NCBI GenBank assembly: GCA_015660965.1
Contig: JACTVG010000002.1
Span: forward strand, 124,001-188,000
DNA: 64,000 nt
DNA from: Methanoregulaceae archaeon
Lineage (GTDB): Archaea; Halobacteriota; Methanomicrobia; Methanomicrobiales; Methanospirillaceae
Direction of reading: 5' to 3'
Under the pieces are notes generated by a model that saw only the letters and a program-made list of their open reading frames with translations, was not told the DNA's origin and did not search any database. Positions 1 to 64,000 of the stretch are shown here, in pieces. The position numbers and the translations under genes were made by a program. The first letter of the stretch is position 1; every line of letters begins with the position of its first letter.

Positions 1-380
1 TGTTGCATGCATTCAGAGAGGAGATCGTTTGCGAAGCAATAACAACCGCTTCCTTCTGGACGACCCATCGCAACGAGATCGAAACCGTCTGCTTCGACAA
101 GCGCTTGTCGGAACCGATACTTAATGTAATCGAGTCGAGACATTCCTGGAGGGATACTCCTAGTGAACGCTTCCTCACGCATACTACCAAGCGTTTCGTG
201 AATTTGGACACCAAGTGCTTCATGGAGATTGGAATTTGGGTCTGCATCTACAGCAAGTATAGGGTGCTCCCCCAATTCAATAAATGAGCGAACAAGGAAG
301 GAACTAATGGTGGTCTTGCCAGTCCCACCTTTACCTGAAACGGCGATAATGAATGGTGTGTTATGCAAGACGATCCTCAC
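1..380 (-). CDS. cooC: CooC/AcsF-type nickel-insertion ATPase (partial, C-terminus off the left edge)
   Basis: This is the first ~126 residues of a MinD-like P-loop ATPase of the CooC family, which loads nickel into carbon monoxide dehydrogenase or acetyl-CoA synthase. Visible motifs are a deviant Walker A (SGKGGTGKTT) near residue 13, the ADPNSNLHEALGV stretch with the nucleotide-binding Asp, and the family signature GRPEGSGCYC with the metal-binding CxC. The start is taken as a GTG at 380, because the Walker A loop then sits at the usual distance from the N-terminus and a stop lies just upstream. It is the last visible gene of the acs operon, 22 nt after the methionine synthase gene. Family membership is read directly from the motifs; which metalloenzyme it serves is inferred from the neighbours. 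Confidence 0.9.
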   Translation of the reverse strand, partial: MRIVLHNTPFIIAVSGKGGTGKTTISSFLVRSFIELGEHPILAVDADPNSNLHEALGVQIHETLGSMREEAFTRSIPPGMSRLDYIKYRFRQALVEADGFDLVAMGRPEGSGCYCFANDLLSECMQ

Positions 381-402
381 TTTACATTTTATTAGCTGGT
401 TA

Positions 403-1437
403 TTATGACCTAATTGCTCTAATTCGACGAGAAATTTCAGCTGCTGCTTGCATAATGTTAACTGCAGCTATTTTATCTGCAAATCTAATTCCACAACTTG
501 GTGTTATAAGTGATTGGGCATCTAAAATTTTTAAGGGAATTTTTTCAGCAAGTTGACTACGAATTCCCAAGTAACGATTGTAAATTGAATCGACCGTTTC
601 CTTAACAAAAAAATTGTTATCAGAAGGTACAATGCCCCATGCAACGACACCACCTCGTTGCATATATGCAGCGATTGCATCTGCATAGAGTAAGAATTCC
701 TTTGAATTTGTGTAGGCATCTATTGAAATTATTGATGGATCAAGCTGGAGAACAAATTCCCAATCTGTATTCGAACAACAGTGAATTCCCAATCCTCCTT
801 CAACAAGACCTTTTATGTCATCCCAGCCAGCTTTGACAGTCTCTCTATCAACTGGAACAACAGATGAACCAAGTGATGCGAGATACGGTTCATTAAGAAC
901 AATAAGTGTCTCAGGAGCACCCGTTTTTTTTCGCATCTCGACTTCACACCAACGAGCTTTGAGAGCAATAAATTTTGATAACATATCAACAATTTGAGAA
1001 TCGTAGAAAATTGGGCGTTTCTTGGAATCGACAACTTGCATTCCAAAGGTTACCGGGCCTGTGACTTGGGTTTTCAGTACATGCACTCCTGAAAGGTTAT
1101 GTGTCATCATCTCTAGAAAACCAGAGGCATAGTCCTGATGCTGAGCGTAAGGAGCATAATTTCTTTCCACATAATCCAGATAGACTTTTTCCATTTCAAC
1201 GGTATTGTTAACGGAACTGTTAAAGATTAAACGGTCGTCACTGATAAGTCGACCAGGAAGCTGTTCGGAGTCATTGAAAACGATACTTTCGAGTTGCCCC
1301 CTGCCAGGTAAGGTTGGAGTGTAAGGAAACTCAGGAAATATGTCAAGAATAACCTTACAGGCTTCTGCAGGTTCTGTGTGTGGAAGTGCACCAACACCCG
1401 TCGCTGCTGAATGAGGTGAAGATATCATTTTTGCCAT
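403..1437 (-). CDS. Core (MetE C-domain-type) corrinoid-linked methionine synthase
   Basis: The 344-residue protein is a single MetE/UroD-type barrel without the N-terminal half of ordinary MetE. The zinc-site pattern is visible: H219 and C221 in GIHCCSN, D240 where MetE has a Glu, and C315 in ITPSCGIRF. Such short forms are folate-independent methionine synthases that take the methyl group from a corrinoid protein; one known class (MesB) is encoded beside the corrinoid iron-sulfur protein genes. Here it lies 4 nt after acsV and two genes after acsC, so methyl transfer from the AcsC-AcsD corrinoid protein to homocysteine is the likely role. A methylcobamide:thiol methyltransferase of the MtaA/MtbA kind is the main alternative. 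Confidence 0.75.
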   Translation of the reverse strand: MAKMISSPHSAATGVGALPHTEPAEACKVILDIFPEFPYTPTLPGRGQLESIVFNDSEQLPGRLISDDRLIFNSSVNNTVEMEKVYLDYVERNYAPYAQHQDYASGFLEMMTHNLSGVHVLKTQVTGPVTFGMQVVDSKKRPIFYDSQIVDMLSKFIALKARWCEVEMRKKTGAPETLIVLNEPYLASLGSSVVPVDRETVKAGWDDIKGLVEGGLGIHCCSNTDWEFVLQLDPSIISIDAYTNSKEFLLYADAIAAYMQRGGVVAWGIVPSDNNFFVKETVDSIYNRYLGIRSQLAEKIPLKILDAQSLITPSCGIRFADKIAAVNIMQAAAEISRRIRAIRS

Positions 1438-1441
1438 TTAA

Positions 1442-3343
1442 TTACTCCCTTTGAAGTCGACATTCATCGAGCATTCTTTGAACATTCGGGAAAAGTGAGA
1501 GGTCAGTATGTGGTAGGAAAGAACTTGATGTATATTCGTCCATGAATGTTGGTTCGGCGTTAAGTTCGATATATGCGATTTTCAAAGCAATATTGTCAAG
1601 TGCCTTTCTTTTTCGACGATTGATTAAAGCAATATTTGCTCCTGCAACAGCACCGTTGCCTATATTCTCAATCTGTTCGATAGGGATTTCTGGAATCAAT
1701 CCAATAGTTGTAGCATTCTTTTTATTCAGATAATTACCGAATGCTCCCGCAAAATAAATCTTTGAAATTTGATGTCGTGTTATATCCGCAGCTTTCATCA
1801 GTGTAATACAAGCGGCATGAATAGATGCCTTGCTCATAATCAAGTTCTTGATATCATTTTCAGTGATTACAATATCTTTCCCAATTTCCGATTCTTTTGC
1901 CCAAGTCACAACAACCTCTGGGAAATACTTACCTTGGCGAATCCTTTTATTTTTTATACCTAAATTTATCCGACCCGTACGGTCAATGACACAAGTACGT
2001 AGAAGTTCAGCCAACAGATCAATTAAGCCGGATCCGCAAATTCCTCGTGGTTTTGTATTATTGATTGTAGAATAAGTAGTGTTAAAAGTGTTCGGATTAA
2101 TTGCAATCCGTTCAATTGCACCCGGGTTAGCTCGCATACCAAAGAGAACTTCACCACCTTCAAGAGCGGGACCTGCAGCCCCAGCACAGGAAAACATCCA
2201 TTCTTTATTTCCGAGAACGACTTCAAAATTTGTGCCAATATCAATTAAGAGAGAAATCTCTTCTCTATCCACCATACCACAGGTAAGAATATCAGCAATG
2301 ACATCGCCACCAATGAAGTCGCTGACCGCTGGGAATACAAAAAGTCCCCCATTGGAATTACATGTAATTCCTATACGACTTGCAGCAACGGACAGTGCTC
2401 TTCGAACAACAGGAACATATGGTTCAGATATCATGTACGCAGGATCAATACCAAGCAAAATGTGAGTCATAACGGTATTTCCCGCGACAACAACTTCATA
2501 GATATCTTCCCGATCAATACCTGCCGTATCTGAAGCAGTTGTTAGTGCAAGATTGATACTCTCTGCAGCAAGTACTTGCAATTTTGTCAAACCGTTTTTA
2601 CGTGCAAAATTGACCCTTGCCAGAATATCTTCGCCACAACTAATTTGCCTATTGTAATTCGAAGATACACCAACGACTTTTCCATTCACAAGATCCCAAA
2701 GATAAACGACAACGGTTGTGGTTCCTAGGTCAACCGATGCACCGTAGAGTCGTTTTGAGGTATCATTCTTCTGCAAATCGACAAGCCGGTATACTCCGGG
2801 AACTAACGCTATAGTTCCTGTCACTTTCCAGTCACTATTTCGTAAGATTGCTGGTATGTCTCTGAGCACTTCAAGCGGAGCATAAATCTTTTCAGCAACG
2901 GGCCCTCCATTTTTTTGTATCATCCATAGTAAACGTGAAAGATCTGGAGTGGGGTCAGTAAGAGTGGGGAGATTGAGTTCAACATAATATTTTTTCACTG
3001 AAGGTAAGAATTCAATTTCTGTTTTCTGGCCTTCCACTAATATCTTTTGTTCTTGGATGAGTGTAGTATCTGGAACCAATACTTGAATGTCACTTTCAAT
3101 AGTTGTTGTGCAGGCTAAACAACCACCTTGTGCTAGTTCATCTTGGGTAAAAAACTGAGCATATTTCTGGTGGTCAAATATAATTTTCCCCCTTTGAATG
3201 AACACAATACATTTGCCACATTTTCCTTGCCCTCCGCAGACAACGTTAATATTTAGGCCAGCTCTTTGGGCTGCATCGAGCACAGTACATCCAAGTTCTA
3301 CATCGATCTTATGGTATCTTGGGAGAAAAGTTACTGTTGGCAT
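1442..3343 (-). CDS. acsV: RACo-type reductive activator of the corrinoid iron-sulfur protein (ferredoxin plus ASKHA ATPase)
   Basis: The 633-residue protein starts with a plant-type [2Fe-2S] ferredoxin domain (C36, C42, C45, then C75/C78), followed by a linker and a large ASKHA-fold ATPase domain with the phosphate loops GASVDLGTTTVVVYL and LLIDIGTNFEVVLG. This architecture is that of RACo/AcsV, which uses ATP to return an accidentally oxidised Co(II) corrinoid to Co(I). The methanogen activator RamA instead carries a C-terminal pair of [4Fe-4S] clusters; no such cysteine cluster is seen here. The gene follows acsC without a gap, the arrangement of acetogen acs operons. Function is assigned confidently from architecture and context. 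Confidence 0.9.
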   Translation of the reverse strand: MPTVTFLPRYHKIDVELGCTVLDAAQRAGLNINVVCGGQGKCGKCIVFIQRGKIIFDHQKYAQFFTQDELAQGGCLACTTTIESDIQVLVPDTTLIQEQKILVEGQKTEIEFLPSVKKYYVELNLPTLTDPTPDLSRLLWMIQKNGGPVAEKIYAPLEVLRDIPAILRNSDWKVTGTIALVPGVYRLVDLQKNDTSKRLYGASVDLGTTTVVVYLWDLVNGKVVGVSSNYNRQISCGEDILARVNFARKNGLTKLQVLAAESINLALTTASDTAGIDREDIYEVVVAGNTVMTHILLGIDPAYMISEPYVPVVRRALSVAASRIGITCNSNGGLFVFPAVSDFIGGDVIADILTCGMVDREEISLLIDIGTNFEVVLGNKEWMFSCAGAAGPALEGGEVLFGMRANPGAIERIAINPNTFNTTYSTINNTKPRGICGSGLIDLLAELLRTCVIDRTGRINLGIKNKRIRQGKYFPEVVVTWAKESEIGKDIVITENDIKNLIMSKASIHAACITLMKAADITRHQISKIYFAGAFGNYLNKKNATTIGLIPEIPIEQIENIGNGAVAGANIALINRRKRKALDNIALKIAYIELNAEPTFMDEYTSSSFLPHTDLSLFPNVQRMLDECRLQRE

Positions 3344-4678
3344 CTATTTTTTCCACTCCTGAATGAGAAACTCCCCAATTTCTGCAGCGTCCCGTGGACC
3401 AACCAACACTTTCCAACCAGTTGCTTCCTCAATTCTGCCGGAAAGAGGTGCCGCATACCCCGGAATAATTAGTTTTCTATGATTGATTTCGTTTTCCACT
3501 TCAAACTTTTTGATTGAATCGCGGACCAAGGTTTCATTCAATTTTCCTGCAGCCACCGATGTCAATACAGACAGCCCTTCTGTGTCAACAATCAACATAA
3601 AACAAGGGATTCGTGTCGATTCTAAATATCCTTCTAGTGTAAAAAAAGTAAGCGAGAAGTTTACTGTGAGAAGCACAGGAGCATCTTTATTAGGTGATCC
3701 TATGCGGTATAAACCAGGATTCATCTGGATGGGTTTTTGCGGATCGGTATAAATATTCTGACGTAATGTTAGGGCCGCTTTCGTTGAGGCAGTTGAGAAC
3801 GGGTCTGTAATAATCACTGATGCATACTTGACAATCCCTAACGCAATTGCAGCATCTTGTTGTCCTGTTTTAGAAGCATCATAGAACACTGGATAACCAA
3901 GATCGGGAGCCATTCTAGTAATAGCAAGCTGCCGGATTGTTGAAGATGCAGTGATGAAATCTCCTAATGTTTGTGGGTGTGGGTCAATTAGTAAATCAGT
4001 AACCCCTTCTTTGGTACACATCTTGGTAAGTTGTGCGAGCTTTTCAAGTCCTGACGCTTTCACAACAAGAGGACATCCATGCTTCTTAGAAATTTCACAT
4101 AATACTTTGTAGTTTTCAGAATCTGCTGCGTAGATTAATGGTCGGTATGTTCCACAATGGACAAGGGCATTATTCAATGCATTTGGGTTATCTGATATCA
4201 AAATTAATGGTAGGTCAGCAATCTCTTCAATTGCAGAAATTACGCGAGCAAAAGGATCTGCTGAACCACTTTCGTTTCTAATCGCCAGACCACTGAAATG
4301 GAGATCTACACCAACCCGTGTTAAAGTCTCATCACGGACTATTGTTGTTACTTTTTTGATTTGGTCAATTGTATCGTTATCTGATACTGAAAAAAATATA
4401 CCTGGTTGGTGGTAAAATGTTTTCTCATGACGATAAAAAACAAATTCTTCACCAACAGAAATAGACCGTTCTCCAACTCCAAGTTTCACTAAACGTATTG
4501 GTGGTCTCGTTGTTGCACCCAATACGGTCTTAGCGTTTTCATCGAGATACGGGCATAAATCAATGTCACCTTTCCCTCCAGCTAGTTTCATTGCAAAGGT
4601 TAAGCATGTAGGATCACCGCACTCCTTGCAATTTTTCTTTGGTAGGAGCTTATAGATGTCGAGAGCTTTCAAGGCCAC
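3344..4678 (-). CDS. acsC: Corrinoid iron-sulfur protein large subunit AcsC (gamma)
   Basis: The 444-residue subunit carries an N-terminal [4Fe-4S] motif with C17, C20, C25 and C42 (KKNCKECGDPTC then DLCPYL), a TIM-barrel-like middle part, and a C-terminal cobamide-binding domain. It holds the cobamide that shuttles a methyl group from methyl-tetrahydropterin to the A cluster of AcsB. The length matches bacterial AcsC (about 445 residues). It starts 6 nt after acsD and abuts acsV, so translation is probably coupled. No anomaly is seen in the cluster-binding cysteines. Confidence 0.93.
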   Translation of the reverse strand: MALKALDIYKLLPKKNCKECGDPTCLTFAMKLAGGKGDIDLCPYLDENAKTVLGATTRPPIRLVKLGVGERSISVGEEFVFYRHEKTFYHQPGIFFSVSDNDTIDQIKKVTTIVRDETLTRVGVDLHFSGLAIRNESGSADPFARVISAIEEIADLPLILISDNPNALNNALVHCGTYRPLIYAADSENYKVLCEISKKHGCPLVVKASGLEKLAQLTKMCTKEGVTDLLIDPHPQTLGDFITASSTIRQLAITRMAPDLGYPVFYDASKTGQQDAAIALGIVKYASVIITDPFSTASTKAALTLRQNIYTDPQKPIQMNPGLYRIGSPNKDAPVLLTVNFSLTFFTLEGYLESTRIPCFMLIVDTEGLSVLTSVAAGKLNETLVRDSIKKFEVENEINHRKLIIPGYAAPLSGRIEEATGWKVLVGPRDAAEIGEFLIQEWKK

Positions 4679-4684
4679 TTCGTG

Positions 4685-5650
4685 TCATCCCTGATAAATA
4701 TTTTTAGTTTTTAGTGCAACAAACGCTTTCTTGAGTAATTCAACTGTCTTAGGGTGACGGATACAAATGATTTCAGCACCCGCGACTGCTGCTGCAATAC
4801 CAGTGTAAAACTCCCACATAACTGCAATGGTATTCTGGTTTTGTATATCCGCTTCGCGAACCTCTTTTATATTTAAAGTGTCAATCGGAGAACAAATCAT
4901 TGGCATTGTAAGGTCGGCGTCTCCTTTCAGACCAGAAAAACGAATCCGCTCCATAGCAGAATAAGAATATTCAAATCCATAACCAAGTGCACCAGTATAT
5001 GGGTCAATTACTATTCGATCATGAGGAACATCAATTTCTCGAAGAAGAATGTTAAGTTGTTTTGCAAGATTAATATCAATTGGTGACTGTGCAATCACAG
5101 AATGATTATATGCAAGCGCTGCTGCGGCAATACTACGATATCTGTTCGCCTCAGCCGTGCCAAGAAGGAGCCGTTCTCCTTGTCCCGCTTCACCACATTG
5201 CTGAAACACTTCACTATCTATCGAAGGTTCATTACTTCCTTCAATAATGAGTGGAAGTCCTGTTGCTGAAAGCACATTTTCAACAACTTTTTTTACAAAA
5301 GAGACATCCCTAAGTCCTCGTTCTCGAGTACTAGTGAGGTGAAGGCGGACCAGATCGGCATCATACGATGTCTCTGCAGTTTTAGCCCAATCTTTTACAT
5401 CATTTATTACATCACCACAAGCACTCTTTGCAATAGGTGACCAATACTGAACATTATCGCAAATCTCAAAAGCAATAAGAGGAGATTCGGAAAATTCTTT
5501 TTGATCGATGAAAGGGAGATTCGAACTTCCTCCAATATGATACGATCGCTTTCTGGTACCCCCATCAGTGTTTGTCGCACCGAGTATTACTTCACCAATT
5601 GAACCCGACCAACCGAAGTTTAAATTAAATTCCATGTATATTGGCCTCAC
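4685..5650 (-). CDS. acsD: Corrinoid iron-sulfur protein small subunit AcsD (delta)
   Basis: The 321-residue TIM-barrel protein pairs with AcsC to form the corrinoid iron-sulfur protein. Its size matches bacterial AcsD (about 310-325 residues) and is clearly shorter than archaeal CdhD (over 400). Recognisable stretches are PLIIEGSNEPSIDSEV, DRIVIDPYTGALGYGFEYS and the C-terminal GAEIICIRHPKTVELL. The start ATG overlaps the acsB stop by 4 nt, a translational-coupling arrangement. Methyl transfer from the tetrahydropterin pool to the cobamide takes place at the AcsC/AcsD interface. Confidence 0.93.
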   Translation of the reverse strand: MRPIYMEFNLNFGWSGSIGEVILGATNTDGGTRKRSYHIGGSSNLPFIDQKEFSESPLIAFEICDNVQYWSPIAKSACGDVINDVKDWAKTAETSYDADLVRLHLTSTRERGLRDVSFVKKVVENVLSATGLPLIIEGSNEPSIDSEVFQQCGEAGQGERLLLGTAEANRYRSIAAAALAYNHSVIAQSPIDINLAKQLNILLREIDVPHDRIVIDPYTGALGYGFEYSYSAMERIRFSGLKGDADLTMPMICSPIDTLNIKEVREADIQNQNTIAVMWEFYTGIAAAVAGAEIICIRHPKTVELLKKAFVALKTKNIYQG

Positions 5651-7677
5651 ACCAATGGCTTCATCGTAAGTGCAGGATGTTTGGTACTTTCTAGATACTT
5701 AGTAAGTTCTTCGATTGTAACGGCTTTTGTTTCATCAGCAATTTTGTCAAATAAATTGGGAATTCCTTTTTCCAACAATTTTTTTTCAAGCCTCTTGCGG
5801 AGTTCCTCCTTGAGTTGAGCTGGCATCCAGACGAGCCGCTCAATTCCTCCCTCACCTTGTAGAAAACGATCCGATAAAATGTAATTCTTTGAGATACCTG
5901 CAAATCCAGGGGTTTGAGCTCCTCCTCCTATAGTACCTGCAAGAGTTGAGAATGTCATGCCTGATGGAGTTACACCTTTGAATTCACGGTTTACAATCAT
6001 AATTCCGTTTACTTCAGGAAGCATGAGAGCTATGCATTCAAAACATCCACAGCAAGTCATAGGAAATTCCATAATAGAATAAAGACTACACCTTTCGATC
6101 TCACCATGGCTTGCCTTTTTAACAAAACGGTTTACTCCATCAAATTCACCGTTTTGTGAATTGATGATCTGTCCCTTCTGTATCGGTTGGTTTGCTCCAG
6201 CAGGAGAAATTTCATACGCTATCTTCCCATCAAGCCAGCTTATTGCACCACAGAGAGCAGGACGTTCAGGTGTAATTACACAAACGTGATTTGGAGCAAA
6301 TGTTTGACAGAGTGTACAAGAATAGTATATATCAACATCAGAATCGCGCATTCCACGAATACGAGCGTCGCGTTCTCCATAAACCGTTTCTGCTTTTTGT
6401 TTTTCGATAAGAACCTGCTCTTTATCAGTTATTAAAGTTACAGACACGGCATCGAGTAACTGAGGGAAGTCCATCCGAAATTTACTTGCAAGTAACTTTC
6501 CTATATGTTCCACTTTCACTCCCTTTGCAACGGCTTCCTTTGAAATCCTCACCCAAATAAGATCGCGCTGAGCAACATGCCATGACCCTTCACCGTAATT
6601 AACAAAGTTATGGATACGACGCTCAAGTACTGGCTCATAATCTTTTTTCATCATTGATCCTGCGACATGAATTATTAGACCCAGGGGTTGAGCAGACCCC
6701 TCTTTCATCTTATCAATTTCTGGTCCTATGACGATAACTTCACCATTTGTCACTTCATTTTGAGGTTTCATTTGTAAAAGTTCAAATGCAGGTGATCTAC
6801 CCCCTCCAAACTCCACATACATCTCTTCTTTTCGGATACTTTTTCCTTCAAACGCTGGTGAACAACCCATAGGGATGGGAATTGCAGTAACGGTTACACG
6901 TATACCTTTTTTCTCCATTCCCATCCGGACCGCATTTTCTGGAGAGACGGGAATCCATTCTCCTCCCTCATATCCATTAATAGAAAATATAGGAAATCCT
7001 AGCACTCGCATTGCATCAGTGGAAGCAATCTCCTCAGGTGTTAGTCCAGGAAATACAATCACAATCGCCTTTGCCCGTTCAGTCGCATAGGTTAGAAGTC
7101 GATGTGAATCACCTGGGGTAACACCACCGAACATCATTGCTACCCGAGCAATAATATCAACAAAGTGGACACCATATTTTGGAGTGGCCCCAAGTGGAAT
7201 AAGCCGATATTCAAGTCCAACTTTTACCCCAACATTTGAAAGTGCTGAAATTACTTCTCCCGCAAGGAAAGTGAGCATGTATTTTTCTTGTAATTCACGA
7301 CAAATTGCTGCAGCGGCATCTTTACTTTTTGGTGACCCTACAACAAGTGCTAATCCGAGAATACTTCCATCGACGAGTGAATAACCTAATTTCCTAATGA
7401 CGGTGTCAGCAATAAAACCTGTATAGGGTGATGCCTCTCTACCTTTTGTTGCTATGCTATGAGCAATAAGAGATTCTGTTGCAATTATCGGGTTACTATT
7501 TGTTAACTTATAAGCGTGTTTTGCAGTTTCAGGATCATGAACAACAATTCCAGTAAGTGCATAAGAAACAGGCATGTGATATGCAGTATCTTCATAAACA
7601 AAAGGTTTTGAAAGGGAGGACATTTGTTTATTTAAAATTTCTTGTCCTAATTTAGCTGCTTGATTCACGTCGATCAT
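5647..7677 (-). CDS. acsB: Acetyl-CoA synthase catalytic subunit, bacterial-type AcsB
   Basis: The protein condenses a methyl group, CO and CoA into acetyl-CoA. Counting from a GTG at 7692, the A-cluster cysteines are C459, C462, C471 and C481 (spacing 3-9-10) plus C548 and C550 in the CCGC stretch; these spacings are identical to those of Moorella AcsB. The ~310-residue N-terminal domain that docks CODH in bacteria is present; archaeal CdhC (about 470 residues) lacks it. I prefer ATG at 7677 (676 residues), because GGAG lies 9 nt upstream of it; GTG 7692 would add five residues. It is the first gene of the operon, divergent from a secreted-protein gene, with TATA-like sequences in the 7716-7775 interval. 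Confidence 0.95.
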   Translation of the reverse strand: MIDVNQAAKLGQEILNKQMSSLSKPFVYEDTAYHMPVSYALTGIVVHDPETAKHAYKLTNSNPIIATESLIAHSIATKGREASPYTGFIADTVIRKLGYSLVDGSILGLALVVGSPKSKDAAAAICRELQEKYMLTFLAGEVISALSNVGVKVGLEYRLIPLGATPKYGVHFVDIIARVAMMFGGVTPGDSHRLLTYATERAKAIVIVFPGLTPEEIASTDAMRVLGFPIFSINGYEGGEWIPVSPENAVRMGMEKKGIRVTVTAIPIPMGCSPAFEGKSIRKEEMYVEFGGGRSPAFELLQMKPQNEVTNGEVIVIGPEIDKMKEGSAQPLGLIIHVAGSMMKKDYEPVLERRIHNFVNYGEGSWHVAQRDLIWVRISKEAVAKGVKVEHIGKLLASKFRMDFPQLLDAVSVTLITDKEQVLIEKQKAETVYGERDARIRGMRDSDVDIYYSCTLCQTFAPNHVCVITPERPALCGAISWLDGKIAYEISPAGANQPIQKGQIINSQNGEFDGVNRFVKKASHGEIERCSLYSIMEFPMTCCGCFECIALMLPEVNGIMIVNREFKGVTPSGMTFSTLAGTIGGGAQTPGFAGISKNYILSDRFLQGEGGIERLVWMPAQLKEELRKRLEKKLLEKGIPNLFDKIADETKAVTIEELTKYLESTKHPALTMKPLV

Positions 7678-7692
7678 TGGAGGAGTCTCCAC

Positions 7693-7846
7693 GTCAATGG
7701 ATTGACTTGTTTAATTAAATATAGTTTGGTTATTGGTAAATATCTCTTTATTCGAGCAATTATCTGATTTATATAATGTAACTAAGAAAATGGACAAAGA
7801 TATTTATCCTATCTAAATGCTAATCTTTTTAAAGGATGGAAAAAAT
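7693..7846. promoter_or_regulatory. Divergent promoter region between the acs operon and a secreted-protein gene
   Basis: This A+T-rich spacer carries TATA-like elements usable on either strand: ATTTATATAA near 7768-7777, and a leftward candidate (complement of AAATATAGTTT) near 7718-7728. The second lies about 25-30 nt before the leftward SD and start of acsB. I see no clear operator palindrome. Promoter assignment is by composition only. Confidence 0.4.
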
Positions 7847-8737
7847 ATGAGAACGTTTTGGGTTAAATCTTGGTTTTCTGTTTTAGTGCTGCTCCTTGCA
7901 GCGATGTGTTTTGTATTACCAGTCACAGCAGCAAGTGGAACGGTAACTATAACTCTGCGGGGTCTTGGTGTATATTCACTTGGTGATACAATTATTTTTG
8001 ACGGTACTAACACTGTGAGTAATACGACACTCCTCAAAATTACTGGACCCGGCTTAGCATCGGGAGGTGTTCCCTTATATGATTTGAGTGGAACATCAGG
8101 AACCGGTAACACAGTAAAAGTAGATGCAACTGGAAAATGGACATTTAGATGGGACACACCAAGTGATACATCGATGTTACAAAGTGCCAGATATACAATA
8201 ACCGCATATGATTTTACTGACTCAACTAAAGCCAGTTCGATATCGGTGATAATGCAAAAACCTCAATATTATATCTCAATTTCCCAACCGTCTATTCATA
8301 TGGCTGACTATATCCAAATTCAGGGAATGACTGAACAAGGAATCGATTATATCAAATTAAATATTACAGATTCTTCAGGAACCGTTTATCATACTTATAT
8401 GGCACCTGTTAGTCCACAAGGTTCTTTCCAATACAGCTTCCATGTGGATATGCAACCGGGACAGTACAGTGTGATTGGTACAAATCCTTCATTAAAAAAC
8501 AATCTTGCACTTGTCTTTTCGGTGACTAGTGTTCAGACATCGAATGCAACTACTCCAGCTCCTACATCAGAAAAAACAGAAGCTATAACATTGTTACCCA
8601 CTACCGTTTCGACACAACCCGTTCAGTCACCTCAACCAATAGCTACAAAAACGAATATTGCAATGACAACAATCGTATTATCTGTCATAGTCTTTGGTGC
8701 AGTTGCAATTCTTAAAAATGAGCATAAAAGGAAGTAA
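7847..8737 (+). CDS. Secreted, C-terminally membrane-anchored surface protein, unknown function
   Basis: The product of about 296 residues has a signal peptide (hydrophobic stretch ending at VTAAS), an extracellular beta-rich region, a Thr/Pro/Ser-rich stalk (residues ~230-265) and a C-terminal transmembrane helix followed by a basic tail ending KRK. This layout is typical of archaeal envelope proteins tethered by one C-terminal helix. ATG 7847 is preferred over ATG 7817 because it has an AAGGATGG element about 9 nt upstream and directly begins a signal peptide. It resembles the protein at 49865-50908 in layout. No catalytic motif is seen. Confidence 0.8.
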   Translation: MRTFWVKSWFSVLVLLLAAMCFVLPVTAASGTVTITLRGLGVYSLGDTIIFDGTNTVSNTTLLKITGPGLASGGVPLYDLSGTSGTGNTVKVDATGKWTFRWDTPSDTSMLQSARYTITAYDFTDSTKASSISVIMQKPQYYISISQPSIHMADYIQIQGMTEQGIDYIKLNITDSSGTVYHTYMAPVSPQGSFQYSFHVDMQPGQYSVIGTNPSLKNNLALVFSVTSVQTSNATTPAPTSEKTEAITLLPTTVSTQPVQSPQPIATKTNIAMTTIVLSVIVFGAVAILKNEHKRK

Positions 8738-8809
8738 TTAATCCAAATAATTTCCTTTTAACTGTTGTCATTCAGGGCTTAAGAAACTTGAAAATTTATC
8801 CAAATTTTA

Positions 8810-9616
8810 TTAAAAATTATTATTACTATTTTTATACCGCTGTACTACAATTTCGAGATATTTTGGTTCTGTATCCAAACCGATAAACTTCCTATCGTAA
8901 TGATGGGCAACAAGTCCGGTTGTTCCACTACCACAAAATGGATCAAGAACGGTATCTCCTTCTTGTGAAGTTGAAAGGATGATGCGTTTTAACAATGCCC
9001 AAGGTTTTTGTGTTGGATGTTTTCCAAACTTTTTTTCACTACTTTTTGGTGAAGGGATACTCCAGACAGAACGCATCTGTTTTGATCGCTTTTTTAAAGG
9101 GTCCCCTTCCCACAAGTCATTCTTTGTAAGTTGATAATTGAATGTATGATAACCTTTTTTATTCTTTCTTGCCCAAATTAACGTCTCATGACTCGCAGTA
9201 AAATATCTTGCGCTAAGGTTTGGTGGGGCATTGGGCTTGAACCAACAGATATCATTTAGTATCTGATAACCGGCAGTCTGTAAAGCAAATCCACACGCAT
9301 ATATAGAATGATATGTGCCAGAAATCCAGATAGAACCATTGTCTTTAAGTACCCTCTTGCAAGCTGTAATCCAGTTTAAATGAAATTCGAAATCAGATTT
9401 TGAACCATGACTCTTGTCCCAAACCCCTTTATCAACGCTCGCCCTCCGCCCACTTTTACATGTAAAACCACCATTAGAAAGGTTATATGGAGGGTCGGCA
9501 AATATCAAATCAATAGAAGCCTTGGGGAGTTGTGAAATAAAATCAATACAATCAACCTGAAAGAGGTTGAAATTTTTGTCCGAAAAAAACGGTTCAAAAT
9601 GGTCTGTTTTTGTCAT
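8810..9616 (-). CDS. Beta-class DNA methyltransferase (DpnA/HinfI-like, probable N6-adenine)
   Basis: The 268-residue protein has motif IV (ADPPYN) near the N-terminus and the AdoMet-binding motif I (DPFCGSGTTG) near the C-terminus, the circular order that defines beta-class amino-methyltransferases. The family marker GKHPTQKPWALL precedes motif I. DPPYNLSNGG and the following segment resemble the DpnA group that methylates adenine, but the recognition site cannot be read from the sequence. No restriction endonuclease lies next to it: the flanks are a secreted protein (convergent) and hxlB. It is therefore an orphan methyltransferase, possibly regulatory or protective. Confidence 0.88.
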   Translation of the reverse strand: MTKTDHFEPFFSDKNFNLFQVDCIDFISQLPKASIDLIFADPPYNLSNGGFTCKSGRRASVDKGVWDKSHGSKSDFEFHLNWITACKRVLKDNGSIWISGTYHSIYACGFALQTAGYQILNDICWFKPNAPPNLSARYFTASHETLIWARKNKKGYHTFNYQLTKNDLWEGDPLKKRSKQMRSVWSIPSPKSSEKKFGKHPTQKPWALLKRIILSTSQEGDTVLDPFCGSGTTGLVAHHYDRKFIGLDTEPKYLEIVVQRYKNSNNNF

Positions 9617-9759
9617 ATTTCCTGAAATGAATCTGTAATATTTTGAATTGTTTTTTTATGTTATCATAGTTGGGGTTATACTATCATGAAATTCCAATTT
9701 TTTTATTTTTGTTTACGAAATTCTCTTTTACTTTGAAATGATATGCTTTCTGGGGGACT

Positions 9760-10359
9760 ATGGAAAACAACAGGATTCAGGATATGATGCAATTAATGGC
9801 ATCAAAGATACGGGCAATTTCAAAGTCAATATCGGATGAAATGGTGCAAAATTTTCTCATTGAATTGCTCCATGCAAAAAGGATCTATGTCATGGGTGCA
9901 GGAAGATCAGGACTCGTAGCAAAAGCATTTGCAATGCGACTTATGCATCTGGGATTTACCGCTTTTGTTGTAGGTGAAACGATAACGCCGGCACTCAATA
10001 AAGACGATGTAATGGTTGTTTTCTCAGGTTCAGGAAAAACAAAGACCGTGGCAGATATCGCAGAGACTGCAAAAGAGATAGGAGCGCATATATGTTTAAT
10101 CACTTCAAATGCAGATTCTAGGATTGGTAAGATCGCAGATTGCACCGTAATTATTGAACACCATCGGGACGAGGTCGAAGATGATGCTGTCGAATTTGAG
10201 ATACGACAAATGCTTGGCGATCACAAATCTTTTGCTCCTCTAGGTACTCTTTTTGAAACAGTGTCTATGATCTTTGCTGATGCTGTTATTTCACGACTTA
10301 TGGAAATCACTCAAACTGATGAGAATGCTCTAAAAATTCGACATACGAATATAGAATAA
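9760..10359 (+). CDS. hxlB: 6-phospho-3-hexuloisomerase (SIS domain)
   Basis: The 199-residue protein is a single SIS domain with the sugar-phosphate loop GAGRSGLVAKAFAMRL near residue 47 and FSGSGKTKTV near residue 88. It isomerises D-arabino-3-hexulose 6-phosphate and fructose 6-phosphate in the ribulose monophosphate route, which many archaea use to make pentoses and to fix formaldehyde. No hxlA is adjacent, so the partner synthase must be encoded elsewhere. A GGGGGA element just upstream of the ATG serves as ribosome binding site. It leads a three-gene operon with an aminotransferase and an M42 peptidase. Confidence 0.85.
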   Translation: MENNRIQDMMQLMASKIRAISKSISDEMVQNFLIELLHAKRIYVMGAGRSGLVAKAFAMRLMHLGFTAFVVGETITPALNKDDVMVVFSGSGKTKTVADIAETAKEIGAHICLITSNADSRIGKIADCTVIIEHHRDEVEDDAVEFEIRQMLGDHKSFAPLGTLFETVSMIFADAVISRLMEITQTDENALKIRHTNIE

Positions 10360-10373
10360 ATAGTGGTCAGAAT

Positions 10374-11480
10374 ATGCAAAAACAGTTCGCAGAACGTGTT
10401 AGAGATATCGAGATCTCGGGTATTAGACGTATCTTTGAAGCCGCTGGGGCAGATTCAATAAATTTAGGGCTCGGACAGCCAGACTTTGATACACCCCAGC
10501 ATATTAAGGATGCTGCAATCAAGGCAATACAAGAAGGAAAAACCGGATATACTAACAATACTGGTATTCCAGAACTACGAACAGCCCTATGTGAAAAGTT
10601 TAAAAGAGAAAATAGACTTTCGTATCATCCAGATCAGCTTATTGTAACTGCGGGTGCAAGTGAAGCGCTTCATATTGTAATGCAAGCGCTTATCGATAAA
10701 GGAGATAAAGTATTATGTCCTGATCCGGGGTTTGTGTCATATGCGGCTCTCGCTACGATAGCGGGAGGAATACCTGTAAGTGTTCCTCTTGACAAAAATT
10801 TCCATCTAAATATCGAAAAGATGAAAGAATTAGCCAATGGTTCAAAATTATTAGTTCTCAATTCACCGGCTAACCCTACAGGAGCTATTGAAAGTAAAGA
10901 ATCGACGAAGGCAATAGTCGAATATGCAAATGATAAAAATATTACCGTTGTTAGCGATGAAGTCTATGAACATTTCATTTATGGAAAGAAGCATTGGAGT
11001 GCGGCACTATTTGGAGATGATGTCGTCACAATTAATGCAACGAGTAAGACATATGCGATGACGGGATGGAGATTGGGATATCTTGCCGCAGATCCTGATG
11101 TTGTTGGAGAATGCCTCAAAGTCCATCAATATTGTCAGGCTTGTGCGACTTCCATTTCTCAATATGCAGCACTCGCTGCCTATACAGGTGATCAGAAATC
11201 TGTGATAAGGATGAGAGACGAATATCATACACGTCGGGATTTAATTTGTAAAGGTCTTTTTGATCTGGGTATTTCATTTCCAATACCAGAGGGTGCATTT
11301 TACACGTTTGTTCCAATGAAATCTTCAATTACGCAAAAAATCATTGAAAAAGGTGTCATTGTTGTTCCAGGAACTGCTTTTGGAGTTAATGCACCTGAGT
11401 ATACAAGATTGAGTTATGCGACATCACGTGAGAATATAAGGAATGCCCTTGATAGGATCAAAATTGCAATAGAGGAGTAA
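10374..11480 (+). CDS. Class I/II aminotransferase (aspartate aminotransferase-like)
   Basis: The 368-residue fold-type I PLP enzyme shows NSPANPTGA (residues ~163-171), SDEVYEHFIY, and the PLP-lysine segment TSKTYAMTGWRLGY. These are typical of archaeal aspartate/aromatic aminotransferases that move amino groups between glutamate and 2-oxo acids. Substrate preference cannot be read from the motifs. The gene lies 14 nt after hxlB and only 1 nt before the next gene, so the three are very likely one transcript. Confidence 0.85.
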   Translation: MQKQFAERVRDIEISGIRRIFEAAGADSINLGLGQPDFDTPQHIKDAAIKAIQEGKTGYTNNTGIPELRTALCEKFKRENRLSYHPDQLIVTAGASEALHIVMQALIDKGDKVLCPDPGFVSYAALATIAGGIPVSVPLDKNFHLNIEKMKELANGSKLLVLNSPANPTGAIESKESTKAIVEYANDKNITVVSDEVYEHFIYGKKHWSAALFGDDVVTINATSKTYAMTGWRLGYLAADPDVVGECLKVHQYCQACATSISQYAALAAYTGDQKSVIRMRDEYHTRRDLICKGLFDLGISFPIPEGAFYTFVPMKSSITQKIIEKGVIVVPGTAFGVNAPEYTRLSYATSRENIRNALDRIKIAIEE

Positions 11481-11481
11481 T

Positions 11482-12519
11482 ATGGTCAAAGAACTGTTAC
11501 GAAAATTATCAAATGCCCATGGTATATCGGGTAGTGAAGGAAGCGTTTTTGCTATTATTAAAAAGGAGCTAAAGGGATGTGTTGATGAAATCCATGAAGA
11601 TACAATGGGTAATCTAATTGCAATCAAACGTGGTAACAAATTCAAAATAATGCTTGCCGCTCATATGGATGAGATCGGGTTGATGGTAAAATATATCGAT
11701 GAAAAAGGATTCATTCGATTTGTTACACTTGGCGCATGGTATGCCCCCACACTATACAATCAGCGTGTAATCCTTCATGGAACAAAGGGACGATGTTTTG
11801 GTGTTATTGGCGGTAAACCGCCACATATGATGGATGATGAAGAGCGTAAAAAAGGTGTAAAAATAGATGATATGTTTATCGATGTTGGTGCATCAACCAA
11901 GGAGGAGATCGCTAAGCTAGGAATCGAAATTGGTACTCCTATCTCAATCGATCGCGAATTCACCGAGCTTTCAAATAACCGAGTAACTGGTAAGGCATTT
12001 GATAATCGTGCTGGGGTAGCTTTACTAATTAAGACCATGCAGAAACTCGAGTCTCCATTTACAATATATGGCGTTTTTACTGTCCAAGAAGAGGTTGGTC
12101 TCAAAGGTGCGCGAACAAGTGCTTTTATTATCGATCCAGATTGCGCTATTGCTACTGATGTAACAATTCCTGGCGATCACCCTGGGATCGAGATGAAGGA
12201 TGCCGCAGTGGAGATGGGAAAAGGTCCCGTAATCACCCTTGTGGATAGTAGTGGTCGTGGACTTATCGCGAGCAAAAAAGTAGTGAAATGGCTTAAAGAT
12301 ATAGCTGATTCCAATGGAATTCAGATACAGGTTGAAGTTGGTACTGGTGGAACAACTGATGCAACCGCCATTCATTTAAACAAAGGGGGAGTGCCGAGCA
12401 CCACAATCAGTCCACCTACGAGATACATTCACTCTCCTGTAGAGGTTCTAGATACACGAGATATTGAAGCGGGTGTCGAGCTTCTTTTAGCTGCATTAAA
12501 AGTAAAACCGGTACTTTAA
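11482..12519 (+). CDS. M42-family metallo-aminopeptidase (tetrahedral TET/FrvX type)
   Basis: The 345-residue protein carries the M42 dinuclear-metal motifs: AAHMDEIGL (first His-Asp), FDNRAGVALL (bridging Asp), VQEEVGLKGA (catalytic Glu-Glu) and a C-terminal PTRYIHSPVE with a metal His. M42 enzymes form 12-subunit tetrahedral particles that trim peptides released by the proteasome; related members are cellulases or deblocking aminopeptidases. It is the last gene of the hxlB operon. The spacer after it contains the left att repeat of an integrated element. Confidence 0.9.
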   Translation: MVKELLRKLSNAHGISGSEGSVFAIIKKELKGCVDEIHEDTMGNLIAIKRGNKFKIMLAAHMDEIGLMVKYIDEKGFIRFVTLGAWYAPTLYNQRVILHGTKGRCFGVIGGKPPHMMDDEERKKGVKIDDMFIDVGASTKEEIAKLGIEIGTPISIDREFTELSNNRVTGKAFDNRAGVALLIKTMQKLESPFTIYGVFTVQEEVGLKGARTSAFIIDPDCAIATDVTIPGDHPGIEMKDAAVEMGKGPVITLVDSSGRGLIASKKVVKWLKDIADSNGIQIQVEVGTGGTTDATAIHLNKGGVPSTTISPPTRYIHSPVEVLDTRDIEAGVELLLAALKVKPVL

Positions 12520-12551
12520 AATTAATAATTATTTTTTTAATTAAAATTTAA

Positions 12552-12566
12552 TACGCCCCGGCCGGG
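12552..12566. repeat. Left attachment repeat (att) of the tRNA-Arg element
   Basis: The 15-mer TACGCCCCGGCCGGG is an exact copy of the 3' end of tRNA-Arg(CCG) plus three flanking bases, found again at 17040-17054. It lies 55 nt before the integrase gene. It is not part of a complete tRNA, which is what an integrase leaves on the distal side of its target. Confidence 0.8.
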
Positions 12567-12621
12567 CTTTAGACTTTCCAAGTAAAAGTCTTTATATTTT
12601 TGGAGCGCAAAAGCCCATATT

Positions 12622-13860
12622 ATGCCTGAGGTAATCCCGTTTTATCCTTCACAAATAAAATACGGGTGGGAAGCTTCGTTAAATACGGCGAAAAATAAGG
12701 AACTAATCTCGTTAGCCGAAGATAAAATTCTTCGGGAATATCTGAATGAAAAAGCAGCTCGGGATCATATAACACAATCACGAAAAAATAAAATTACTAC
12801 TACCCTTGTAAATTTCCGAAGATTTCTTAAAATTGAATATCCTCAAGCTTCGGCTGCCGATATTTTCTCGGCAATAAATGATCTCACTACGGGAAAAAGT
12901 GTTCACAACAAACCGTTTAAACAGAATACACTCTGGAGTTATATCCGGATTTTGAAACCGTTTGTACTCTGGATGATTGAATCCGGTTATAGTGAAATAA
13001 AACCTCTCAAGATTAAACAGATTAAAGCTCCTGCAATTGATACCAATACTTCAAATCCTGAGGATTTGCTCTCGCAAGAAGAAGTTAAACAATTAATAAA
13101 GGGATGCCATCATTCCAGAGATCGTGCCTTGATCAGCACATTATACGAATCCGGTGCAAGGATCGGTGAGATAGCCCAGCTTACCTGGAAAGACTTAATC
13201 TTTGATAGGTACGGGGTTCGACTCTACATTAACGACAAGAAAACAAAAAAACAACGATATTCTCGTTTAACATTAAGTACCGAATATCTTGCATCATGGC
13301 GGAATGATTGCCCGGACTCATCACCATCAGCTCTCGTTTTTACGAATCTTCATGATGGTAGCCCAATTGAGTATATCACGGTTCGAAGGCTTTTGGAACG
13401 TGCTGTAAAAGATTCTGGGGTTAAGAAAAACATTACTAAATTACATCTCTTTAGAAAATCTCGGATCACACATATGATTGCCCAGAATTATCAGGAATCG
13501 GTTGTTAAACAGTCAATGTGGGGCAATTTAGATACCCGTATGTTTCGGACATATGTAAGACTTGGTGAAAAGGATATAGACAATGAATTTCTCGAAAAAG
13601 CCGGTGTTCAACAGAAACCAGCTGAGATAACAGAAACATTGAAACCTGTTACCTGTCCTAACTGCCATGTCATCAATGCTCCAACTCATGACCATTGCTC
13701 GAAATGTGGTTATCCATTAACAGAAGAAGCCCGGCGTCAGGTCGATGAAACCGGAGTATTAATTCGTCACCTCCTTAGTGAAGATCCTACAGCTCAAACA
13801 ACATTTCTAAAAGATTATACAAAAGAAAAATTAAATACTGGGTTAAAAACCAATTTTTAA
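12622..13860 (+). CDS. int: Tyrosine recombinase/integrase with C-terminal zinc ribbon
   Basis: The 412-residue protein has an N-terminal SAM-like core-binding domain (~55-130) and a catalytic domain (~148-315) with R180 (ESGARIGE), H275 and R278 (HLFRKSR), and the nucleophile candidate Y311 (RTYVRL). The usual box His/Trp before the Tyr is N302 within MWGNLD. A C-terminal zinc ribbon follows (C345, C348, C359, C362), a fusion frequent in archaeal integrases. It lies beside a 15-bp copy of a tRNA-Arg 3' end, so it is almost certainly the recombinase that inserted this element. All catalytic residues appear present, so it may be active. Confidence 0.92.
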   Translation: MPEVIPFYPSQIKYGWEASLNTAKNKELISLAEDKILREYLNEKAARDHITQSRKNKITTTLVNFRRFLKIEYPQASAADIFSAINDLTTGKSVHNKPFKQNTLWSYIRILKPFVLWMIESGYSEIKPLKIKQIKAPAIDTNTSNPEDLLSQEEVKQLIKGCHHSRDRALISTLYESGARIGEIAQLTWKDLIFDRYGVRLYINDKKTKKQRYSRLTLSTEYLASWRNDCPDSSPSALVFTNLHDGSPIEYITVRRLLERAVKDSGVKKNITKLHLFRKSRITHMIAQNYQESVVKQSMWGNLDTRMFRTYVRLGEKDIDNEFLEKAGVQQKPAEITETLKPVTCPNCHVINAPTHDHCSKCGYPLTEEARRQVDETGVLIRHLLSEDPTAQTTFLKDYTKEKLNTGLKTNF

Positions 13861-13871
13861 TAATTCATACT

Positions 13872-14351
13872 CTACCAGAATTTGTAAGTCAATAATATAG
13901 ACAGTGAAAATATCGTTCCGTAAAGTGCGATCAGACTGATTGTATGCAGATGCGTCATATTTGTACTAGTGAGTGTTTTAGAGATACCTAATAAGTCTTT
14001 AAATGGCTTGGATTCTTCAATTTTGTTTGCATGATTGACTGCTTTTATTAACAATTTATAATGAAGGATATCTAATAAACAAAGAGGAATTGTATAAATC
14101 GCTGCGAAAAGGAAAGGCAGAGCTGCTCCATTACAGTTAATAATAGGAATTGTTATTGTTTTGAGTTTTTCCATACTAGTAAGTCCAATGCCAATAATCA
14201 CTAAAACAATAGGTATCCCGTAAATCCTTATCGTTATTACTGCATTATCAAAATTCGAAATTCGATCTTTAGTCATTTTCCAATCTTCAAGAATTACTTC
14301 CCATCTACGGTCAGGGAGAACGATTACTTCAGGTTCTTTAATATCAGTCAT
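13872..14351 (-). CDS. Unknown small membrane protein carried by the integrated element
   Basis: The 159-residue protein has a ~40-residue charged N-terminus and three probable transmembrane segments (about residues 43-60, 75-95 and 137-156). I do not recognise the family. It is transcribed against the other element genes and converges with the integrase gene, whose stop is 11 nt away, so it has its own promoter in the 14352-14525 spacer. Separately promoted membrane proteins on small integrated elements are often exclusion, maintenance or toxin functions, but nothing in this sequence proves that. Confidence 0.6.
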   Translation of the reverse strand: MTDIKEPEVIVLPDRRWEVILEDWKMTKDRISNFDNAVITIRIYGIPIVLVIIGIGLTSMEKLKTITIPIINCNGAALPFLFAAIYTIPLCLLDILHYKLLIKAVNHANKIEESKPFKDLLGISKTLTSTNMTHLHTISLIALYGTIFSLSILLTYKFW

Positions 14352-14525
14352 AAAATAATCCCACTATTTTTGATTTTATAACTGGGTAATCTCTTTTTTA
14401 ACCTTTAAATTATTTGATTGGTTATTATCTCTTTAATAAAAAAATCTTGAAGTAATTTTCCAAACTAATTTCCTATAGCTAACATATTTACATGCTACTT
14501 AATTTAAACTTATAATGAGGATACG

Positions 14526-14702
14526 ATGAAACAATCATCTCAAACCAGTTCTGCACAATCGCAAACTACTGAAAAAGTGCTTACTATTCCTCGTTCGGTT
14601 TATTCAGCCTTACATCCTATTGACCAGATGGCAGCCCAAGCCCTTGAAAAAGTGGGAAAAGTCCGTATAGTGGACGAAGAAGAACGGGATACCGTTCACT
14701 GA
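14526..14702 (+). CDS. Small ORF of the integrated element (58 aa), unknown
   Basis: A 58-codon ORF starts at ATG 14526 and ends at TGA 14702. The N-terminal ~16 residues are Gln/Ser/Thr-rich; the rest (VLTIPRSVYSALHPID, then AAQALEKVGKVRIVDEEE) looks like a small folded regulatory or accessory protein. It points toward the HUH Rep gene 184 nt downstream, with the GC-rich hairpin between. I do not recognise a family. It could be a copy-number or regulatory protein of the element, but that is only positional inference. Confidence 0.5.
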   Translation: MKQSSQTSSAQSQTTEKVLTIPRSVYSALHPIDQMAAQALEKVGKVRIVDEEERDTVH

Positions 14703-14765
14703 TTGAAATGACATTATCATTGCGTGTATCGAGCGGAGCGGAGGCTCTCCATCCAAACAAAAAAA

Positions 14766-14805
14766 GGGAGGGGGCGAGGGGGCGCGATAGCGCCCCCGCC
14801 CCCTT
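14766..14805. other. GC-rich hairpin upstream of rep (candidate replication origin or terminator)
   Basis: A perfect 8-bp stem GGGGGCGC/GCGCCCCC (14778-14785 with 14790-14797) closes a GATA loop. It extends, past a short bulge, through GGGGGC and CCCCC flanks to A-rich and T-rich arms. It stands out in an A+T-rich neighbourhood and lies about 80 nt before the HUH Rep start, where a rolling-circle origin would be expected. A transcription terminator for the preceding small ORF is the alternative. Confidence 0.45.
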
Positions 14806-14885
14806 TTGTCTTGATAATATGGTCAATTTAAGAAAAAGGAATTGCCCGAAGGGTATATGAAAAATTGAACATATGACATGTCGAA

Positions 14886-15476
14886 ATGAGAACCAAACAA
14901 CAGAGAAATGCATTTATGCGCCTTGCGTCGGGCGTTTATTATCACCGGAATGATGTAAATTGGGATGGATATTTGAAATTCTTGACATTGACATTACACA
15001 AAGATTCTGATAACAATATTCAAAAATGTTTTAATTTGTTGGTTAAGGAAATACGATATAGTTTTGGATATTTTGAATATTTTGGAGTTAAGGTTGAAAC
15101 ACAACATTATCATACCATTTGTTTTGCTCACAGGATGCCTCAGGAATGGAGAAAAGAGAAATGGATTCAGATTACAGAGGATTCGTTCGAAGTGGATATT
15201 CGAGCAACGGAAAGACCGTTGCATAATATCAATAAACTGGTATCCTATACTGTCGATCAATACGTGGTTTCGCAGACTGGTTTGATACGGTTTTCTATGT
15301 CGAAACATTGGCTACCTGCTGGATGGAAAAGGAAATGGTCTGAATTGATTAGTTTGAATGATTATGATTATCATCAAGCTCTACCATACTGGCATTCCTG
15401 GCTTGATGGGTGGGCTCTTGTATCAAATGAGGTGATTAAGGAAAAGGCTCTGCAAAAAAGAGAGAGAAGAATGTGA
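14886..15476 (+). CDS. Probable HUH rolling-circle replication initiator (Rep)
   Basis: The 196-residue protein shows the three motifs of HUH endonucleases in order: motif 1 FLTLTL (residues 32-37), motif 2 HYHTIC (metal-binding H74 and H76), and a motif-3-like YTVDQYV with tyrosines Y121 and Y126 inside a helix. The customary Lys of motif 3 is not obvious. Such proteins nick an origin and covalently hold the 5' end to start rolling-circle replication of plasmids and small viruses, or act as Y1 transposases or relaxases. ATG 14886 is the first start after an in-frame stop at 14874. The context with an integrase and a GC hairpin supports a plasmid Rep. Confidence 0.65.
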   Translation: MRTKQQRNAFMRLASGVYYHRNDVNWDGYLKFLTLTLHKDSDNNIQKCFNLLVKEIRYSFGYFEYFGVKVETQHYHTICFAHRMPQEWRKEKWIQITEDSFEVDIRATERPLHNINKLVSYTVDQYVVSQTGLIRFSMSKHWLPAGWKRKWSELISLNDYDYHQALPYWHSWLDGWALVSNEVIKEKALQKRERRM

Positions 15477-15548
15477 AGCGATTGACCTTTGGCGAAGTGA
15501 ATTCAAGTCATAGTATTTTTTAGTCAGAAATACAATGCTGAGATATAA

Positions 15549-16976
15549 ATGTCAAGAAGACAAAAAAATAAATCGAAAAAAAAAGAATCCGATTTACAGT
15601 TAAAGTCAAAAATATCAAACTTTTTTCAAAAATATATCAATCCCTATCTTCCAAAAATTATTGGCGGGATTATAACTGCGATTATTGCTGGGCTTATTCT
15701 TTATTGTTGGCTTCTCCCAATTTATTCAGATATTCAAACACAAAATAAAGTTACATCCAGTTGGGAAATATCTCATAATTATGAACAATCTATGCAGTAC
15801 GATAAAGCAATTGACAATTACTACCAAATACTAAATGAGATTCCCCAACAACGTTTACCTTATCAATATGCGAAAACCCAACAATTTTTAGGCGAAGATT
15901 ATCAAGAATTAAATAATTATAATGCCGATGAACAGCACTTAAATCTTGCAATTCAATATTTACACGAATCATTAGCTGTTTTTACTATCGACAAATATCC
16001 AAATGAATTTGGAACTAGTAACGAATACCTTGGATTAATTTATTTAGAGATGGCCGATATCAGAAATGCAAAAGATAATCTTCAAAATTCGATTAATGCC
16101 TTTAATTCCACATTATTGGTTTGCAACGAATCAACCGTAGCATATGCTAGAACTAAGGCATATCTCAGTATTGCTTATAGAAAACTTAGTAAGATCGAAA
16201 ATTATGATCAAAACTACAATAATGCTATTACAAATTACAATGATTCTCTAAAAGTTGTCAATTCCCATAACGATCCATATGATTATGCACTAATAAAAGT
16301 AAATTGTGCCCCCCTGTTAGACACTCCGGAAGAACAAATTGAGGCTTATAGTGAATCACTTAATGTATTTACTATTGAAAATAACCGGTACGAATATGCA
16401 ATAGCACAAGCCGGTTTAGGAAATTCCTATAATCGTCTTATTCCCAGAAATGAATCTAATTTGCAAAACGCTATTGATTCTTACAATAATGCTCTGCAAA
16501 TATATACTGAACAAAAATTCCCATTCACCTACGCTGAGATTCAAAATAACTTAGGTTTGGCATATATTTATTTAGGAACCATACGTGACCCTGGTGTAAA
16601 TTTTGAAAAAGCTAACAGCTCCTTTTCTAATGCTCTTCATATAAGAACACCTGATACCTATCCTTTAAAATACGCTGGAACTGAAGAAAATATCGCTATA
16701 ATGTATGCCGCTTTAGGTGATGTGAAAAATAATGAAACAACTCGGCAATTAGCAGAAGATGCATTTTCAAAAGCATTTCATATTTTTACTCCTGATAGGT
16801 ATCCAGCTGAAAATCAACAGCTTCAATCTAATCATGACCTATTTCAAAATATCATTCAAGGACCCACTATTTGTGGTTTTCAGATAATTGTGAATGGTAG
16901 TGTAGTTTACCAAAAAAATCCACAAGGTTGCCCCTCTTGGGAAGAATTGGAAAAGAGCATTAAACCATCGGTGTAG
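15549..16976 (+). CDS. Membrane-anchored TPR protein of the integrated element
   Basis: The 475-residue protein has a Lys-rich N-terminus (to ~residue 35), one transmembrane helix (about residues 40-57) and then TPR-like helical repeats up to ~residue 430. The repeats are longer and less regular than those of the giant TPR gene at 20.8 kb: they recur about every 40-55 residues with NLQNAIDSYNNALQIYTEQ-like phrases, each ending in a YPxEYA-like turn. A short C-terminal domain contains two Cys (TICGFQII, QGCPSWEEL). It is probably a protein-interaction scaffold facing one side of the membrane. Its function is unknown, and its place inside the att repeats marks it as element cargo. Confidence 0.7.
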   Translation: MSRRQKNKSKKKESDLQLKSKISNFFQKYINPYLPKIIGGIITAIIAGLILYCWLLPIYSDIQTQNKVTSSWEISHNYEQSMQYDKAIDNYYQILNEIPQQRLPYQYAKTQQFLGEDYQELNNYNADEQHLNLAIQYLHESLAVFTIDKYPNEFGTSNEYLGLIYLEMADIRNAKDNLQNSINAFNSTLLVCNESTVAYARTKAYLSIAYRKLSKIENYDQNYNNAITNYNDSLKVVNSHNDPYDYALIKVNCAPLLDTPEEQIEAYSESLNVFTIENNRYEYAIAQAGLGNSYNRLIPRNESNLQNAIDSYNNALQIYTEQKFPFTYAEIQNNLGLAYIYLGTIRDPGVNFEKANSSFSNALHIRTPDTYPLKYAGTEENIAIMYAALGDVKNNETTRQLAEDAFSKAFHIFTPDRYPAENQQLQSNHDLFQNIIQGPTICGFQIIVNGSVVYQKNPQGCPSWEELEKSIKPSV

Positions 16977-17039
16977 GAGTAGCTATGGGGATTTGAACCG
17001 GAAATTTTAGTTGAGAAGAGATTTGGACTTGAAAAGAGG

Positions 17040-17054
17040 TACGCCCCGGCCGGG
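17040..17054. repeat. Right attachment repeat (att) inside tRNA-Arg(CCG)
   Basis: TACGCCCCGGCCGGG covers the acceptor/T-arm 3' end of the tRNA plus its immediate flank and is identical to 12552-12566. The same 15-mer, in reverse orientation, also occurs at 46920-46934 in tRNA-Arg(GCG). Confidence 0.8.
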
Positions 17055-17113
17055 ATTTGAACCCGGGTCAAAAGCTCCGGAGGCTTCTAGGATGTCCACT
17101 ACCCTACCGGGGC
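17042..17113 (-). tRNA. tRNA-Arg(CCG)
   Basis: This 72-nt cloverleaf on the minus strand has the acceptor stem GCCCCGG/CCGGGGC, a T arm with GGTTCAAATC, and anticodon loop CTCCGGA, giving anticodon CCG (Arg, CGG codons). No CCA is encoded. It is the integration target of the neighbouring element and remains complete. It differs from tRNA-Arg(GCG) at 46861 only in the anticodon region. Confidence 0.95.
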
Positions 17114-17244
17114 ATTTAAATTCCACATAAAGGATGTTACTTAACTGCTTAAATCTTTGGAGAGGGTAAAATTACAAAATAACCTTCAAAAATACATACT
17201 ATTATTAAAGGTAAAAAATCGGAGATCTTTAATAGGAAAATTTA

Positions 17245-18111
17245 ATGGAAAGAATTCTTAATCGTGAAATTAACACTAGATTAGGAAAATATTTTCTTAG
17301 TGTAACACGGCAAGATCTGTCTACAGTCTATCCGGGATTAATTCGCTATTCACTTTCCATTAATTCAAATGGACAGATAATTGCGACTTTTAGTACCAAT
17401 TCGTATGAATATTCTCCAACTGTATCAATTAAAGCAGAACACGTTGTGCTAAAAAAAGCAGATGAATGGGAACGTGAACTCAAGTCGGATCCAGAAAAAT
17501 TTTTTTCCGGCCATAAACTTTCGATAACAAAATCCTATCATGTTCAATTAACAGATGTTGTTGTGATTCAGGGTAGTCCAAGAGCGGACGGTAATTGTAG
17601 CATACTTGTCGATTGGGCAATCAAGGTTATTATGGAAATGAAAAAAACTTCACAGGTGATATTCCCCCATGATCTAAATATTCACGAATGCATTGGGTGT
17701 TACCAATGCTATAATACTGGAATTTGCACTTATGATGACGATATGACTGATGCGATTAAAGCAATCCAACATGCCTCATCAATTATTGTCTGCTCTCCAG
17801 TATACACAAATTCGGTTCCGGGTGGTTTGAAAACATTCATAGATCGGTTTCAAGCTTATCATGCTGAATTAACAATATCAGATAATTCAAAAAGTAAGAA
17901 GAAGAAAGGCTTGATACTTTCTGTTGCAGGTAGAAAAGGTAAACAAAATTTTTCATGTGTTACTAGTGTTCTGAATGCATTTATGAGAAATATCGGTTTC
18001 AAACCTGTTGGAGAGCTTTTAATTGATGAAGTTGATAAAATTCGAGACATTAGAAACATTCCTGAACTTAAAAATCGTTTAAGGACGATGATATTAGAAA
18101 ATTTGAATTGA
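17245..18111 (+). CDS. Iron-sulfur flavoprotein (Isf-like NAD(P)H/FMN reductase) with N-terminal extension
   Basis: Residues ~104-288 form a flavodoxin-fold domain with an FMN loop (GSPRADGNCS) and the compact cluster motif C149-x2-C152-x2-C155-x5-C161 (CIGCYQCYNTGIC), which is the signature of methanogen Isf proteins. SPVYTNSVPGGLKTFIDR completes the flavin site. Isf proteins pass electrons from ferredoxin and help reduce O2 or H2O2. The first ~100 residues are an extra domain that typical ~190-residue Isf proteins lack, and I do not recognise it. The gene stands alone, in rightward convergence with hypD. The start ATG follows an A+T-rich promoter region. Confidence 0.82.
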   Translation: MERILNREINTRLGKYFLSVTRQDLSTVYPGLIRYSLSINSNGQIIATFSTNSYEYSPTVSIKAEHVVLKKADEWERELKSDPEKFFSGHKLSITKSYHVQLTDVVVIQGSPRADGNCSILVDWAIKVIMEMKKTSQVIFPHDLNIHECIGCYQCYNTGICTYDDDMTDAIKAIQHASSIIVCSPVYTNSVPGGLKTFIDRFQAYHAELTISDNSKSKKKKGLILSVAGRKGKQNFSCVTSVLNAFMRNIGFKPVGELLIDEVDKIRDIRNIPELKNRLRTMILENLN

Positions 18112-18128
18112 ATTGTGAGAAATAAAAA

Positions 18129-19154
18129 TTAAGCTTTTTTCTGTTGGTAGAGGTGCCAAATTTTGCATGCTCCTTCGTGGCTTACCATACATGGACCAAT
18201 GGGTGTTCTTGGGGTGCATGCTTTACTAAAGAGTTTACAATCTGAAGGTTGTGCAATCCCACGAAGCACTTTATCACAAATACAGGCTGAGTGTTTGCTG
18301 ACATGTTTGAAAGTAATTTTATACTTTTTCTGGGCATCATACTGCTCGAATTCTTTTTTCAATCGGAGTCCTGATTTGGGGATAATTGGAAAACCTCGCC
18401 ATTCTATATCAATTGGCTCAAAGACTTCATACATTACTTCCTTTGCTTTTATATTACCTTCTCGACGAACTGCTCTCGGATAGGCATTATCCACCCGATG
18501 AGTCCCTTCCTGTACTTGTCGGATCAACATGACAAGTCCTAAGAGAATATCTTCAGGTTCAAATCCAGCAACTACCTGAGGAACCGGGAATTTTTCGTAT
18601 TCTTCATATCCAGTAATCGTACAGACATGTCCCGGGAGCATAAATCCGTCAAGTTTGGCTTCTCCTTGTTCAAGCAACCATTTCATAGCTGGTGGAACAA
18701 TTCGATGGCAAGTGAGAATAGAAAAATTTTCTGGGGGTTTTGTAAGTAATGTTGCAGCTACTGTAGGAGCAGTTGTCTCAAATCCTACTGAAATAAATAC
18801 AACATCTTTTTTTGTTTTTTGCGCTATTTCGACTGCTTTATGAACACCTTGGACGATACGCACATCTCCGCCACTTGATTCCAGAGAACCTTTTGTTCCA
18901 GGAACGCGAAGGAGATCGCCATATGTTGCAACGACACAATCCTTTCCTACCAATTCAAGCGCAGCATCGATCTCTCCTTGAGGTGTAATGCATACTGGAC
19001 AACCAGGACCCATTACAATTTTGAGTTTCTTTGGAAGTATTGAACGCAAACCTGAGCGGGCAATTGCTGCCTCATGAGTGCCGCAAATATGCATAAAACA
19101 GATATCACGATCAACAAGATCATGTAATGTCTCGGCTATCGTATTCCCCGGCAT
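18129..19154 (-). CDS. hypD: [NiFe]-hydrogenase maturation protein HypD
   Basis: The 341-residue protein shows the HypD landmarks in order: the N-terminal CGTHE loop, GPGCPVCITP with its redox CxxC, LPGHVCTITGYEEYE, and the cysteine-rich C-terminus (HSACICD, CKLFSKACTP, CMVSHEGAC) that binds a [4Fe-4S] cluster. HypD works with HypC as the scaffold on which the Fe(CN)2CO group of [NiFe]-hydrogenases is assembled. No other hyp gene is adjacent, so the hyp set is dispersed in this genome. Its length is normal for the family. Confidence 0.95.
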   Translation of the reverse strand: MPGNTIAETLHDLVDRDICFMHICGTHEAAIARSGLRSILPKKLKIVMGPGCPVCITPQGEIDAALELVGKDCVVATYGDLLRVPGTKGSLESSGGDVRIVQGVHKAVEIAQKTKKDVVFISVGFETTAPTVAATLLTKPPENFSILTCHRIVPPAMKWLLEQGEAKLDGFMLPGHVCTITGYEEYEKFPVPQVVAGFEPEDILLGLVMLIRQVQEGTHRVDNAYPRAVRREGNIKAKEVMYEVFEPIDIEWRGFPIIPKSGLRLKKEFEQYDAQKKYKITFKHVSKHSACICDKVLRGIAQPSDCKLFSKACTPRTPIGPCMVSHEGACKIWHLYQQKKA

Positions 19155-19322
19155 GGAATATCAAAGATATGTACTGTGAAATCACTTAACATGTTTGTCT
19201 AGAATATTGGGACATCTTTTCAAATAATGTACAATTTTATTCTCAAGTCTGATCGTAAATAAAATTATAATTCAATTCAGAAACAGCATGGGTATAAGTA
19301 AGATTAAATGCACCTTTTCTGT

Positions 19323-20033
19323 ATGTTCGGTGTTTCTACGTTCTGCCTTAATGACCAACCCCTTTCATCGACACTTGAACGAATTATAGCTTTAACTAAT
19401 TATATTGAGGTAATGGATGAAGGATTACACTACCTTGAGAATGCTGAAGGTTTAGAGAGTTACGATGCTCACTTTACAATACATTCTCCCTGTCGTGGAA
19501 CCAATATTGCAAGCTTGCTCGAACCTATTCGTCGTGCGAGTGTTGAAGTTATTGGGCAATGTTTTTCCATAGCTAGTTTGGTTAACGCGGGAGTTGTTGT
19601 GCATCCTGGATATTTTGCATGGGCCATGGAGCGACAAAAAGCAGAACAACAGTGTCGAAAATCAATTATTGAATTGATGAAATTATCCATTGAATATGGA
19701 ATTCCTTGTTACATCGAAAACATGGGAAATTGGGAGTATTTTTTAATTAAATCTCCAGATGAACTCTCACTAATCGGTAATGCCGCATTTGCACTAGATG
19801 TTGGGCATGCTAACCAGAATCGATGTCTTGATGAATTTTTGAAATACCCTATACAACACTTTCATTTACATGACAATAACGGTAAAGAGGATAGTCATAT
19901 AGCAATAGGGGAAGGAACTATTGATTTTACTCCTGTAATGAATGCAGTAAGAAAAAATGGGGTAATACCTATAATAGAAGTGGCTTCTTTTGATGGTGTG
20001 ATGAAAAGTATCGAACGATTAAAAGTACATTAA
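19323..20033 (+). CDS. Xylose isomerase-like TIM-barrel protein (AP endonuclease 2 family)
   Basis: The protein of about 236 residues belongs to the sugar-phosphate isomerase/endonuclease IV superfamily. Visible features are HSPCRGTNIASLLEPI, VVVHPGYF, the metal-site YIENMGNWEYF, ALDVGHANQN and FHLHDNNGKEDSH, which supply the His/Glu/Asp ligands of a divalent-metal site. ATG 19323 (MFGVSTFC) is preferred, since superfamily members usually begin with this first beta strand; ATG 19308 would add five residues. Substrate is unknown: either sugar-phosphate isomerisation or AP-site repair is possible. It is monocistronic, divergent from hypD and followed by tRNA-Thr. Confidence 0.75.
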   Translation: MFGVSTFCLNDQPLSSTLERIIALTNYIEVMDEGLHYLENAEGLESYDAHFTIHSPCRGTNIASLLEPIRRASVEVIGQCFSIASLVNAGVVVHPGYFAWAMERQKAEQQCRKSIIELMKLSIEYGIPCYIENMGNWEYFLIKSPDELSLIGNAAFALDVGHANQNRCLDEFLKYPIQHFHLHDNNGKEDSHIAIGEGTIDFTPVMNAVRKNGVIPIIEVASFDGVMKSIERLKVH

Positions 20034-20128
20034 GGAATTATTTTGTTTTAAATGAATTCGTAAGGGCAGAATTTTTATCGTTTCCGCAACGTTTTATAGT
20101 GATCACTCACAACGTATCTAGGCAACCT

Positions 20129-20201
20129 GCCTTTGTGGCTCAGTCGGTAGAGCGCTTCCTTGGTAAGGAAGAGGTCGCGGGTCCGATTCCCGCCAAAGGC
20201 T
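20129..20201 (+). tRNA. tRNA-Thr(GGT)
   Basis: This 73-nt cloverleaf has acceptor GCCTTTG/CAAAGGC, D arm GGCTCAGTCGGTAGAGC, anticodon stem CTTCC/GGAAG with loop TTGGTAA (anticodon GGT, Thr ACC codons) and T arm with GGTCCGATTCC. The discriminator is T, as in other archaeal tRNA-Thr. No CCA is encoded; a T-run immediately after the gene is a likely terminator. A TTTATAG box lies about 35 nt upstream. Confidence 0.95.
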
Positions 20202-20284
20202 TTTTTCATACCTTGTTGAAAATATCGATATATCCCAATCAGGAACATTTTTTTGAATTTACGGATAATTCACAGGAGTGATAT

Positions 20285-20494
20285 TCATTTTAGAAAATAC
20301 AATGCTAATCCTGCAATAGCAAGTAGCGAACAAATAGCCAGAAGGACAAAATTGATTATTTTTTCTTTAAGATTCATATCGTTCCAAATAGGTTTTTGTG
20401 TTCCGAGAAAATATCCAACACCCAATCCAACACTGACACCCATCATCGTACCAATCGCAATGACTGAAAAGATCCCAATTGAACTTGCATCCAT
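20285..20494 (-). CDS. Small two-helix membrane protein, unknown
   Basis: The 69-residue ORF encodes two hydrophobic helices (about residues 7-29 with a Gly-rich face, and 46-67) joined by a short charged loop (GTQKPIWNDMNLKEKI). Codon use resembles that of the neighbouring genes and the ATG follows an A+T-rich region. No family is recognised. Its isolated position between a tRNA and the giant TPR gene gives no functional hint. Confidence 0.55.
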   Translation of the reverse strand: MDASSIGIFSVIAIGTMMGVSVGLGVGYFLGTQKPIWNDMNLKEKIINFVLLAICSLLAIAGLALYFLK

Positions 20495-20658
20495 TTTTTA
20501 TCCGTAATGTCTATTGTTCGTATAGGAATAAAAATCAAATTGGATATAAAATATACAAAAAATCTTGATACGAACATTATATCAAAAATAAAGAGTTTTA
20601 CTCTCAGATTATACCAACACTTATTGTCTATATAAAAGTATTATTCTTTTATGTGTAA

Positions 20659-20674
20659 GGTACATTAGTGTACC
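20659..20674. promoter_or_regulatory. Operator-like palindrome upstream of the giant TPR gene
   Basis: GGTACATTAGTGTACC is a perfect 6-bp inverted repeat (GGTACA/TGTACC) with a 4-nt spacer. It ends about 28 nt before the TATA box of the giant TPR gene, a position suited to an activator or repressor. The regulator is unknown. Confidence 0.45.
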
Positions 20675-20700
20675 AGAAAGAGTATATCCACTTTTGGAGA

Positions 20701-20712
20701 ACGTATATAAGC
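20701..20712 (+). promoter_or_regulatory. TATA box of the giant TPR gene
   Basis: ACGTATATAAGC matches an archaeal TATA element. Transcription would start about 25 nt downstream, near 20732, leaving a ~48-nt leader that contains the GGAGG ribosome binding site at 20766-20770. Confidence 0.6.
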
Positions 20713-20779
20713 AAAAGCATAGATTTTGCGTAAAAACGAAAACTATGTCAATAATAATCTGGAACGGAGGATTGTGCTC

Positions 20780-23700
20780 ATGAGCAGGGCTGAAGCAGAA
20801 CAACTGCTACGTCAAGGTATTAACCTTTATGACCTTGGTAGATATGCAGAGGCTATCATAACATTTGATAAAGCTCTTGACCTCTTCCCTAAACTGGCAA
20901 AAGCCCACTATTTCAAAGGTATTGCGTTTTATGATCTTGGAAGGTATGAAGAAGCAATTGAGTCATATGAAAAAGCAATTCGGATCGATTCTTCTGATTC
21001 AAATGCTTGGTACAACAAAGCAGCGACTCTTGCTTATCTTGGACGAAACGAAGAAGCTCTCGCGGCATGCGACCGTCTTCTCTCAATAAAATTCGATAAT
21101 GCGGAAGGATGGATCCTTAAAGGTATAGCCCTATACGAACTAGGTAAACTTAAAGATGCAATTTCTGCTTATGATCATGCACTTACTGTTGATCCAAAAC
21201 ATGCAAAAGTTCATTATAATAAGGGAATAGCTCTTGCAGATCTCGGTAGGCATCATGAAGCGATCCAATCCTATGAAAAAGCAATTGAAATTATCCCAAA
21301 TTATGCAAAAGCGTTTTATAACAAGGGTATTTCCTTATACGATATAGGAAAATATGATGATGCACTTATTGCATTCGAACGGGCTCTTGCTCTCGATCCA
21401 ACTGATCTCTGGGTTTGGTATTTTAAAAGCTTTATTTTTGTAAAACAAGAGAGATATGATGAAGCTGCTGACGCTGCATCTCGTTTTCTTGAAAAAGAAC
21501 CTAATCATGCGGATATGTTGGTTATCAGAGGGATTGCTCTTTTCAAATTAGATCGCCTTCAAGAAGCAGTATCGACATTTAATTTAGCAATAGAAAAATC
21601 ACCCCAAATCACCGATGCTTGGCTATATAAAGGACTTTCGTTAATTGAACTTAAAAAATACAAAGATGCAATTTCTGCGTTTGACAAAGCTGTGGAAATA
21701 AGTCCTGCAAATGCTCAAGTATATCATCAACGAGGTATTGCCCAATTAAATCTGAAAGATTTCAAAGAGGCATTGTTAGATTTTGATCGTGCCCTCTCTT
21801 TTGATTCTGAAAACCCTGATATAAATTTCAGAAAAGGAACTGCCTGTATACAAGTGCACCGATACGAGGAAGCAGTTGAATCGTTGAATAGATCACTTAA
21901 AACAAAACCAAAAAATCCTCAAGCTCTGTACTTTAAAGGCATCGCACTTACAAAAATTGGCAGACATCGAGATGCAATTGATGTATTTGAAGATACAATC
22001 GAACAAGATCCCAATTGTGCTCCTGCTGCATATCATCAAGGAGTATGTTATTCTAGTCTCGGGAAGTTACCCGAAGCAATCGCGTCGTTTGATCGTGCAG
22101 TTCGAATTAATCCGTCATTTACTCTTGCTATTTATCATAAAGGTTTCAATTTAGCACGACTTGGAAAAAACGAGGATGCAATACAGGAATTTGATCACAC
22201 AATTTCACTAGATCCTGAATATGCCCCTGCATATCACCAGAAAGGAACAATTCTCGCAAAGATCAACCGATATCAGGAAGCAATTAGTGCTTTTGAAAAA
22301 AGTGTCGCGATCAGACCAAATTTTGCTCAGGCATACTATGACAAAGGACTGGCATTTATCAAGATCGAAAAATATTCTGATGCACTTGAAGCATTCGATG
22401 CCGCGATTTCAATTAATCAAAACTATCTAAATGCGCATTTTAACCGTGGTCTTGTGCTCCTACAAATTGGAGATTTGGAAAAATCTATTCTTTCTTTCAA
22501 TAAATGTCTCGACATTGATCCGACGCACCAACCATCCCTAACAAATAAAGGTAACGCGTTAATGCAGATCGGTCAATTTGACGATGCAATAAGTGTATAT
22601 GATAAACTTCTTTCTATTTCTCCTACAAATACAACGGCCCTTTATCACAAAGGTATTGCTCTTGTTAAACTCGGACGATCGCATGATGGAATTCTCGCTC
22701 TTGACGCAGCTCTAGATCAGAATCCAGCATTAACCGATGGTTGGATGTATAAGGGGATTGCACTTTCAGATCAAAGTCTTTATGAAGAAGCGATTCTTGC
22801 TTTTGATAAATCAATTCGAATAAATCCTTTATTAGAAGATGCGGCGGTTCGGAGAGCAATTGCGCTTACACATCTCACGCGATATGACGAGGCAATCGAA
22901 GGGTTTAATCGATATCTTGAAATTAACCCAAAGGATGATCTCGCTTGGTGCTATAAGGGTATCGCCTCGTTTCGGCTCAATAGATTTGAGGAGGCGATTA
23001 GGGCATTTGACCGAGCTATTGAGAATAATCGTCAATGTGCCCGAGCTTATTTTGAGAAGGGTAATGCGCTTGCCCAATTGAACCGGCAGCTTGAAGCCGT
23101 TGTTGCTTACGATAAAGCGTTGGAGATTAAACCTGACAATGCACCTACCTACTTCCAGAAGGGGGTTGCACTCGCTCAAAAGGAACGATATGATGAAGCA
23201 ATATCCACTTTTGAGAAAGTCGTTGCACTTGATTCTCAAAATGCGCTTGGATATTATTATCTTGGTATATCGTTAGCGGGAAGTGAGCGTTTTGGCGATG
23301 CAATTGAGGCTTTTAATCGCGCTATTTCACTCTCACAAGAAAATACTTCCGCGTTTTATTACAGAGGTATTGCTCAAATCCAAGTTGGACAGTTTAAAGA
23401 TGCAATACAATCATTTGAAAAGAGTATCGAACTTGAACCTACAAATGCAATGGCTTATTATTACAAAGGAATTGCATTACTCCAATCAAAAAAATTTGAG
23501 GAGGCAATTACTTCTTTTACGACTGCTACTGATATAGATCAGTCCCTTTCAGATGCATGGATGTACAGGGGAATTGCGCTTTTCCAGCTTCAGAAATTCG
23601 ATGAAGCGATTATCACTCTCGATAAAAATCTAGATGCAAATCCATCATCAATTGAATCTTTGATGTATCGGGGTAATGCATTGATTAATATTTCTCGATT

Positions 23701-26700
23701 CAATGAGGCATCTGAAACTTTTGATCGGATTCTTTCACTAAATCCAACACTTGTGGATGCTTGGATCTCAAAAGGGAATGCTCTTCATGAATTGGGCCGG
23801 AAACAGGATGCCATTATTGCCTATACAAAAGCGCTCGAAGTTGACCCGACCCGAGCTGATGGATGGACCCGAAAGGGTCATGCTCTTTATGATATCGGAA
23901 AATTGCAAGATGCTGTAGGGGCTTACAATAAAGCACTTGACCTTAATCCCTCACTTGCCGATGTTTGGATGCTCAGAGGTGACATTCTTAATGAATTGGG
24001 TAAAACTAACGATGCTATTGCTTCATTCCAGAAGTCACTGAATATTAACCCCGATCAAGTAACCGGGTGGATTAGAAAAGGAAAGACATTTTTCGATATT
24101 GGTAGATATCAAGACGCAATAGATACGCTTGATAATGCAATTGCACTTGACCAACGAAGCACTGATGCATATTTTTATAAAGGTCTTTCACTAGAAAAAC
24201 TCGATCGCAATGATGAAGCAATTTTAGTATTTGACCTTCTTTTAGAGATTGATTCTAGTTTTGCAGAAGCTCAATACAATAAAGGTGTTGTTCTTGCAAA
24301 GGTTGGAAGAAACAAAGAGGCAATCCTTGCTTTTGAACGCACGATTCAACTCAATCCTTCATCTGCTTCTGCGTGGTTTTTCCGAGGGAGATCACTGATT
24401 GATACAGGTCGGTACCAAGATGCACTTGAATCATTCAAACGTACTCTTGAGATTGAACCAACACATACTGAAGTTCAGTATCATCGTGGAATTGCATTCC
24501 TAAAACTTGGAAGATACTCTGAAGCAATTGATGCTTTTGAAACAAATCTATCAAAGGATATAAGTAACGCTCAAGGTTGGCTTTTCAAAGGTATTTCATT
24601 ATCAAAAGTAAAAAGGTATGAAGAAGCTCTTACCGCATTCGATCGTACACTTGTGTATGATCCAGACCATCCTCTTGCATATTATCATCGCGGAAGAGCA
24701 CTCGCAGAACTTGGTAGACACAGCGAAGCTATTGAAGCATTTACACGAACACTTTCTCTTAAACCAAGATATATCGATGCACGAATGAGAATGGGTATTT
24801 CCTTATATGTTTTAGGTAAATATTCCGAATCTATTGTTGAATTTGATGCTGTATTAGCTGATAATCCCAATAACTTTCATGCTTTTTATCAGAGAGGTCG
24901 GGCTTTATTTGATTTAGGTAAATATACCGATGCACTTGATTCGTATGATCGTTCGATTGAAATCGATACCAACTATACAGATGCATATTATCATCGTGGA
25001 TTAACCCTTTCAGCAATTGAACGTCACGAAGAAGCAATTTTATCATTTGAACGTGCAATTGAACTTGACCCACACCTCTCATTAGCACATTACCATCTTG
25101 GTCTAGCCCTTTCTCGAACTGGAAATCATCAGCTTGCTGTAGATACATTTACAAAAGCAATTTCTTTGAACCCCAAATTTGCTTTAGCCGTCTATAATAA
25201 AGGTTTATCATTGATCAGTCTTGGATTGCTAAATGATGCAATCGAAGCGTTTGAAAAAGCAATTGAAATTGATCCAACTCTTGCAGATGCATCGTTGCAC
25301 AAAGGGCAAGCCTTATATGATTTAGGACGTTACGAGGATTCTCTCATATCTCTTGATAAGGCAATCGCAAGCAATCCAAATAACGCCCTAGCATGGTACC
25401 ATAAAGGTTTATCTCTTTCTGAACTTGGCCGGAACGATGAAGCAATATCTGCATACAATACGTCACTACAATTTGATCTGACAAATGCACAAGCATATTT
25501 TAAGCGAGGAATTGCCCAAATCGATATCGATCAATATATCGATGCAATTGAATCCTTTGATAAAGTACTCGAGATTATTCCCAATTTTGCACCTGCATTT
25601 TACCATAAAGGAATTGCTCTCGCAAAATCTAATCTCGTAAATGAAGCCGTTCTTGCTTTTAATATAGCACTGGAACTCAATCCGAAAGACGCTTTATCGG
25701 CGTTTCATAAAGGAATGACGCTTGCCAATCTTGCCAATCATACAGAAGCAATTGAATCTTTTAATCAATCACTTTCTATTGAACCAAACAACGCAGAAAC
25801 ACTTTCGTGGAAAGGACGTTCACTTGCTGAATTGGGACAATACAATGATGCCATATCGACATTTGAATCAGCACTTGAAATCGATCCTGGAAATTTTGAT
25901 TCTCTCTATCACAAAGGTTTGGCACTTGCCGAGCTAGGATCTTTTTCTGAAGCTATTGATATTCTTACTAGAACCCTTGAAGTAAATCCAAAACTAGCGA
26001 ATGGATGGGTTATTAAAGGGATTTGCCTATTTTCACTCGAAAGATACCAAGATGCTCTTCTTGCCTATGCAACTGCATTGGAGATTGAACCAGAGAACCC
26101 CCACACATGGTATTATCGCGGGAAGACACTACTTGCGCTGGGCAACAATAGTGACGCATTAGCATCTTTCGATCACGCCATTGCAATCCAGACCGATTTT
26201 GGAGAGGCATATTTCAATCGAGGTATTGTATTAGTTCGATTAGGGCAATACGAAAACGCAACGGAATCTTTCAATCAAGCACTTACATATGTGCCAGATT
26301 ATGCAGAGGCATATATCGAAAAGGGTAAAGCCCTAATGGCGCTAGAGAAATTCGAAGAAGCATTAGAGGTATTTGGACAAGTTATCTCTTATGATTCTAC
26401 TAATGTTGTTGCATTATATTGTAAAGCAAGATCATTAGATAATCTCGGTGAATATGATAAATCTATAGCTGCTCATACTCGTGTCATAAAGGTAAAACCA
26501 GATTGTGATCGTTCTTATTATTATAAGGGTTTAGCACTCGCACAAACCGGACGAAATGCTGCGGCAATTGACGCATTCCGGCATACAATCGAAATCAACG
26601 AAACTTATTGGCATGCATGGTTTGAACAAGGCCATGCGCTATTTGCGTTAAAAAGGTATGAAGAGGCCCTAGCCTCTTTTAATCAAGCTCATTCAATTGA

Positions 26701-29700
26701 TCCAAAACAACCAGAACCTATTATACAGGTTGGAATATCTCTCGTAAAGCTTGAACGATTTAATGAAGCGTTAACAGCTTTTGAGGAATCCATTATCCTT
26801 GCACCTACTGATATACGTGCACTATATGGGAAGGCTAGATCACTCGAGCAAATTGGTAAATATCGTGAAGCAATTTCGACTTTTGATGAGACACTAATGG
26901 GTAGTCCGAATTGTGCACAGGCGCATTTCCATAAAGGTATTGTCTTATCTGAACTTGGTGAATATCAACAGGCAATAAACTCGTTCGTTCATTCTATTGA
27001 ACAAGATCCGAATAATGCCCTCGCATACTATGCAAAAGGGATGGCACTTGCCCACATTAACCAATTTGATGTTGCTATTTCTGAATTTGATAGAGCGATT
27101 TCAAAAAATCCAAACTTAGCACATGTCTGGCATGATCGTGGAACTTCCCTTGCTGAATTGGGTCACGATGATGAAGCGTTGAAATCATTTGATCGTGCAA
27201 TCCTCTTAAACCCAAATTATACAAGTGCTTACCATGATATGGGTCTCGTTCTCGTAAGGATGTCACGATTTATGGAAGCCGTAAAAGTATTTGATCAAGC
27301 ACTTGTAATCGATCCAAAATTCTCGCAATTATATTATGACAAAGGATTAGCGTTATTATCTGCGGGAAAATATGAGAAAGCAAACGAGGCCTTTGATCAA
27401 GCACTTTCGATAACACCTGGCAATGCAAGAACTTGGTTTGAAAAAGGGCGGGCTCTTGCTAAGCTCAACAATCATACCGATGCTATTTCTGCTTTTGATC
27501 GTTCACTTGCCATCAATTCATCAGAAACAGTAACTTTATACGAGAAAGGTAAGAGTGAGTTCGCGCTTGGACAATTTGAAAACGCAATTAAATCATACAA
27601 TTTGTGTGCATCTTTAGATCAAAAGAACGATTCTTGTTTCTTCGATAAGGGACGAGCTATTTTTGCACTTAAAAAATTTGATGATGCAATTCTTGAATTT
27701 GATAAGGCAATATCTCTTAATAGCTCTCGTTTTGAATTTTTCTTTGAAAAGGGACAAGCATTATATCAACTTCACAAGTATGATGATGTGATTAGTGCAT
27801 GCGATCGTGCGCTTTCTATCCAACCTGAAAACATCGATATTCTCTTAATAAAAGGAAAGGCACTCGTCAAATTAAATAAATTTGAAGATGCGGTAATAAC
27901 TTTTGATCAGGCACTCGAATACAATAATGCATTTGGATCCTTATGGACCTGCAAAGGTTTTGCTCTCTATCGTTTGATGAGATTTAAGGAATCTATCGAA
28001 TCCTTTGCGAAAGCAATTAAACGTGAACCAACAAATCAAGTTGCTCTCTATTATCGTGGTAAATCGTATTTCAAACTAGGAAAATTCAATGAAGCAGTTG
28101 GGATGTATGATCGTCTCCTTGAAATTAACCCACAACATAGAGAAGCTTGGTTTTGTAAAGGAATAGCATTAGAATCAATTAACCGGTATGATAGTGCAAT
28201 CATTTCGTTCTGTCAAATATTTGAGATCGACCCTACTTTCATTGATGCTTATATCCACGCCGGTCTTTCGTACATGAACTTAGGAAAATATGAAGAGGCT
28301 ATCACGATATTTGATCAAGCTATTGAATATAAACCCGATCATGCCTATCTGCTGTTCTATAAAGGCAAAGCGCTAGCCAAGCTTTCCCGTTTTTTGGAAG
28401 CACTAAAAGAGCTAGACTCTTCATTAGAAATTGAGAATATTGATATTCAAGTTTGGATCTTGCATGGAAACGTGCTTTTTGAGATTGGAGAGTATCATAA
28501 ATCACTTGAATCGTTCGAACGAGCTATCGCTCTTGTTCCTGATAACCCAATTGCGTGGTATTTAAAAGGCAAAGTATTATCAGAGCTTGGTGATATTCAA
28601 AAAGCAATCCAATCTTATGAACGAGTGCTTGCAATCGATCAATCATGTTCAATGGCATGGTTCAGAAAAGGAGCTGTCCTTGCGAGCACTGGTCAATATA
28701 AGAAGGCAATTGATATACTCCGTACTGGGCTGAATCTTAAGCCACAATATGCAAACGGGTGGTATGACCTTGCTTTTTGTCTTTCGGAATTGGAGCAATT
28801 TGAGGAAGCAGTTACAGCATATGATCATGCACTTGAAATTAATCCAAAATATGCTAATGCTTATTATGACAAAGGGATTGCGCTCACTAAACTTGGAAAG
28901 TATCGTCAATCAATAACTGCCTTTGACAATACTATAAAAATTGACTCAAAATTTAAAGATGCATATTTCAAAAAAGGGCTTTCACTTATAAAACTTGAAC
29001 AAAAGAAGGATGCCGTTACAGCATTTGATGCAGCGATTGAAATAGACCTAAATTTTACAGAATCATATTTCCAAAAAGGTTGTGCCCTTCTCGATCTAAA
29101 AGAATACGAAAAGGCTGTTGAAGCATTTAATCAGGTAATAAAGCGTGAAAGAACATTCACTGCTGCTCATCTGAATAAAGGACTTGCACTTAATGCTCTA
29201 GAAAGATATGAGGGGGCAATTAGTTCATTCGACCAAACTATTTCCCTTGATCCTAGTTCATATCTAGCAAATGAGCAAAAAGGTATTGCACAAAGAAAAA
29301 TAGGCAAATTCAATGATGCTATACCAGTACTTCAACGAGCAATCGCTATCGAGCCATCTCACCCTCTCGCTTATTATGAACTGGGTTTATCATTTGCGGC
29401 TCTAGGCAATTATGAATCTGCTATCGATGCTTTTAATCGAGCACTTTCCTTGGATGATAATCTTGCGGATGTATATCTATCTAAAGCATTCGCATTAGAA
29501 CACCTTGGAAAAGATGATGATTTAATTACATCATTAGATGCTTTTCTTGCACTAGTTCCTTCTTCCTCTGATGCATGGTATCACAAAGGCATGGCTTTTG
29601 TTCGGCTCAAGAAGGATGGAGACGCGGTTGCAGCTTTTGAAAAGACGCATTTCTTTGATCCTAAAAACGCAGATGCACTTTTTAATGGTGGAACGGCATT

Positions 29701-32700
29701 AACCCGTCTTGGAAGGGACGCTGAAGCGATTGTTTTCTTCAATAAAACCCTTGCGATAAAACCAGATTATTTGAGTGCTCTTATAGAAAAAGCAAAATCT
29801 CTCACCAGACTTGACCATCACAAAGAAGTCATAGTTACCATTGAACAAGCGCTTAAACTAGCACCAAATATGTCCGAGCTTTGGTTTATTCAAGGACAGT
29901 CCTTTAACAAGCTGTCTTACTATGAAGAGGCGATCGAAGCTTTCAACAGTGGTCTTACAATCGAGCAAACTAATAGTTTAGCGCATTACGAAAAAGGTCT
30001 TGCGCTTACACATCTTGGAAGATTTGAAGAGGCTCTTGGTTGTTATGATGCAGCAATTAAAGAAAATCCAGAATATGGTATCGCGTATTTAGAAAAAGCT
30101 CGAGCATTAACAGCTTTGGATGAATATACCGATGCTGTAAGTGCATATGGTAAATCAGTTGATTATTTACCAACTAATCCCGACGCATTTTATGAGAAAG
30201 GAATCGCCCATCTTTATATTGGAAAATACGATGATGCGTTAAGATCATTTACTCGAGCCCTCGACATAAACCCAGATCACACTGAAGCACTTTATGAATT
30301 AGGAACAACATTTGTCGTACTCCGTCAATACGAAGATGCGGTAAAGGCATTTGATCGGATACTTGCAATCACGCCCAAGAATGCTGATATATGGTACGAG
30401 AAAGGAATAGCACTTTCACGATTAAAAAGACATGCTGATGCAATTACTGCATTCGAACAAACAATCATAATTTATCCAGATCACTTTGGCGCACGATATC
30501 ACAGAGCAAAATCTCTTGCGACGCTAAGACGGGATGATGAAGCTGTAATTGCTTATGATGAGGCACTTATGATTGAGCCGTCCCATGCTCCCTCTCTCCA
30601 TCAAAAAGGTGTTGTATTGCTTCGGTTAGGTAGATACCAAGATGCAGTAAAATCATTTGACCGGGCTCTAGATGTGGATCAACAGTTCGCAGATGCTCAT
30701 TTCGACAAAGGAAGAGCGCTCAATGCTCTTAGTATGTACCGTGAAGCGATCAAAACATTTGATCGTGCAATTGCTATTGAAAAAAGTCGTGCTGATATTT
30801 ATTATCATAAAGGAATAGCCCTTCAATCACTTGGTAGATGTGAAGAAGCAATTGTATCATTCAATAAAACGATCGATCTCGATTCAGGAAATGCAAGTTC
30901 CCACTATCACAAAGCACTTTGCCTTGTCTCAACTGGTCGGCATAATGATGCAATTGAGTCTTATGATCGTGCGCTCAGTTTGAATCCTCGATCTATTGAA
31001 ATTTGGATCAATCGTGGTAAGGCTCTCTCTGGACTTAATAAGTATAATGATGCAATTGAATCTTTTGTTAAAGCATTAGAGATCGAGTCCACAAATCCCG
31101 AAGCTTGGTTTTCGAAAGGGCATGCGCTTTTTGCTCTCAATAATTTTGAGGATGCAATTGAGGCATTTAATAGAGCACTTCAAGTTCGCCCTAACTTTGC
31201 CGAAGCATATTATGAAAAGGGACGAGCACTCGTCCGTATTGGAATGCATCAAGAAGCTGTCATATCATTTGACAACGCATTAGCGATTCGCTCCGATTAT
31301 ATTGATGCCATTGAGCATAAATGTAGGGCACTTATTTACTTACTCCAGTTCCCAGAAGGTTTAACCAATATCGATATAGCATTAAAAATTCGACCGAATA
31401 TTGCTTCCTTATGGACTGTTAAAGGTATGGTTTTAAGAGGACTCAGCAACGATGAAGAGGCTATTTCTTGCTATAACAAGGCACTTGGTATTAATGCTCA
31501 AGATATTTCTGCTTATTATCATCGCGGGATCTCATATTTACATTTAGGTAAATTCCAAGATGCAATAAAAAATTTTGATGCTGTACTTCTTAAAAAACCA
31601 AATTGTGCTGAAGCATTCTATCATAAAGGAAAAGCTCTTGCAGGTTTATCAATGCATCAAGAAGCGATCAGTATTTTTGAACGTGCGATCAATACAAAAG
31701 AAAAGTATACCGAAGCATTTCTGTTTAAAGGAATTTCCCAGAACTACCTTACTAAATATGATGATGCATTGGAATCTTATGACCGTGCAGCTATATCAGA
31801 TCCTTCTTGCGCACAAATATACTTACATAAGGGAATTACCCTAACCAATCTTAACCGTCATGAAGAGGCAATCAAATCATTCGATAAAGCTCTAACAATT
31901 AATCCCGATCGCCCTGAGGTTTATTATCATAAGGGATTGGCTCTTGAACGTTTGCACAAATACGATGTTGCTCTTGCAGCATTTGACAAGGCCATACAGA
32001 TTAATAATCAGTTCCCAGTCGCGCTCCACCATAGAGGTATTGCGCTGATGCACCTTAATCAAGTTGACGAAGCAATTTCATCTTTTGATAAGGCATTTGC
32101 TATACAACCTAATTTTTCTGAAGCTTTATATGAAAAAGGCAAGGCACTTACTGCAAGTGGCGCTTATCGCGATGCTATTGCAACATTTAACGCTGCACTG
32201 TCTGAGCACCCAGGATATGTTGAAGTAATTTATGAAAAGGGAAGAGCGCTTTTCGAATCGGGAGATAGTGAAGGCGCAATTGACACTTTTAAACAATCTC
32301 TAGAAATAAAACCAAATTGTTATCAAGCGTTTTTCATGCTCGGGCAAGTATACTTTGAACTAGGTAGATTCGAAGATGCAATTCAATCCTATAATCGAGC
32401 TCTTGAGATTAACCCCTCGTTGGCAGAAGCATATTATTCAAAAGGTCTAACTTTTGCAGCGCTCGAACAACATCAAGATGCAATTGGTTCTTTTGATCGA
32501 GCTCTAGAACTTAATTCAACCTATACAGCAGCATTAAGTCATAAAGGAGTCTCTCTTGCTGAACTTGGATTGTTCCGAGATGCACTTGAAGCATTTGACC
32601 GAGCACTTTATTATGATACGACTTACGCCGACGCTTACGTTGGGAAAGGTAATGCATTCTATGATCTTGGAAAATCTGGGGATGCCCTTCATGCCTATGA

Positions 32701-33121
32701 GAAAGCTTTGGAACTTGCACCTGAGAATACGGTAGCATGGACAAGGAGAGGAATGGCACTTGCTGATCTTCAGCGTTACAATGAAGCAATTGAATCTTAT
32801 GATAAAGCCATTTCGCTCGATCCGGGATTTGCAATAGCTTACTTTACAAAAGGAAGTGCACTTGATGAACTTGGTAGATCTGGAGAGGCTGCTGAATCAT
32901 ATCGCTTGATGACTGAACTCCAACCGGATTTTGTAGATGCATGGATCCGTCGTGGTCGTTCACTCCATAATGCAGGAAATTATCAAGATGCCCTTTCTTC
33001 ATTTAAACATGCACTCGAACTTGACCCCTCAAAGAAAGAGGTCTGGAACGATATTGGTGCAATTCTTGAAAAGCTAGGAAAATACGAAGAAGCTAAAATA
33101 TGTTATTCAAAGGCGAAATAA
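20780..33121 (+). CDS. Giant TPR-only protein (4113 aa, 121 tandem TPR units)
   Basis: The protein consists almost entirely of 34-residue tetratricopeptide repeats of consensus AWYxKGIALxxLGRYEEAIxSFDKALEIDPNN. The conserved Gly of the first unit is residue 13 and that of the last is residue 4093; 4080/34 is exactly 120, so 121 units run in unbroken phase from end to end. There is no signal peptide, transmembrane helix or other domain, so it should be a cytoplasmic superhelical scaffold. ATG 20780 is preferred over an upstream TTG at 20726, because GGAGG lies 9 nt before it and repeat 1 begins at once. The gene is monocistronic, with its own TATA box and a palindrome upstream. TPR arrays bind protein partners; the partner here is unknown. 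Typical TPR proteins have 3-16 units, so this one is far outside the common range. Confidence 0.95.
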   Translation: MSRAEAEQLLRQGINLYDLGRYAEAIITFDKALDLFPKLAKAHYFKGIAFYDLGRYEEAIESYEKAIRIDSSDSNAWYNKAATLAYLGRNEEALAACDRLLSIKFDNAEGWILKGIALYELGKLKDAISAYDHALTVDPKHAKVHYNKGIALADLGRHHEAIQSYEKAIEIIPNYAKAFYNKGISLYDIGKYDDALIAFERALALDPTDLWVWYFKSFIFVKQERYDEAADAASRFLEKEPNHADMLVIRGIALFKLDRLQEAVSTFNLAIEKSPQITDAWLYKGLSLIELKKYKDAISAFDKAVEISPANAQVYHQRGIAQLNLKDFKEALLDFDRALSFDSENPDINFRKGTACIQVHRYEEAVESLNRSLKTKPKNPQALYFKGIALTKIGRHRDAIDVFEDTIEQDPNCAPAAYHQGVCYSSLGKLPEAIASFDRAVRINPSFTLAIYHKGFNLARLGKNEDAIQEFDHTISLDPEYAPAYHQKGTILAKINRYQEAISAFEKSVAIRPNFAQAYYDKGLAFIKIEKYSDALEAFDAAISINQNYLNAHFNRGLVLLQIGDLEKSILSFNKCLDIDPTHQPSLTNKGNALMQIGQFDDAISVYDKLLSISPTNTTALYHKGIALVKLGRSHDGILALDAALDQNPALTDGWMYKGIALSDQSLYEEAILAFDKSIRINPLLEDAAVRRAIALTHLTRYDEAIEGFNRYLEINPKDDLAWCYKGIASFRLNRFEEAIRAFDRAIENNRQCARAYFEKGNALAQLNRQLEAVVAYDKALEIKPDNAPTYFQKGVALAQKERYDEAISTFEKVVALDSQNALGYYYLGISLAGSERFGDAIEAFNRAISLSQENTSAFYYRGIAQIQVGQFKDAIQSFEKSIELEPTNAMAYYYKGIALLQSKKFEEAITSFTTATDIDQSLSDAWMYRGIALFQLQKFDEAIITLDKNLDANPSSIESLMYRGNALINISRFNEASETFDRILSLNPTLVDAWISKGNALHELGRKQDAIIAYTKALEVDPTRADGWTRKGHALYDIGKLQDAVGAYNKALDLNPSLADVWMLRGDILNELGKTNDAIASFQKSLNINPDQVTGWIRKGKTFFDIGRYQDAIDTLDNAIALDQRSTDAYFYKGLSLEKLDRNDEAILVFDLLLEIDSSFAEAQYNKGVVLAKVGRNKEAILAFERTIQLNPSSASAWFFRGRSLIDTGRYQDALESFKRTLEIEPTHTEVQYHRGIAFLKLGRYSEAIDAFETNLSKDISNAQGWLFKGISLSKVKRYEEALTAFDRTLVYDPDHPLAYYHRGRALAELGRHSEAIEAFTRTLSLKPRYIDARMRMGISLYVLGKYSESIVEFDAVLADNPNNFHAFYQRGRALFDLGKYTDALDSYDRSIEIDTNYTDAYYHRGLTLSAIERHEEAILSFERAIELDPHLSLAHYHLGLALSRTGNHQLAVDTFTKAISLNPKFALAVYNKGLSLISLGLLNDAIEAFEKAIEIDPTLADASLHKGQALYDLGRYEDSLISLDKAIASNPNNALAWYHKGLSLSELGRNDEAISAYNTSLQFDLTNAQAYFKRGIAQIDIDQYIDAIESFDKVLEIIPNFAPAFYHKGIALAKSNLVNEAVLAFNIALELNPKDALSAFHKGMTLANLANHTEAIESFNQSLSIEPNNAETLSWKGRSLAELGQYNDAISTFESALEIDPGNFDSLYHKGLALAELGSFSEAIDILTRTLEVNPKLANGWVIKGICLFSLERYQDALLAYATALEIEPENPHTWYYRGKTLLALGNNSDALASFDHAIAIQTDFGEAYFNRGIVLVRLGQYENATESFNQALTYVPDYAEAYIEKGKALMALEKFEEALEVFGQVISYDSTNVVALYCKARSLDNLGEYDKSIAAHTRVIKVKPDCDRSYYYKGLALAQTGRNAAAIDAFRHTIEINETYWHAWFEQGHALFALKRYEEALASFNQAHSIDPKQPEPIIQVGISLVKLERFNEALTAFEESIILAPTDIRALYGKARSLEQIGKYREAISTFDETLMGSPNCAQAHFHKGIVLSELGEYQQAINSFVHSIEQDPNNALAYYAKGMALAHINQFDVAISEFDRAISKNPNLAHVWHDRGTSLAELGHDDEALKSFDRAILLNPNYTSAYHDMGLVLVRMSRFMEAVKVFDQALVIDPKFSQLYYDKGLALLSAGKYEKANEAFDQALSITPGNARTWFEKGRALAKLNNHTDAISAFDRSLAINSSETVTLYEKGKSEFALGQFENAIKSYNLCASLDQKNDSCFFDKGRAIFALKKFDDAILEFDKAISLNSSRFEFFFEKGQALYQLHKYDDVISACDRALSIQPENIDILLIKGKALVKLNKFEDAVITFDQALEYNNAFGSLWTCKGFALYRLMRFKESIESFAKAIKREPTNQVALYYRGKSYFKLGKFNEAVGMYDRLLEINPQHREAWFCKGIALESINRYDSAIISFCQIFEIDPTFIDAYIHAGLSYMNLGKYEEAITIFDQAIEYKPDHAYLLFYKGKALAKLSRFLEALKELDSSLEIENIDIQVWILHGNVLFEIGEYHKSLESFERAIALVPDNPIAWYLKGKVLSELGDIQKAIQSYERVLAIDQSCSMAWFRKGAVLASTGQYKKAIDILRTGLNLKPQYANGWYDLAFCLSELEQFEEAVTAYDHALEINPKYANAYYDKGIALTKLGKYRQSITAFDNTIKIDSKFKDAYFKKGLSLIKLEQKKDAVTAFDAAIEIDLNFTESYFQKGCALLDLKEYEKAVEAFNQVIKRERTFTAAHLNKGLALNALERYEGAISSFDQTISLDPSSYLANEQKGIAQRKIGKFNDAIPVLQRAIAIEPSHPLAYYELGLSFAALGNYESAIDAFNRALSLDDNLADVYLSKAFALEHLGKDDDLITSLDAFLALVPSSSDAWYHKGMAFVRLKKDGDAVAAFEKTHFFDPKNADALFNGGTALTRLGRDAEAIVFFNKTLAIKPDYLSALIEKAKSLTRLDHHKEVIVTIEQALKLAPNMSELWFIQGQSFNKLSYYEEAIEAFNSGLTIEQTNSLAHYEKGLALTHLGRFEEALGCYDAAIKENPEYGIAYLEKARALTALDEYTDAVSAYGKSVDYLPTNPDAFYEKGIAHLYIGKYDDALRSFTRALDINPDHTEALYELGTTFVVLRQYEDAVKAFDRILAITPKNADIWYEKGIALSRLKRHADAITAFEQTIIIYPDHFGARYHRAKSLATLRRDDEAVIAYDEALMIEPSHAPSLHQKGVVLLRLGRYQDAVKSFDRALDVDQQFADAHFDKGRALNALSMYREAIKTFDRAIAIEKSRADIYYHKGIALQSLGRCEEAIVSFNKTIDLDSGNASSHYHKALCLVSTGRHNDAIESYDRALSLNPRSIEIWINRGKALSGLNKYNDAIESFVKALEIESTNPEAWFSKGHALFALNNFEDAIEAFNRALQVRPNFAEAYYEKGRALVRIGMHQEAVISFDNALAIRSDYIDAIEHKCRALIYLLQFPEGLTNIDIALKIRPNIASLWTVKGMVLRGLSNDEEAISCYNKALGINAQDISAYYHRGISYLHLGKFQDAIKNFDAVLLKKPNCAEAFYHKGKALAGLSMHQEAISIFERAINTKEKYTEAFLFKGISQNYLTKYDDALESYDRAAISDPSCAQIYLHKGITLTNLNRHEEAIKSFDKALTINPDRPEVYYHKGLALERLHKYDVALAAFDKAIQINNQFPVALHHRGIALMHLNQVDEAISSFDKAFAIQPNFSEALYEKGKALTASGAYRDAIATFNAALSEHPGYVEVIYEKGRALFESGDSEGAIDTFKQSLEIKPNCYQAFFMLGQVYFELGRFEDAIQSYNRALEINPSLAEAYYSKGLTFAALEQHQDAIGSFDRALELNSTYTAALSHKGVSLAELGLFRDALEAFDRALYYDTTYADAYVGKGNAFYDLGKSGDALHAYEKALELAPENTVAWTRRGMALADLQRYNEAIESYDKAISLDPGFAIAYFTKGSALDELGRSGEAAESYRLMTELQPDFVDAWIRRGRSLHNAGNYQDALSSFKHALELDPSKKEVWNDIGAILEKLGKYEEAKICYSKAK

Positions 33122-33205
33122 TCAAAATTAAATCCAATGGCAATATATACTTTTTCCAAAAAATATGAGATAAACAAAACGATTAGAGAGTATCAAAAAT
33201 TTGGA

Positions 33206-33895
33206 TTAATGACTTTTTCGCTTAAACTTTAGCCAAATAATCGCACCAATACCGAATATCATCACTACAAGAATCACAGGAGCATATTTCATGTAGAATG
33301 GTATTGAGGCATCTCGAAGTTTTTCTGCTATTTGGAGGTTTGCTTGAAGGTTCGGATACAAAGGGTCAAGGGTCGCAACTTTATTAAAAGCTGATATGGC
33401 TTCATCATATCTTTTCATGCCAGCAAGAGCATATCCTTTATTGAACCAAGCTTCGGCATTGTTGGGGTCAATTTCTATAGCTTTTTCAAACGCTTGTAAT
33501 TGTTCTTCATAAATCATATTTGCCATGTTTATATCATGAATTTGGTCTTCATACTTATACCCAATATTGTAGAGGATTTGGCCCCGGTATATCCATCCAT
33601 TTACATAAGTTGGATTTATTTCTAAAGAATGATTAGACGCTTCAAGTGCTTGATCATACAAATGTGCACGGTTGAGTACATCCGCCTTCCCATTCCATGC
33701 CTCAAAATAATTAGGTTCAAGTGTAAGTGCTTTATCGTATACCTGAATAGCATCCGTGTAATTTCCTGCATTTGTTAAATTGATACCCTTCATATACCAT
33801 CCAACAGCCTCGTTTGAGTATGCTGTTACTGGGATGCACACAAATAAAATACCAAAAAAAAACAGTAGTCGTAAATATATGGTGTTAAATTTCAT
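33206..33895 (-). CDS. Membrane-anchored extracytoplasmic TPR protein
   Basis: The 229-residue protein has a signal peptide (hydrophobic to about residue 24, ending VTAYS), about four TPR units (residues ~30-190) and a C-terminal transmembrane helix (about 203-221) with a basic tail (KFKRKSH). The TPR part should therefore face outward, tethered by the C-terminal helix. One unit carries an insertion (KYEDQIHDINMANMIYEE). It converges with the giant TPR gene, with an 84-nt gap. The shared repeat type suggests either a local TPR expansion or a functional pair on opposite faces of the membrane; neither is proven. Confidence 0.82.
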   Translation of the reverse strand: MKFNTIYLRLLFFFGILFVCIPVTAYSNEAVGWYMKGINLTNAGNYTDAIQVYDKALTLEPNYFEAWNGKADVLNRAHLYDQALEASNHSLEINPTYVNGWIYRGQILYNIGYKYEDQIHDINMANMIYEEQLQAFEKAIEIDPNNAEAWFNKGYALAGMKRYDEAISAFNKVATLDPLYPNLQANLQIAEKLRDASIPFYMKYAPVILVVMIFGIGAIIWLKFKRKSH

Positions 33896-33958
33896 ATTGA
33901 CCAGATTAATTAAGAGGTCTTTTCTAAATAAAGAATTCTTCTATATCTAACTATTCGT

Positions 33959-34930
33959 TTATTTTATCAAAACAAGGATCCGCCGTGTAAGACTTTTATG
34001 TACCCGTTGTTCATGGTATTGAAGCACTGTCATGTGACGTGCAGCAATTTTCCTGATATCCGTATGGGTAACAATGACTGTTCGTTTTCCAGATTTAATT
34101 ACACGACAAATTTGAGCGATTGATTCATCGTAAAGACTATCCATAGTATCAGTTTTTTTGATACAGACTGATTGTCCATAAGGAAAATCAGTTACTATTG
34201 CGTCGATTGAGTTATTTTTAAAGGGAAGATTCATTGTATCGGCAATCAAAAGTGAAGCATCATGTGCATTTATTTGACATCCATTTATCATCATTGGATC
34301 AAAATCACACCCAATTGTATTGATACCTAACATTCCAGCCTCTATCAATAAACCACCTGTTCCGCAAAATGGGTCAAGTAAAAGATCCCCTTTTTTCGCT
34401 AATGAAATATTTACCAAAGTTCGAGCCATTCGAGGCATCATTACACCAGGATGGAAAAATATGCGTTTACCGGGGTTGCGAGAATTGTAAATCTGGCGGT
34501 CAATAAAAAACAGAACCTTGCCAAAATAGCATCGATCTTCAGAAAGAATTGCACGGTATTGTACTTCTGGATTATTAAGCGAAACGGGACCATTTATCGA
34601 TGTCCCCATTATCTTTTCAAAATCTAATTGTGAACAACGCTGAACCAATCTGTTATTTCCTGTATGAACTTTTTTCACACGCCCAGCAAATGTCTGATCA
34701 GTATTAATTGAAAGTGATTTTAGTAATTCTTTGAATGATCCAATATCTGGGTTACACTCACCTAAATATTCAAGAACAACGTGTGTCATAGCGAGCCTAT
34801 GTATTGTAGATGGATCATGACACATCACAACTGCAACTTGGGCTCGCTGATCAGTAATTTCACCAACACACTCAAGCTCTGCTACTGGAAGTGTTGGGTT
34901 TTCACCTGAGAGCTCAAAGAGCAACTTCAT
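33959..34930 (-). CDS. tRNA (guanine-10-N2)-methyltransferase (Trm-G10/Trm11 type)
   Basis: The 323-residue protein has an N-terminal THUMP-like RNA-binding part (residues ~1-130) and a Rossmann methyltransferase domain with AdoMet motif LLDPFCGTGGLLIEAG (~residues 187-202), the acidic DFDPMM loop, and the catalytic motif TDFPYG, a D-[F/P]-P-Y variant typical of amino-group methylation. This combination is that of archaeal Trm-G10 enzymes that methylate G10 of tRNA. A lone gene upstream of nothing related; dnaJ ends 73 nt to its right. Confidence 0.85.
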   Translation of the reverse strand: MKLLFELSGENPTLPVAELECVGEITDQRAQVAVVMCHDPSTIHRLAMTHVVLEYLGECNPDIGSFKELLKSLSINTDQTFAGRVKKVHTGNNRLVQRCSQLDFEKIMGTSINGPVSLNNPEVQYRAILSEDRCYFGKVLFFIDRQIYNSRNPGKRIFFHPGVMMPRMARTLVNISLAKKGDLLLDPFCGTGGLLIEAGMLGINTIGCDFDPMMINGCQINAHDASLLIADTMNLPFKNNSIDAIVTDFPYGQSVCIKKTDTMDSLYDESIAQICRVIKSGKRTVIVTHTDIRKIAARHMTVLQYHEQRVHKSLTRRILVLIK

Positions 34931-35003
34931 CTCTCAATTATTAGAACAATTGACGGAAATAAGTTAAGTAACAATAAAAGTGGAGGTAATAAAATATTAA
35001 GTA

Positions 35004-36128
35004 TCATTTTCTATCTTTTTTCTTACCCATAAAACCAGAAAAAATTCCTTTTTTCCCTTTGTTCTTCTGTTCTATTTCAAGAATCTTCTCGTAATGTTCT
35101 CTCTCTTCATTACTTACTTGCTTTGGTGTGACAATTCGTACACGAACAAGAAGATCACCAGGATGTCCGCGGCGTTTCACACCTTCTCCAGGAATGCGAA
35201 GAGCCGTATTATTTTGAACACCCCGGGGGCTTTTCACATCGATATGTCTTTTATCAATTGTCTCAATCTCAATTAAAGTTCCCAAGACAGCTTGAACTGG
35301 AGATATGTCAATATATGTTTCGAGATTATCGTCAAATCGTGTAAAACGTGCGTGTGGTAGAACAGAGATCTCAATGAATAGATCACCATTTGGCGCACCA
35401 AAATCTCCCGCTTCGCCATATTTTTCCATCCGCAGACGCATTCCAGTATCAATACCGGGAGGAATATGGATTGCTACCTTACGCTTTGCTCGAGTATGGC
35501 CACTACCTCGACACTCTCGACATTGACGTTCTGGAATTTTTCCTCTTCCTCCACATTGAGTACATGTTGTCATGCGAATAAATTGACCAAAGGGGGAGTG
35601 AGAGGTTGATCGCATTTGACCGGTTCCTCCACATCGTGGACAAGTATTTTGTTTTTTAGTTTCGCTACCAGAACCAGCGCACGTTGGGCAAGGTTCAGTA
35701 TGCATGACCTCAATCTCTCGTTCTGTACCGGAAACTGCATCTTCTAATGGGATCGAAAGTCGCATTAAGAGGTCGGCACCAGGTTGAGGTCCAGTTCTTC
35801 GGTATCCGCCACCGAAAAAGTCAAAGATGTCACCAAAACCAGAGAAATCGGTGGAGAATCCGCCACCGAATCCGCCACCTCCTGTATAAGACCCCTTAGA
35901 GGCGTTTGTAAACGTTTCGTGCCCCATGTTATCGTATTGTGCACGCTTTTGGGGATCCGAAAGGACGCTGTATGCCTCGTTTATCTGCTTGAATTTCTCC
36001 TCAGCACCTGAATCTTTACATACGTCAGGATGGTACTTTCGGGCTAGGTTGCGATAGGCCTTCTTGATTTCCTTATCTTCGGCATTCTGTGGTATGCCGA
36101 GGATATCGTAATAATCGCCCTTGCCCAT
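35004..36128 (-). CDS. dnaJ: Chaperone DnaJ (Hsp40)
   Basis: The protein of 374 residues shows a J domain with HPD ([10 protein letters not shown]), a Gly/Phe-rich linker ([20 protein letters not shown]), a zinc-binding region with four CxxCxGxG units ([32 protein letters not shown]) and the C-terminal substrate-binding part. It stimulates the DnaK ATPase and delivers unfolded clients. ATG 36128 gives the usual [11 protein letters not shown] start; an upstream GTG at 36137 overlaps the dnaK stop (GTGA). It is the last gene of grpE-dnaK-dnaJ, a cassette many mesophilic archaea acquired from bacteria. Confidence 0.95.
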
Positions 36129-36133
36129 CAGGG

Positions 36134-37987
36134 TCACTCTTCTTTAACCTTATAATCGGCATTGACAACATTATCATCCTGTTTTTTTTCATTCGTATCT
36201 GAACTTGAAGATGCACCTGCTGTTTGCTGTTTTGCCGCTTGTTCAGCTTGTACCTTTTGATATAGTTTGGTCGTTGCCGCGTACACACCTTCTGTGAGTG
36301 TGTCCATTGCCTTCTTTACTTCATCAAGGTTGTCGCCAGATAATGCTTTTTTGACTGCTTCAATACCTTGTTCAATTTTGGTCTTATCTTCTAACTCAAG
36401 TTTGTCGGTGTTTTCCTTAAGCATCTTTTCTGCTGAAAACACAGCCATATCAGCTTGGTTTCGCAATTCGATCTCATCGCGTTTTTTCTTGTCATCTGTT
36501 TCGAACTTTTTAGCATCATTCATCGCTCTTTTGATATCATCTTCAGAAAGCTTGCGATCTCCTTTGATAGAAATTGCTTGTTGGTTACCTGTACCAAGAT
36601 CTTTTGCATTAACATGAATAATGCCGTTCGAATCAATGTCAAAAGTGACTTCTATCTGCGGAATTCCACGTGGAGCTGGAGGAATACCTGTTAGCTGGAA
36701 TCTACCAAGAGTGAAATTATCTTTTGCAAGTGCTCGTTCTCCTTGTACAACATGGATCTCGACACTAGTTTGTCCATCTGCAGCAGTTGAAAAAATCTGA
36801 CTTTTTCGAGTTGGAATTGTTGTGTTGCGCTCTATTAGTTTTGTTGCAATTCCACCAAGTGTTTCAATCCCAAGTGTTAATGGGGTGACATCTAATAGGA
36901 CAATATCTTTCGTTTCACCTGTTAGAACAGCCCCTTGAATTCCAGCGCCAAGTGCTACACATTCATCGGGGTTTATACCTTTATCGGGTTCCTTTCCTAG
37001 CAATTTTTTCACAGTATCTTGAACGATTGGAACTCGTGTTGAACCCCCAACAAGAAGAACATGGTCAATATTCTTCGGTTCCATCTTTGCATCGCTTAAT
37101 GCCTGTTTGACAGGGCCTACAGTCAGCTCTACAAGATCTCCAATCAATTGTTCAAGTTTCGCTCGTGTAAGATCAATATTCAAAAATTTTGGGCCACTTG
37201 ATCCAGTCGTAATGTAGGGTAAGTTTATATTAGTTGATTGTCGTGAGGAGAGTTCGATTTTTGCATTCTCAGAAGCGTCACGTAATCTTTGCATTGCATA
37301 TGGATCATTCCGGAGATCGACACCTTCCTTCTTTCTGAACTCATCTACAAGATAATCCATGACACGTTCATCGAAATCGTCACCACCAAGATGATTATTT
37401 CCAGCAGTTGATTTGACCTCAAATACTCCATCACCAAGCGTTAGAATTGAGACGTCAAACGTGCCCCCACCAAGGTCATAAACTAGTACAGTGACATCCT
37501 TCTCTTTATCAATACCATATGCAAGTGCACTAGCAGTAGGTTCATTGATAATTCTCAAGACATCAAGCCCAGATATTTTTCCTGCATCTTTTGTTGCTGT
37601 CCGCTGAGCGTCGTTGAAGTATGCTGGAACAGTTACGACTGCTTTAGTTATTTTTTCACCAAGGTACGCCTCTGCATCAATCTTCATTTTCTGGAGGATC
37701 ATTGCCGAGATCTCTTGTGGGCTATATTCTTTATCGTCGATTTTAATCTTTTCAGTGGTGCCCATCTTTCTTTTTATTGATTGAATAGTACGCTGTGGGT
37801 TCGTGACAGCTTGTCTCTTTGCCAAACTTCCGACAAGTCTCTCACCCTCCTTAGTAAACGCGACAACAGATGGTGTAATACGTCCGCCTTCTGCATTGGG
37901 GATAACAATGGGTTTTCCCGCTTCCATAATCGACATACAGGAAAATGTCGTTCCCAAATCAATTCCTAAAACTTTTTCCTTTGCCAT
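36134..37987 (-). CDS. dnaK: Chaperone DnaK (Hsp70)
   Basis: The 617-residue protein has a complete Hsp70 layout: nucleotide-binding domain with [12 protein letters not shown] at the N-terminus, [14 protein letters not shown] and [13 protein letters not shown], then the substrate-binding domain from about residue 380, and a Gln/Ala/Ser-rich tail ending in VKEE. It folds proteins through ATP cycles with DnaJ and GrpE. The gene lies 2 nt after grpE and is coupled to dnaJ. Nothing is missing. Confidence 0.97.
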
Positions 37988-37989
37988 GG

Positions 37990-38544
37990 TTATTCCTCAG
38001 AATTTTTACTTTCCTTCCCTTTTGAAACTGCAACTTTTGCAAATCTTATAACTTTTTCATGCATCCGATACCCATGAGAGACTTCATCAATTACAGTACC
38101 CTCATCATAGTCTGATGGTATATGCGAAATTGCTTCATGCTCTGCAGGGTTGAATTTTTTTAAGAGCGATTCTATAGGTGTGATGCCGTACCGTTGTATA
38201 ATGGCAGATGAGAGCTCTCGAATTTGATTGAGACCTTCACGCAAATGATTGTCATCAGATTGGACAGCACGCTCTAAATTGTCAATTACTTCAAGCATAT
38301 CGATAGCAAACCGTTCAATTGCAATTTGCGTTATATTCTCGCGTTCTCGGGATGCTCTTTTCTTGTAGTTATCGAAATCTGCAGCGAGCCTTAAAAATCG
38401 ATCATTTAGTTCATCATATCGTTTTTTCAGCTCGTCAAGCTCTGACACTTCTGGAGATGGCTGTTCTGTTTCTGACTTATTAATATCAGAAATATCTATC
38501 GGATCTACGGAGTTGTTTGCATCCTCTCCCATACTACATCCCAT
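37990..38544 (-). CDS. grpE: Nucleotide exchange factor GrpE
   Basis: The protein of about 184 residues starts with an acidic disordered region, then a long coiled coil (residues ~40-95, [21 protein letters not shown]) and the beta-domain ending in the signature [20 protein letters not shown] and [19 protein letters not shown]. It releases ADP from DnaK. ATG 38544 is chosen; a TTG at 38556 and ATG 38532 are alternatives. A TATA box GTTTATATAG on the minus strand (38576-38585) puts the transcript start near 38554, so the leader is very short. First gene of the chaperone operon. Confidence 0.92.
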
Positions 38545-38575
38545 TCGATGTTCCAATATCTATAGTATTGTAGTT

Positions 38576-38585
38576 CTATATAAAC
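38576..38585 (-). promoter_or_regulatory. TATA box of the grpE-dnaK-dnaJ operon
   Basis: Read on the minus strand, GTTTATATAG is a good archaeal TATA element. It lies about 25 nt before the inferred start point and 32 nt before the preferred grpE ATG. Confidence 0.55.
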
Positions 38586-38827
38586 TTTGACTTTAAGCAT
38601 AATTAATAACCGTCAAATTGTGATTATTTTGGGTAAAATCCAAAGAATTCTCTCTCAAATCCAAATTAGAGAGAAATTTTAAGTTTTTTAATCAAATTGA
38701 GGTTATGCTATAAAAAAATATAATTGATTATATAAATTATTCCAGTCAAAAAGTGTTATAAGTAGATAACTAAGTTTTCTTTCCCCTTCTTTAACTAGCA
38801 TACTTTTTTTCCATTATAGCGTAATTA

Positions 38828-40318
38828 ATGACTATGAAGTGGGCACTTCTCTCAGTTTGGGATAAATCAGGTATAATAGATCTTGCACGAGCACTCATAA
38901 ATAAAAAATTTGGTATTATGAGTTCTGGTGGGACTGGGAAAATACTGGGAGAAGCGAATATAAAATTTACCGAAGTTTCGAATTATACTGGCTTTCCCGA
39001 AATGATGGATGGTAGAGTAAAGACTCTTCACCCGAAAGTGCACGGTGGACTTTTAGGTCGCAGACCAGTTGACGATGCAGTTATGAAAAAATATGGGATT
39101 AACCGTATCGATTTTTTAGTTGTAAATCTCTATCCATTCGAAAAGATGGCAGCAAAATCATTGGGGCTCGATCAACTTATTGAGTATATTGATGTCGGGG
39201 GGCCTGCAATGATACGTGCTGCAGCAAAAAATTTTAAAGATGTTGCAGTGGTGGTCGATCCATCTGATTATCCTATGGTGATAAAGATCCTTAATAATGG
39301 AGATTTCACATTAGAGCAACGGCAAAATCTTGCAAAAAAAGCATTCGCTCGAACTGCAGCATATGATGCAGCGATAAGTAATCATTTAGAACAAATTGAT
39401 TCTCTATTTCCTGAGACCTTTACAATTCAATTTACTCATGGGAGAACACTACGTTACGGTGAGAATCCACATCAAAAAGCTGCAGTTTATGGGACATCTG
39501 GGATCGCTAGTACAGAACCAATACAAGGCAAACAGATGTCATACAATAATTACCTTGATACGAACGCTGCCGTATCACTTCTTAGGGAATTTGAACAGTG
39601 TGCGGCAATTATTGTTAAGCACAACAATCCTTGTGGAGTTGCAGTCGGAGATAAACTACTTGAAACGTATATTAGTGCCCGTGAAGTTGACCCCGTTTCA
39701 GCTTACGGATCTGTTGTCGCTATAAACCGAGAGACCACGAGGGATGTTGCTGAAGAGATAAATTCAACCTATGTTGAGGTCGTTATTGCGCCATCTTATT
39801 CTAGTGACGCACTCTCCATTTTGAAGAAGAAAGAAAATATGCGTGTCCTTATCCTTTCCGAACCATCGATCCATGATGAGATTCGGAGTATTGATGGAGG
39901 CGTTCTCGTTCAAAGGACTCCTCAATATCAGGAACACTGGAAAGTAATAACTGATCGGGATCCAACTTCTGAAGAAATGCAAGCCCTTCAACTTGCATGG
40001 AAAGTTTGCAAACACACTCGCAGCAACACGATTATCTTTGCAAATTCTCACAGAACATTAGGAATTGGTGCTGGACAAATGAGTCGAGTTGATGCAGCTA
40101 AAATTGCGATTAGTAAAGCTTGTTCAACGTTGATGGGGTCTGCAGTTGCATCTGACGCATTCCTTCCATTCCCGGATACGCTTGAAGTTGCAGCAAAGGC
40201 TGGTGCAACGGCTCTTGTCCAACCTGGAGGCTCAATCCGTGATGATGAAGTTATTGCAGCAGCAAACCGTTTGAACATGGCAATGATTTTTACGGGCGTA
40301 CGCTACTTTAGGCACTGA
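38828..40318 (+). CDS. purH: Bifunctional AICAR transformylase/IMP cyclohydrolase PurH
   Basis: The 496-residue protein has the N-terminal MGS-like IMP cyclohydrolase domain (SVWDKSGI, SSGGTGKIL, EMMDGRVKTLHPKVHGG) and the C-terminal AICAR formyltransferase domain (RYGENPHQKAAVYG, IVKHNNPCGVA, and the C-terminal DAFLPFPDTLEVAAKAGATA). It carries out the last two steps of IMP synthesis using a formyl-folate-type donor. Many archaea use unrelated PurP and PurO instead, so the presence of PurH says something about the purine pathway of this organism. The gene is monocistronic and divergent from grpE. Confidence 0.95.
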   Translation: MTMKWALLSVWDKSGIIDLARALINKKFGIMSSGGTGKILGEANIKFTEVSNYTGFPEMMDGRVKTLHPKVHGGLLGRRPVDDAVMKKYGINRIDFLVVNLYPFEKMAAKSLGLDQLIEYIDVGGPAMIRAAAKNFKDVAVVVDPSDYPMVIKILNNGDFTLEQRQNLAKKAFARTAAYDAAISNHLEQIDSLFPETFTIQFTHGRTLRYGENPHQKAAVYGTSGIASTEPIQGKQMSYNNYLDTNAAVSLLREFEQCAAIIVKHNNPCGVAVGDKLLETYISAREVDPVSAYGSVVAINRETTRDVAEEINSTYVEVVIAPSYSSDALSILKKKENMRVLILSEPSIHDEIRSIDGGVLVQRTPQYQEHWKVITDRDPTSEEMQALQLAWKVCKHTRSNTIIFANSHRTLGIGAGQMSRVDAAKIAISKACSTLMGSAVASDAFLPFPDTLEVAAKAGATALVQPGGSIRDDEVIAAANRLNMAMIFTGVRYFRH

Positions 40319-40406
40319 TATAACAAAAAAGAATGGAACCCTGTAAAAAATATGTAAATAAGTGCGTCGGCTTTATATTACCGAAAACCGCTAAAAAAAG
40401 AGAAGA

Positions 40407-40781
40407 TTATTTTACCTGAGTCTCTGCAATATCTCCGACAATGGGGACTTTGAACTTCTCTCCTTTGTATGCCTTGAACATCAGAACAAGCCATAGAATC
40501 AGCATAACAATTGCAATCAGTGTTGCAATGAGACTCAGGATTCCCCAAGCACCATATGCACCATACATTCCGGCTCCAAAGAACATCATAGTATAGATCG
40601 TACCGATAATCCAGTAAAGGATCGTAAGCGGAAGGAATGTCAGTACTGACTGCATTGCATGGAATCTTACTGTTTTGTTATCCTTCTCCATCAGGAAGAA
40701 TATGATCCCGGTTAACCAGCCTAAAACGTAACATGCAGCAGAGGCTACATTTTCATCCAGTCCAAACGTGGCTTTTACCAT
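40407..40781 (-). CDS. DUF4870-like small membrane protein
   Basis: The 124-residue protein has the DUF4870/Tic20-like pattern: CYVLGWLTGIIFFLMEKDNK, then VRFHAMQSVLTF, followed by two or three more transmembrane segments and a short soluble tail (KAYKGEKFKVPIVGDIAE). Members are widespread in archaea and bacteria, usually without known function. It is monocistronic; a 520-nt spacer lies upstream, part of which resembles a broken membrane-protein gene. Family assignment is from the pattern, not a search. Confidence 0.8.
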   Translation of the reverse strand: MVKATFGLDENVASAACYVLGWLTGIIFFLMEKDNKTVRFHAMQSVLTFLPLTILYWIIGTIYTMMFFGAGMYGAYGAWGILSLIATLIAIVMLILWLVLMFKAYKGEKFKVPIVGDIAETQVK

Positions 40782-41014
40782 AGCATTTTCTCCAAATAAT
40801 TAGTATACAACGTCTTTTTCCATCTATCTATATAAGATTTTGGAATCATACTGACCTTGAGATAATTGGTTTTTGTGATAGAGATAGATTAGAAAAATGA
40901 AAATACGGGAATTATCTGCCGTTTCAACAACTTTAAATGCTCTTTTTCCAATTTTAAGGCAATAAACGATATAAACTTATATTCTGCGAAGCGGATAAAT
41001 TCCTTTAATCGTTT

Positions 41015-41211
41015 ATGGCTGGAAAGGTCACTGGGTCGGTTATATTATTGCATTGATTATCATATGCATTCTAGTTTTTCTCGTTATGATAATCCTAGGG
41101 ATTATTCCATATATCGGAGGGCTACTCTATCTCATAATTTCTCCATTTATTGGGATATTTATTATGCGGTACGTTTACCTACACTATGACAGTGCCAGAA
41201 CTGGTGCCTAA
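41015..41211 (+). pseudogene. Frameshifted small membrane-protein gene
   Basis: From 41023 to the TAA at 41209-41211 the frame encodes a convincing two-helix membrane protein (GHWVGYIIALIIICILVFLV, then IPYIGGLLYLIISPFIGIFI and the tail RYVYLHYDSARTGA). That frame has no ATG, GTG or TTG after its upstream stop at 40996. An ATG at 41015 sits at the right place, but in another frame; joining the two frames within GGAAAGG would give an ordinary start MAGKGHWVGY. This indicates a one-base frameshift, a programmed shift or a sequencing error. A TATA-like ACGATATAAAC lies about 45 nt upstream. It occupies most of the 40782-41303 gap. Confidence 0.5.
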
Positions 41212-41303
41212 ATCAATTTCTTTCTCATTCTTATCTTTACGTATTTACTTAAGATATTAGATTATTCTCAAAAAAAATAGAATAATTATAAAACTTATGT
41301 TTG

Positions 41304-42947
41304 TTACCGTTGAACTGCACCGATATTTGCCTGCTCAACAGTCTTTGCGTACCGTTTTAGTACTCCTTTCAACGACTTTTTTATGGGCTTCCACGTCTTT
41401 TTCCTTTTTTCAATAGTTTTTGTATCCACACAAAGATCAATTCGTTTCTCGAAAAGATCTACTTCAATTTGATCACCCTCTTGAACAAAGGCAATGGGGC
41501 CACCCACAGCTGCTTCAGGTGCAACATGACCAATGCATGGCCCACGTGTCCCTCCAGAGAATCGGCCATCTGTAACAAGAACGACCTTCGAATATCGCAT
41601 ACCCACGAGTGCTGATGTTGGTGAGAGCATCTCTGGCATACCTGGTCCTCCTCGAGGTCCTTCATATCGAATTACAATGACGTCACCTTCTTTGATCTCT
41701 TGGGCAAGGATTCCTTTCATTGCTTTTTGTTCACCGTCATAAACTCGACTTGGTCCTTTATGTTGCCACATTCCTTTATCAACTGCAGCACATTTTACTA
41801 CTGCTCCATCTGGCGCAAGAGAGCCTTTAAGGATTTTAAGACCTCCCCCCATATTCACCGGGGATGTTGTGGGTTTAATTACGGACTCATCTTTAACCGA
41901 AGCTGCTGCTGCGATTTGTTTGATTGTTCTCCCTGACACTGTAGGTGTGTCATCAAGATGTTTTATTAATCTGGTTAAAACCGCCGGAATACCTCCAGCG
42001 CGGTAGAGCGTTTGCATAGAATGAGGTCCTGCCGGTTGCATATCGCAAATATGTGGGATCTCATCAGAAATAGCATTGAAATCATTGAGAGAGATATATA
42101 TTTTTGCCTCACTTGCTATAGCCATTAAATGTAAAACGGTATTAGTTGAACCACCAAGCGCCATATCCACTCGTATAGCATTTTTCAAACTTTGCTCTGT
42201 AACAATATCTCGTGGTAAAATTTTTTTATTAACAAGAGAGACAACAACCTCACCAGTCTCCCGGGCAATTCGTAACTTCGCAGAATCAACAGCAGGGATT
42301 GCAGCGCAACCGGATAACGACATACCCATGGCTTCGGTCAAACATGCCATTGTATTTGCCGTATACAATCCCTGACAGCTACCACATCCTGGCATCGCAC
42401 TACATTCTAATTCGCATAATACTTCTTCAGTCATTACACCCCCAGCGACCATTCCAACACCTTCAAAAATATCAATAAGTGAGAGTTCCTGACCATCCCG
42501 GTAGCCAGAAAGCATAGCCCCACCTGTAAGAACAACTGTTGGAATATTGCATCGAACTGCAGCCATAAGCATACCTGGGACTATCTTGTCACAGGTGCCA
42601 ATACATACAAGACCGTCAAACCGGTGAGCATCAACCATTAATTCGATTGAATCAGCGATGTTTTCTCTGGATGGCAGTGATGATCGCATTCCTTCGTGTC
42701 CCATAGCGATACCATCACAAATACCAATAGTGCCAAATTCGAAAGGAACACCTCCCGCTGCTGCAATTCCTTCTCGGACTTTTTCTGAAAGCTGTCGCAG
42801 ATGTACATGACCCGGTACAATCGTATTGAACGCGTTTGCAATCCCAATAAATGGTAGACTCATCTCTCGATCAGTAATACCAAGAGAGCGAAGTAGTGAG
42901 CGATTTGGTGCTCGCGAATAACCAACTTTGATCTCGTCACTGCGCAT
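41304..42947 (-). CDS. ilvD: Dihydroxy-acid dehydratase IlvD
   Basis: The protein of about 547 residues dehydrates 2,3-dihydroxy-isovalerate and its homologue in branched-chain amino acid synthesis. The Fe-S ligand motifs are present: [15 protein letters not shown] and [36 protein letters not shown] marks the C-terminal active site. ATG 42947 ([19 protein letters not shown]) is preferred because it matches the family start and has AGGTG about 5 nt upstream; the longer frame from 42995 adds 16 atypical residues. Monocistronic. Confidence 0.95.
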
Positions 42948-43112
42948 ATTACACCTATGTATGAACGAAGTACTCGATATATATGTATCAGGCATTATTA
43001 AATCACATATGCATGAAGAATTATCTTTACGACGGAATTATGTGTATTAAGTTGATACTATATCATTTTAGTAAATATTAAACAAAAATCCAAATTTTCC
43101 TTAAAAAAATTC

Positions 43113-44438
43113 TTATGCCGTTTTTGTCTTCTCTAATAATCTAATAAATTCATTTACAAAATTATCTGAAAAATAAGCATGCGTATACGTGCCGATGACG
43201 TTATGCACAGTCAAACCATCTTTCCCATTTTCTATACCTTTTCCCCGTGAAAGTCGAAAGGTATATCGAGCATCAGAATCCGGTATCAGCTTCGAGTAAT
43301 GGAATTCATGTCCACGAATGGACAGACCAGATGGAAGAACCGATGATCCGTCCATACTCTCACCATTAACATAACCGAGTGCCTGAACTCTATCAGACAT
43401 CTCAGTTGTGGCTGGGAGTATTCCACACAATTTATAAAATCGATCTGTTGTAATCCCTTCAGTGAGATATATTAGACCCCCGCATTCCGCGTAAACGGGC
43501 ATCCCGCTATTAACTGATTTGCTAAAATCAGAACGGAATCTGGAGATTTCTAACTCCTTGAGATATAACTCAGGATACCCCCCACCGAGGTAAACACCAT
43601 TCACATCAGGTAATTTATCAGAAAGTGGTGAAAAAAAGACCAGTTCTGCTCCCGCTGAACGAAATCGATCAAGATTATCTTGGTAATAAAAACAAAACGC
43701 TTTGTCCCACGCGATTCCAATTCTTGTTGTGGACTCTTGTTTTATAATTTTTTGTGGCTTTTTATCAAGAGGTAGCGCTTGACGAGCAACGTCAAGTATT
43801 TTACTTATATTGCAGTGCTCTTCAATAAACGATCCTAAATCCAATGTTGGTTCTGTTTCATGTGCCATATGGAGCCCTAGGTGTCGGCTTTTAATGGCAA
43901 GATCTTTTTTTCTGGGGATCCATCCAAACTCAGGTACCTGAAGAGAGGATTCAATCATCTGTCGGTGATGTTTACTCCCAATTTGGTTGAAAATTATGCC
44001 GGAGATCGTAATAGTAGGATCATATTCGCGGTAACCTTTGATAAGTGCATGAACACTACGAGACATCCCTTTTGCGTCAACAATGAGTATAATCGGAGCT
44101 CTTAATATTCGAGCAACATGGGCAGTACTCGAGATATCAGAACCATCAACACCATCAAACAAGCCCATTACACCTTCGATGACTGCAATATCAGCCCCTT
44201 CGCTACTATGTAAGAAGGTATCAACACAACCTTGGTCATGCATCATAAATGGATCAAGGTTTCTAGAAAAACGACCACAAATGCGAGTATGATGTGAAGG
44301 GTCAATAAAATCAGGTCCCACTTTAAATGGTTGGATTTTTAAATGTCGAGCCATTAGCGATGCCATGATACCATCAGCAATGGTAGTCTTACCGCATCCA
44401 CTGTGCGTTCCGGCAATGATAATTCGTGGAATGTTCAT
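43113..44438 (-). CDS. Cobyrinate or Ni-sirohydrochlorin a,c-diamide synthase (CbiA/CfbB family)
   Basis: The 441-residue enzyme amidates the a and c acetate side chains of a corrin or Ni-sirohydrochlorin. It has an N-terminal ATP-binding loop (GTHSGCGKTTIADG), the family stretch VGPDFIDPSHHTRICGR, and a C-terminal class I glutamine amidotransferase domain with the nucleophile Cys in YAECGGLIYLTEG and late His residues (RGHEFHYSKL). CbiA (cobalamin) and CfbB (coenzyme F430) cannot be separated by eye. Both would suit a methanogen with a corrinoid-dependent ACS operon. No other cofactor gene is adjacent. Confidence 0.88.
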   Translation of the reverse strand: MNIPRIIIAGTHSGCGKTTIADGIMASLMARHLKIQPFKVGPDFIDPSHHTRICGRFSRNLDPFMMHDQGCVDTFLHSSEGADIAVIEGVMGLFDGVDGSDISSTAHVARILRAPIILIVDAKGMSRSVHALIKGYREYDPTITISGIIFNQIGSKHHRQMIESSLQVPEFGWIPRKKDLAIKSRHLGLHMAHETEPTLDLGSFIEEHCNISKILDVARQALPLDKKPQKIIKQESTTRIGIAWDKAFCFYYQDNLDRFRSAGAELVFFSPLSDKLPDVNGVYLGGGYPELYLKELEISRFRSDFSKSVNSGMPVYAECGGLIYLTEGITTDRFYKLCGILPATTEMSDRVQALGYVNGESMDGSSVLPSGLSIRGHEFHYSKLIPDSDARYTFRLSRGKGIENGKDGLTVHNVIGTYTHAYFSDNFVNEFIRLLEKTKTA

Positions 44439-44562
44439 TGAATTTAACCGCCAAAAATTGTTGGCTCAATAGAATTCTTGAAATTCAATTTATTTATACA
44501 ATTCACCTAGTCAAACTCTTGATCTTTTTGAAATAAATACTATAAAAAATAAATTGTGTAAT

Positions 44563-45879
44563 TTACGCTTTCTTGCTCCGATACTTAATGATTCCATATA
44601 CTATACCGATAATTGCCGCAAATATTATGATTAGCATTATCGGGTTTGAAAGGATAGCTGCTATGCCACTAGGTGCAACAACATCCACTGGAGCTTTTAG
44701 AGTATCTGAGACATACCAATTATCAAGAGTGTCACGATATCGAATTTCAGAATCAAGACCGTATTCTTTCAGTGTTGCATCACTATTTACACTAACCTCA
44801 TACGATGCAGTAACAGTATCCCCTGGTTTCATATCACCGAGATAAGCGATATCATCGTTGCTTGTGAATGGATCGACAGCACTAATGCTTGCTTGAGCAC
44901 TATACGCAGTCGTATCTCCAGTATTTTTATACTGAACTGAGATCACTTTTTTTGCACTAGGATTCATTTCTGCTGCAGATGAGACAATCGTAAAATCGAT
45001 CTTTCCTCCAACGGGTATACCAACAGTATCGCTGAGTGAAGTAACTGTATCCCCATCTTTATTTTCATAAACTACGAAAACGTCGACGGGATATGTTGAA
45101 CGTTCTGCATCCTTTTGAACAGTTACCTTATATCGGGTATCTATTGTTGATCCCGATGGAAAATCCCCAATATAAACACTACTATCAGTTGGGATTATTG
45201 GACTATTCCCATTTTGTACGATTTTCACAACTGCTTTTTTTCCGTCATCAAATCCAATATTTTTAATTTTGAGATTCAGATAGCCCTCAGTTCCAACATT
45301 TAAATGTTCAGGTTCTGCTGATAGGACTTGAATTGAAATATCAGGTTTAATTTTGATAGGAAGAGATAAGGTTAGATTTGTAGTTCTATAATCGTACTCG
45401 ATAGTATCAGTACCATACTGATTAGCAGTTTCGAGATATGTATAATTGATATTGACTGGGAGATTATACGTCCCAGAAGGGGCATCAGTTGGAATCTTTA
45501 TATGAAAACTGCTCGTAACTGTGCTACCACCGGTAAGATCACCAACCATTTGAGGATCTGATTTAATTATAATAGGGGAATTTCCAGAAGATAACGATAC
45601 CATAAGAAGTTTCGCTGTGTTTGGAAGGTCATCACGATTGATAATACCAGACTGAACGAATTTGAATTGATTAAGACCACTATTCGAAATAATGACTGGA
45701 AGTGTAGTATCTGTACCTGGATCAAATTCATTAGTACCTGATATATAAACTGAAAGCGATGGACTTCCACTCATATATTTTACACCTGTGTTGACAGTTT
45801 CAGCACTTGCGGGTGAACCCGCAATTATAACCAATATCATAAATAAAATTGGTATGGTTATCCATTTGCTAATGAACAT
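44563..45879 (-). CDS. Secreted COG1361-type surface protein with C-terminal anchor
   Basis: The 438-residue protein has a signal peptide (hydrophobic to ~residue 25, ending SPASA), at least three immunoglobulin-like CARDB/NEW3-type beta-domains (repeating patterns such as PVIISNSGLNQFKF, LKIKNIGFDDGKK, VQYKNTGDTTAYSA) and a C-terminal transmembrane helix with a basic tail (IKYRSKKA). COG1361 proteins are envelope proteins of methanogens, sometimes next to transporters; none is adjacent here. It is divergent from the lipoprotein gene at 46004. No catalytic residues are recognised. Confidence 0.8.
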   Translation of the reverse strand: MFISKWITIPILFMILVIIAGSPASAETVNTGVKYMSGSPSLSVYISGTNEFDPGTDTTLPVIISNSGLNQFKFVQSGIINRDDLPNTAKLLMVSLSSGNSPIIIKSDPQMVGDLTGGSTVTSSFHIKIPTDAPSGTYNLPVNINYTYLETANQYGTDTIEYDYRTTNLTLSLPIKIKPDISIQVLSAEPEHLNVGTEGYLNLKIKNIGFDDGKKAVVKIVQNGNSPIIPTDSSVYIGDFPSGSTIDTRYKVTVQKDAERSTYPVDVFVVYENKDGDTVTSLSDTVGIPVGGKIDFTIVSSAAEMNPSAKKVISVQYKNTGDTTAYSAQASISAVDPFTSNDDIAYLGDMKPGDTVTASYEVSVNSDATLKEYGLDSEIRYRDTLDNWYVSDTLKAPVDVVAPSGIAAILSNPIMLIIIFAAIIGIVYGIIKYRSKKA

Positions 45880-46003
45880 GATTTTTCACGTCGTCTTTTA
45901 AGATTTCTTTTCTAATTTGAACGTAATAGTTGATAGGTTAATCGCTAGAGTATAACAAAATTTGGTAAATAAAAATAAATATTGCGCATCGTAATAAAAT
46001 GCT

Positions 46004-46756
46004 ATGAAATTATTAGATCCAAAACTGCTTGTTCTTTTCATCATCTATTTATTATTAATCGCTGGATGTGTAGCTCCTCCAAAACCAGGAACATCGCCTT
46101 CATCATATCCGGGTTCATCAGGATCTGCCCAGGGCATTGAAGCTTTAACGCCAACACCAGAGTATGTTACTCAAGCAACACTATTTTCGACGGTGACACC
46201 AACAGTTCAAGGTCAAGGGTATATTACATTCCCACCGACAACTCCAATAGCTGCTGATTTAAGCTGTCTTATAGATCTCAGGTCATTAGTTGGATACCAG
46301 ACAACTGCAATTACATTTGACTTGAAAAATCCCCCGATGTATATTAATTATTCGGTCACTCCATCCAATATAACGATTACAAGAACAATAGTTGATCCAA
46401 ACACAAAAGCGGAGTCATTACAATCATGGTCAACTTATAGCCCATATTCATGGTTTGAAGTAACCGTCCGCAATAAAACAAGTGGAAAGATTTATCTTCA
46501 AGATGGATTTGGAACCCAAAAAGGGTATACTACTTATCTAAATCAAACTCTAAAAGTATTCAATCAGGGAGATCTTCAGATTGAGTATATAAGTAATAAT
46601 ATTACAGCGACCGCAGGTATCTGGGTAAAACCATTACAAAATTTTGACAATCGTCAACCGTCAGACTTTTCTGAATGTAAATATTGGGATCATCCAGTAA
46701 ACGTATTACCATTTGCGACAGCAACACCGACCCCAACTCAATACGCGACCTCATAA
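46004..46756 (+). CDS. Secreted lipoprotein-like protein, unknown
   Basis: The 250-residue protein begins with a signal peptide ending in a lipobox-like LLIAGC, followed by a Pro/Ser/Thr/Gly-rich linker (to ~residue 80) and a globular beta-rich domain (~85-230) with aromatic and Asn/Thr-rich strands. The C-terminus is again Thr/Pro-rich. The lipobox points to lipid anchoring on the outer face. It is divergent from the COG1361-type gene and precedes tRNA-Arg(GCG). No known family is recognised with confidence. Confidence 0.7.
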   Translation: MKLLDPKLLVLFIIYLLLIAGCVAPPKPGTSPSSYPGSSGSAQGIEALTPTPEYVTQATLFSTVTPTVQGQGYITFPPTTPIAADLSCLIDLRSLVGYQTTAITFDLKNPPMYINYSVTPSNITITRTIVDPNTKAESLQSWSTYSPYSWFEVTVRNKTSGKIYLQDGFGTQKGYTTYLNQTLKVFNQGDLQIEYISNNITATAGIWVKPLQNFDNRQPSDFSECKYWDHPVNVLPFATATPTPTQYATS

Positions 46757-46860
46757 AATCAATTTCTTTCTGTTTTAATATCATTAACCTCTATAAAAAC
46801 GGTGAGTTATTTAAGCGATGAAATCGAGTTAAATAGGCAGGCAATAAAAATTTTATCGAT

Positions 46861-46932
46861 GCCCCGGTAGGGTAGTGGACATCCTAGAAGCCTGCGGAGC
46901 TTTTGACCCGGGTTCAAATCCCGGCCGGGGCG
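46861..46932 (+). tRNA. tRNA-Arg(GCG)
   Basis: This 72-nt cloverleaf has acceptor GCCCCGG/CCGGGGC and anticodon loop CTGCGGA, giving anticodon GCG (Arg, CGC/CGT codons). The T arm is identical to that of tRNA-Arg(CCG) at 17042. CCA is not encoded. Its 3' end plus flank (46920-46934) contains the exact 15-bp att core of the integrated element at 12.55-17.05 kb, in the opposite orientation. Confidence 0.95.
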
Positions 46933-46934
46933 TA

Positions 46935-47406
46935 AATTTTTTTCAAGTCTAACCCAGTTCTCAAACGTGGTTATCTTCACAACCAATAAGGATCATACCT
47001 TCAAATTACAACGTATCTGTTTGAAGTATTTCAGCCAATTTGTTCCCAATAAGGATGAATGTGCTTACTAGGTAGTTAGATGAAATTACAAGATGTTTTC
47101 CTTATGGTACGTCAACAATTTCAGGTAATGGAGGAGAACGTTGGCCAAGCCAAATCGAACTCGCAGGAGCACGGTATCAAGGTAGATACGTAAGCGGAAA
47201 TTGCCAAAAAGCTAAAACAATAGATGAACCTTTTTTAGAAAGATGATAAAATTGTATAATTATATACAGGTCTCAAATAGTCAGAAAGAATAAGATCTAA
47301 CTCTTTTAGTTTATTTCTAAAATTTTAAACAATAGATTTATCTTTCTATCATTATAACAGATTTTTATAACCGAATGTCGGTTGTAATAGTAAAAAAGGT
47401 AATTTT
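46935..47406. other. Intergenic spacer with a possible coding remnant (47076-47246)
   Basis: Between tRNA-Arg(GCG) and the MscS-like gene there is no intact gene. On the plus strand, 47076-47246 encodes a 56-residue open frame with protein-like composition (PYGTSTISGNGGERWPSQ, then IELAGARYQGRYVSG) ending at TGA, but it has an in-frame stop just before it and no start codon. This looks like the tail of a decayed gene that I cannot identify. The last ~100 nt are A+T-rich and should hold the promoter of the next gene. Confidence 0.35.
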
Positions 47407-48087
47407 ATGGCTGTACTTGGAGTTGGAATGGATTTGATAAACAACTTGTATACTATGATCGCAATCACTCTTCCGAACGTTATTGGTGCGATCATTGTAT
47501 TGCTTGTTGGGTGGATTGTCGGTAGATTATTGGGAGCACTTGTGAGAATCGTCCTTAACAAAGTAAATATGAGTACACTCGTTCCGCATTCTCCATTTGC
47601 GGGTTCAATGGAAAAAGCTGGAGTAACCCTCGGATATATTGGTGACATTGCTGTCAGATTTTTCATTTATCTAATAGCTGTTGTTGGAGCAGTGGAAATT
47701 CTCAATCTACAATATCTCAGTAAGCTCATGGTAGACATTGTAGGGTACATACCACACATCGTTGCGTTTGGCGTTATCCTGATCGTTGGATTTATTCTCA
47801 TTGATTATTTTGTGGATTTCCTTGGAAAATTTTATGGACCCTCACATGTCGACCTAGTAACACCCGTTCTATTTCTTGTACGTATCTTTCTTTACTTCGT
47901 CCTTGTTGTCTTGTCGCTTTCACAGCTAATGCTTGACCTTACTATTATCTACACGTTTATCACACCGATAGCATGGGGCATCGGTCTTGGTATTGGTGCT
48001 GCTATTGCTATCATAGTTGGTTTCGGTCTAAAGAATAAGAGCGAAGCAATTATGGAAAAAGTAATAGAATCGTTCTTAAAACATTAA
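47407..48087 (+). CDS. MscS-type conserved TM-helix-repeat membrane protein
   Basis: The 226-residue protein has about five hydrophobic segments. It starts with the conserved TM helix of small mechanosensitive-channel relatives (IGAIIVLLVGWIVGRLLGAL) followed by LNKVNMSTLVPHSPFA, and contains a second copy-like region (VAFGVILIVGFILIDYFVDFLGKF). The beta-domain of true MscS channels is absent. Proteins of this TM-helix-repeat family are common in methanogens and may be stress or ion channels; the function is not established. Monocistronic, with no related neighbour. Confidence 0.75.
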   Translation: MAVLGVGMDLINNLYTMIAITLPNVIGAIIVLLVGWIVGRLLGALVRIVLNKVNMSTLVPHSPFAGSMEKAGVTLGYIGDIAVRFFIYLIAVVGAVEILNLQYLSKLMVDIVGYIPHIVAFGVILIVGFILIDYFVDFLGKFYGPSHVDLVTPVLFLVRIFLYFVLVVLSLSQLMLDLTIIYTFITPIAWGIGLGIGAAIAIIVGFGLKNKSEAIMEKVIESFLKH

Positions 48088-48192
48088 TACAAAAAATCCA
48101 ATTTTTTAAATTTCTCCTAAAAATTAAATTCTGTTTCGAAAAATGGTTATGTAACTTTCATTCTTACCTTAATATAAGGAGAGTCTAAACCT

Positions 48193-49401
48193 TTGTTTGA
48201 ACCAAGCGATGAAATTTACCAAGCGTCTCTCGCTCTCCATGAATTGAACCATGGGAAGTTAGAAATTCGCTCGAAGGTCCCACTTAATTCAAAGGCAGAC
48301 CTTTCACGTGCCTATACACCGGGCGTCGCCCAAGTTTGCAAGGAGATTGCTAGGGATAAAAATCTTGTTTACAAATATACACTTAAAGCAAATACAATTG
48401 CAATTGTTACCGATGGTTCAGCAGTTCTTGGTCTAGGAAATATTGGAGGTTACGCGGCAATCCCTGTTATGGAAGGAAAAGCAATACTTTTTAAAGAATT
48501 TGCCGGGATTGATGCATTTCCAATTTGTTTTGAAACTTATGAGACTAATTTTACCGATCAAGTGAAAAATATCGCACCAGTTTTTGGTGGTATTAATTTA
48601 GAAGATATTGCAGCGCCAAAATGCTTCGAAGTTGAAGATGCACTTCAGGATATTGGTATTCCTGTAATGCATGATGATCAGCACGGTACTGCCGTAGTTG
48701 TTTTAGCTGCTCTTATCAACGCATGCAAAGTTACCGAAAAGAAATTCGAAGATCTCAATATTGTAATCTGTGGTGCCGGAGCTGCTGGTTTTGCAATCAC
48801 TCGGTTGTTAAAATGTATTGGATATGATCCGAATGTATGTACGATGGTACGTGAGCTTGTTGTTTGTGATACAAAAGGTATAATCCATCGAGGACGGGAG
48901 GGGTTGTATAACAACAAATACAAATTTATCATAGGTGAAGAAACAAACCGTGCAAGCAGATCGGGTTCTCTCGCTGATGCAATGGAAGGAGCAGATGTTT
49001 TTATTGGTGTATCTGCACCCAATGTTCTTACTGAAGAAATGGTCAAAACAATGAATAAAGATCCAATTGTTTTTGCGATGGCAAATCCTGTCCCTGAGAT
49101 TTGGCCGGAATCTGCAAAACATGCAGGGGCAGCGGTAGTTGGAACAGGTAGGAGCGATTTCCCTAACCAGATAAACAATGTTCTTGCATTCCCCGGCATA
49201 TTCCGCGGCGCTCTCGATGCTTATGCAATGAAAATTAGTGATGAAATGAAGATCGCAGCTGCCCATGCAATCGCTTCATATCTTCCAAAACCTCATCGCG
49301 AACGAATAATGCCAAATATTCTCGATAAAGAAGTCACAAAGAGTGTTGCGAAAGCTGTTAAAGATGCGGCGATTCGTTGTGGGTGCAGTAGGCAACCTTA
49401 A
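48193..49401 (+). CDS. Malic enzyme (oxaloacetate-decarboxylating malate dehydrogenase)
   Basis: The 402-residue protein converts malate to pyruvate and CO2 with NAD(P)+. Visible are the YTPGVAQVCKEI motif, TDGSAVLGLGNIGGYAAIPV, the metal-binding PVMHDDQHGTAVV, and a Rossmann fold (VICGAGAAGFAITRLL). The length is that of the short archaeal/bacterial form. The start is a TTG at 48193: an AAGGAGAG element lies about 9 nt upstream, and no in-frame ATG is near. Together with the transhydrogenase at 55-58 kb it could supply NADPH, which is inference. Confidence 0.93.
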   Translation: MFEPSDEIYQASLALHELNHGKLEIRSKVPLNSKADLSRAYTPGVAQVCKEIARDKNLVYKYTLKANTIAIVTDGSAVLGLGNIGGYAAIPVMEGKAILFKEFAGIDAFPICFETYETNFTDQVKNIAPVFGGINLEDIAAPKCFEVEDALQDIGIPVMHDDQHGTAVVVLAALINACKVTEKKFEDLNIVICGAGAAGFAITRLLKCIGYDPNVCTMVRELVVCDTKGIIHRGREGLYNNKYKFIIGEETNRASRSGSLADAMEGADVFIGVSAPNVLTEEMVKTMNKDPIVFAMANPVPEIWPESAKHAGAAVVGTGRSDFPNQINNVLAFPGIFRGALDAYAMKISDEMKIAAAHAIASYLPKPHRERIMPNILDKEVTKSVAKAVKDAAIRCGCSRQP

Positions 49402-49434
49402 ATTGGTTTTTTCCCATTCGTGTAATTATTTCTG

Positions 49435-49845
49435 CTATCCGTATCCTGTGATCTCATAATCTATAGTAGTTGAATTATTGGCACACTCTTTGCCATGTAC
49501 AAGGACGTCATCAACTACTTTTTTTAAAAGTGCTGGGTAAACTGCACCTACTAACTCTTGAACCGGTTTGCCATCACAGAAGAACTTAAAAGTCGGGGTA
49601 CTGCGAACACCATATCGTTCAGCTGTCCATTGGCTCACCATAATGTTGAGACGTACAAAAAGGATGACCCCCTGATATTCTTTAGCATAAGTTCTGAAGT
49701 ACGGTTCCATTTGATGACAAAACTGACATGTCTGAGAATAGAACATTACTGCTACGGGGGTTTTTCCCTTTTCAACAATCTTTTCCCAAATGAGGTCATC
49801 GACTTCAAGAACCGTGTCTTGATCCACAGCGAACCCTCTTGACAA
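49435..49845 (-). CDS. Thioredoxin-fold protein with CQFC active site
   Basis: The 136-residue protein has a thioredoxin fold with active-site YSQTCQFCHQMEP (CxxC = CQFC) near residue 38 and the cis-Pro loop YGVRSTPTFKFFCDGK. An extra Cys lies in FFCDGK and another in the tail. It should reduce or exchange disulfides in the cytoplasm, since no signal peptide is seen. The start is TTG 49845 or GTG 49827; the latter has AGAGGG 6 nt upstream. A TATA-like CTATAAG lies about 25 nt before. Confidence 0.88.
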   Translation of the reverse strand: MSRGFAVDQDTVLEVDDLIWEKIVEKGKTPVAVMFYSQTCQFCHQMEPYFRTYAKEYQGVILFVRLNIMVSQWTAERYGVRSTPTFKFFCDGKPVQELVGAVYPALLKKVVDDVLVHGKECANNSTTIDYEITGYG

Positions 49846-49864
49846 GTGTTGATGAATACAATTC

Positions 49865-50908
49865 TTATAGTTTACCTATATGATGACGATTAAATAGGGT
49901 AAAACCAATCGCAAATCCTAAAATCAAAATCCAAGTCATATCAGGAGCGGAATACGTTGTTGGTATTGACTTTGTTGTTGGGGAGGGTTGAAAGGTTTCT
50001 ATACTTGTTTGGGTAACCGTTTGTTGTATGCCGCTTGAAACTTCCCGATCGACAATATTAAAACTTGCACTCCCACTGACTTTTGGGTTTATTCCGGATA
50101 CTTGGACGATATATTCATCCGGTTTAAATGCTGATGTATCAACACCGTAGGACCATTGATTGTTACCATTAGTCCCGGGTTGAACTTTAACGATGCCACT
50201 TGTTCCTGAAAATTCATTACTTTGTTCTTTTGTTGTCGGTCTAAACGATAAAGAATAGATTTCAATGAGCAAGTCATCATCAACCGCTAAGTTGGTGGAA
50301 CCTGTTATTGTGAATTTTTCTCCAACATTGTGATTACCTATTGGATTGATGAGTGCATTGGGTTCTTCAACAAAAAATGATACTGTTGTAAATGTGTCAT
50401 CAATATTTTGATTATGTACTGCATTTATCAGAGCGGTGGCTGCATTTGGACCCTGTAGACTTCCAGGACCGGTTAAAGTGAAGATCACACTACCTACTCC
50501 AAGCTGCTTATTGATTACTTGACCAGTCGCAGCATTATAAACGATATCGAATTGCCCGTTCATCATCGGATGTTGGATTAAAACAAAGTACTGTCCGGGA
50601 GCTAGGTTTTGGGTATCTACTGGTTTGAGTTCGTAATCAAATGAACTATCTGACGCAACTGAAATTGTGGTGACTTTGACATAATTATTCCCAATAAACC
50701 AAATCTGAAGACCGATTTGTGGATGACCCGTAGCTACTCCATGAATATGAACAGAATCACCTCTAGCAATTGATGATGAAATCGATTGTTGATCATTAAT
50801 ATTGAGATCAAGAGCTGTCGAAGGATAAAAAAATGTCAAAATTATTATTGTTAAAAGTAATCCAAGACGAATCGTCCCGACTACTTTGTATTGATTAGTT
50901 ACGTTCAT
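49865..50908 (-). CDS. Secreted DUF3821-like surface protein with C-terminal anchor
   Basis: The protein of about 347 residues has a signal peptide (RLGLLLTIIILTFFYPSTA), beta-rich extracellular domains with the DUF3821-like pattern (GQYFVLIQHPMMNG, AATALINAVHNQNIDDTF, then FTITGSTNLAVDDDLLIEI), a Thr/Pro/Ser-rich stalk and a C-terminal transmembrane helix ending in RHHIGKL. ATG 50908 is preferred; an earlier ATG at 50935 would place nine residues before the signal peptide. DUF3821 proteins are characteristic envelope proteins of Methanomicrobiales, which supports the taxonomic guess. Function is unknown. Confidence 0.78.
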   Translation of the reverse strand: MNVTNQYKVVGTIRLGLLLTIIILTFFYPSTALDLNINDQQSISSSIARGDSVHIHGVATGHPQIGLQIWFIGNNYVKVTTISVASDSSFDYELKPVDTQNLAPGQYFVLIQHPMMNGQFDIVYNAATGQVINKQLGVGSVIFTLTGPGSLQGPNAATALINAVHNQNIDDTFTTVSFFVEEPNALINPIGNHNVGEKFTITGSTNLAVDDDLLIEIYSLSFRPTTKEQSNEFSGTSGIVKVQPGTNGNNQWSYGVDTSAFKPDEYIVQVSGINPKVSGSASFNIVDREVSSGIQQTVTQTSIETFQPSPTTKSIPTTYSAPDMTWILILGFAIGFTLFNRHHIGKL

Positions 50909-50969
50909 ATTCCAACATACTATGGTATTTAGCATATCTTCAAAGTTTCAGAAAAGTACTAAAAGGTTT

Positions 50970-51305
50970 GAGTGGGAGGAGTAAGCCTCCTTCTGTTCAA
51001 TGCGGCATTCAGCTCTGCACCATACCCGGGCGGATACCGAGCGATCCATTTGCCCTGTTTTGGCTTGCACCCGCAGGGGTTCGCCGTTTCAACGTTTCCT
51101 GTCTTTATGCTCAACGGGTTACTCACGCACAAATGCGCTTCCTTGTCTTTCGACTCAACCGCATCATGACTGAAGACAGGTCGTATCGTTTCTGTGCCAT
51201 TGCCGTGACTCTCGCCACCCCTACTTACATAGGGCTGCGTGCTCGGTAGGTGGGGGGACTTTCCTCAGCAGCATAAAGCTACCGTCAGCCGCACTCTCCC
51301 TCTCC
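50970..51305 (-). ncRNA. rnpB: RNase P RNA
   Basis: On the minus strand, the conserved GAGGAAAGTCC element of the RNase P core lies at about 51256-51266. The 5' side starts GGAGAGGGAGAG and the 3' side ends CTCCTCCCACTC, which can pair as helix P1 with one mismatch. The ~336-nt length fits archaeal type A RNAs. It is the catalytic RNA that cuts tRNA leaders. The ends are estimated from P1. ORFs crossing this interval are spurious. Confidence 0.9.
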
Positions 51306-51432
51306 TATTATAATAGGAACCTTGACCTGATAAGCACAGCGAAGCAAGAGAATAAAAAATGAATTCCGTGAATATCTAATCAAACGTATTAAAAATAGAC
51401 AGAATCAATAACGCTGTAAAGTGAGCCTCGGT

Positions 51433-52008
51433 ATGAATCTTCTCACAGATGATGAAGGAGAAATGGCAGTATCGCTTGCACGTGGAACAATTGAACATAA
51501 GATCAGTAACAAACAAAAACCCGTTTTGGATTTAACATCGATATTTCAAGAGAAACGGGGCGTCTTTGTCACTCTAAATAAAGAGGGCAACCTACGTGGA
51601 TGTATTGGTTTTCCATATCCAATGATTCCACTTGCGAATGCAATTGAACAAGCAGCAATTGCTTCAGCTCTTGAAGATCCTCGATTCCCACAAGTGAGAC
51701 CGAATGAACTCAAATTAATCGATTTGGAAGTGACAATTTTAACGGTTCCTGAGCCACTCAATTGTTCACCTGAAGAACGTCCATCCAAAATAGAAGTAGG
51801 TAAACATGGTTTGATCATACGTGGTTTGGGAACAAGTGGGCTTCTCCTTCCTCAAGTGGCAACTGACTATGGTTGGGATAGTAAGACATTTCTCGATCAT
51901 ACTTGTATGAAAGCAGGGCTCCCTAATCGATGCTGGATGCATGATAATGTTGAGGTACTTGCATTTGAGGGGCAGATCTTTTCCGAACTGCATAACAAAG
52001 TGAGATAA
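51433..52008 (+). CDS. AMMECR1-domain protein
   Basis: The 191-residue protein has the conserved AMMECR1 signature LRGCIGFP (near residue 57), preceded by RGVFVTLNKEGN and followed by AAIASALEDPRFPQV and the C-terminal LLLPQVATDYGWDSKTFLDHTCMKAGL. AMMECR1 proteins are nearly universal in archaea; related proteins sit next to radical SAM partners, but the activity is unknown. ATG 51433 is preferred over GTG 51421, which adds four residues. It is rightward, 51 nt before tgtA. Confidence 0.9.
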   Translation: MNLLTDDEGEMAVSLARGTIEHKISNKQKPVLDLTSIFQEKRGVFVTLNKEGNLRGCIGFPYPMIPLANAIEQAAIASALEDPRFPQVRPNELKLIDLEVTILTVPEPLNCSPEERPSKIEVGKHGLIIRGLGTSGLLLPQVATDYGWDSKTFLDHTCMKAGLPNRCWMHDNVEVLAFEGQIFSELHNKVR

Positions 52009-52059
52009 CCGTTTAACCTAATCAATTTAAAAATCTATAGCAACATCTGGTACAAACTC

Positions 52060-53514
52060 ATGGCTATCCATTTTGAGAGTCTTGATAGTGATATTGCAGG
52101 GCGAATTGGAAAACTCACTGTTGGAAATAAAACCATTAGAACACCGGCACTGCTTCCAGTTATCAATCCGCATCTTCAGATCATTAAACCGTCAGAGATG
52201 AAAACGATGGGAATTGAGGCACTCATCACAAATGCATATATAATCAACCAGAGCCTGCGGTATCATGACCAGGCATTAAACGAAGGATTACATGCCATGC
52301 TTGACTTTGATGGCGTAATCATGACAGACTCGGGTTCCTTTCAGCTGTCAGTATATGGAGATGTATCAGTAACAAATCTCGAGACGCTAACCTTCCAAAA
52401 AGATATCAAAAGTGATATTTGGGTTCCACTTGATATACCCAGTCCTCCAACTGCAGATAAAGTATCAGCCGAACGTGATCTTCTAATAACTATTGATAGA
52501 CTTCGCGAAGCAATGAATACGTTTGGAGATGAAGCACCAGTTGCTGGACCGATACAGGGGGGCATTTATCTTGATTTGCGTGAACGTGCAGGAAAAGAAT
52601 TAGGTGCATTGGGTTTTTCGTTTTGCCCTATAGGTGCAGTTGTTCCTCTCATGGAAGCATACCGGTACCAGGATCTTGTTAGAGTCGTTATGGCAGTAAA
52701 AAAGAATCTTCCACTCGCCACTTGTGTTCACCTTTTCGGTGCGGGACATCCGGCTATGTTTGCGCTTGCAACTGCCATGGGATGTGATCTTTTTGATTCG
52801 GCTGCTTACGCTCTTTATGCCAAAGAAGGCCGGTATCTCACTGTTCATGGAAGCTATAAGTTAGATGAACTCACGGAACTACCTTGCTCATGCAATGTTT
52901 GCCGATCACATTCTAAAGAAGATCTGAACACATCCGATCAGCGGGAGAGGTTGCTCGCTCTTCACAATTTGAACATTACTCTTGCTGAAATTTGTCGTAT
53001 TCGACAGGCTATTATTGAAGGTACTCTGTGGGAACTTGTCGACGAAAGGTGCCGAAGCCACCCAAAGCTTTTGTCGGGATATCAAGAACTATTAAATTAT
53101 TCAAATGAATTGGAAACGCACGATCGCATATCAAAGCGTAGATTCTTCTATCGGGGTGATGAGAGTTGTCTCCGAACAGAAGTGATAAGGTATCAGAAAA
53201 CCCTTTCACGCCTTAGACTTGGCGACAATGCCCTTGTTTCATTCAACGGTCGAACACGACAAGGATTCGATAATACACTCCTTTTTAAACCCCCGTTCGG
53301 CCCATATCCTCGGGAACTAAAAGAGACATTCCCTATCGGACAGAGCGAGATTCCGGAGTGGGATGAAACCATGGTTCGACAAGGTTGTATCGGTATACGT
53401 AACCTTATCAATACCCATCTCAAAAGTCGGGTTGCTGTCTCTTGTAACCCACGATGGATTCCCATTGTAAAATCTGAATTGCCAGATATCGAGGTATTTA
53501 ATGATCCAGATTGA
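52060..53514 (+). CDS. tgtA: Archaeosine tRNA-guanine transglycosylase (ArcTGT)
   Basis: The 484-residue enzyme swaps guanine-15 of tRNA for preQ0, the first step in archaeosine synthesis. The TIM barrel shows the nucleophile region MTDSGSFQLSVYGD, VAGPIQGGIYLDLRERA, and the zinc-binding PCSCNVCRSH with its later His. The C-terminal ~130 residues form part of the tRNA-recognition arm; the PUA domain is not obvious here, but one is present at the end of the following gene. The stop overlaps the arcS start by 14 nt, so the two are coupled. Confidence 0.93.
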   Translation: MAIHFESLDSDIAGRIGKLTVGNKTIRTPALLPVINPHLQIIKPSEMKTMGIEALITNAYIINQSLRYHDQALNEGLHAMLDFDGVIMTDSGSFQLSVYGDVSVTNLETLTFQKDIKSDIWVPLDIPSPPTADKVSAERDLLITIDRLREAMNTFGDEAPVAGPIQGGIYLDLRERAGKELGALGFSFCPIGAVVPLMEAYRYQDLVRVVMAVKKNLPLATCVHLFGAGHPAMFALATAMGCDLFDSAAYALYAKEGRYLTVHGSYKLDELTELPCSCNVCRSHSKEDLNTSDQRERLLALHNLNITLAEICRIRQAIIEGTLWELVDERCRSHPKLLSGYQELLNYSNELETHDRISKRRFFYRGDESCLRTEVIRYQKTLSRLRLGDNALVSFNGRTRQGFDNTLLFKPPFGPYPRELKETFPIGQSEIPEWDETMVRQGCIGIRNLINTHLKSRVAVSCNPRWIPIVKSELPDIEVFNDPD

Positions 53515-55132
53515 TATCCGAAAACGAGATGGCCTCGCACGTTCAGGTACCTTTGTTATAAACAAGGTCTCAATAAGGACTCCCGCTGTTCTTGATACTG
53601 TCGACCTTTTCCCATCATTAAAGACAAAAAATGGGACAAATATACCTCTAGCAGCTGGATCAGAATTTACAAAAAGTTACTATGTAAAAAACAACCATCA
53701 ACCCATCACCATCCATCCGGCTCTTGAAAACCCCGCACTAAGTGGTGACTGTGTGATGGTTGACAACTGGCACACAGTTCTTTATAACCCTCGAAACTAC
53801 GTGATGTGGCTAATTGACCTTAAAGAAAAAACACCTCCTGATACGCTTTGGTATGTTCCTGCTACAGCTCTTCCTTCCAATGTTCATATTCTCTGTTATA
53901 GTGGTTTTGATATCTTCGACTTCCGAGCTGTCGATCTAAAATCTGCTCAAGGAATTTTCTGTTTACCAGAAGGAGAATTTCCAAAGGAGTATTTAAAGTT
54001 GGGATTATGCACCTGTGATGGTTGTAGAAATGAAAATCTGAAACAACACAACCGGATTGAGCTTCAATGTGAGATTGAGCTGATTAATAGGTTCATTGAG
54101 GCAGGACAACTAAGGGAACTCGTAGAATCTCGAAGTCGAATGCATGCCCAGCATGTCGCCATCCTTCGTCATCTCGATAATCAATATAATTTTATGGAGA
54201 AAAGGGTTCCAGTATCTCGAAGTTGTGTGATGCAAGTAAACAGCGGGGAGTCAATAAACCGGGTTGAGATTCGAAGGTTTGCCGAACGTGTTGTTACAAG
54301 ATATATTCCTCCTAAAACAGATGTTGCAGTGCTATTGCCGTGCTCAGCAAAGAAACCATATTCTCTTTCAAAAAGTCACCGTAAATTCCAGACTGCAATT
54401 GCAAACCGTGCGCATGAATTGATTATTAGTTCACCACTTGGAATTGTGCCTCGCGAAGTGGAGACAATCTATCCTGCAGGTCACTATGATGTCCCGGTTA
54501 CAGGATATTGGGATGCAGAGGAATGTTCACTAATCGCGGATATTATTGCTCGTTACTTTATACGTAATAGATACCGCCGTATAATTGCTCATCTCGATGG
54601 AGGAGCATTAAAGGTTGTAGAAATTGCTGCAGAAAAATGCAATTTAACACTTGAATATTCGTGTAAGGAGAATCCAACTAGCAATGCATCTTTAAATAAA
54701 CTTGATCAGGCTCTTGACGGAGAACGTAGAATAAAAGATGACAGACTTCACGGTATGTGTTCCTACCAATTTGGTATAGATATTAATACCAAAGGATTCA
54801 CTTTACGTGGACGATTTCCAGAAATTTATTATAGTAAAGAGAATTTACAATATTTTTCTATCAATACTGCAACAGGAATGCTGCGTCCAACCTTTGATGG
54901 TTGGAAACTAATCCCAAAAGGCTACCGAGTTTTAATTGATGATTTTACCCCAGAAGGAGATATACTCGTTCCAGGTATAATTAAGGCCGATCCAGAGATC
55001 CGTGAAGGAGATGAAGTTCTAATTATTGGCCTAAAAATTGAGGCAACAGGAAAAGCCGCAATGTCAGAGGATGAAATGATGCGTTCAAAGCGTGGCGTTG
55101 CTGTACGCGTGCGTAAAATAAAGAAGCTCTAG
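53501..55132 (+). CDS. arcS: Archaeosine synthase ArcS (TgtA2), with C-terminal PUA domain
   Basis: The 543-residue protein resembles TgtA in its first half but lacks the transglycosylase nucleophile motif. It has the ArcS core motif PCSAKKPYSLSKSH (near residue 278) and ends in a PUA RNA-binding domain (residues ~475-543, EGDILVPGIIKADPEIREGD). ArcS adds the amine to preQ0-15 on tRNA to complete archaeosine. Translational overlap with tgtA places consecutive pathway enzymes in one transcript. Zinc-type cysteines (GLCTCDGC) are retained. Confidence 0.92.
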   Translation: MIQIDIRKRDGLARSGTFVINKVSIRTPAVLDTVDLFPSLKTKNGTNIPLAAGSEFTKSYYVKNNHQPITIHPALENPALSGDCVMVDNWHTVLYNPRNYVMWLIDLKEKTPPDTLWYVPATALPSNVHILCYSGFDIFDFRAVDLKSAQGIFCLPEGEFPKEYLKLGLCTCDGCRNENLKQHNRIELQCEIELINRFIEAGQLRELVESRSRMHAQHVAILRHLDNQYNFMEKRVPVSRSCVMQVNSGESINRVEIRRFAERVVTRYIPPKTDVAVLLPCSAKKPYSLSKSHRKFQTAIANRAHELIISSPLGIVPREVETIYPAGHYDVPVTGYWDAEECSLIADIIARYFIRNRYRRIIAHLDGGALKVVEIAAEKCNLTLEYSCKENPTSNASLNKLDQALDGERRIKDDRLHGMCSYQFGIDINTKGFTLRGRFPEIYYSKENLQYFSINTATGMLRPTFDGWKLIPKGYRVLIDDFTPEGDILVPGIIKADPEIREGDEVLIIGLKIEATGKAAMSEDEMMRSKRGVAVRVRKIKKL

Positions 55133-55370
55133 ATGCAACAGGTACGGTATATCGTCTGGTTCTTTGAAGACTGGCATCTTGTTTCAGATAGAGGCAATCA
55201 CACAGATTGCAGAGAAAATGTACCAGCTCTGGGGGCGTCGGTGCGGGTTCGAAAGGTATTGAAAGAGTGATATCGCAGTATTATAGCACAGAGGTTGCAA
55301 CGTAGGAGTGATTAACTTGTACAGGGTGAAACAGACTGTAATCTCGGTCGGTTCGAAAGGCCCGGCAGCC

Positions 55371-56513
55371 ATGCCGGTCGTGGTCGCCGTTCCAAAGGAG
55401 CTGGATCCAGGGGAACAGCGTGTGGCGACCGTACCGGAGGTCGTCCAGAAACTCACGATGTCGGGTTACGAGGTCAGGATCGAGCACGACGCGGGTGCGA
55501 GTGCGTACTACCCCGACGATCTCTTCACGGCCGCCGGTGCGAGGATCGCGTCCAGCCGGACCGACCTGTTGAACGGCGCCCAGATCGTGTTGCGCGTCCA
55601 GCCCCCGACAGTCGCCGAGGTCGATCAGCTCGCCGAGGGCACGATCGTCATCGGGTTCATGAACGCGATGAACAACCTCGAGGCCGTCGCCCAGATGCGC
55701 GACCGGAAGGTCACCGCCTTCGCCCTCGAGCTCGTTCCACGAATCACCCGCGCTCAGAGTATGGATGCGCTTAGTTCCCAGGCGACGGCCGGCGGGTACA
55801 TGGCTGCCATTTTGGGCGCTGAAAACTGCCCGAAGTTCCTCCCGATGCTGACGACGGCCGCAGGCACGATACGACCGGCAACAGTGCTCATATTAGGTGC
55901 CGGCGTCGCCGGCCTCATGGCAATCGCCACGGCAAAGCGGCTCGGCGCCATCGTCGAGGCCTACGACGTCCGACGCGCCGCAGGCGAACAGGTCCGGAGC
56001 CTCGGCGCCAAGTTTCTCGAGCTCGAGATCAATGCCGAAGGCCAGGGCGGCTATGCCCGCGAGCTCACGCCCGAGGAGAAGGCGAAGGAGCAGCAGATGG
56101 TTTCTGCCGCTGTCGCACGGGCCGACATCGTCATCACGACGGCCAACATCCCCGGTCGGAAGGCCCCCCTCCTCATTACGAAGGAGACCGTCGCGAGGAT
56201 GCGAGCGGGCGCTGTCATTGTCGATCTGGCCGCCGAGTCAGGGGGAAATTGCGAGCTGACCCAGCCTGGCAAGACCGTCCGGGAGCACGGTGTCAAGATC
56301 CTGGGGCCGCAGAACCTCCCGGCCCGGGTGCCGTTCCACTCGAGCCAGATGTACGCGAAAAACCTCCAGTCGTTTCTAGCGCTCCTCGTCAACAAAGACG
56401 GGGCGATCGTGAAGGAGTTCAGCGATGAGATCCTAGCCGCGAGCCTCTTGGTTCACGCGGGCGAGGTGCGCCACGGGCCAACGCGCGACCTCCTGAGCGG
56501 AGGGAAGCCATGA
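55371..56513 (+). CDS. pntAA: NAD(P) transhydrogenase subunit alpha part 1 (PntAA)
   Basis: The protein of about 380 residues carries the NAD(H)-binding domain I of proton-translocating transhydrogenase: VAVPKELDPGEQRVA at the start and the Rossmann loop VLILGAGVAGLMAIATAKRL. ATG 55371 gives the normal start of the family; a GTG at 55308 would add 21 residues encoded in A+T-richer DNA. Composition is strikingly G+C-rich, with G or C at most third codon positions, unlike genes on either side, which indicates transfer. It forms the three-subunit operon pntAA-pntAB-pntB, with 4-nt and 1-nt junctions. Confidence 0.93.
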   Translation: MPVVVAVPKELDPGEQRVATVPEVVQKLTMSGYEVRIEHDAGASAYYPDDLFTAAGARIASSRTDLLNGAQIVLRVQPPTVAEVDQLAEGTIVIGFMNAMNNLEAVAQMRDRKVTAFALELVPRITRAQSMDALSSQATAGGYMAAILGAENCPKFLPMLTTAAGTIRPATVLILGAGVAGLMAIATAKRLGAIVEAYDVRRAAGEQVRSLGAKFLELEINAEGQGGYARELTPEEKAKEQQMVSAAVARADIVITTANIPGRKAPLLITKETVARMRAGAVIVDLAAESGGNCELTQPGKTVREHGVKILGPQNLPARVPFHSSQMYAKNLQSFLALLVNKDGAIVKEFSDEILAASLLVHAGEVRHGPTRDLLSGGKP

Positions 56514-56821
56514 CCGACGTGACCACGCTCTGGACCGCCGTCTACATCGCGATGCTGGCCGCGTTCACCGGCTACGTCGTCATAAGCCGGGTCCCCGTCA
56601 TCCTCCACACGCCGCTGATGAGCGGCTCGAACTTCGTCCACGGGATCGTGCTTGTCGGCGCGATGATTGCACTCGGCCTCGCCACGACGACCCTAGAGCA
56701 GATCATCGGGTTCATTGCGGTCATTCTCGGCGCGGCGAACGTCACCGGCGGCTACATCGTCACGGAGCGGATCCTCCAGATGTTCGACCGCAGCGGGAAG
56801 AAGCCCGGAAAGGGGATGTAA
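56510..56821 (+). CDS. pntAB: NAD(P) transhydrogenase subunit alpha part 2 (PntAB)
   Basis: The 103-residue membrane subunit has three transmembrane helices (about residues 7-27, 38-58 and 63-83) and a short basic tail (RSGKKPGKGM). Together with the helices of PntB it forms the proton channel. The ATG overlaps the pntAA stop by 4 nt. The split alpha subunit is the form found in many bacteria, distinct from the fused E. coli PntA. Same G+C-rich composition as its neighbours. Confidence 0.93.
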   Translation: MTDVTTLWTAVYIAMLAAFTGYVVISRVPVILHTPLMSGSNFVHGIVLVGAMIALGLATTTLEQIIGFIAVILGAANVTGGYIVTERILQMFDRSGKKPGKGM

Positions 56822-56822
56822 G

Positions 56823-58208
56823 ATGGTCGACCTCTCCTACGCGATCGACCCGGTCTACATTGCGACAATCTTTTTCTTCATCGTCGGCCTGCAGCGGATG
56901 AGCCACCCGCTCACTGCTCGGAGCGGGATTGTCTGGGCCGGCGCCGCGATGTTGATCGCGACGTTCGTCACGTTCCTTACCCCGAACCTCACCAACTTCA
57001 CCCTGATAGCATTTGCGATCGTCATCGGCGGGGGCTTCGGCTACATCGCGGCGAAACGCGTCGCGATGACCGATATGCCCCAGATGGTCGCGTTCTACAA
57101 TAGCATGGGCGGAGGCGCAGCGGCCGGGATCTCGGCTGTCGCGCTCCTCAGCACCACCACCGCCACTACCAGTTCCCTCGCTGTCGTTGGTGGCCTCATT
57201 GGAGCGATTTCGTTTGCAGGGAGCCTCATCGCGTTCCTGAAGCTCCAGGGCTGGATGCGGCAGCGGCCGATCACCTTCAAGGGTCAGCAGGTCGTCAACA
57301 TGACGGTCCTGACCCTCGCCATCGTGTCCGGTGTGCTCGTCCTCTGGCACCTGTCCTGGATCCCGCTCACCATCGCCATGTATCTCCCGCTGTTCTTCGG
57401 CCTCTCGCTCGGGTTCGGGTTCCTTATGACACTCCCGATCGGTGGAGCCGACATGCCTGTCGTGATCTCGATGTACAATGCCTTCACCGGGCTCGCCGTC
57501 GCGCTCGACGGGTTCTCGTTCGCGACTCCCAACTATGCAATGGTCGTCGCGGGCGTCATTGTCGGCGCCGCAGGTTCGCTGCTCACGCTCCAGATGGCGC
57601 GGGCGATGAACCGCTCGATCTCGAACGTCTTCTTCGGCGCTTTCGGCGCGACGGAGGAGAAAAGGGTGCAGATCCAGGGCAGCATGAAGTCGATCGAGGC
57701 TGACGACGTCGCGGTCATGCTCGCCTACGCGAACAAGGTGATCATTGCCCCAGGCTACGGCATGGCGGTCGCCCAGGCCCAGCAGAAGGTTAAGGAGCTG
57801 ACCGACCTGCTCGAAAGCCAGAACGTCCAAGTGAAGTTCGCGATCCACCCGGTCGCCGGGCGGATGCCCGGGCACATGAACGTCCTGCTCGCCGAGGCAG
57901 GGGTCGCCTACGACCACCTCTTCGACCGGGACGAGGTGAACCCGGAGTTCCCAAGCACCGACGTCGTCCTCGTCATTGGGGCCAACGACGTCGTCAACCC
58001 GGCGGCGCACAGGCAGGGCAGCCCGCTCTTCGGCATGCCAATCCTTGATGTCGAACAGGCGAAAAACGTCATCGTCCTTAAGCGCGGCCAGGGGAAGGGC
58101 TTCGCCGGGATCGAGAACGACCTGCTCTACCGGGACAACACGCGGATGCTCTACGGCGACGCGCAGGAGACTGTCGGGAAGCTCGTGCAAGCCCTCAAGA
58201 AGTTATAA
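56823..58208 (+). CDS. pntB: NAD(P) transhydrogenase subunit beta (PntB)
   Basis: The 461-residue subunit has about eight or nine transmembrane helices (to ~residue 260) and the NADP(H)-binding domain III (~residues 285-461), with PGYGMAVAQAQQKV, VLVIGANDVVNPAA and VIVLKRGQGKGFAGIEN. The complex couples the proton gradient to reduce NADP+ with NADH. ATG 56823 is 1 nt after the pntAB stop; longer upstream readings are out-of-family. The G+C-rich island ends just after this gene, near 58250, where a fragment of a different gene begins. Confidence 0.95.
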   Translation: MVDLSYAIDPVYIATIFFFIVGLQRMSHPLTARSGIVWAGAAMLIATFVTFLTPNLTNFTLIAFAIVIGGGFGYIAAKRVAMTDMPQMVAFYNSMGGGAAAGISAVALLSTTTATTSSLAVVGGLIGAISFAGSLIAFLKLQGWMRQRPITFKGQQVVNMTVLTLAIVSGVLVLWHLSWIPLTIAMYLPLFFGLSLGFGFLMTLPIGGADMPVVISMYNAFTGLAVALDGFSFATPNYAMVVAGVIVGAAGSLLTLQMARAMNRSISNVFFGAFGATEEKRVQIQGSMKSIEADDVAVMLAYANKVIIAPGYGMAVAQAQQKVKELTDLLESQNVQVKFAIHPVAGRMPGHMNVLLAEAGVAYDHLFDRDEVNPEFPSTDVVLVIGANDVVNPAAHRQGSPLFGMPILDVEQAKNVIVLKRGQGKGFAGIENDLLYRDNTRMLYGDAQETVGKLVQALKKL

Positions 58209-58241
58209 GGCGCCCACGGAGATCCGCCAGGCCGATGTTAG

Positions 58242-58432
58242 GCCCTGCCAGATGTTTTTATTGAAGCTATTGGTCAAGGTCCCAATCCTCTTCTGTTAAA
58301 AGAAATCCCCAATTTAGCAACAGCACATAGAGGAAATGTTATAATTAACGAAGGAATGTTGCAACAGTAATTCTAGCAATGGGAACGGCTAAGAAAGCTG
58401 CTCTAGCAATTGATCGGATGTTACAAGAGTGA
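58242..58432 (+). pseudogene. 3' remnant of an NADPH-dependent glutamate synthase small subunit (gltA/gltD-like) gene
   Basis: Just after pntB, the A+T-rich strand reads DVFIEAIGQGPNPLLLKEIP followed by NLATAHRGNVIINEG up to a stop at 58368-58370. In a second frame it continues ATVILAMGTAKKAALAIDRM and ends LQE at TGA 58432. Both match the C-terminal end of glutamate synthase small subunits (AIGxGPNPL, then GNIVVD and ATVILAMGxGxxAAxAID). The GVFAGGD segment between them is missing, so there is a deletion plus frameshift. No 5' part is seen before the pnt genes. The composition is host-like. Confidence 0.75.
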
Positions 58433-58457
58433 TGTAATTTATTCCCCTTTTCTAGCG

Positions 58458-60053
58458 TCATGATATAATTGGTTCCAACTCCTTATTTTCAACGTTAAGA
58501 ACAAGATTTTTTCCAAAGACTTTGAAAAAAGCTTTCATTTCACCTTCAACTCCCCAAAGTTCGAGCTGGCAGTCTCCGCGAGCAACGACTTCTAGATGAA
58601 CAGTTTCTTTCTCAAATTCGGTAAACTGAACACTATGTACTAATGCTGCATGACTTCGGTCAAGGCTTTCTGCCAAACGAAGGAATGTAGACAAGATTCG
58701 AATCATTTCCCGCTCTGGCGGATCAAGATCCATCATTTCAGGGGTCTTTTTCGTCGGTTTTCTTTTACGATGGAAACGAGCAATATTTGCCATTATTGAA
58801 ATTTCTTTATGGTCAAAGCCAAGCAACTCTGCGTTAGTTATTATATAATAAGAATGAGCATGGTGGTTTGTATAGGATATAAACGATCCAATATCATGAA
58901 GAAAAGTGGCGTATTTGAGTAGCTCGCGATCATTGTCTCCAAAAGTATGAAGTTTTTGTTTTTTAGCTGAATCAAAAAGTTGAAGGGCAAGACTGGTTAC
59001 TGTGCGTGCATGTGCTTCATTAATTCCACAAGAACGCCCTAGTTGTAGAACACTGCGTTCACGTGTTGAGAGTTCTCCAAAGAGGGGAAAATCATCCATT
59101 CTAGATAAATAATCAGCTAATAATCCATCTTGCAAACCTCTTGTCGTTACGTTAATAGTATCAATATCTAGTTCTTTCATGATGGTGTCAATAATTGCCA
59201 CTCCAGCGATAATAATATCCGCCCTTTCAGGGTTAATTCCTGGGATTTTTCGGCGTGATTCAAGAGGAAGGGAGCACAGGAGTTCGGCAACCTTTTTTAC
59301 ATCTTTATGACTAAGTGAACCATTAGATGATGAACTATTCTGGTGAATTGATCGTTGAGCAATCTCGGCTAGATTGATTATTGTGCCAGAACTCCCGATA
59401 GCAACATCAAATTTTATTTTTTTAACTTTTTGAACAATATGAATAATTGAGTTTTTAACATGCTGTTGGAGCTTTTTGTATCTCTCTGATGAAACCGGAC
59501 CTGTTTCATCCCTTTTAAAGTAATGATTTGTGAGCCTAATCGCCCCTAGTTTCAAACTTTCAAGAAAACTATATTGCCGTTCTCCACCGATAGCAATTTC
59601 GGTACTCCCACCACCGATATCAATAAAAATTGCTTTTTTATCGCCAAGATGGATGCCACTAGCAACCCCCATGTAAATTAATCGAGCTTCTTCTCGACCA
59701 GATATAACCCTGACGTCAATTTGTGCTTCATGACGGAGTCGATTTAATAACATGTTTTGATTTTCAGCTTCACGTGTTGCTGATGTGGCAACTGCGACAA
59801 ATTCATCGCATTCAAACGTCCGTGCTAAATCGATAAATTTTTTGCAAACAGTAACCGCTCGATCCATTGCATCTGGAAGGATCTCATCCTCTTCGAACTC
59901 CCCCTCCCCTAATCGAACTTGTTGTTTCTGCCGAGAAAGAATTGTAAATGAATGATTAGGATTGAATCTCACAACAAGCAAACGTATGGAATTTGTTCCA
60001 ATGTCAATAAAACTGACAACACGACTTTTTAAATTTGATATATTCTTTGTCAC
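58458..60053 (-). CDS. ppx: Ppx/GppA exopolyphosphatase with C-terminal HD domain
   Basis: The 531-residue protein has an ASKHA-fold Ppx/GppA module (residues ~10-310) with SFIDIGTNSIRLLVVRF, a conserved VATSATREAEN loop and the phosphate loop IDIGGGSTEIAIGGE, and then an HD-type domain with FLHDIGSFISYTNHHAHS (~residue 390). It hydrolyses polyphosphate or (p)ppGpp pentaphosphate. The start overlaps the stop of the CHAD gene by 4 nt. It is the last gene of the ppk1-CHAD-ppx operon and converges with the glutamate-synthase remnant. Confidence 0.93.
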   Translation of the reverse strand: MTKNISNLKSRVVSFIDIGTNSIRLLVVRFNPNHSFTILSRQKQQVRLGEGEFEEDEILPDAMDRAVTVCKKFIDLARTFECDEFVAVATSATREAENQNMLLNRLRHEAQIDVRVISGREEARLIYMGVASGIHLGDKKAIFIDIGGGSTEIAIGGERQYSFLESLKLGAIRLTNHYFKRDETGPVSSERYKKLQQHVKNSIIHIVQKVKKIKFDVAIGSSGTIINLAEIAQRSIHQNSSSSNGSLSHKDVKKVAELLCSLPLESRRKIPGINPERADIIIAGVAIIDTIMKELDIDTINVTTRGLQDGLLADYLSRMDDFPLFGELSTRERSVLQLGRSCGINEAHARTVTSLALQLFDSAKKQKLHTFGDNDRELLKYATFLHDIGSFISYTNHHAHSYYIITNAELLGFDHKEISIMANIARFHRKRKPTKKTPEMMDLDPPEREMIRILSTFLRLAESLDRSHAALVHSVQFTEFEKETVHLEVVARGDCQLELWGVEGEMKAFFKVFGKNLVLNVENKELEPIIS

Positions 60054-61621
60054 AAGATCACAAACTTACGTGAAAATATTTCATTAAAAAGGGTTGATTT
60101 CTGATGTGCACGTGATTTCTCAACAGTAATATCTCCTTCACCATCAATCTGGCATTTCACTTCATTTTGTGTAGGTGTACAAACAATTCGATTGACACGG
60201 TTGCTATGCGTATAATCAAGACCGTCAGCAATACGAAGCAATGCAGCAAGGGTTTGAACCAAACGTTTGTCCTTACCTATCAGAGAGGAGAAAACTTTGT
60301 GTTTTTCATTAGGGGTAGTCTTCCGGTGATACCGGGCAACCAATGCAACAATACTTTTCTCACGGTTGTTAAGAGGAAGAGTTTTGTCAGCAAGAATTAT
60401 CCGATAACTTTGGGTATGATGCCCCTTCTGCCCAAAAACCCACCCTATATCATGGAGAAGGCCGGCACATAAAAGAAGAAATCGTTCTTTTTTACCATAA
60501 TAATGGAGAGATGTCAATTCATCGTAAAGTATCAAAGCTAATCGAGTTACCTGATTTGCGTGTCCTAATCCTTCAGGAAAAGATCCAGATAGTGCATGGA
60601 TGGAAGTGAGATCCTTTTTTTCTAGCTCAAGATCTAATTGAGATTCCCGAAATTGATTGGTAGCTTTGATATCGTCAATGGTGGATCGTAGTTTGTCCCA
60701 GAGCTTGGCGTTGTGATACTCTTCCCAAATATTAACGAGATCATCGTAGAGAATTTTTCGCCTTTTCTCTCGATCTTTAAAAAGAGCAAAAAGCTCGGGC
60801 TTATTCGATAATTTAGTGATATCTTCCTTGGTAGGTGGATTGTTTAGTTTAGATTGGATTGTAAGGTTTCCTGATAGAATTTGTGTCCAGATATCACAAT
60901 CATGAAGTTCGCCAAGTATTTCTTGCAATTTTTTCATCTTTTTCATGAAAGGTTTAAACCGATTTGAGTAAAGTGGACGATACACTTCAAGTGTATAACG
61001 AAGTTTTTTTGCTGCGATTCTCATCGCATGATGGCCAGTAATATCGTTTGGATTTTTGACAATTGTGTCAAATGACAGCAAGTTATCTAGCACGTTTTGA
61101 ATTCGGACTGCAGCCTCCTTATATAACCTAGGTGGTTGTATTTGTATCTTTTTTTGCGAATAATCCGTTCCAATTTCATTTAGGGTCGAAGTAAGATCAT
61201 CAAGGGTCCCCCTCCCCTCTAATGCATCTAATGTAAAGAGAACCTGAGATTGTTGTTGTTTTCGCTGTTGTTCAAGAAGATTGATTAGGTTAGATACACC
61301 CTCATTGTTCCCAGTATCTATTTGATGTTCTTGTAAATATCTTGCTAGAAATGCTAATTGGACATCGGTATCACGTGCATCACCCAATGCACGAGTAACC
61401 GCCTTAATGGATTTTATCCAATCGCGATATTTTTTCTTTGGAAAACAAGAGGAAAATAAAGGTAGAGCACTCCGTAATCGACGTGATGCAACCCGCATCC
61501 CGTGTACATGTTCAATATTTGACCCTTCTTTTACACCGTCTATTTCTATTTTAAAATCCCTAATACGGCGGTGAAGGCCTTCGACTCCAAAACGACAAAT
61601 ACGAAGGTCAACGTTTTTCAC
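60050..61621 (-). CDS. CHAD domain plus HD domain protein (polyphosphate-associated)
   Basis: Residues ~1-290 form a CHAD domain, a helical His-rich fold that binds polyphosphate (EHVHGMRVASRRLRSALPLF, ALGDARDTDVQL, GHHAMRIAAKKLRYTLEVY, GELHDCDIW). Residues ~340-520 form an HD domain with LLHDIGWVFGQKGHHTQS, a paralogue of that in the next gene. GTG 61621 is my best estimate of the start, overlapping the ppk1 stop by 14 nt; the frame is open to 61693 with ATG 61663 and GTG 61636 as alternatives. It probably ties polyphosphate binding to HD-mediated hydrolysis or sensing. Confidence 0.85.
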   Translation of the reverse strand: MKNVDLRICRFGVEGLHRRIRDFKIEIDGVKEGSNIEHVHGMRVASRRLRSALPLFSSCFPKKKYRDWIKSIKAVTRALGDARDTDVQLAFLARYLQEHQIDTGNNEGVSNLINLLEQQRKQQQSQVLFTLDALEGRGTLDDLTSTLNEIGTDYSQKKIQIQPPRLYKEAAVRIQNVLDNLLSFDTIVKNPNDITGHHAMRIAAKKLRYTLEVYRPLYSNRFKPFMKKMKKLQEILGELHDCDIWTQILSGNLTIQSKLNNPPTKEDITKLSNKPELFALFKDREKRRKILYDDLVNIWEEYHNAKLWDKLRSTIDDIKATNQFRESQLDLELEKKDLTSIHALSGSFPEGLGHANQVTRLALILYDELTSLHYYGKKERFLLLCAGLLHDIGWVFGQKGHHTQSYRIILADKTLPLNNREKSIVALVARYHRKTTPNEKHKVFSSLIGKDKRLVQTLAALLRIADGLDYTHSNRVNRIVCTPTQNEVKCQIDGEGDITVEKSRAHQKSTLFNEIFSRKFVIL

Positions 61622-63716
61622 GATACCATGCCCCACGATGCTTAATAAACCATTCCTGTGCATTGAGTTCAGATTTTTCTCGTGGTTTAGCAATACGAAC
61701 GTATCTTCCGTTATCTTTCATAAATCGCAGCTTTTCTGTATCATTAAGCATGGTTGGTAATATTAAGTCTGTTAATGAAGATTTGATTACTTTATCTTCG
61801 ATAGAGAATAGGATTTCAACTCGGCGATCTAAGTTACGGGGCATAAGATCCGCACTTCCAAGTAAGACTTCAGGATTCCCTCCGTTATGGAAATAATATA
61901 ATCTTGCATGCTCCAAAAATCTGCCAACAATAGTACTCACTTTTATTGTTTTGGAGATTGAAGGGAGTCCTGGGCGAAGACAACATATTCCACGAACTTG
62001 TAGATCGATTTTCACACCTGCTTGTGAAGCACGGTAAAGTGCAACGATACACTCTCGATCTACAAGAGCATTCATTTTGAAGGCAACATACCCGTCGCCA
62101 TGAGTTCGATGCCGTTCAATTTCTCTATCAATTCGTTCAAGTATTACTTTTCGCAATGTAATCGGTGCAACAAAGAGTTTTCGATAGTTATCGATACGTG
62201 CGTAACCCGTAAGAAAATTAAAGATGTCAACAACATCCAATCCAATATCGTGGTCACAAGTAAAAAGTCCAAAGTCGGTATATACCTTACTTGATGTTGC
62301 ATTGTAATTTCCGGTGCCAAGATGCACATATTGCCGAATACCGTTTTTTTCACGGCGCACTATCATGCAGACCTTGGAATGAACTTTGAGTCCCCTAATA
62401 CCATAAACAACATGTACTCCAGCCCGTTCAAGTTGTCTGGCCCAACCGATATTGTTTTCTTCGTCAAACCGTGCTTTAAGCTCTATTAATGCAGCAACAT
62501 CCTTTCCATTTTCTCGTGCTTCCATTAATGCGGAAACAATAGGGGAGTTTGCTCCCACCCGATAAAGTGTGATTTTAATCGCGAGAACATTTGGATCATT
62601 TGCAGCTTGTCTGATAAAGTTCACGACTGGTGAAAAACTATCGTAAGGATGATAGAGCAAAATATCATGTTTCCGGATTGCAGAAAAAATGTTCTTACCA
62701 TCAGCAATTTCCTGCGGAACAGAAGGTACAAAGGGTTTGTCTTTGAGATCAGAGCGGTTTAATGAGAGTAATTCCATCAAATCAGCCATTCCAATTGGTT
62801 GATCGACACGATAGATCATAGCAGATGAAATACCCAGATTTGTTTCCAACATGTGACATATCGCTTTGGGCATCGAAAGATCAACCTCTATTCGTACCGT
62901 GGTTCCCATTCTACGCTGTTCCACCACTTCCTCAACAACTGTGAGTAGATCAGACGCTTCATCTTCTTCTATTTCAAGATCGGCATCTCGTGTAATGCGA
63001 AAGGGATATACATTAACAATCTCAAGACCTGGAAAGAGAAGATCGAGGTTTACCGCAATAATATCCTCAAGAAAGATAAAGTGAACATCTTTGTCATTCT
63101 TTTGAAGAGATTTTGATTTAGTGGGCAAACGGATTAGTCGGGGAAAAAGACTCGTGGGAACCTTGATACGTGCGAAATATTCCTTTTTTTGTGGTTCTTT
63201 GATTGTTATTGCAAGATTAAGAGAAAGGTTTGAAATAAAAGGAAATGGGTGTGAACTATCGAATGCAAGAGGCGTAAGAACAGGAAAAATCTCGTTAATA
63301 AACCGATTTCTTAAAGCTAACTTTTGTTCAACATTCAATTCTGAATATTTATGAATATGGATACCTTTGATTGCAAGTTTAGGGATAAGATCATGATGCC
63401 AGCAAGAAGATTGTTCTCTAAGAACTAGCACCAGTGCTGACCTAATTGCATCCAACTGAGCACTTGGAGTCATACCATCTGGTGGAGCTTCAAGTACACC
63501 TTGTGCCAATTGACGTTGCAGACCTGATACACGAATCATGAAAAATTCATCGAGATTATTCGCAAATATTGCAAGGAATTTTACCCGTTCAAGGAGAGGA
63601 TGCGTCTCATCTTTTGCCTCATCGAGAACATGTTGGTTGAAAGCAAGCCAGCTTAATTCTCGGTTGATAAAAAGTGAAGAATGGCTTAACTCCGTTTTCG
63701 ATGAGAGATCATTCAT
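61608..63716 (-). CDS. ppk1: Polyphosphate kinase 1
   Basis: The 702-residue enzyme reversibly transfers the ATP gamma-phosphate to polyphosphate. It has the N-terminal helical domain (FINRELSWLAFNQHVLDEA), the middle domain, and the two phospholipase D-like catalytic domains with the autophosphorylated His in IRGLKVHSKVCMIV (~residue 440) and the second conserved His in YYFHNGGNPEVLLGSADLMP followed by RNLDRRVEI. The length is normal. It is the first gene of the leftward polyphosphate operon. The 63717-63850 spacer upstream is A+T-rich and should hold the promoter. Confidence 0.96.
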   Translation of the reverse strand: MNDLSSKTELSHSSLFINRELSWLAFNQHVLDEAKDETHPLLERVKFLAIFANNLDEFFMIRVSGLQRQLAQGVLEAPPDGMTPSAQLDAIRSALVLVLREQSSCWHHDLIPKLAIKGIHIHKYSELNVEQKLALRNRFINEIFPVLTPLAFDSSHPFPFISNLSLNLAITIKEPQKKEYFARIKVPTSLFPRLIRLPTKSKSLQKNDKDVHFIFLEDIIAVNLDLLFPGLEIVNVYPFRITRDADLEIEEDEASDLLTVVEEVVEQRRMGTTVRIEVDLSMPKAICHMLETNLGISSAMIYRVDQPIGMADLMELLSLNRSDLKDKPFVPSVPQEIADGKNIFSAIRKHDILLYHPYDSFSPVVNFIRQAANDPNVLAIKITLYRVGANSPIVSALMEARENGKDVAALIELKARFDEENNIGWARQLERAGVHVVYGIRGLKVHSKVCMIVRREKNGIRQYVHLGTGNYNATSSKVYTDFGLFTCDHDIGLDVVDIFNFLTGYARIDNYRKLFVAPITLRKVILERIDREIERHRTHGDGYVAFKMNALVDRECIVALYRASQAGVKIDLQVRGICCLRPGLPSISKTIKVSTIVGRFLEHARLYYFHNGGNPEVLLGSADLMPRNLDRRVEILFSIEDKVIKSSLTDLILPTMLNDTEKLRFMKDNGRYVRIAKPREKSELNAQEWFIKHRGAWYREKR

Positions 63717-63850
63717 TTGAACACTTCAAATTAAAGATGTGATTTTTTTCAAGAACGTGGTTTAATTGATATCAATATATCTTCATATTAAGTCTACTTT
63801 TTCACTAAATAATCCATTTAGTATTTACATTTGGGAAATTTCTGAAATAA

Positions 63851-64000
63851 TTATTGGTTTGGAATTCTTCTCATTGGACAAACATCTGAACCTTGCATAT
63901 TTCCAAGTGCAAAGTTAAATCGGTCAAGAATTGATGGAGGTAATTCGCTTTCAGGAATCGGTTTAAACCCAAAAGTACGATAGAAGGTCACTAACTCAAG
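63851..64000 (-). CDS. GNAT-family N-acetyltransferase (partial, N-terminus off the right edge)
   Basis: The last 49 codons of a leftward gene are visible. FYRTFGFKPIPESELPP is the typical C-terminal GNAT segment, the stretch after the acetyl-CoA-binding helix, followed by SILDRFNFALGNMQGSDVCP and MRRIPNQ before TAA at 63851-63853. The substrate cannot be told. It is in the same direction as ppk1, 134 nt upstream of it, so it is probably separate from that operon. Confidence 0.65.
   Translation of the reverse strand, partial: LELVTFYRTFGFKPIPESELPPSILDRFNFALGNMQGSDVCPMRRIPNQ

Follow-up and report, generated by a model that had tools for sequence, protein, structure and literature searches.

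Probable replacement in place of an nfnAB operon by a membrane transhydrogenase operon in a methanogenic archaeon

In a 64,000-nucleotide stretch of the genome of a Methanoregulaceae archaeon (hereafter the window), a foreign pnt operon has very probably replaced, in place, an unrelated ferredoxin-linked nfnA-nfnB operon, of which the fragment at the right edge is the tail. The evidence comprises occupation of the same site, the presence of both ends of the old operon, jumps in GC and in DNA identity at the edges, and mutual exclusion of the two systems across the order Methanomicrobiales. As in gene displacement in situ, the old site is occupied, the old genes are absent elsewhere in the genome and remnants lie at the edges; the case for replacement in place is strong.

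The interval between arcS2 and ppx

Domain and structure-match searches found domain I, the 4TM subunit and the PNTB subunit of the window pnt all at full length (Table 1). The GC3 of the pnt genes is 0.81–0.92, against 0.27–0.30 in arcS2 and ppx. DNA identity to a relative (G002) rises from 0.65–0.79 across arcS2 to 0.89–0.96 from about position 55150, the import being about 93% identical. At fourfold sites, the identity of pnt to G001, G002, G005 and G006 is 0.83–0.86, compared with 0.21–0.40 for arcS, ppx, ppk and EF-2, a contrast to which the window genome's own shift in GC contributes. Measured against that shift, the import is recent, the GC3 of pnt not having adapted to that of its neighbours. 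Window genes at 53501–60053 are much more A+T-rich (GC3 0.27–0.30) than the genes of relatives; such a background exposes foreign DNA, and further imports may be easy to spot.

Table 1. Features of the arcS2–ppx interval, in window positions
Feature	Position	Strand	Basis or remark
arcS2, archaeosine synthase-like (DUF5591 + PUA), bordering the old and the new operon on the left	53501..55132	+	Pfam
nfnA start, remnant (LFQIEAITQIAEKMYQLW)	55179..55232	+	18 codons; comparison with relatives
Second, foreign arcS2 C-terminus (ASVRVRKVLKE, then stop)	55235..55270	+	Extra arcS tails also in other spacers
pntAA, NAD-binding subunit (alternative start ATG 55371)	55308..56513	+	Profile match, Pfam, structure matches
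pntAB, membrane subunit	56510..56821	+	Profile match, Pfam
pntB, membrane and NADP-binding subunit	56823..58208	+	Profile match, Pfam
Foreign DNA 3' of pntB, present in relatives too	58209..58249	+	Sequence comparison, identity and GC jumps
nfnB ('gltA') remnant, piece 1	58250..58360	+	Host-like GC; profile match, comparison with relatives
nfnB remnant, piece 2, other frame, up to the original stop codon	58361..58432	+	Profile match
ppx (Ppx/GppA plus HD domain), bordering on the right	58458..60053	-	Pfam

At the right junction, the frame from 58242 translates as ALPDVFIEAIGQGPNPLLLKEIPNLATAHRGNVIINEGMLQQ and that from 58361 as ATVILAMGTAKKAALAIDRMLQE, each up to a stop codon. The initial annotation had recognised here the last codons of a gltA-like gene, surviving in two frames where the foreign composition stops, and both profile search and shuffling confirm the homology. 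Taken singly, the pieces give weak matches to gltA-type models (best E 0.0023 and 7.5e-4); joined as one protein, they reach E 1.5e-7, in an alignment that runs into the final positions of the model. Piece 1 scores 52.0 bits when compared with the GltA of relatives, and 780 shuffled right flanks went no higher than 30.0. The two pieces align at 68% and 85% identity, and about 17–19 codons are missing between them, in addition to a frame shift. With a GC of 0.40, the remnant is host-like in composition and is a trace of the host's own operon, its start abutting the end of the GC-rich DNA. The junction was earlier placed at about 58245; positions 58209–58249 are similar to DNA downstream of pntB in relatives, so the native part of nfnB begins at about 58250 and not at 58242, and the first few codons of the latter frame are, judging by this similarity, imported DNA. 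A genome search revealed no second nfnB/gltA copy above the cut-off in the window genome, which is 99.88% complete.

At the left junction, the nfnA start remnant scores 28.9 bits, whereas 655 scored shuffles of left spacers peak at 25.0. The earlier statement that no 5' part precedes pntAA therefore holds for gltA but fails for the operon. The 150-base bin with this remnant has a DNA identity of 0.93 to G002, and since the stretch of high identity, which opens at about 55150, takes in the nfnA piece, that piece was probably carried in as part of the cassette. It is directly followed by the foreign arcS2 tail, which differs from the host's own ending (VRVRKIKKL, then stop). Of 38 spacers, 6 have an extra arcS tail ahead of pntAA, where shuffling predicts 0.21, and G053 has an arcS2 end ahead of pntAA without a whole arcS2 there. 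No arcS was found near three pnt loci of Thermoplasmata (L131, L135, L139). Taken together, the link between arcS and pnt seems to have formed inside methanogens, with arcS ends travelling with the cassette.

The same chromosomal site in relatives carries the presumed older state. Seven of them (G025, G176, G177, G189, G201, G202, G204) have arcS2-nfnA-gltA followed by ppx and no pnt. An intact gltA at this locus had been predicted, and together with the lack of a second copy in the window genome it supports the proposal that the insertion replaced a gltA-like gene. The arcS2 gene lies directly 5' of nfnA in all 23 nfn loci in which it is in reach (24 examined, from six genera); in an order-wide set of 30 loci it does so in 23. 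The order arcS2-nfnA-nfnB is therefore probably ancestral. The seven misses are one locus of family f6, G008, G024 (with just 302 bases upstream) and every one of the four gltA loci of family f5 (L058, L070, L072, L075), where nfnAB lies away from arcS2. The 46 pnt records come from 44 genomes, and arcS2 is directly 5' of pntAA in 36 of the 38 with the pntAA start in reach. The exceptions, G053 and G058, whose pnt is not behind arcS, are counter-examples to the site rule. Spacers between arcS2 and pntAA measure 1015 bp in L227 (G175) and 903 bp in L216 (G195), compared with 0–432 bp in the others.

Distribution and history of the two systems in Methanomicrobiales

Among 232 genomes of Methanomicrobiales, 44 carry pnt and 171 gltA/nfnB, whereas none has both intact and 17 have neither. 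The first count leaves out of 45 PntB matches that of G177, which was judged spurious (27% identity, E 4e-4, full GltA present); the second leaves out of 173 GltA matches (E 1e-25 or better) the fragments in two pnt genomes, G003 and G005, and includes some partial genes in drafts. Derived from the same tallies, the 135 better genomes comprise 23 with pnt, 109 with gltA/nfnB and 3 with neither. A Fisher test on the exclusion gives 9e-34; because the genomes are related, a test on independent pairs is fairer. All seven such pairs are opposite in state (p 0.016), a test that partly restates the exclusion, as it omits rows with neither system and derives the nfn label by inverting the pnt one; G022 counts as nfn on the strength of an incomplete gene that meets the end of a contig. 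Such strict either/or occupancy of one site by unrelated enzymes suggests that Nfn and Pnt have the same job and may be incompatible. Their functional equivalence is inferred from this exclusion and from known activities, that of Nfn being described in PMC5861303 and PMC6405883.

Two broken genes were also observed. The gltA/nfnB fragment of G003 (L096:6553–7188) contains a stop codon and lies away from arcS and pnt; a reading frame that looks transposase-like, as judged from the ORF alone, is found about 1 kb away. In G183, which has no intact nfnB, pntB (L219) is itself broken and lacks residues ~281–336.

Remnants of nfn flank pnt in G000, G002, G004, G005 and G063. The nfnA start scores 100 bits in G002, 40 in G004 and 101 in G063, and the nfnB end 216 bits in G005; that of G004 is a weak match of 20 bits and not the best in the remnant scan. 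Weak remnants in G006 (right), G030 (left) and G183 (right) are possible at most, and other matches that beat their own shuffles (left in G021 and G191; right in G003, G030, G225 and G227) were not counted. The left scan covered 35 of 36 spacers, that of G225 (17 bp) being too short, and most pnt loci are without a recognisable nfn remnant. No convincing pnt remnant was found in 24 nfn loci, which, set beside the nfn remnants flanking pnt, points to the direction from nfn to pnt. Some candidates were rejected. Matches of 15–17 nfnA-like residues before pntAA in several genomes of genus g5, which beat their own 20 shuffles in G174, G180, G183, G184, G193 and G208, were judged to be probably the pntAA start. 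The best pnt-like match of G179 (37.4 bits, 24% identity, 206 columns, many gaps) was taken for an unrelated membrane protein.

Trees of EF-2 over 1000 bootstraps require 7 to 9 changes between the PNT and NFN states, hence at least seven within one family. These trees hold 70 of the 88 genomes with a match (108 searched), the 18 left out including 10 from genus g12; G181 and G200, with neither system, were not counted, leaving 68. In genus g5, nfn genomes are nested among pnt genomes, and the host tree gives no direction. In a quick pnt tree (SH-aLRT support only), which omits G001 and G006 as below the coverage cut, the Methanomicrobiales sequences group in a single clade that lies among those of Thermoplasmata and has a Thermoplasmata MAG as its sister. 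The genus of the window is split within it, and both this split and the contrast at fourfold sites conflict with the host history. Thus, pnt has spread horizontally within the order, often with a donor arcS tail.

Could nfnAB have decayed first for other reasons, with pnt later landing in an empty site by chance? Such a course would accommodate the deletions inside the remnants and the genomes with neither system; however, the native nfnB piece is well conserved and abuts foreign DNA, the loci examined yielded no decayed nfn without pnt, and the independent pairs are all opposite, making this account improbable. A decayed remnant in a pnt-less relative, earlier named as evidence against replacement, was found in none of 61 relatives, the partial match in G022 ending at a contig edge. 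Even less probable is an assembly chimera that misjoined a GC-rich contig piece from a different methanogen to the window genome. The high identity of the import to G002, beside the 65–79% of arcS2, and the draft state of the assembly (170 contigs, 3.61% estimated contamination) are compatible with it. Nevertheless, both junctions lie on one 260-kb contig, the nfnB piece has its own internal deletion, the nearly complete genome holds no other nfnB, and the same kind of replacement occurs in separate assemblies (G002, G004, G005, G063), including the single-contig genome G004 with both remnants, its nfnB end being weak.

Identity of the lost operon

The remnant had been assigned to an NADPH-dependent glutamate synthase, but its relatives indicate otherwise. 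All 30 gltA loci of relatives have nfnA directly 5' of gltA. For the proteins of one relative (G025), standing in for the remnant itself, the best solved-structure matches are 5jca_S for NfnA (3.5e-88) and 4ylf_B for 'GltA' (5.6e-152); the latter protein scores 510 bits against Thermotoga maritima NfnB and 278 against the glutamate synthase small chain. The NfnB of G025 contains an N-terminal 4Fe-4S domain (Fer4_20) and the cysteine motif CGRVCPQEVQCE, and the matching region is lost from the window remnant. With nfnA as neighbour and NfnAB-like best matches, the lost unit is, on these comparisons, nfnAB, a soluble transhydrogenase, and the new one pntAA-AB-B, a membrane transhydrogenase. Although the family model TIGR01316 bears the name glutamate synthase 'gltA', a true glutamate synthase gene is very unlikely and was dropped, given that nfnA and no large subunit adjoins gltA, that the NfnB match is the stronger, and that an intact glutamate synthase FMN domain is kept on another contig of the window genome (C4:249290–250378, 472 bits). 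The idea that one NADPH-linked function was exchanged for another survives in altered form, as the swap is of a transhydrogenase for an unrelated transhydrogenase and recurs across the order. Hence, 'gltA' annotations in Methanomicrobiales probably denote nfnB. The window genome also retains npdG, the gene for an F420-dependent NADP reductase.

Archaeal Nfn has been reported from Methanomicrobia, Thermococci and Thermoprotei, and its function in methanogens is described as unstudied in a review (PMC6405883). A haloarchaeal pnt of presumed lateral origin has also been described (PMC3102087). A partial literature search found no published account of an nfn/pnt exchange. The balancing of NADH, NADPH and ferredoxin in methanogens is poorly known, and closely related strains with each state are available for comparison.

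Proposed course of the swap and comparison with known systems

The ancestor of this Methanoregula-like archaeon very probably carried nfnA-nfnB behind arcS. A GC-rich pntAA-pntAB-pntB cassette, imported from a relative, then very probably displaced nfnA and most of nfnB, sparing the last nfnB codons, which later lost an internal stretch. As far as the sequences suggest, recombination could have run through the arcS/nfnA end shared on the left side and, on the right side, through short stretches of matching sequence. Pnt would thereby have taken over NADH/NADPH exchange, presumably shifting it from a soluble ferredoxin-coupled enzyme to a membrane enzyme coupled to the proton gradient. More tentatively, the arcS slot may be a standing exchange slot: pnt might have made a single entry into Methanomicrobiales, from a Thermoplasmata-like source, and then moved between species via the arcS anchor, removing nfnAB each time. 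Selection might act against having both, because an unwanted cycle would then couple ferredoxin to the proton gradient. If this were true, the order would amount to a natural experiment, with repeated swaps between electron-bifurcating and proton-driven transhydrogenation.

Pnt is a proton-translocating membrane transhydrogenase. Like the PntAA-PntAB-PntB of Thermus thermophilus (structures 4IZH and 4O9U), the window pnt has three full-length subunits with all expected domains; it differs in residing in a methanogen, at an nfn site, with unadapted GC. The relatives' adjacent subunits resemble the electron-bifurcating NfnAB of T. maritima (4YLF/4YRY) and Pyrococcus furiosus NfnI (5JCA) from end to end, and the CGRVCPQEVQCE motif is kept in a relative's NfnB, whereas the window holds just 18 nfnA codons and the nfnB end. 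The small chain of NADPH glutamate synthase (GltD) is a homologous flavoprotein with the annotation name in common, but it is the weaker match and the gltA of relatives has no large subunit as neighbour. As in gene displacement in situ by horizontal transfer, foreign genes stand at the site of a resident operon whose ends are left; what sets this case apart is that neither sequence nor mechanism relates the two operons and that several genera show the swap at the same site.
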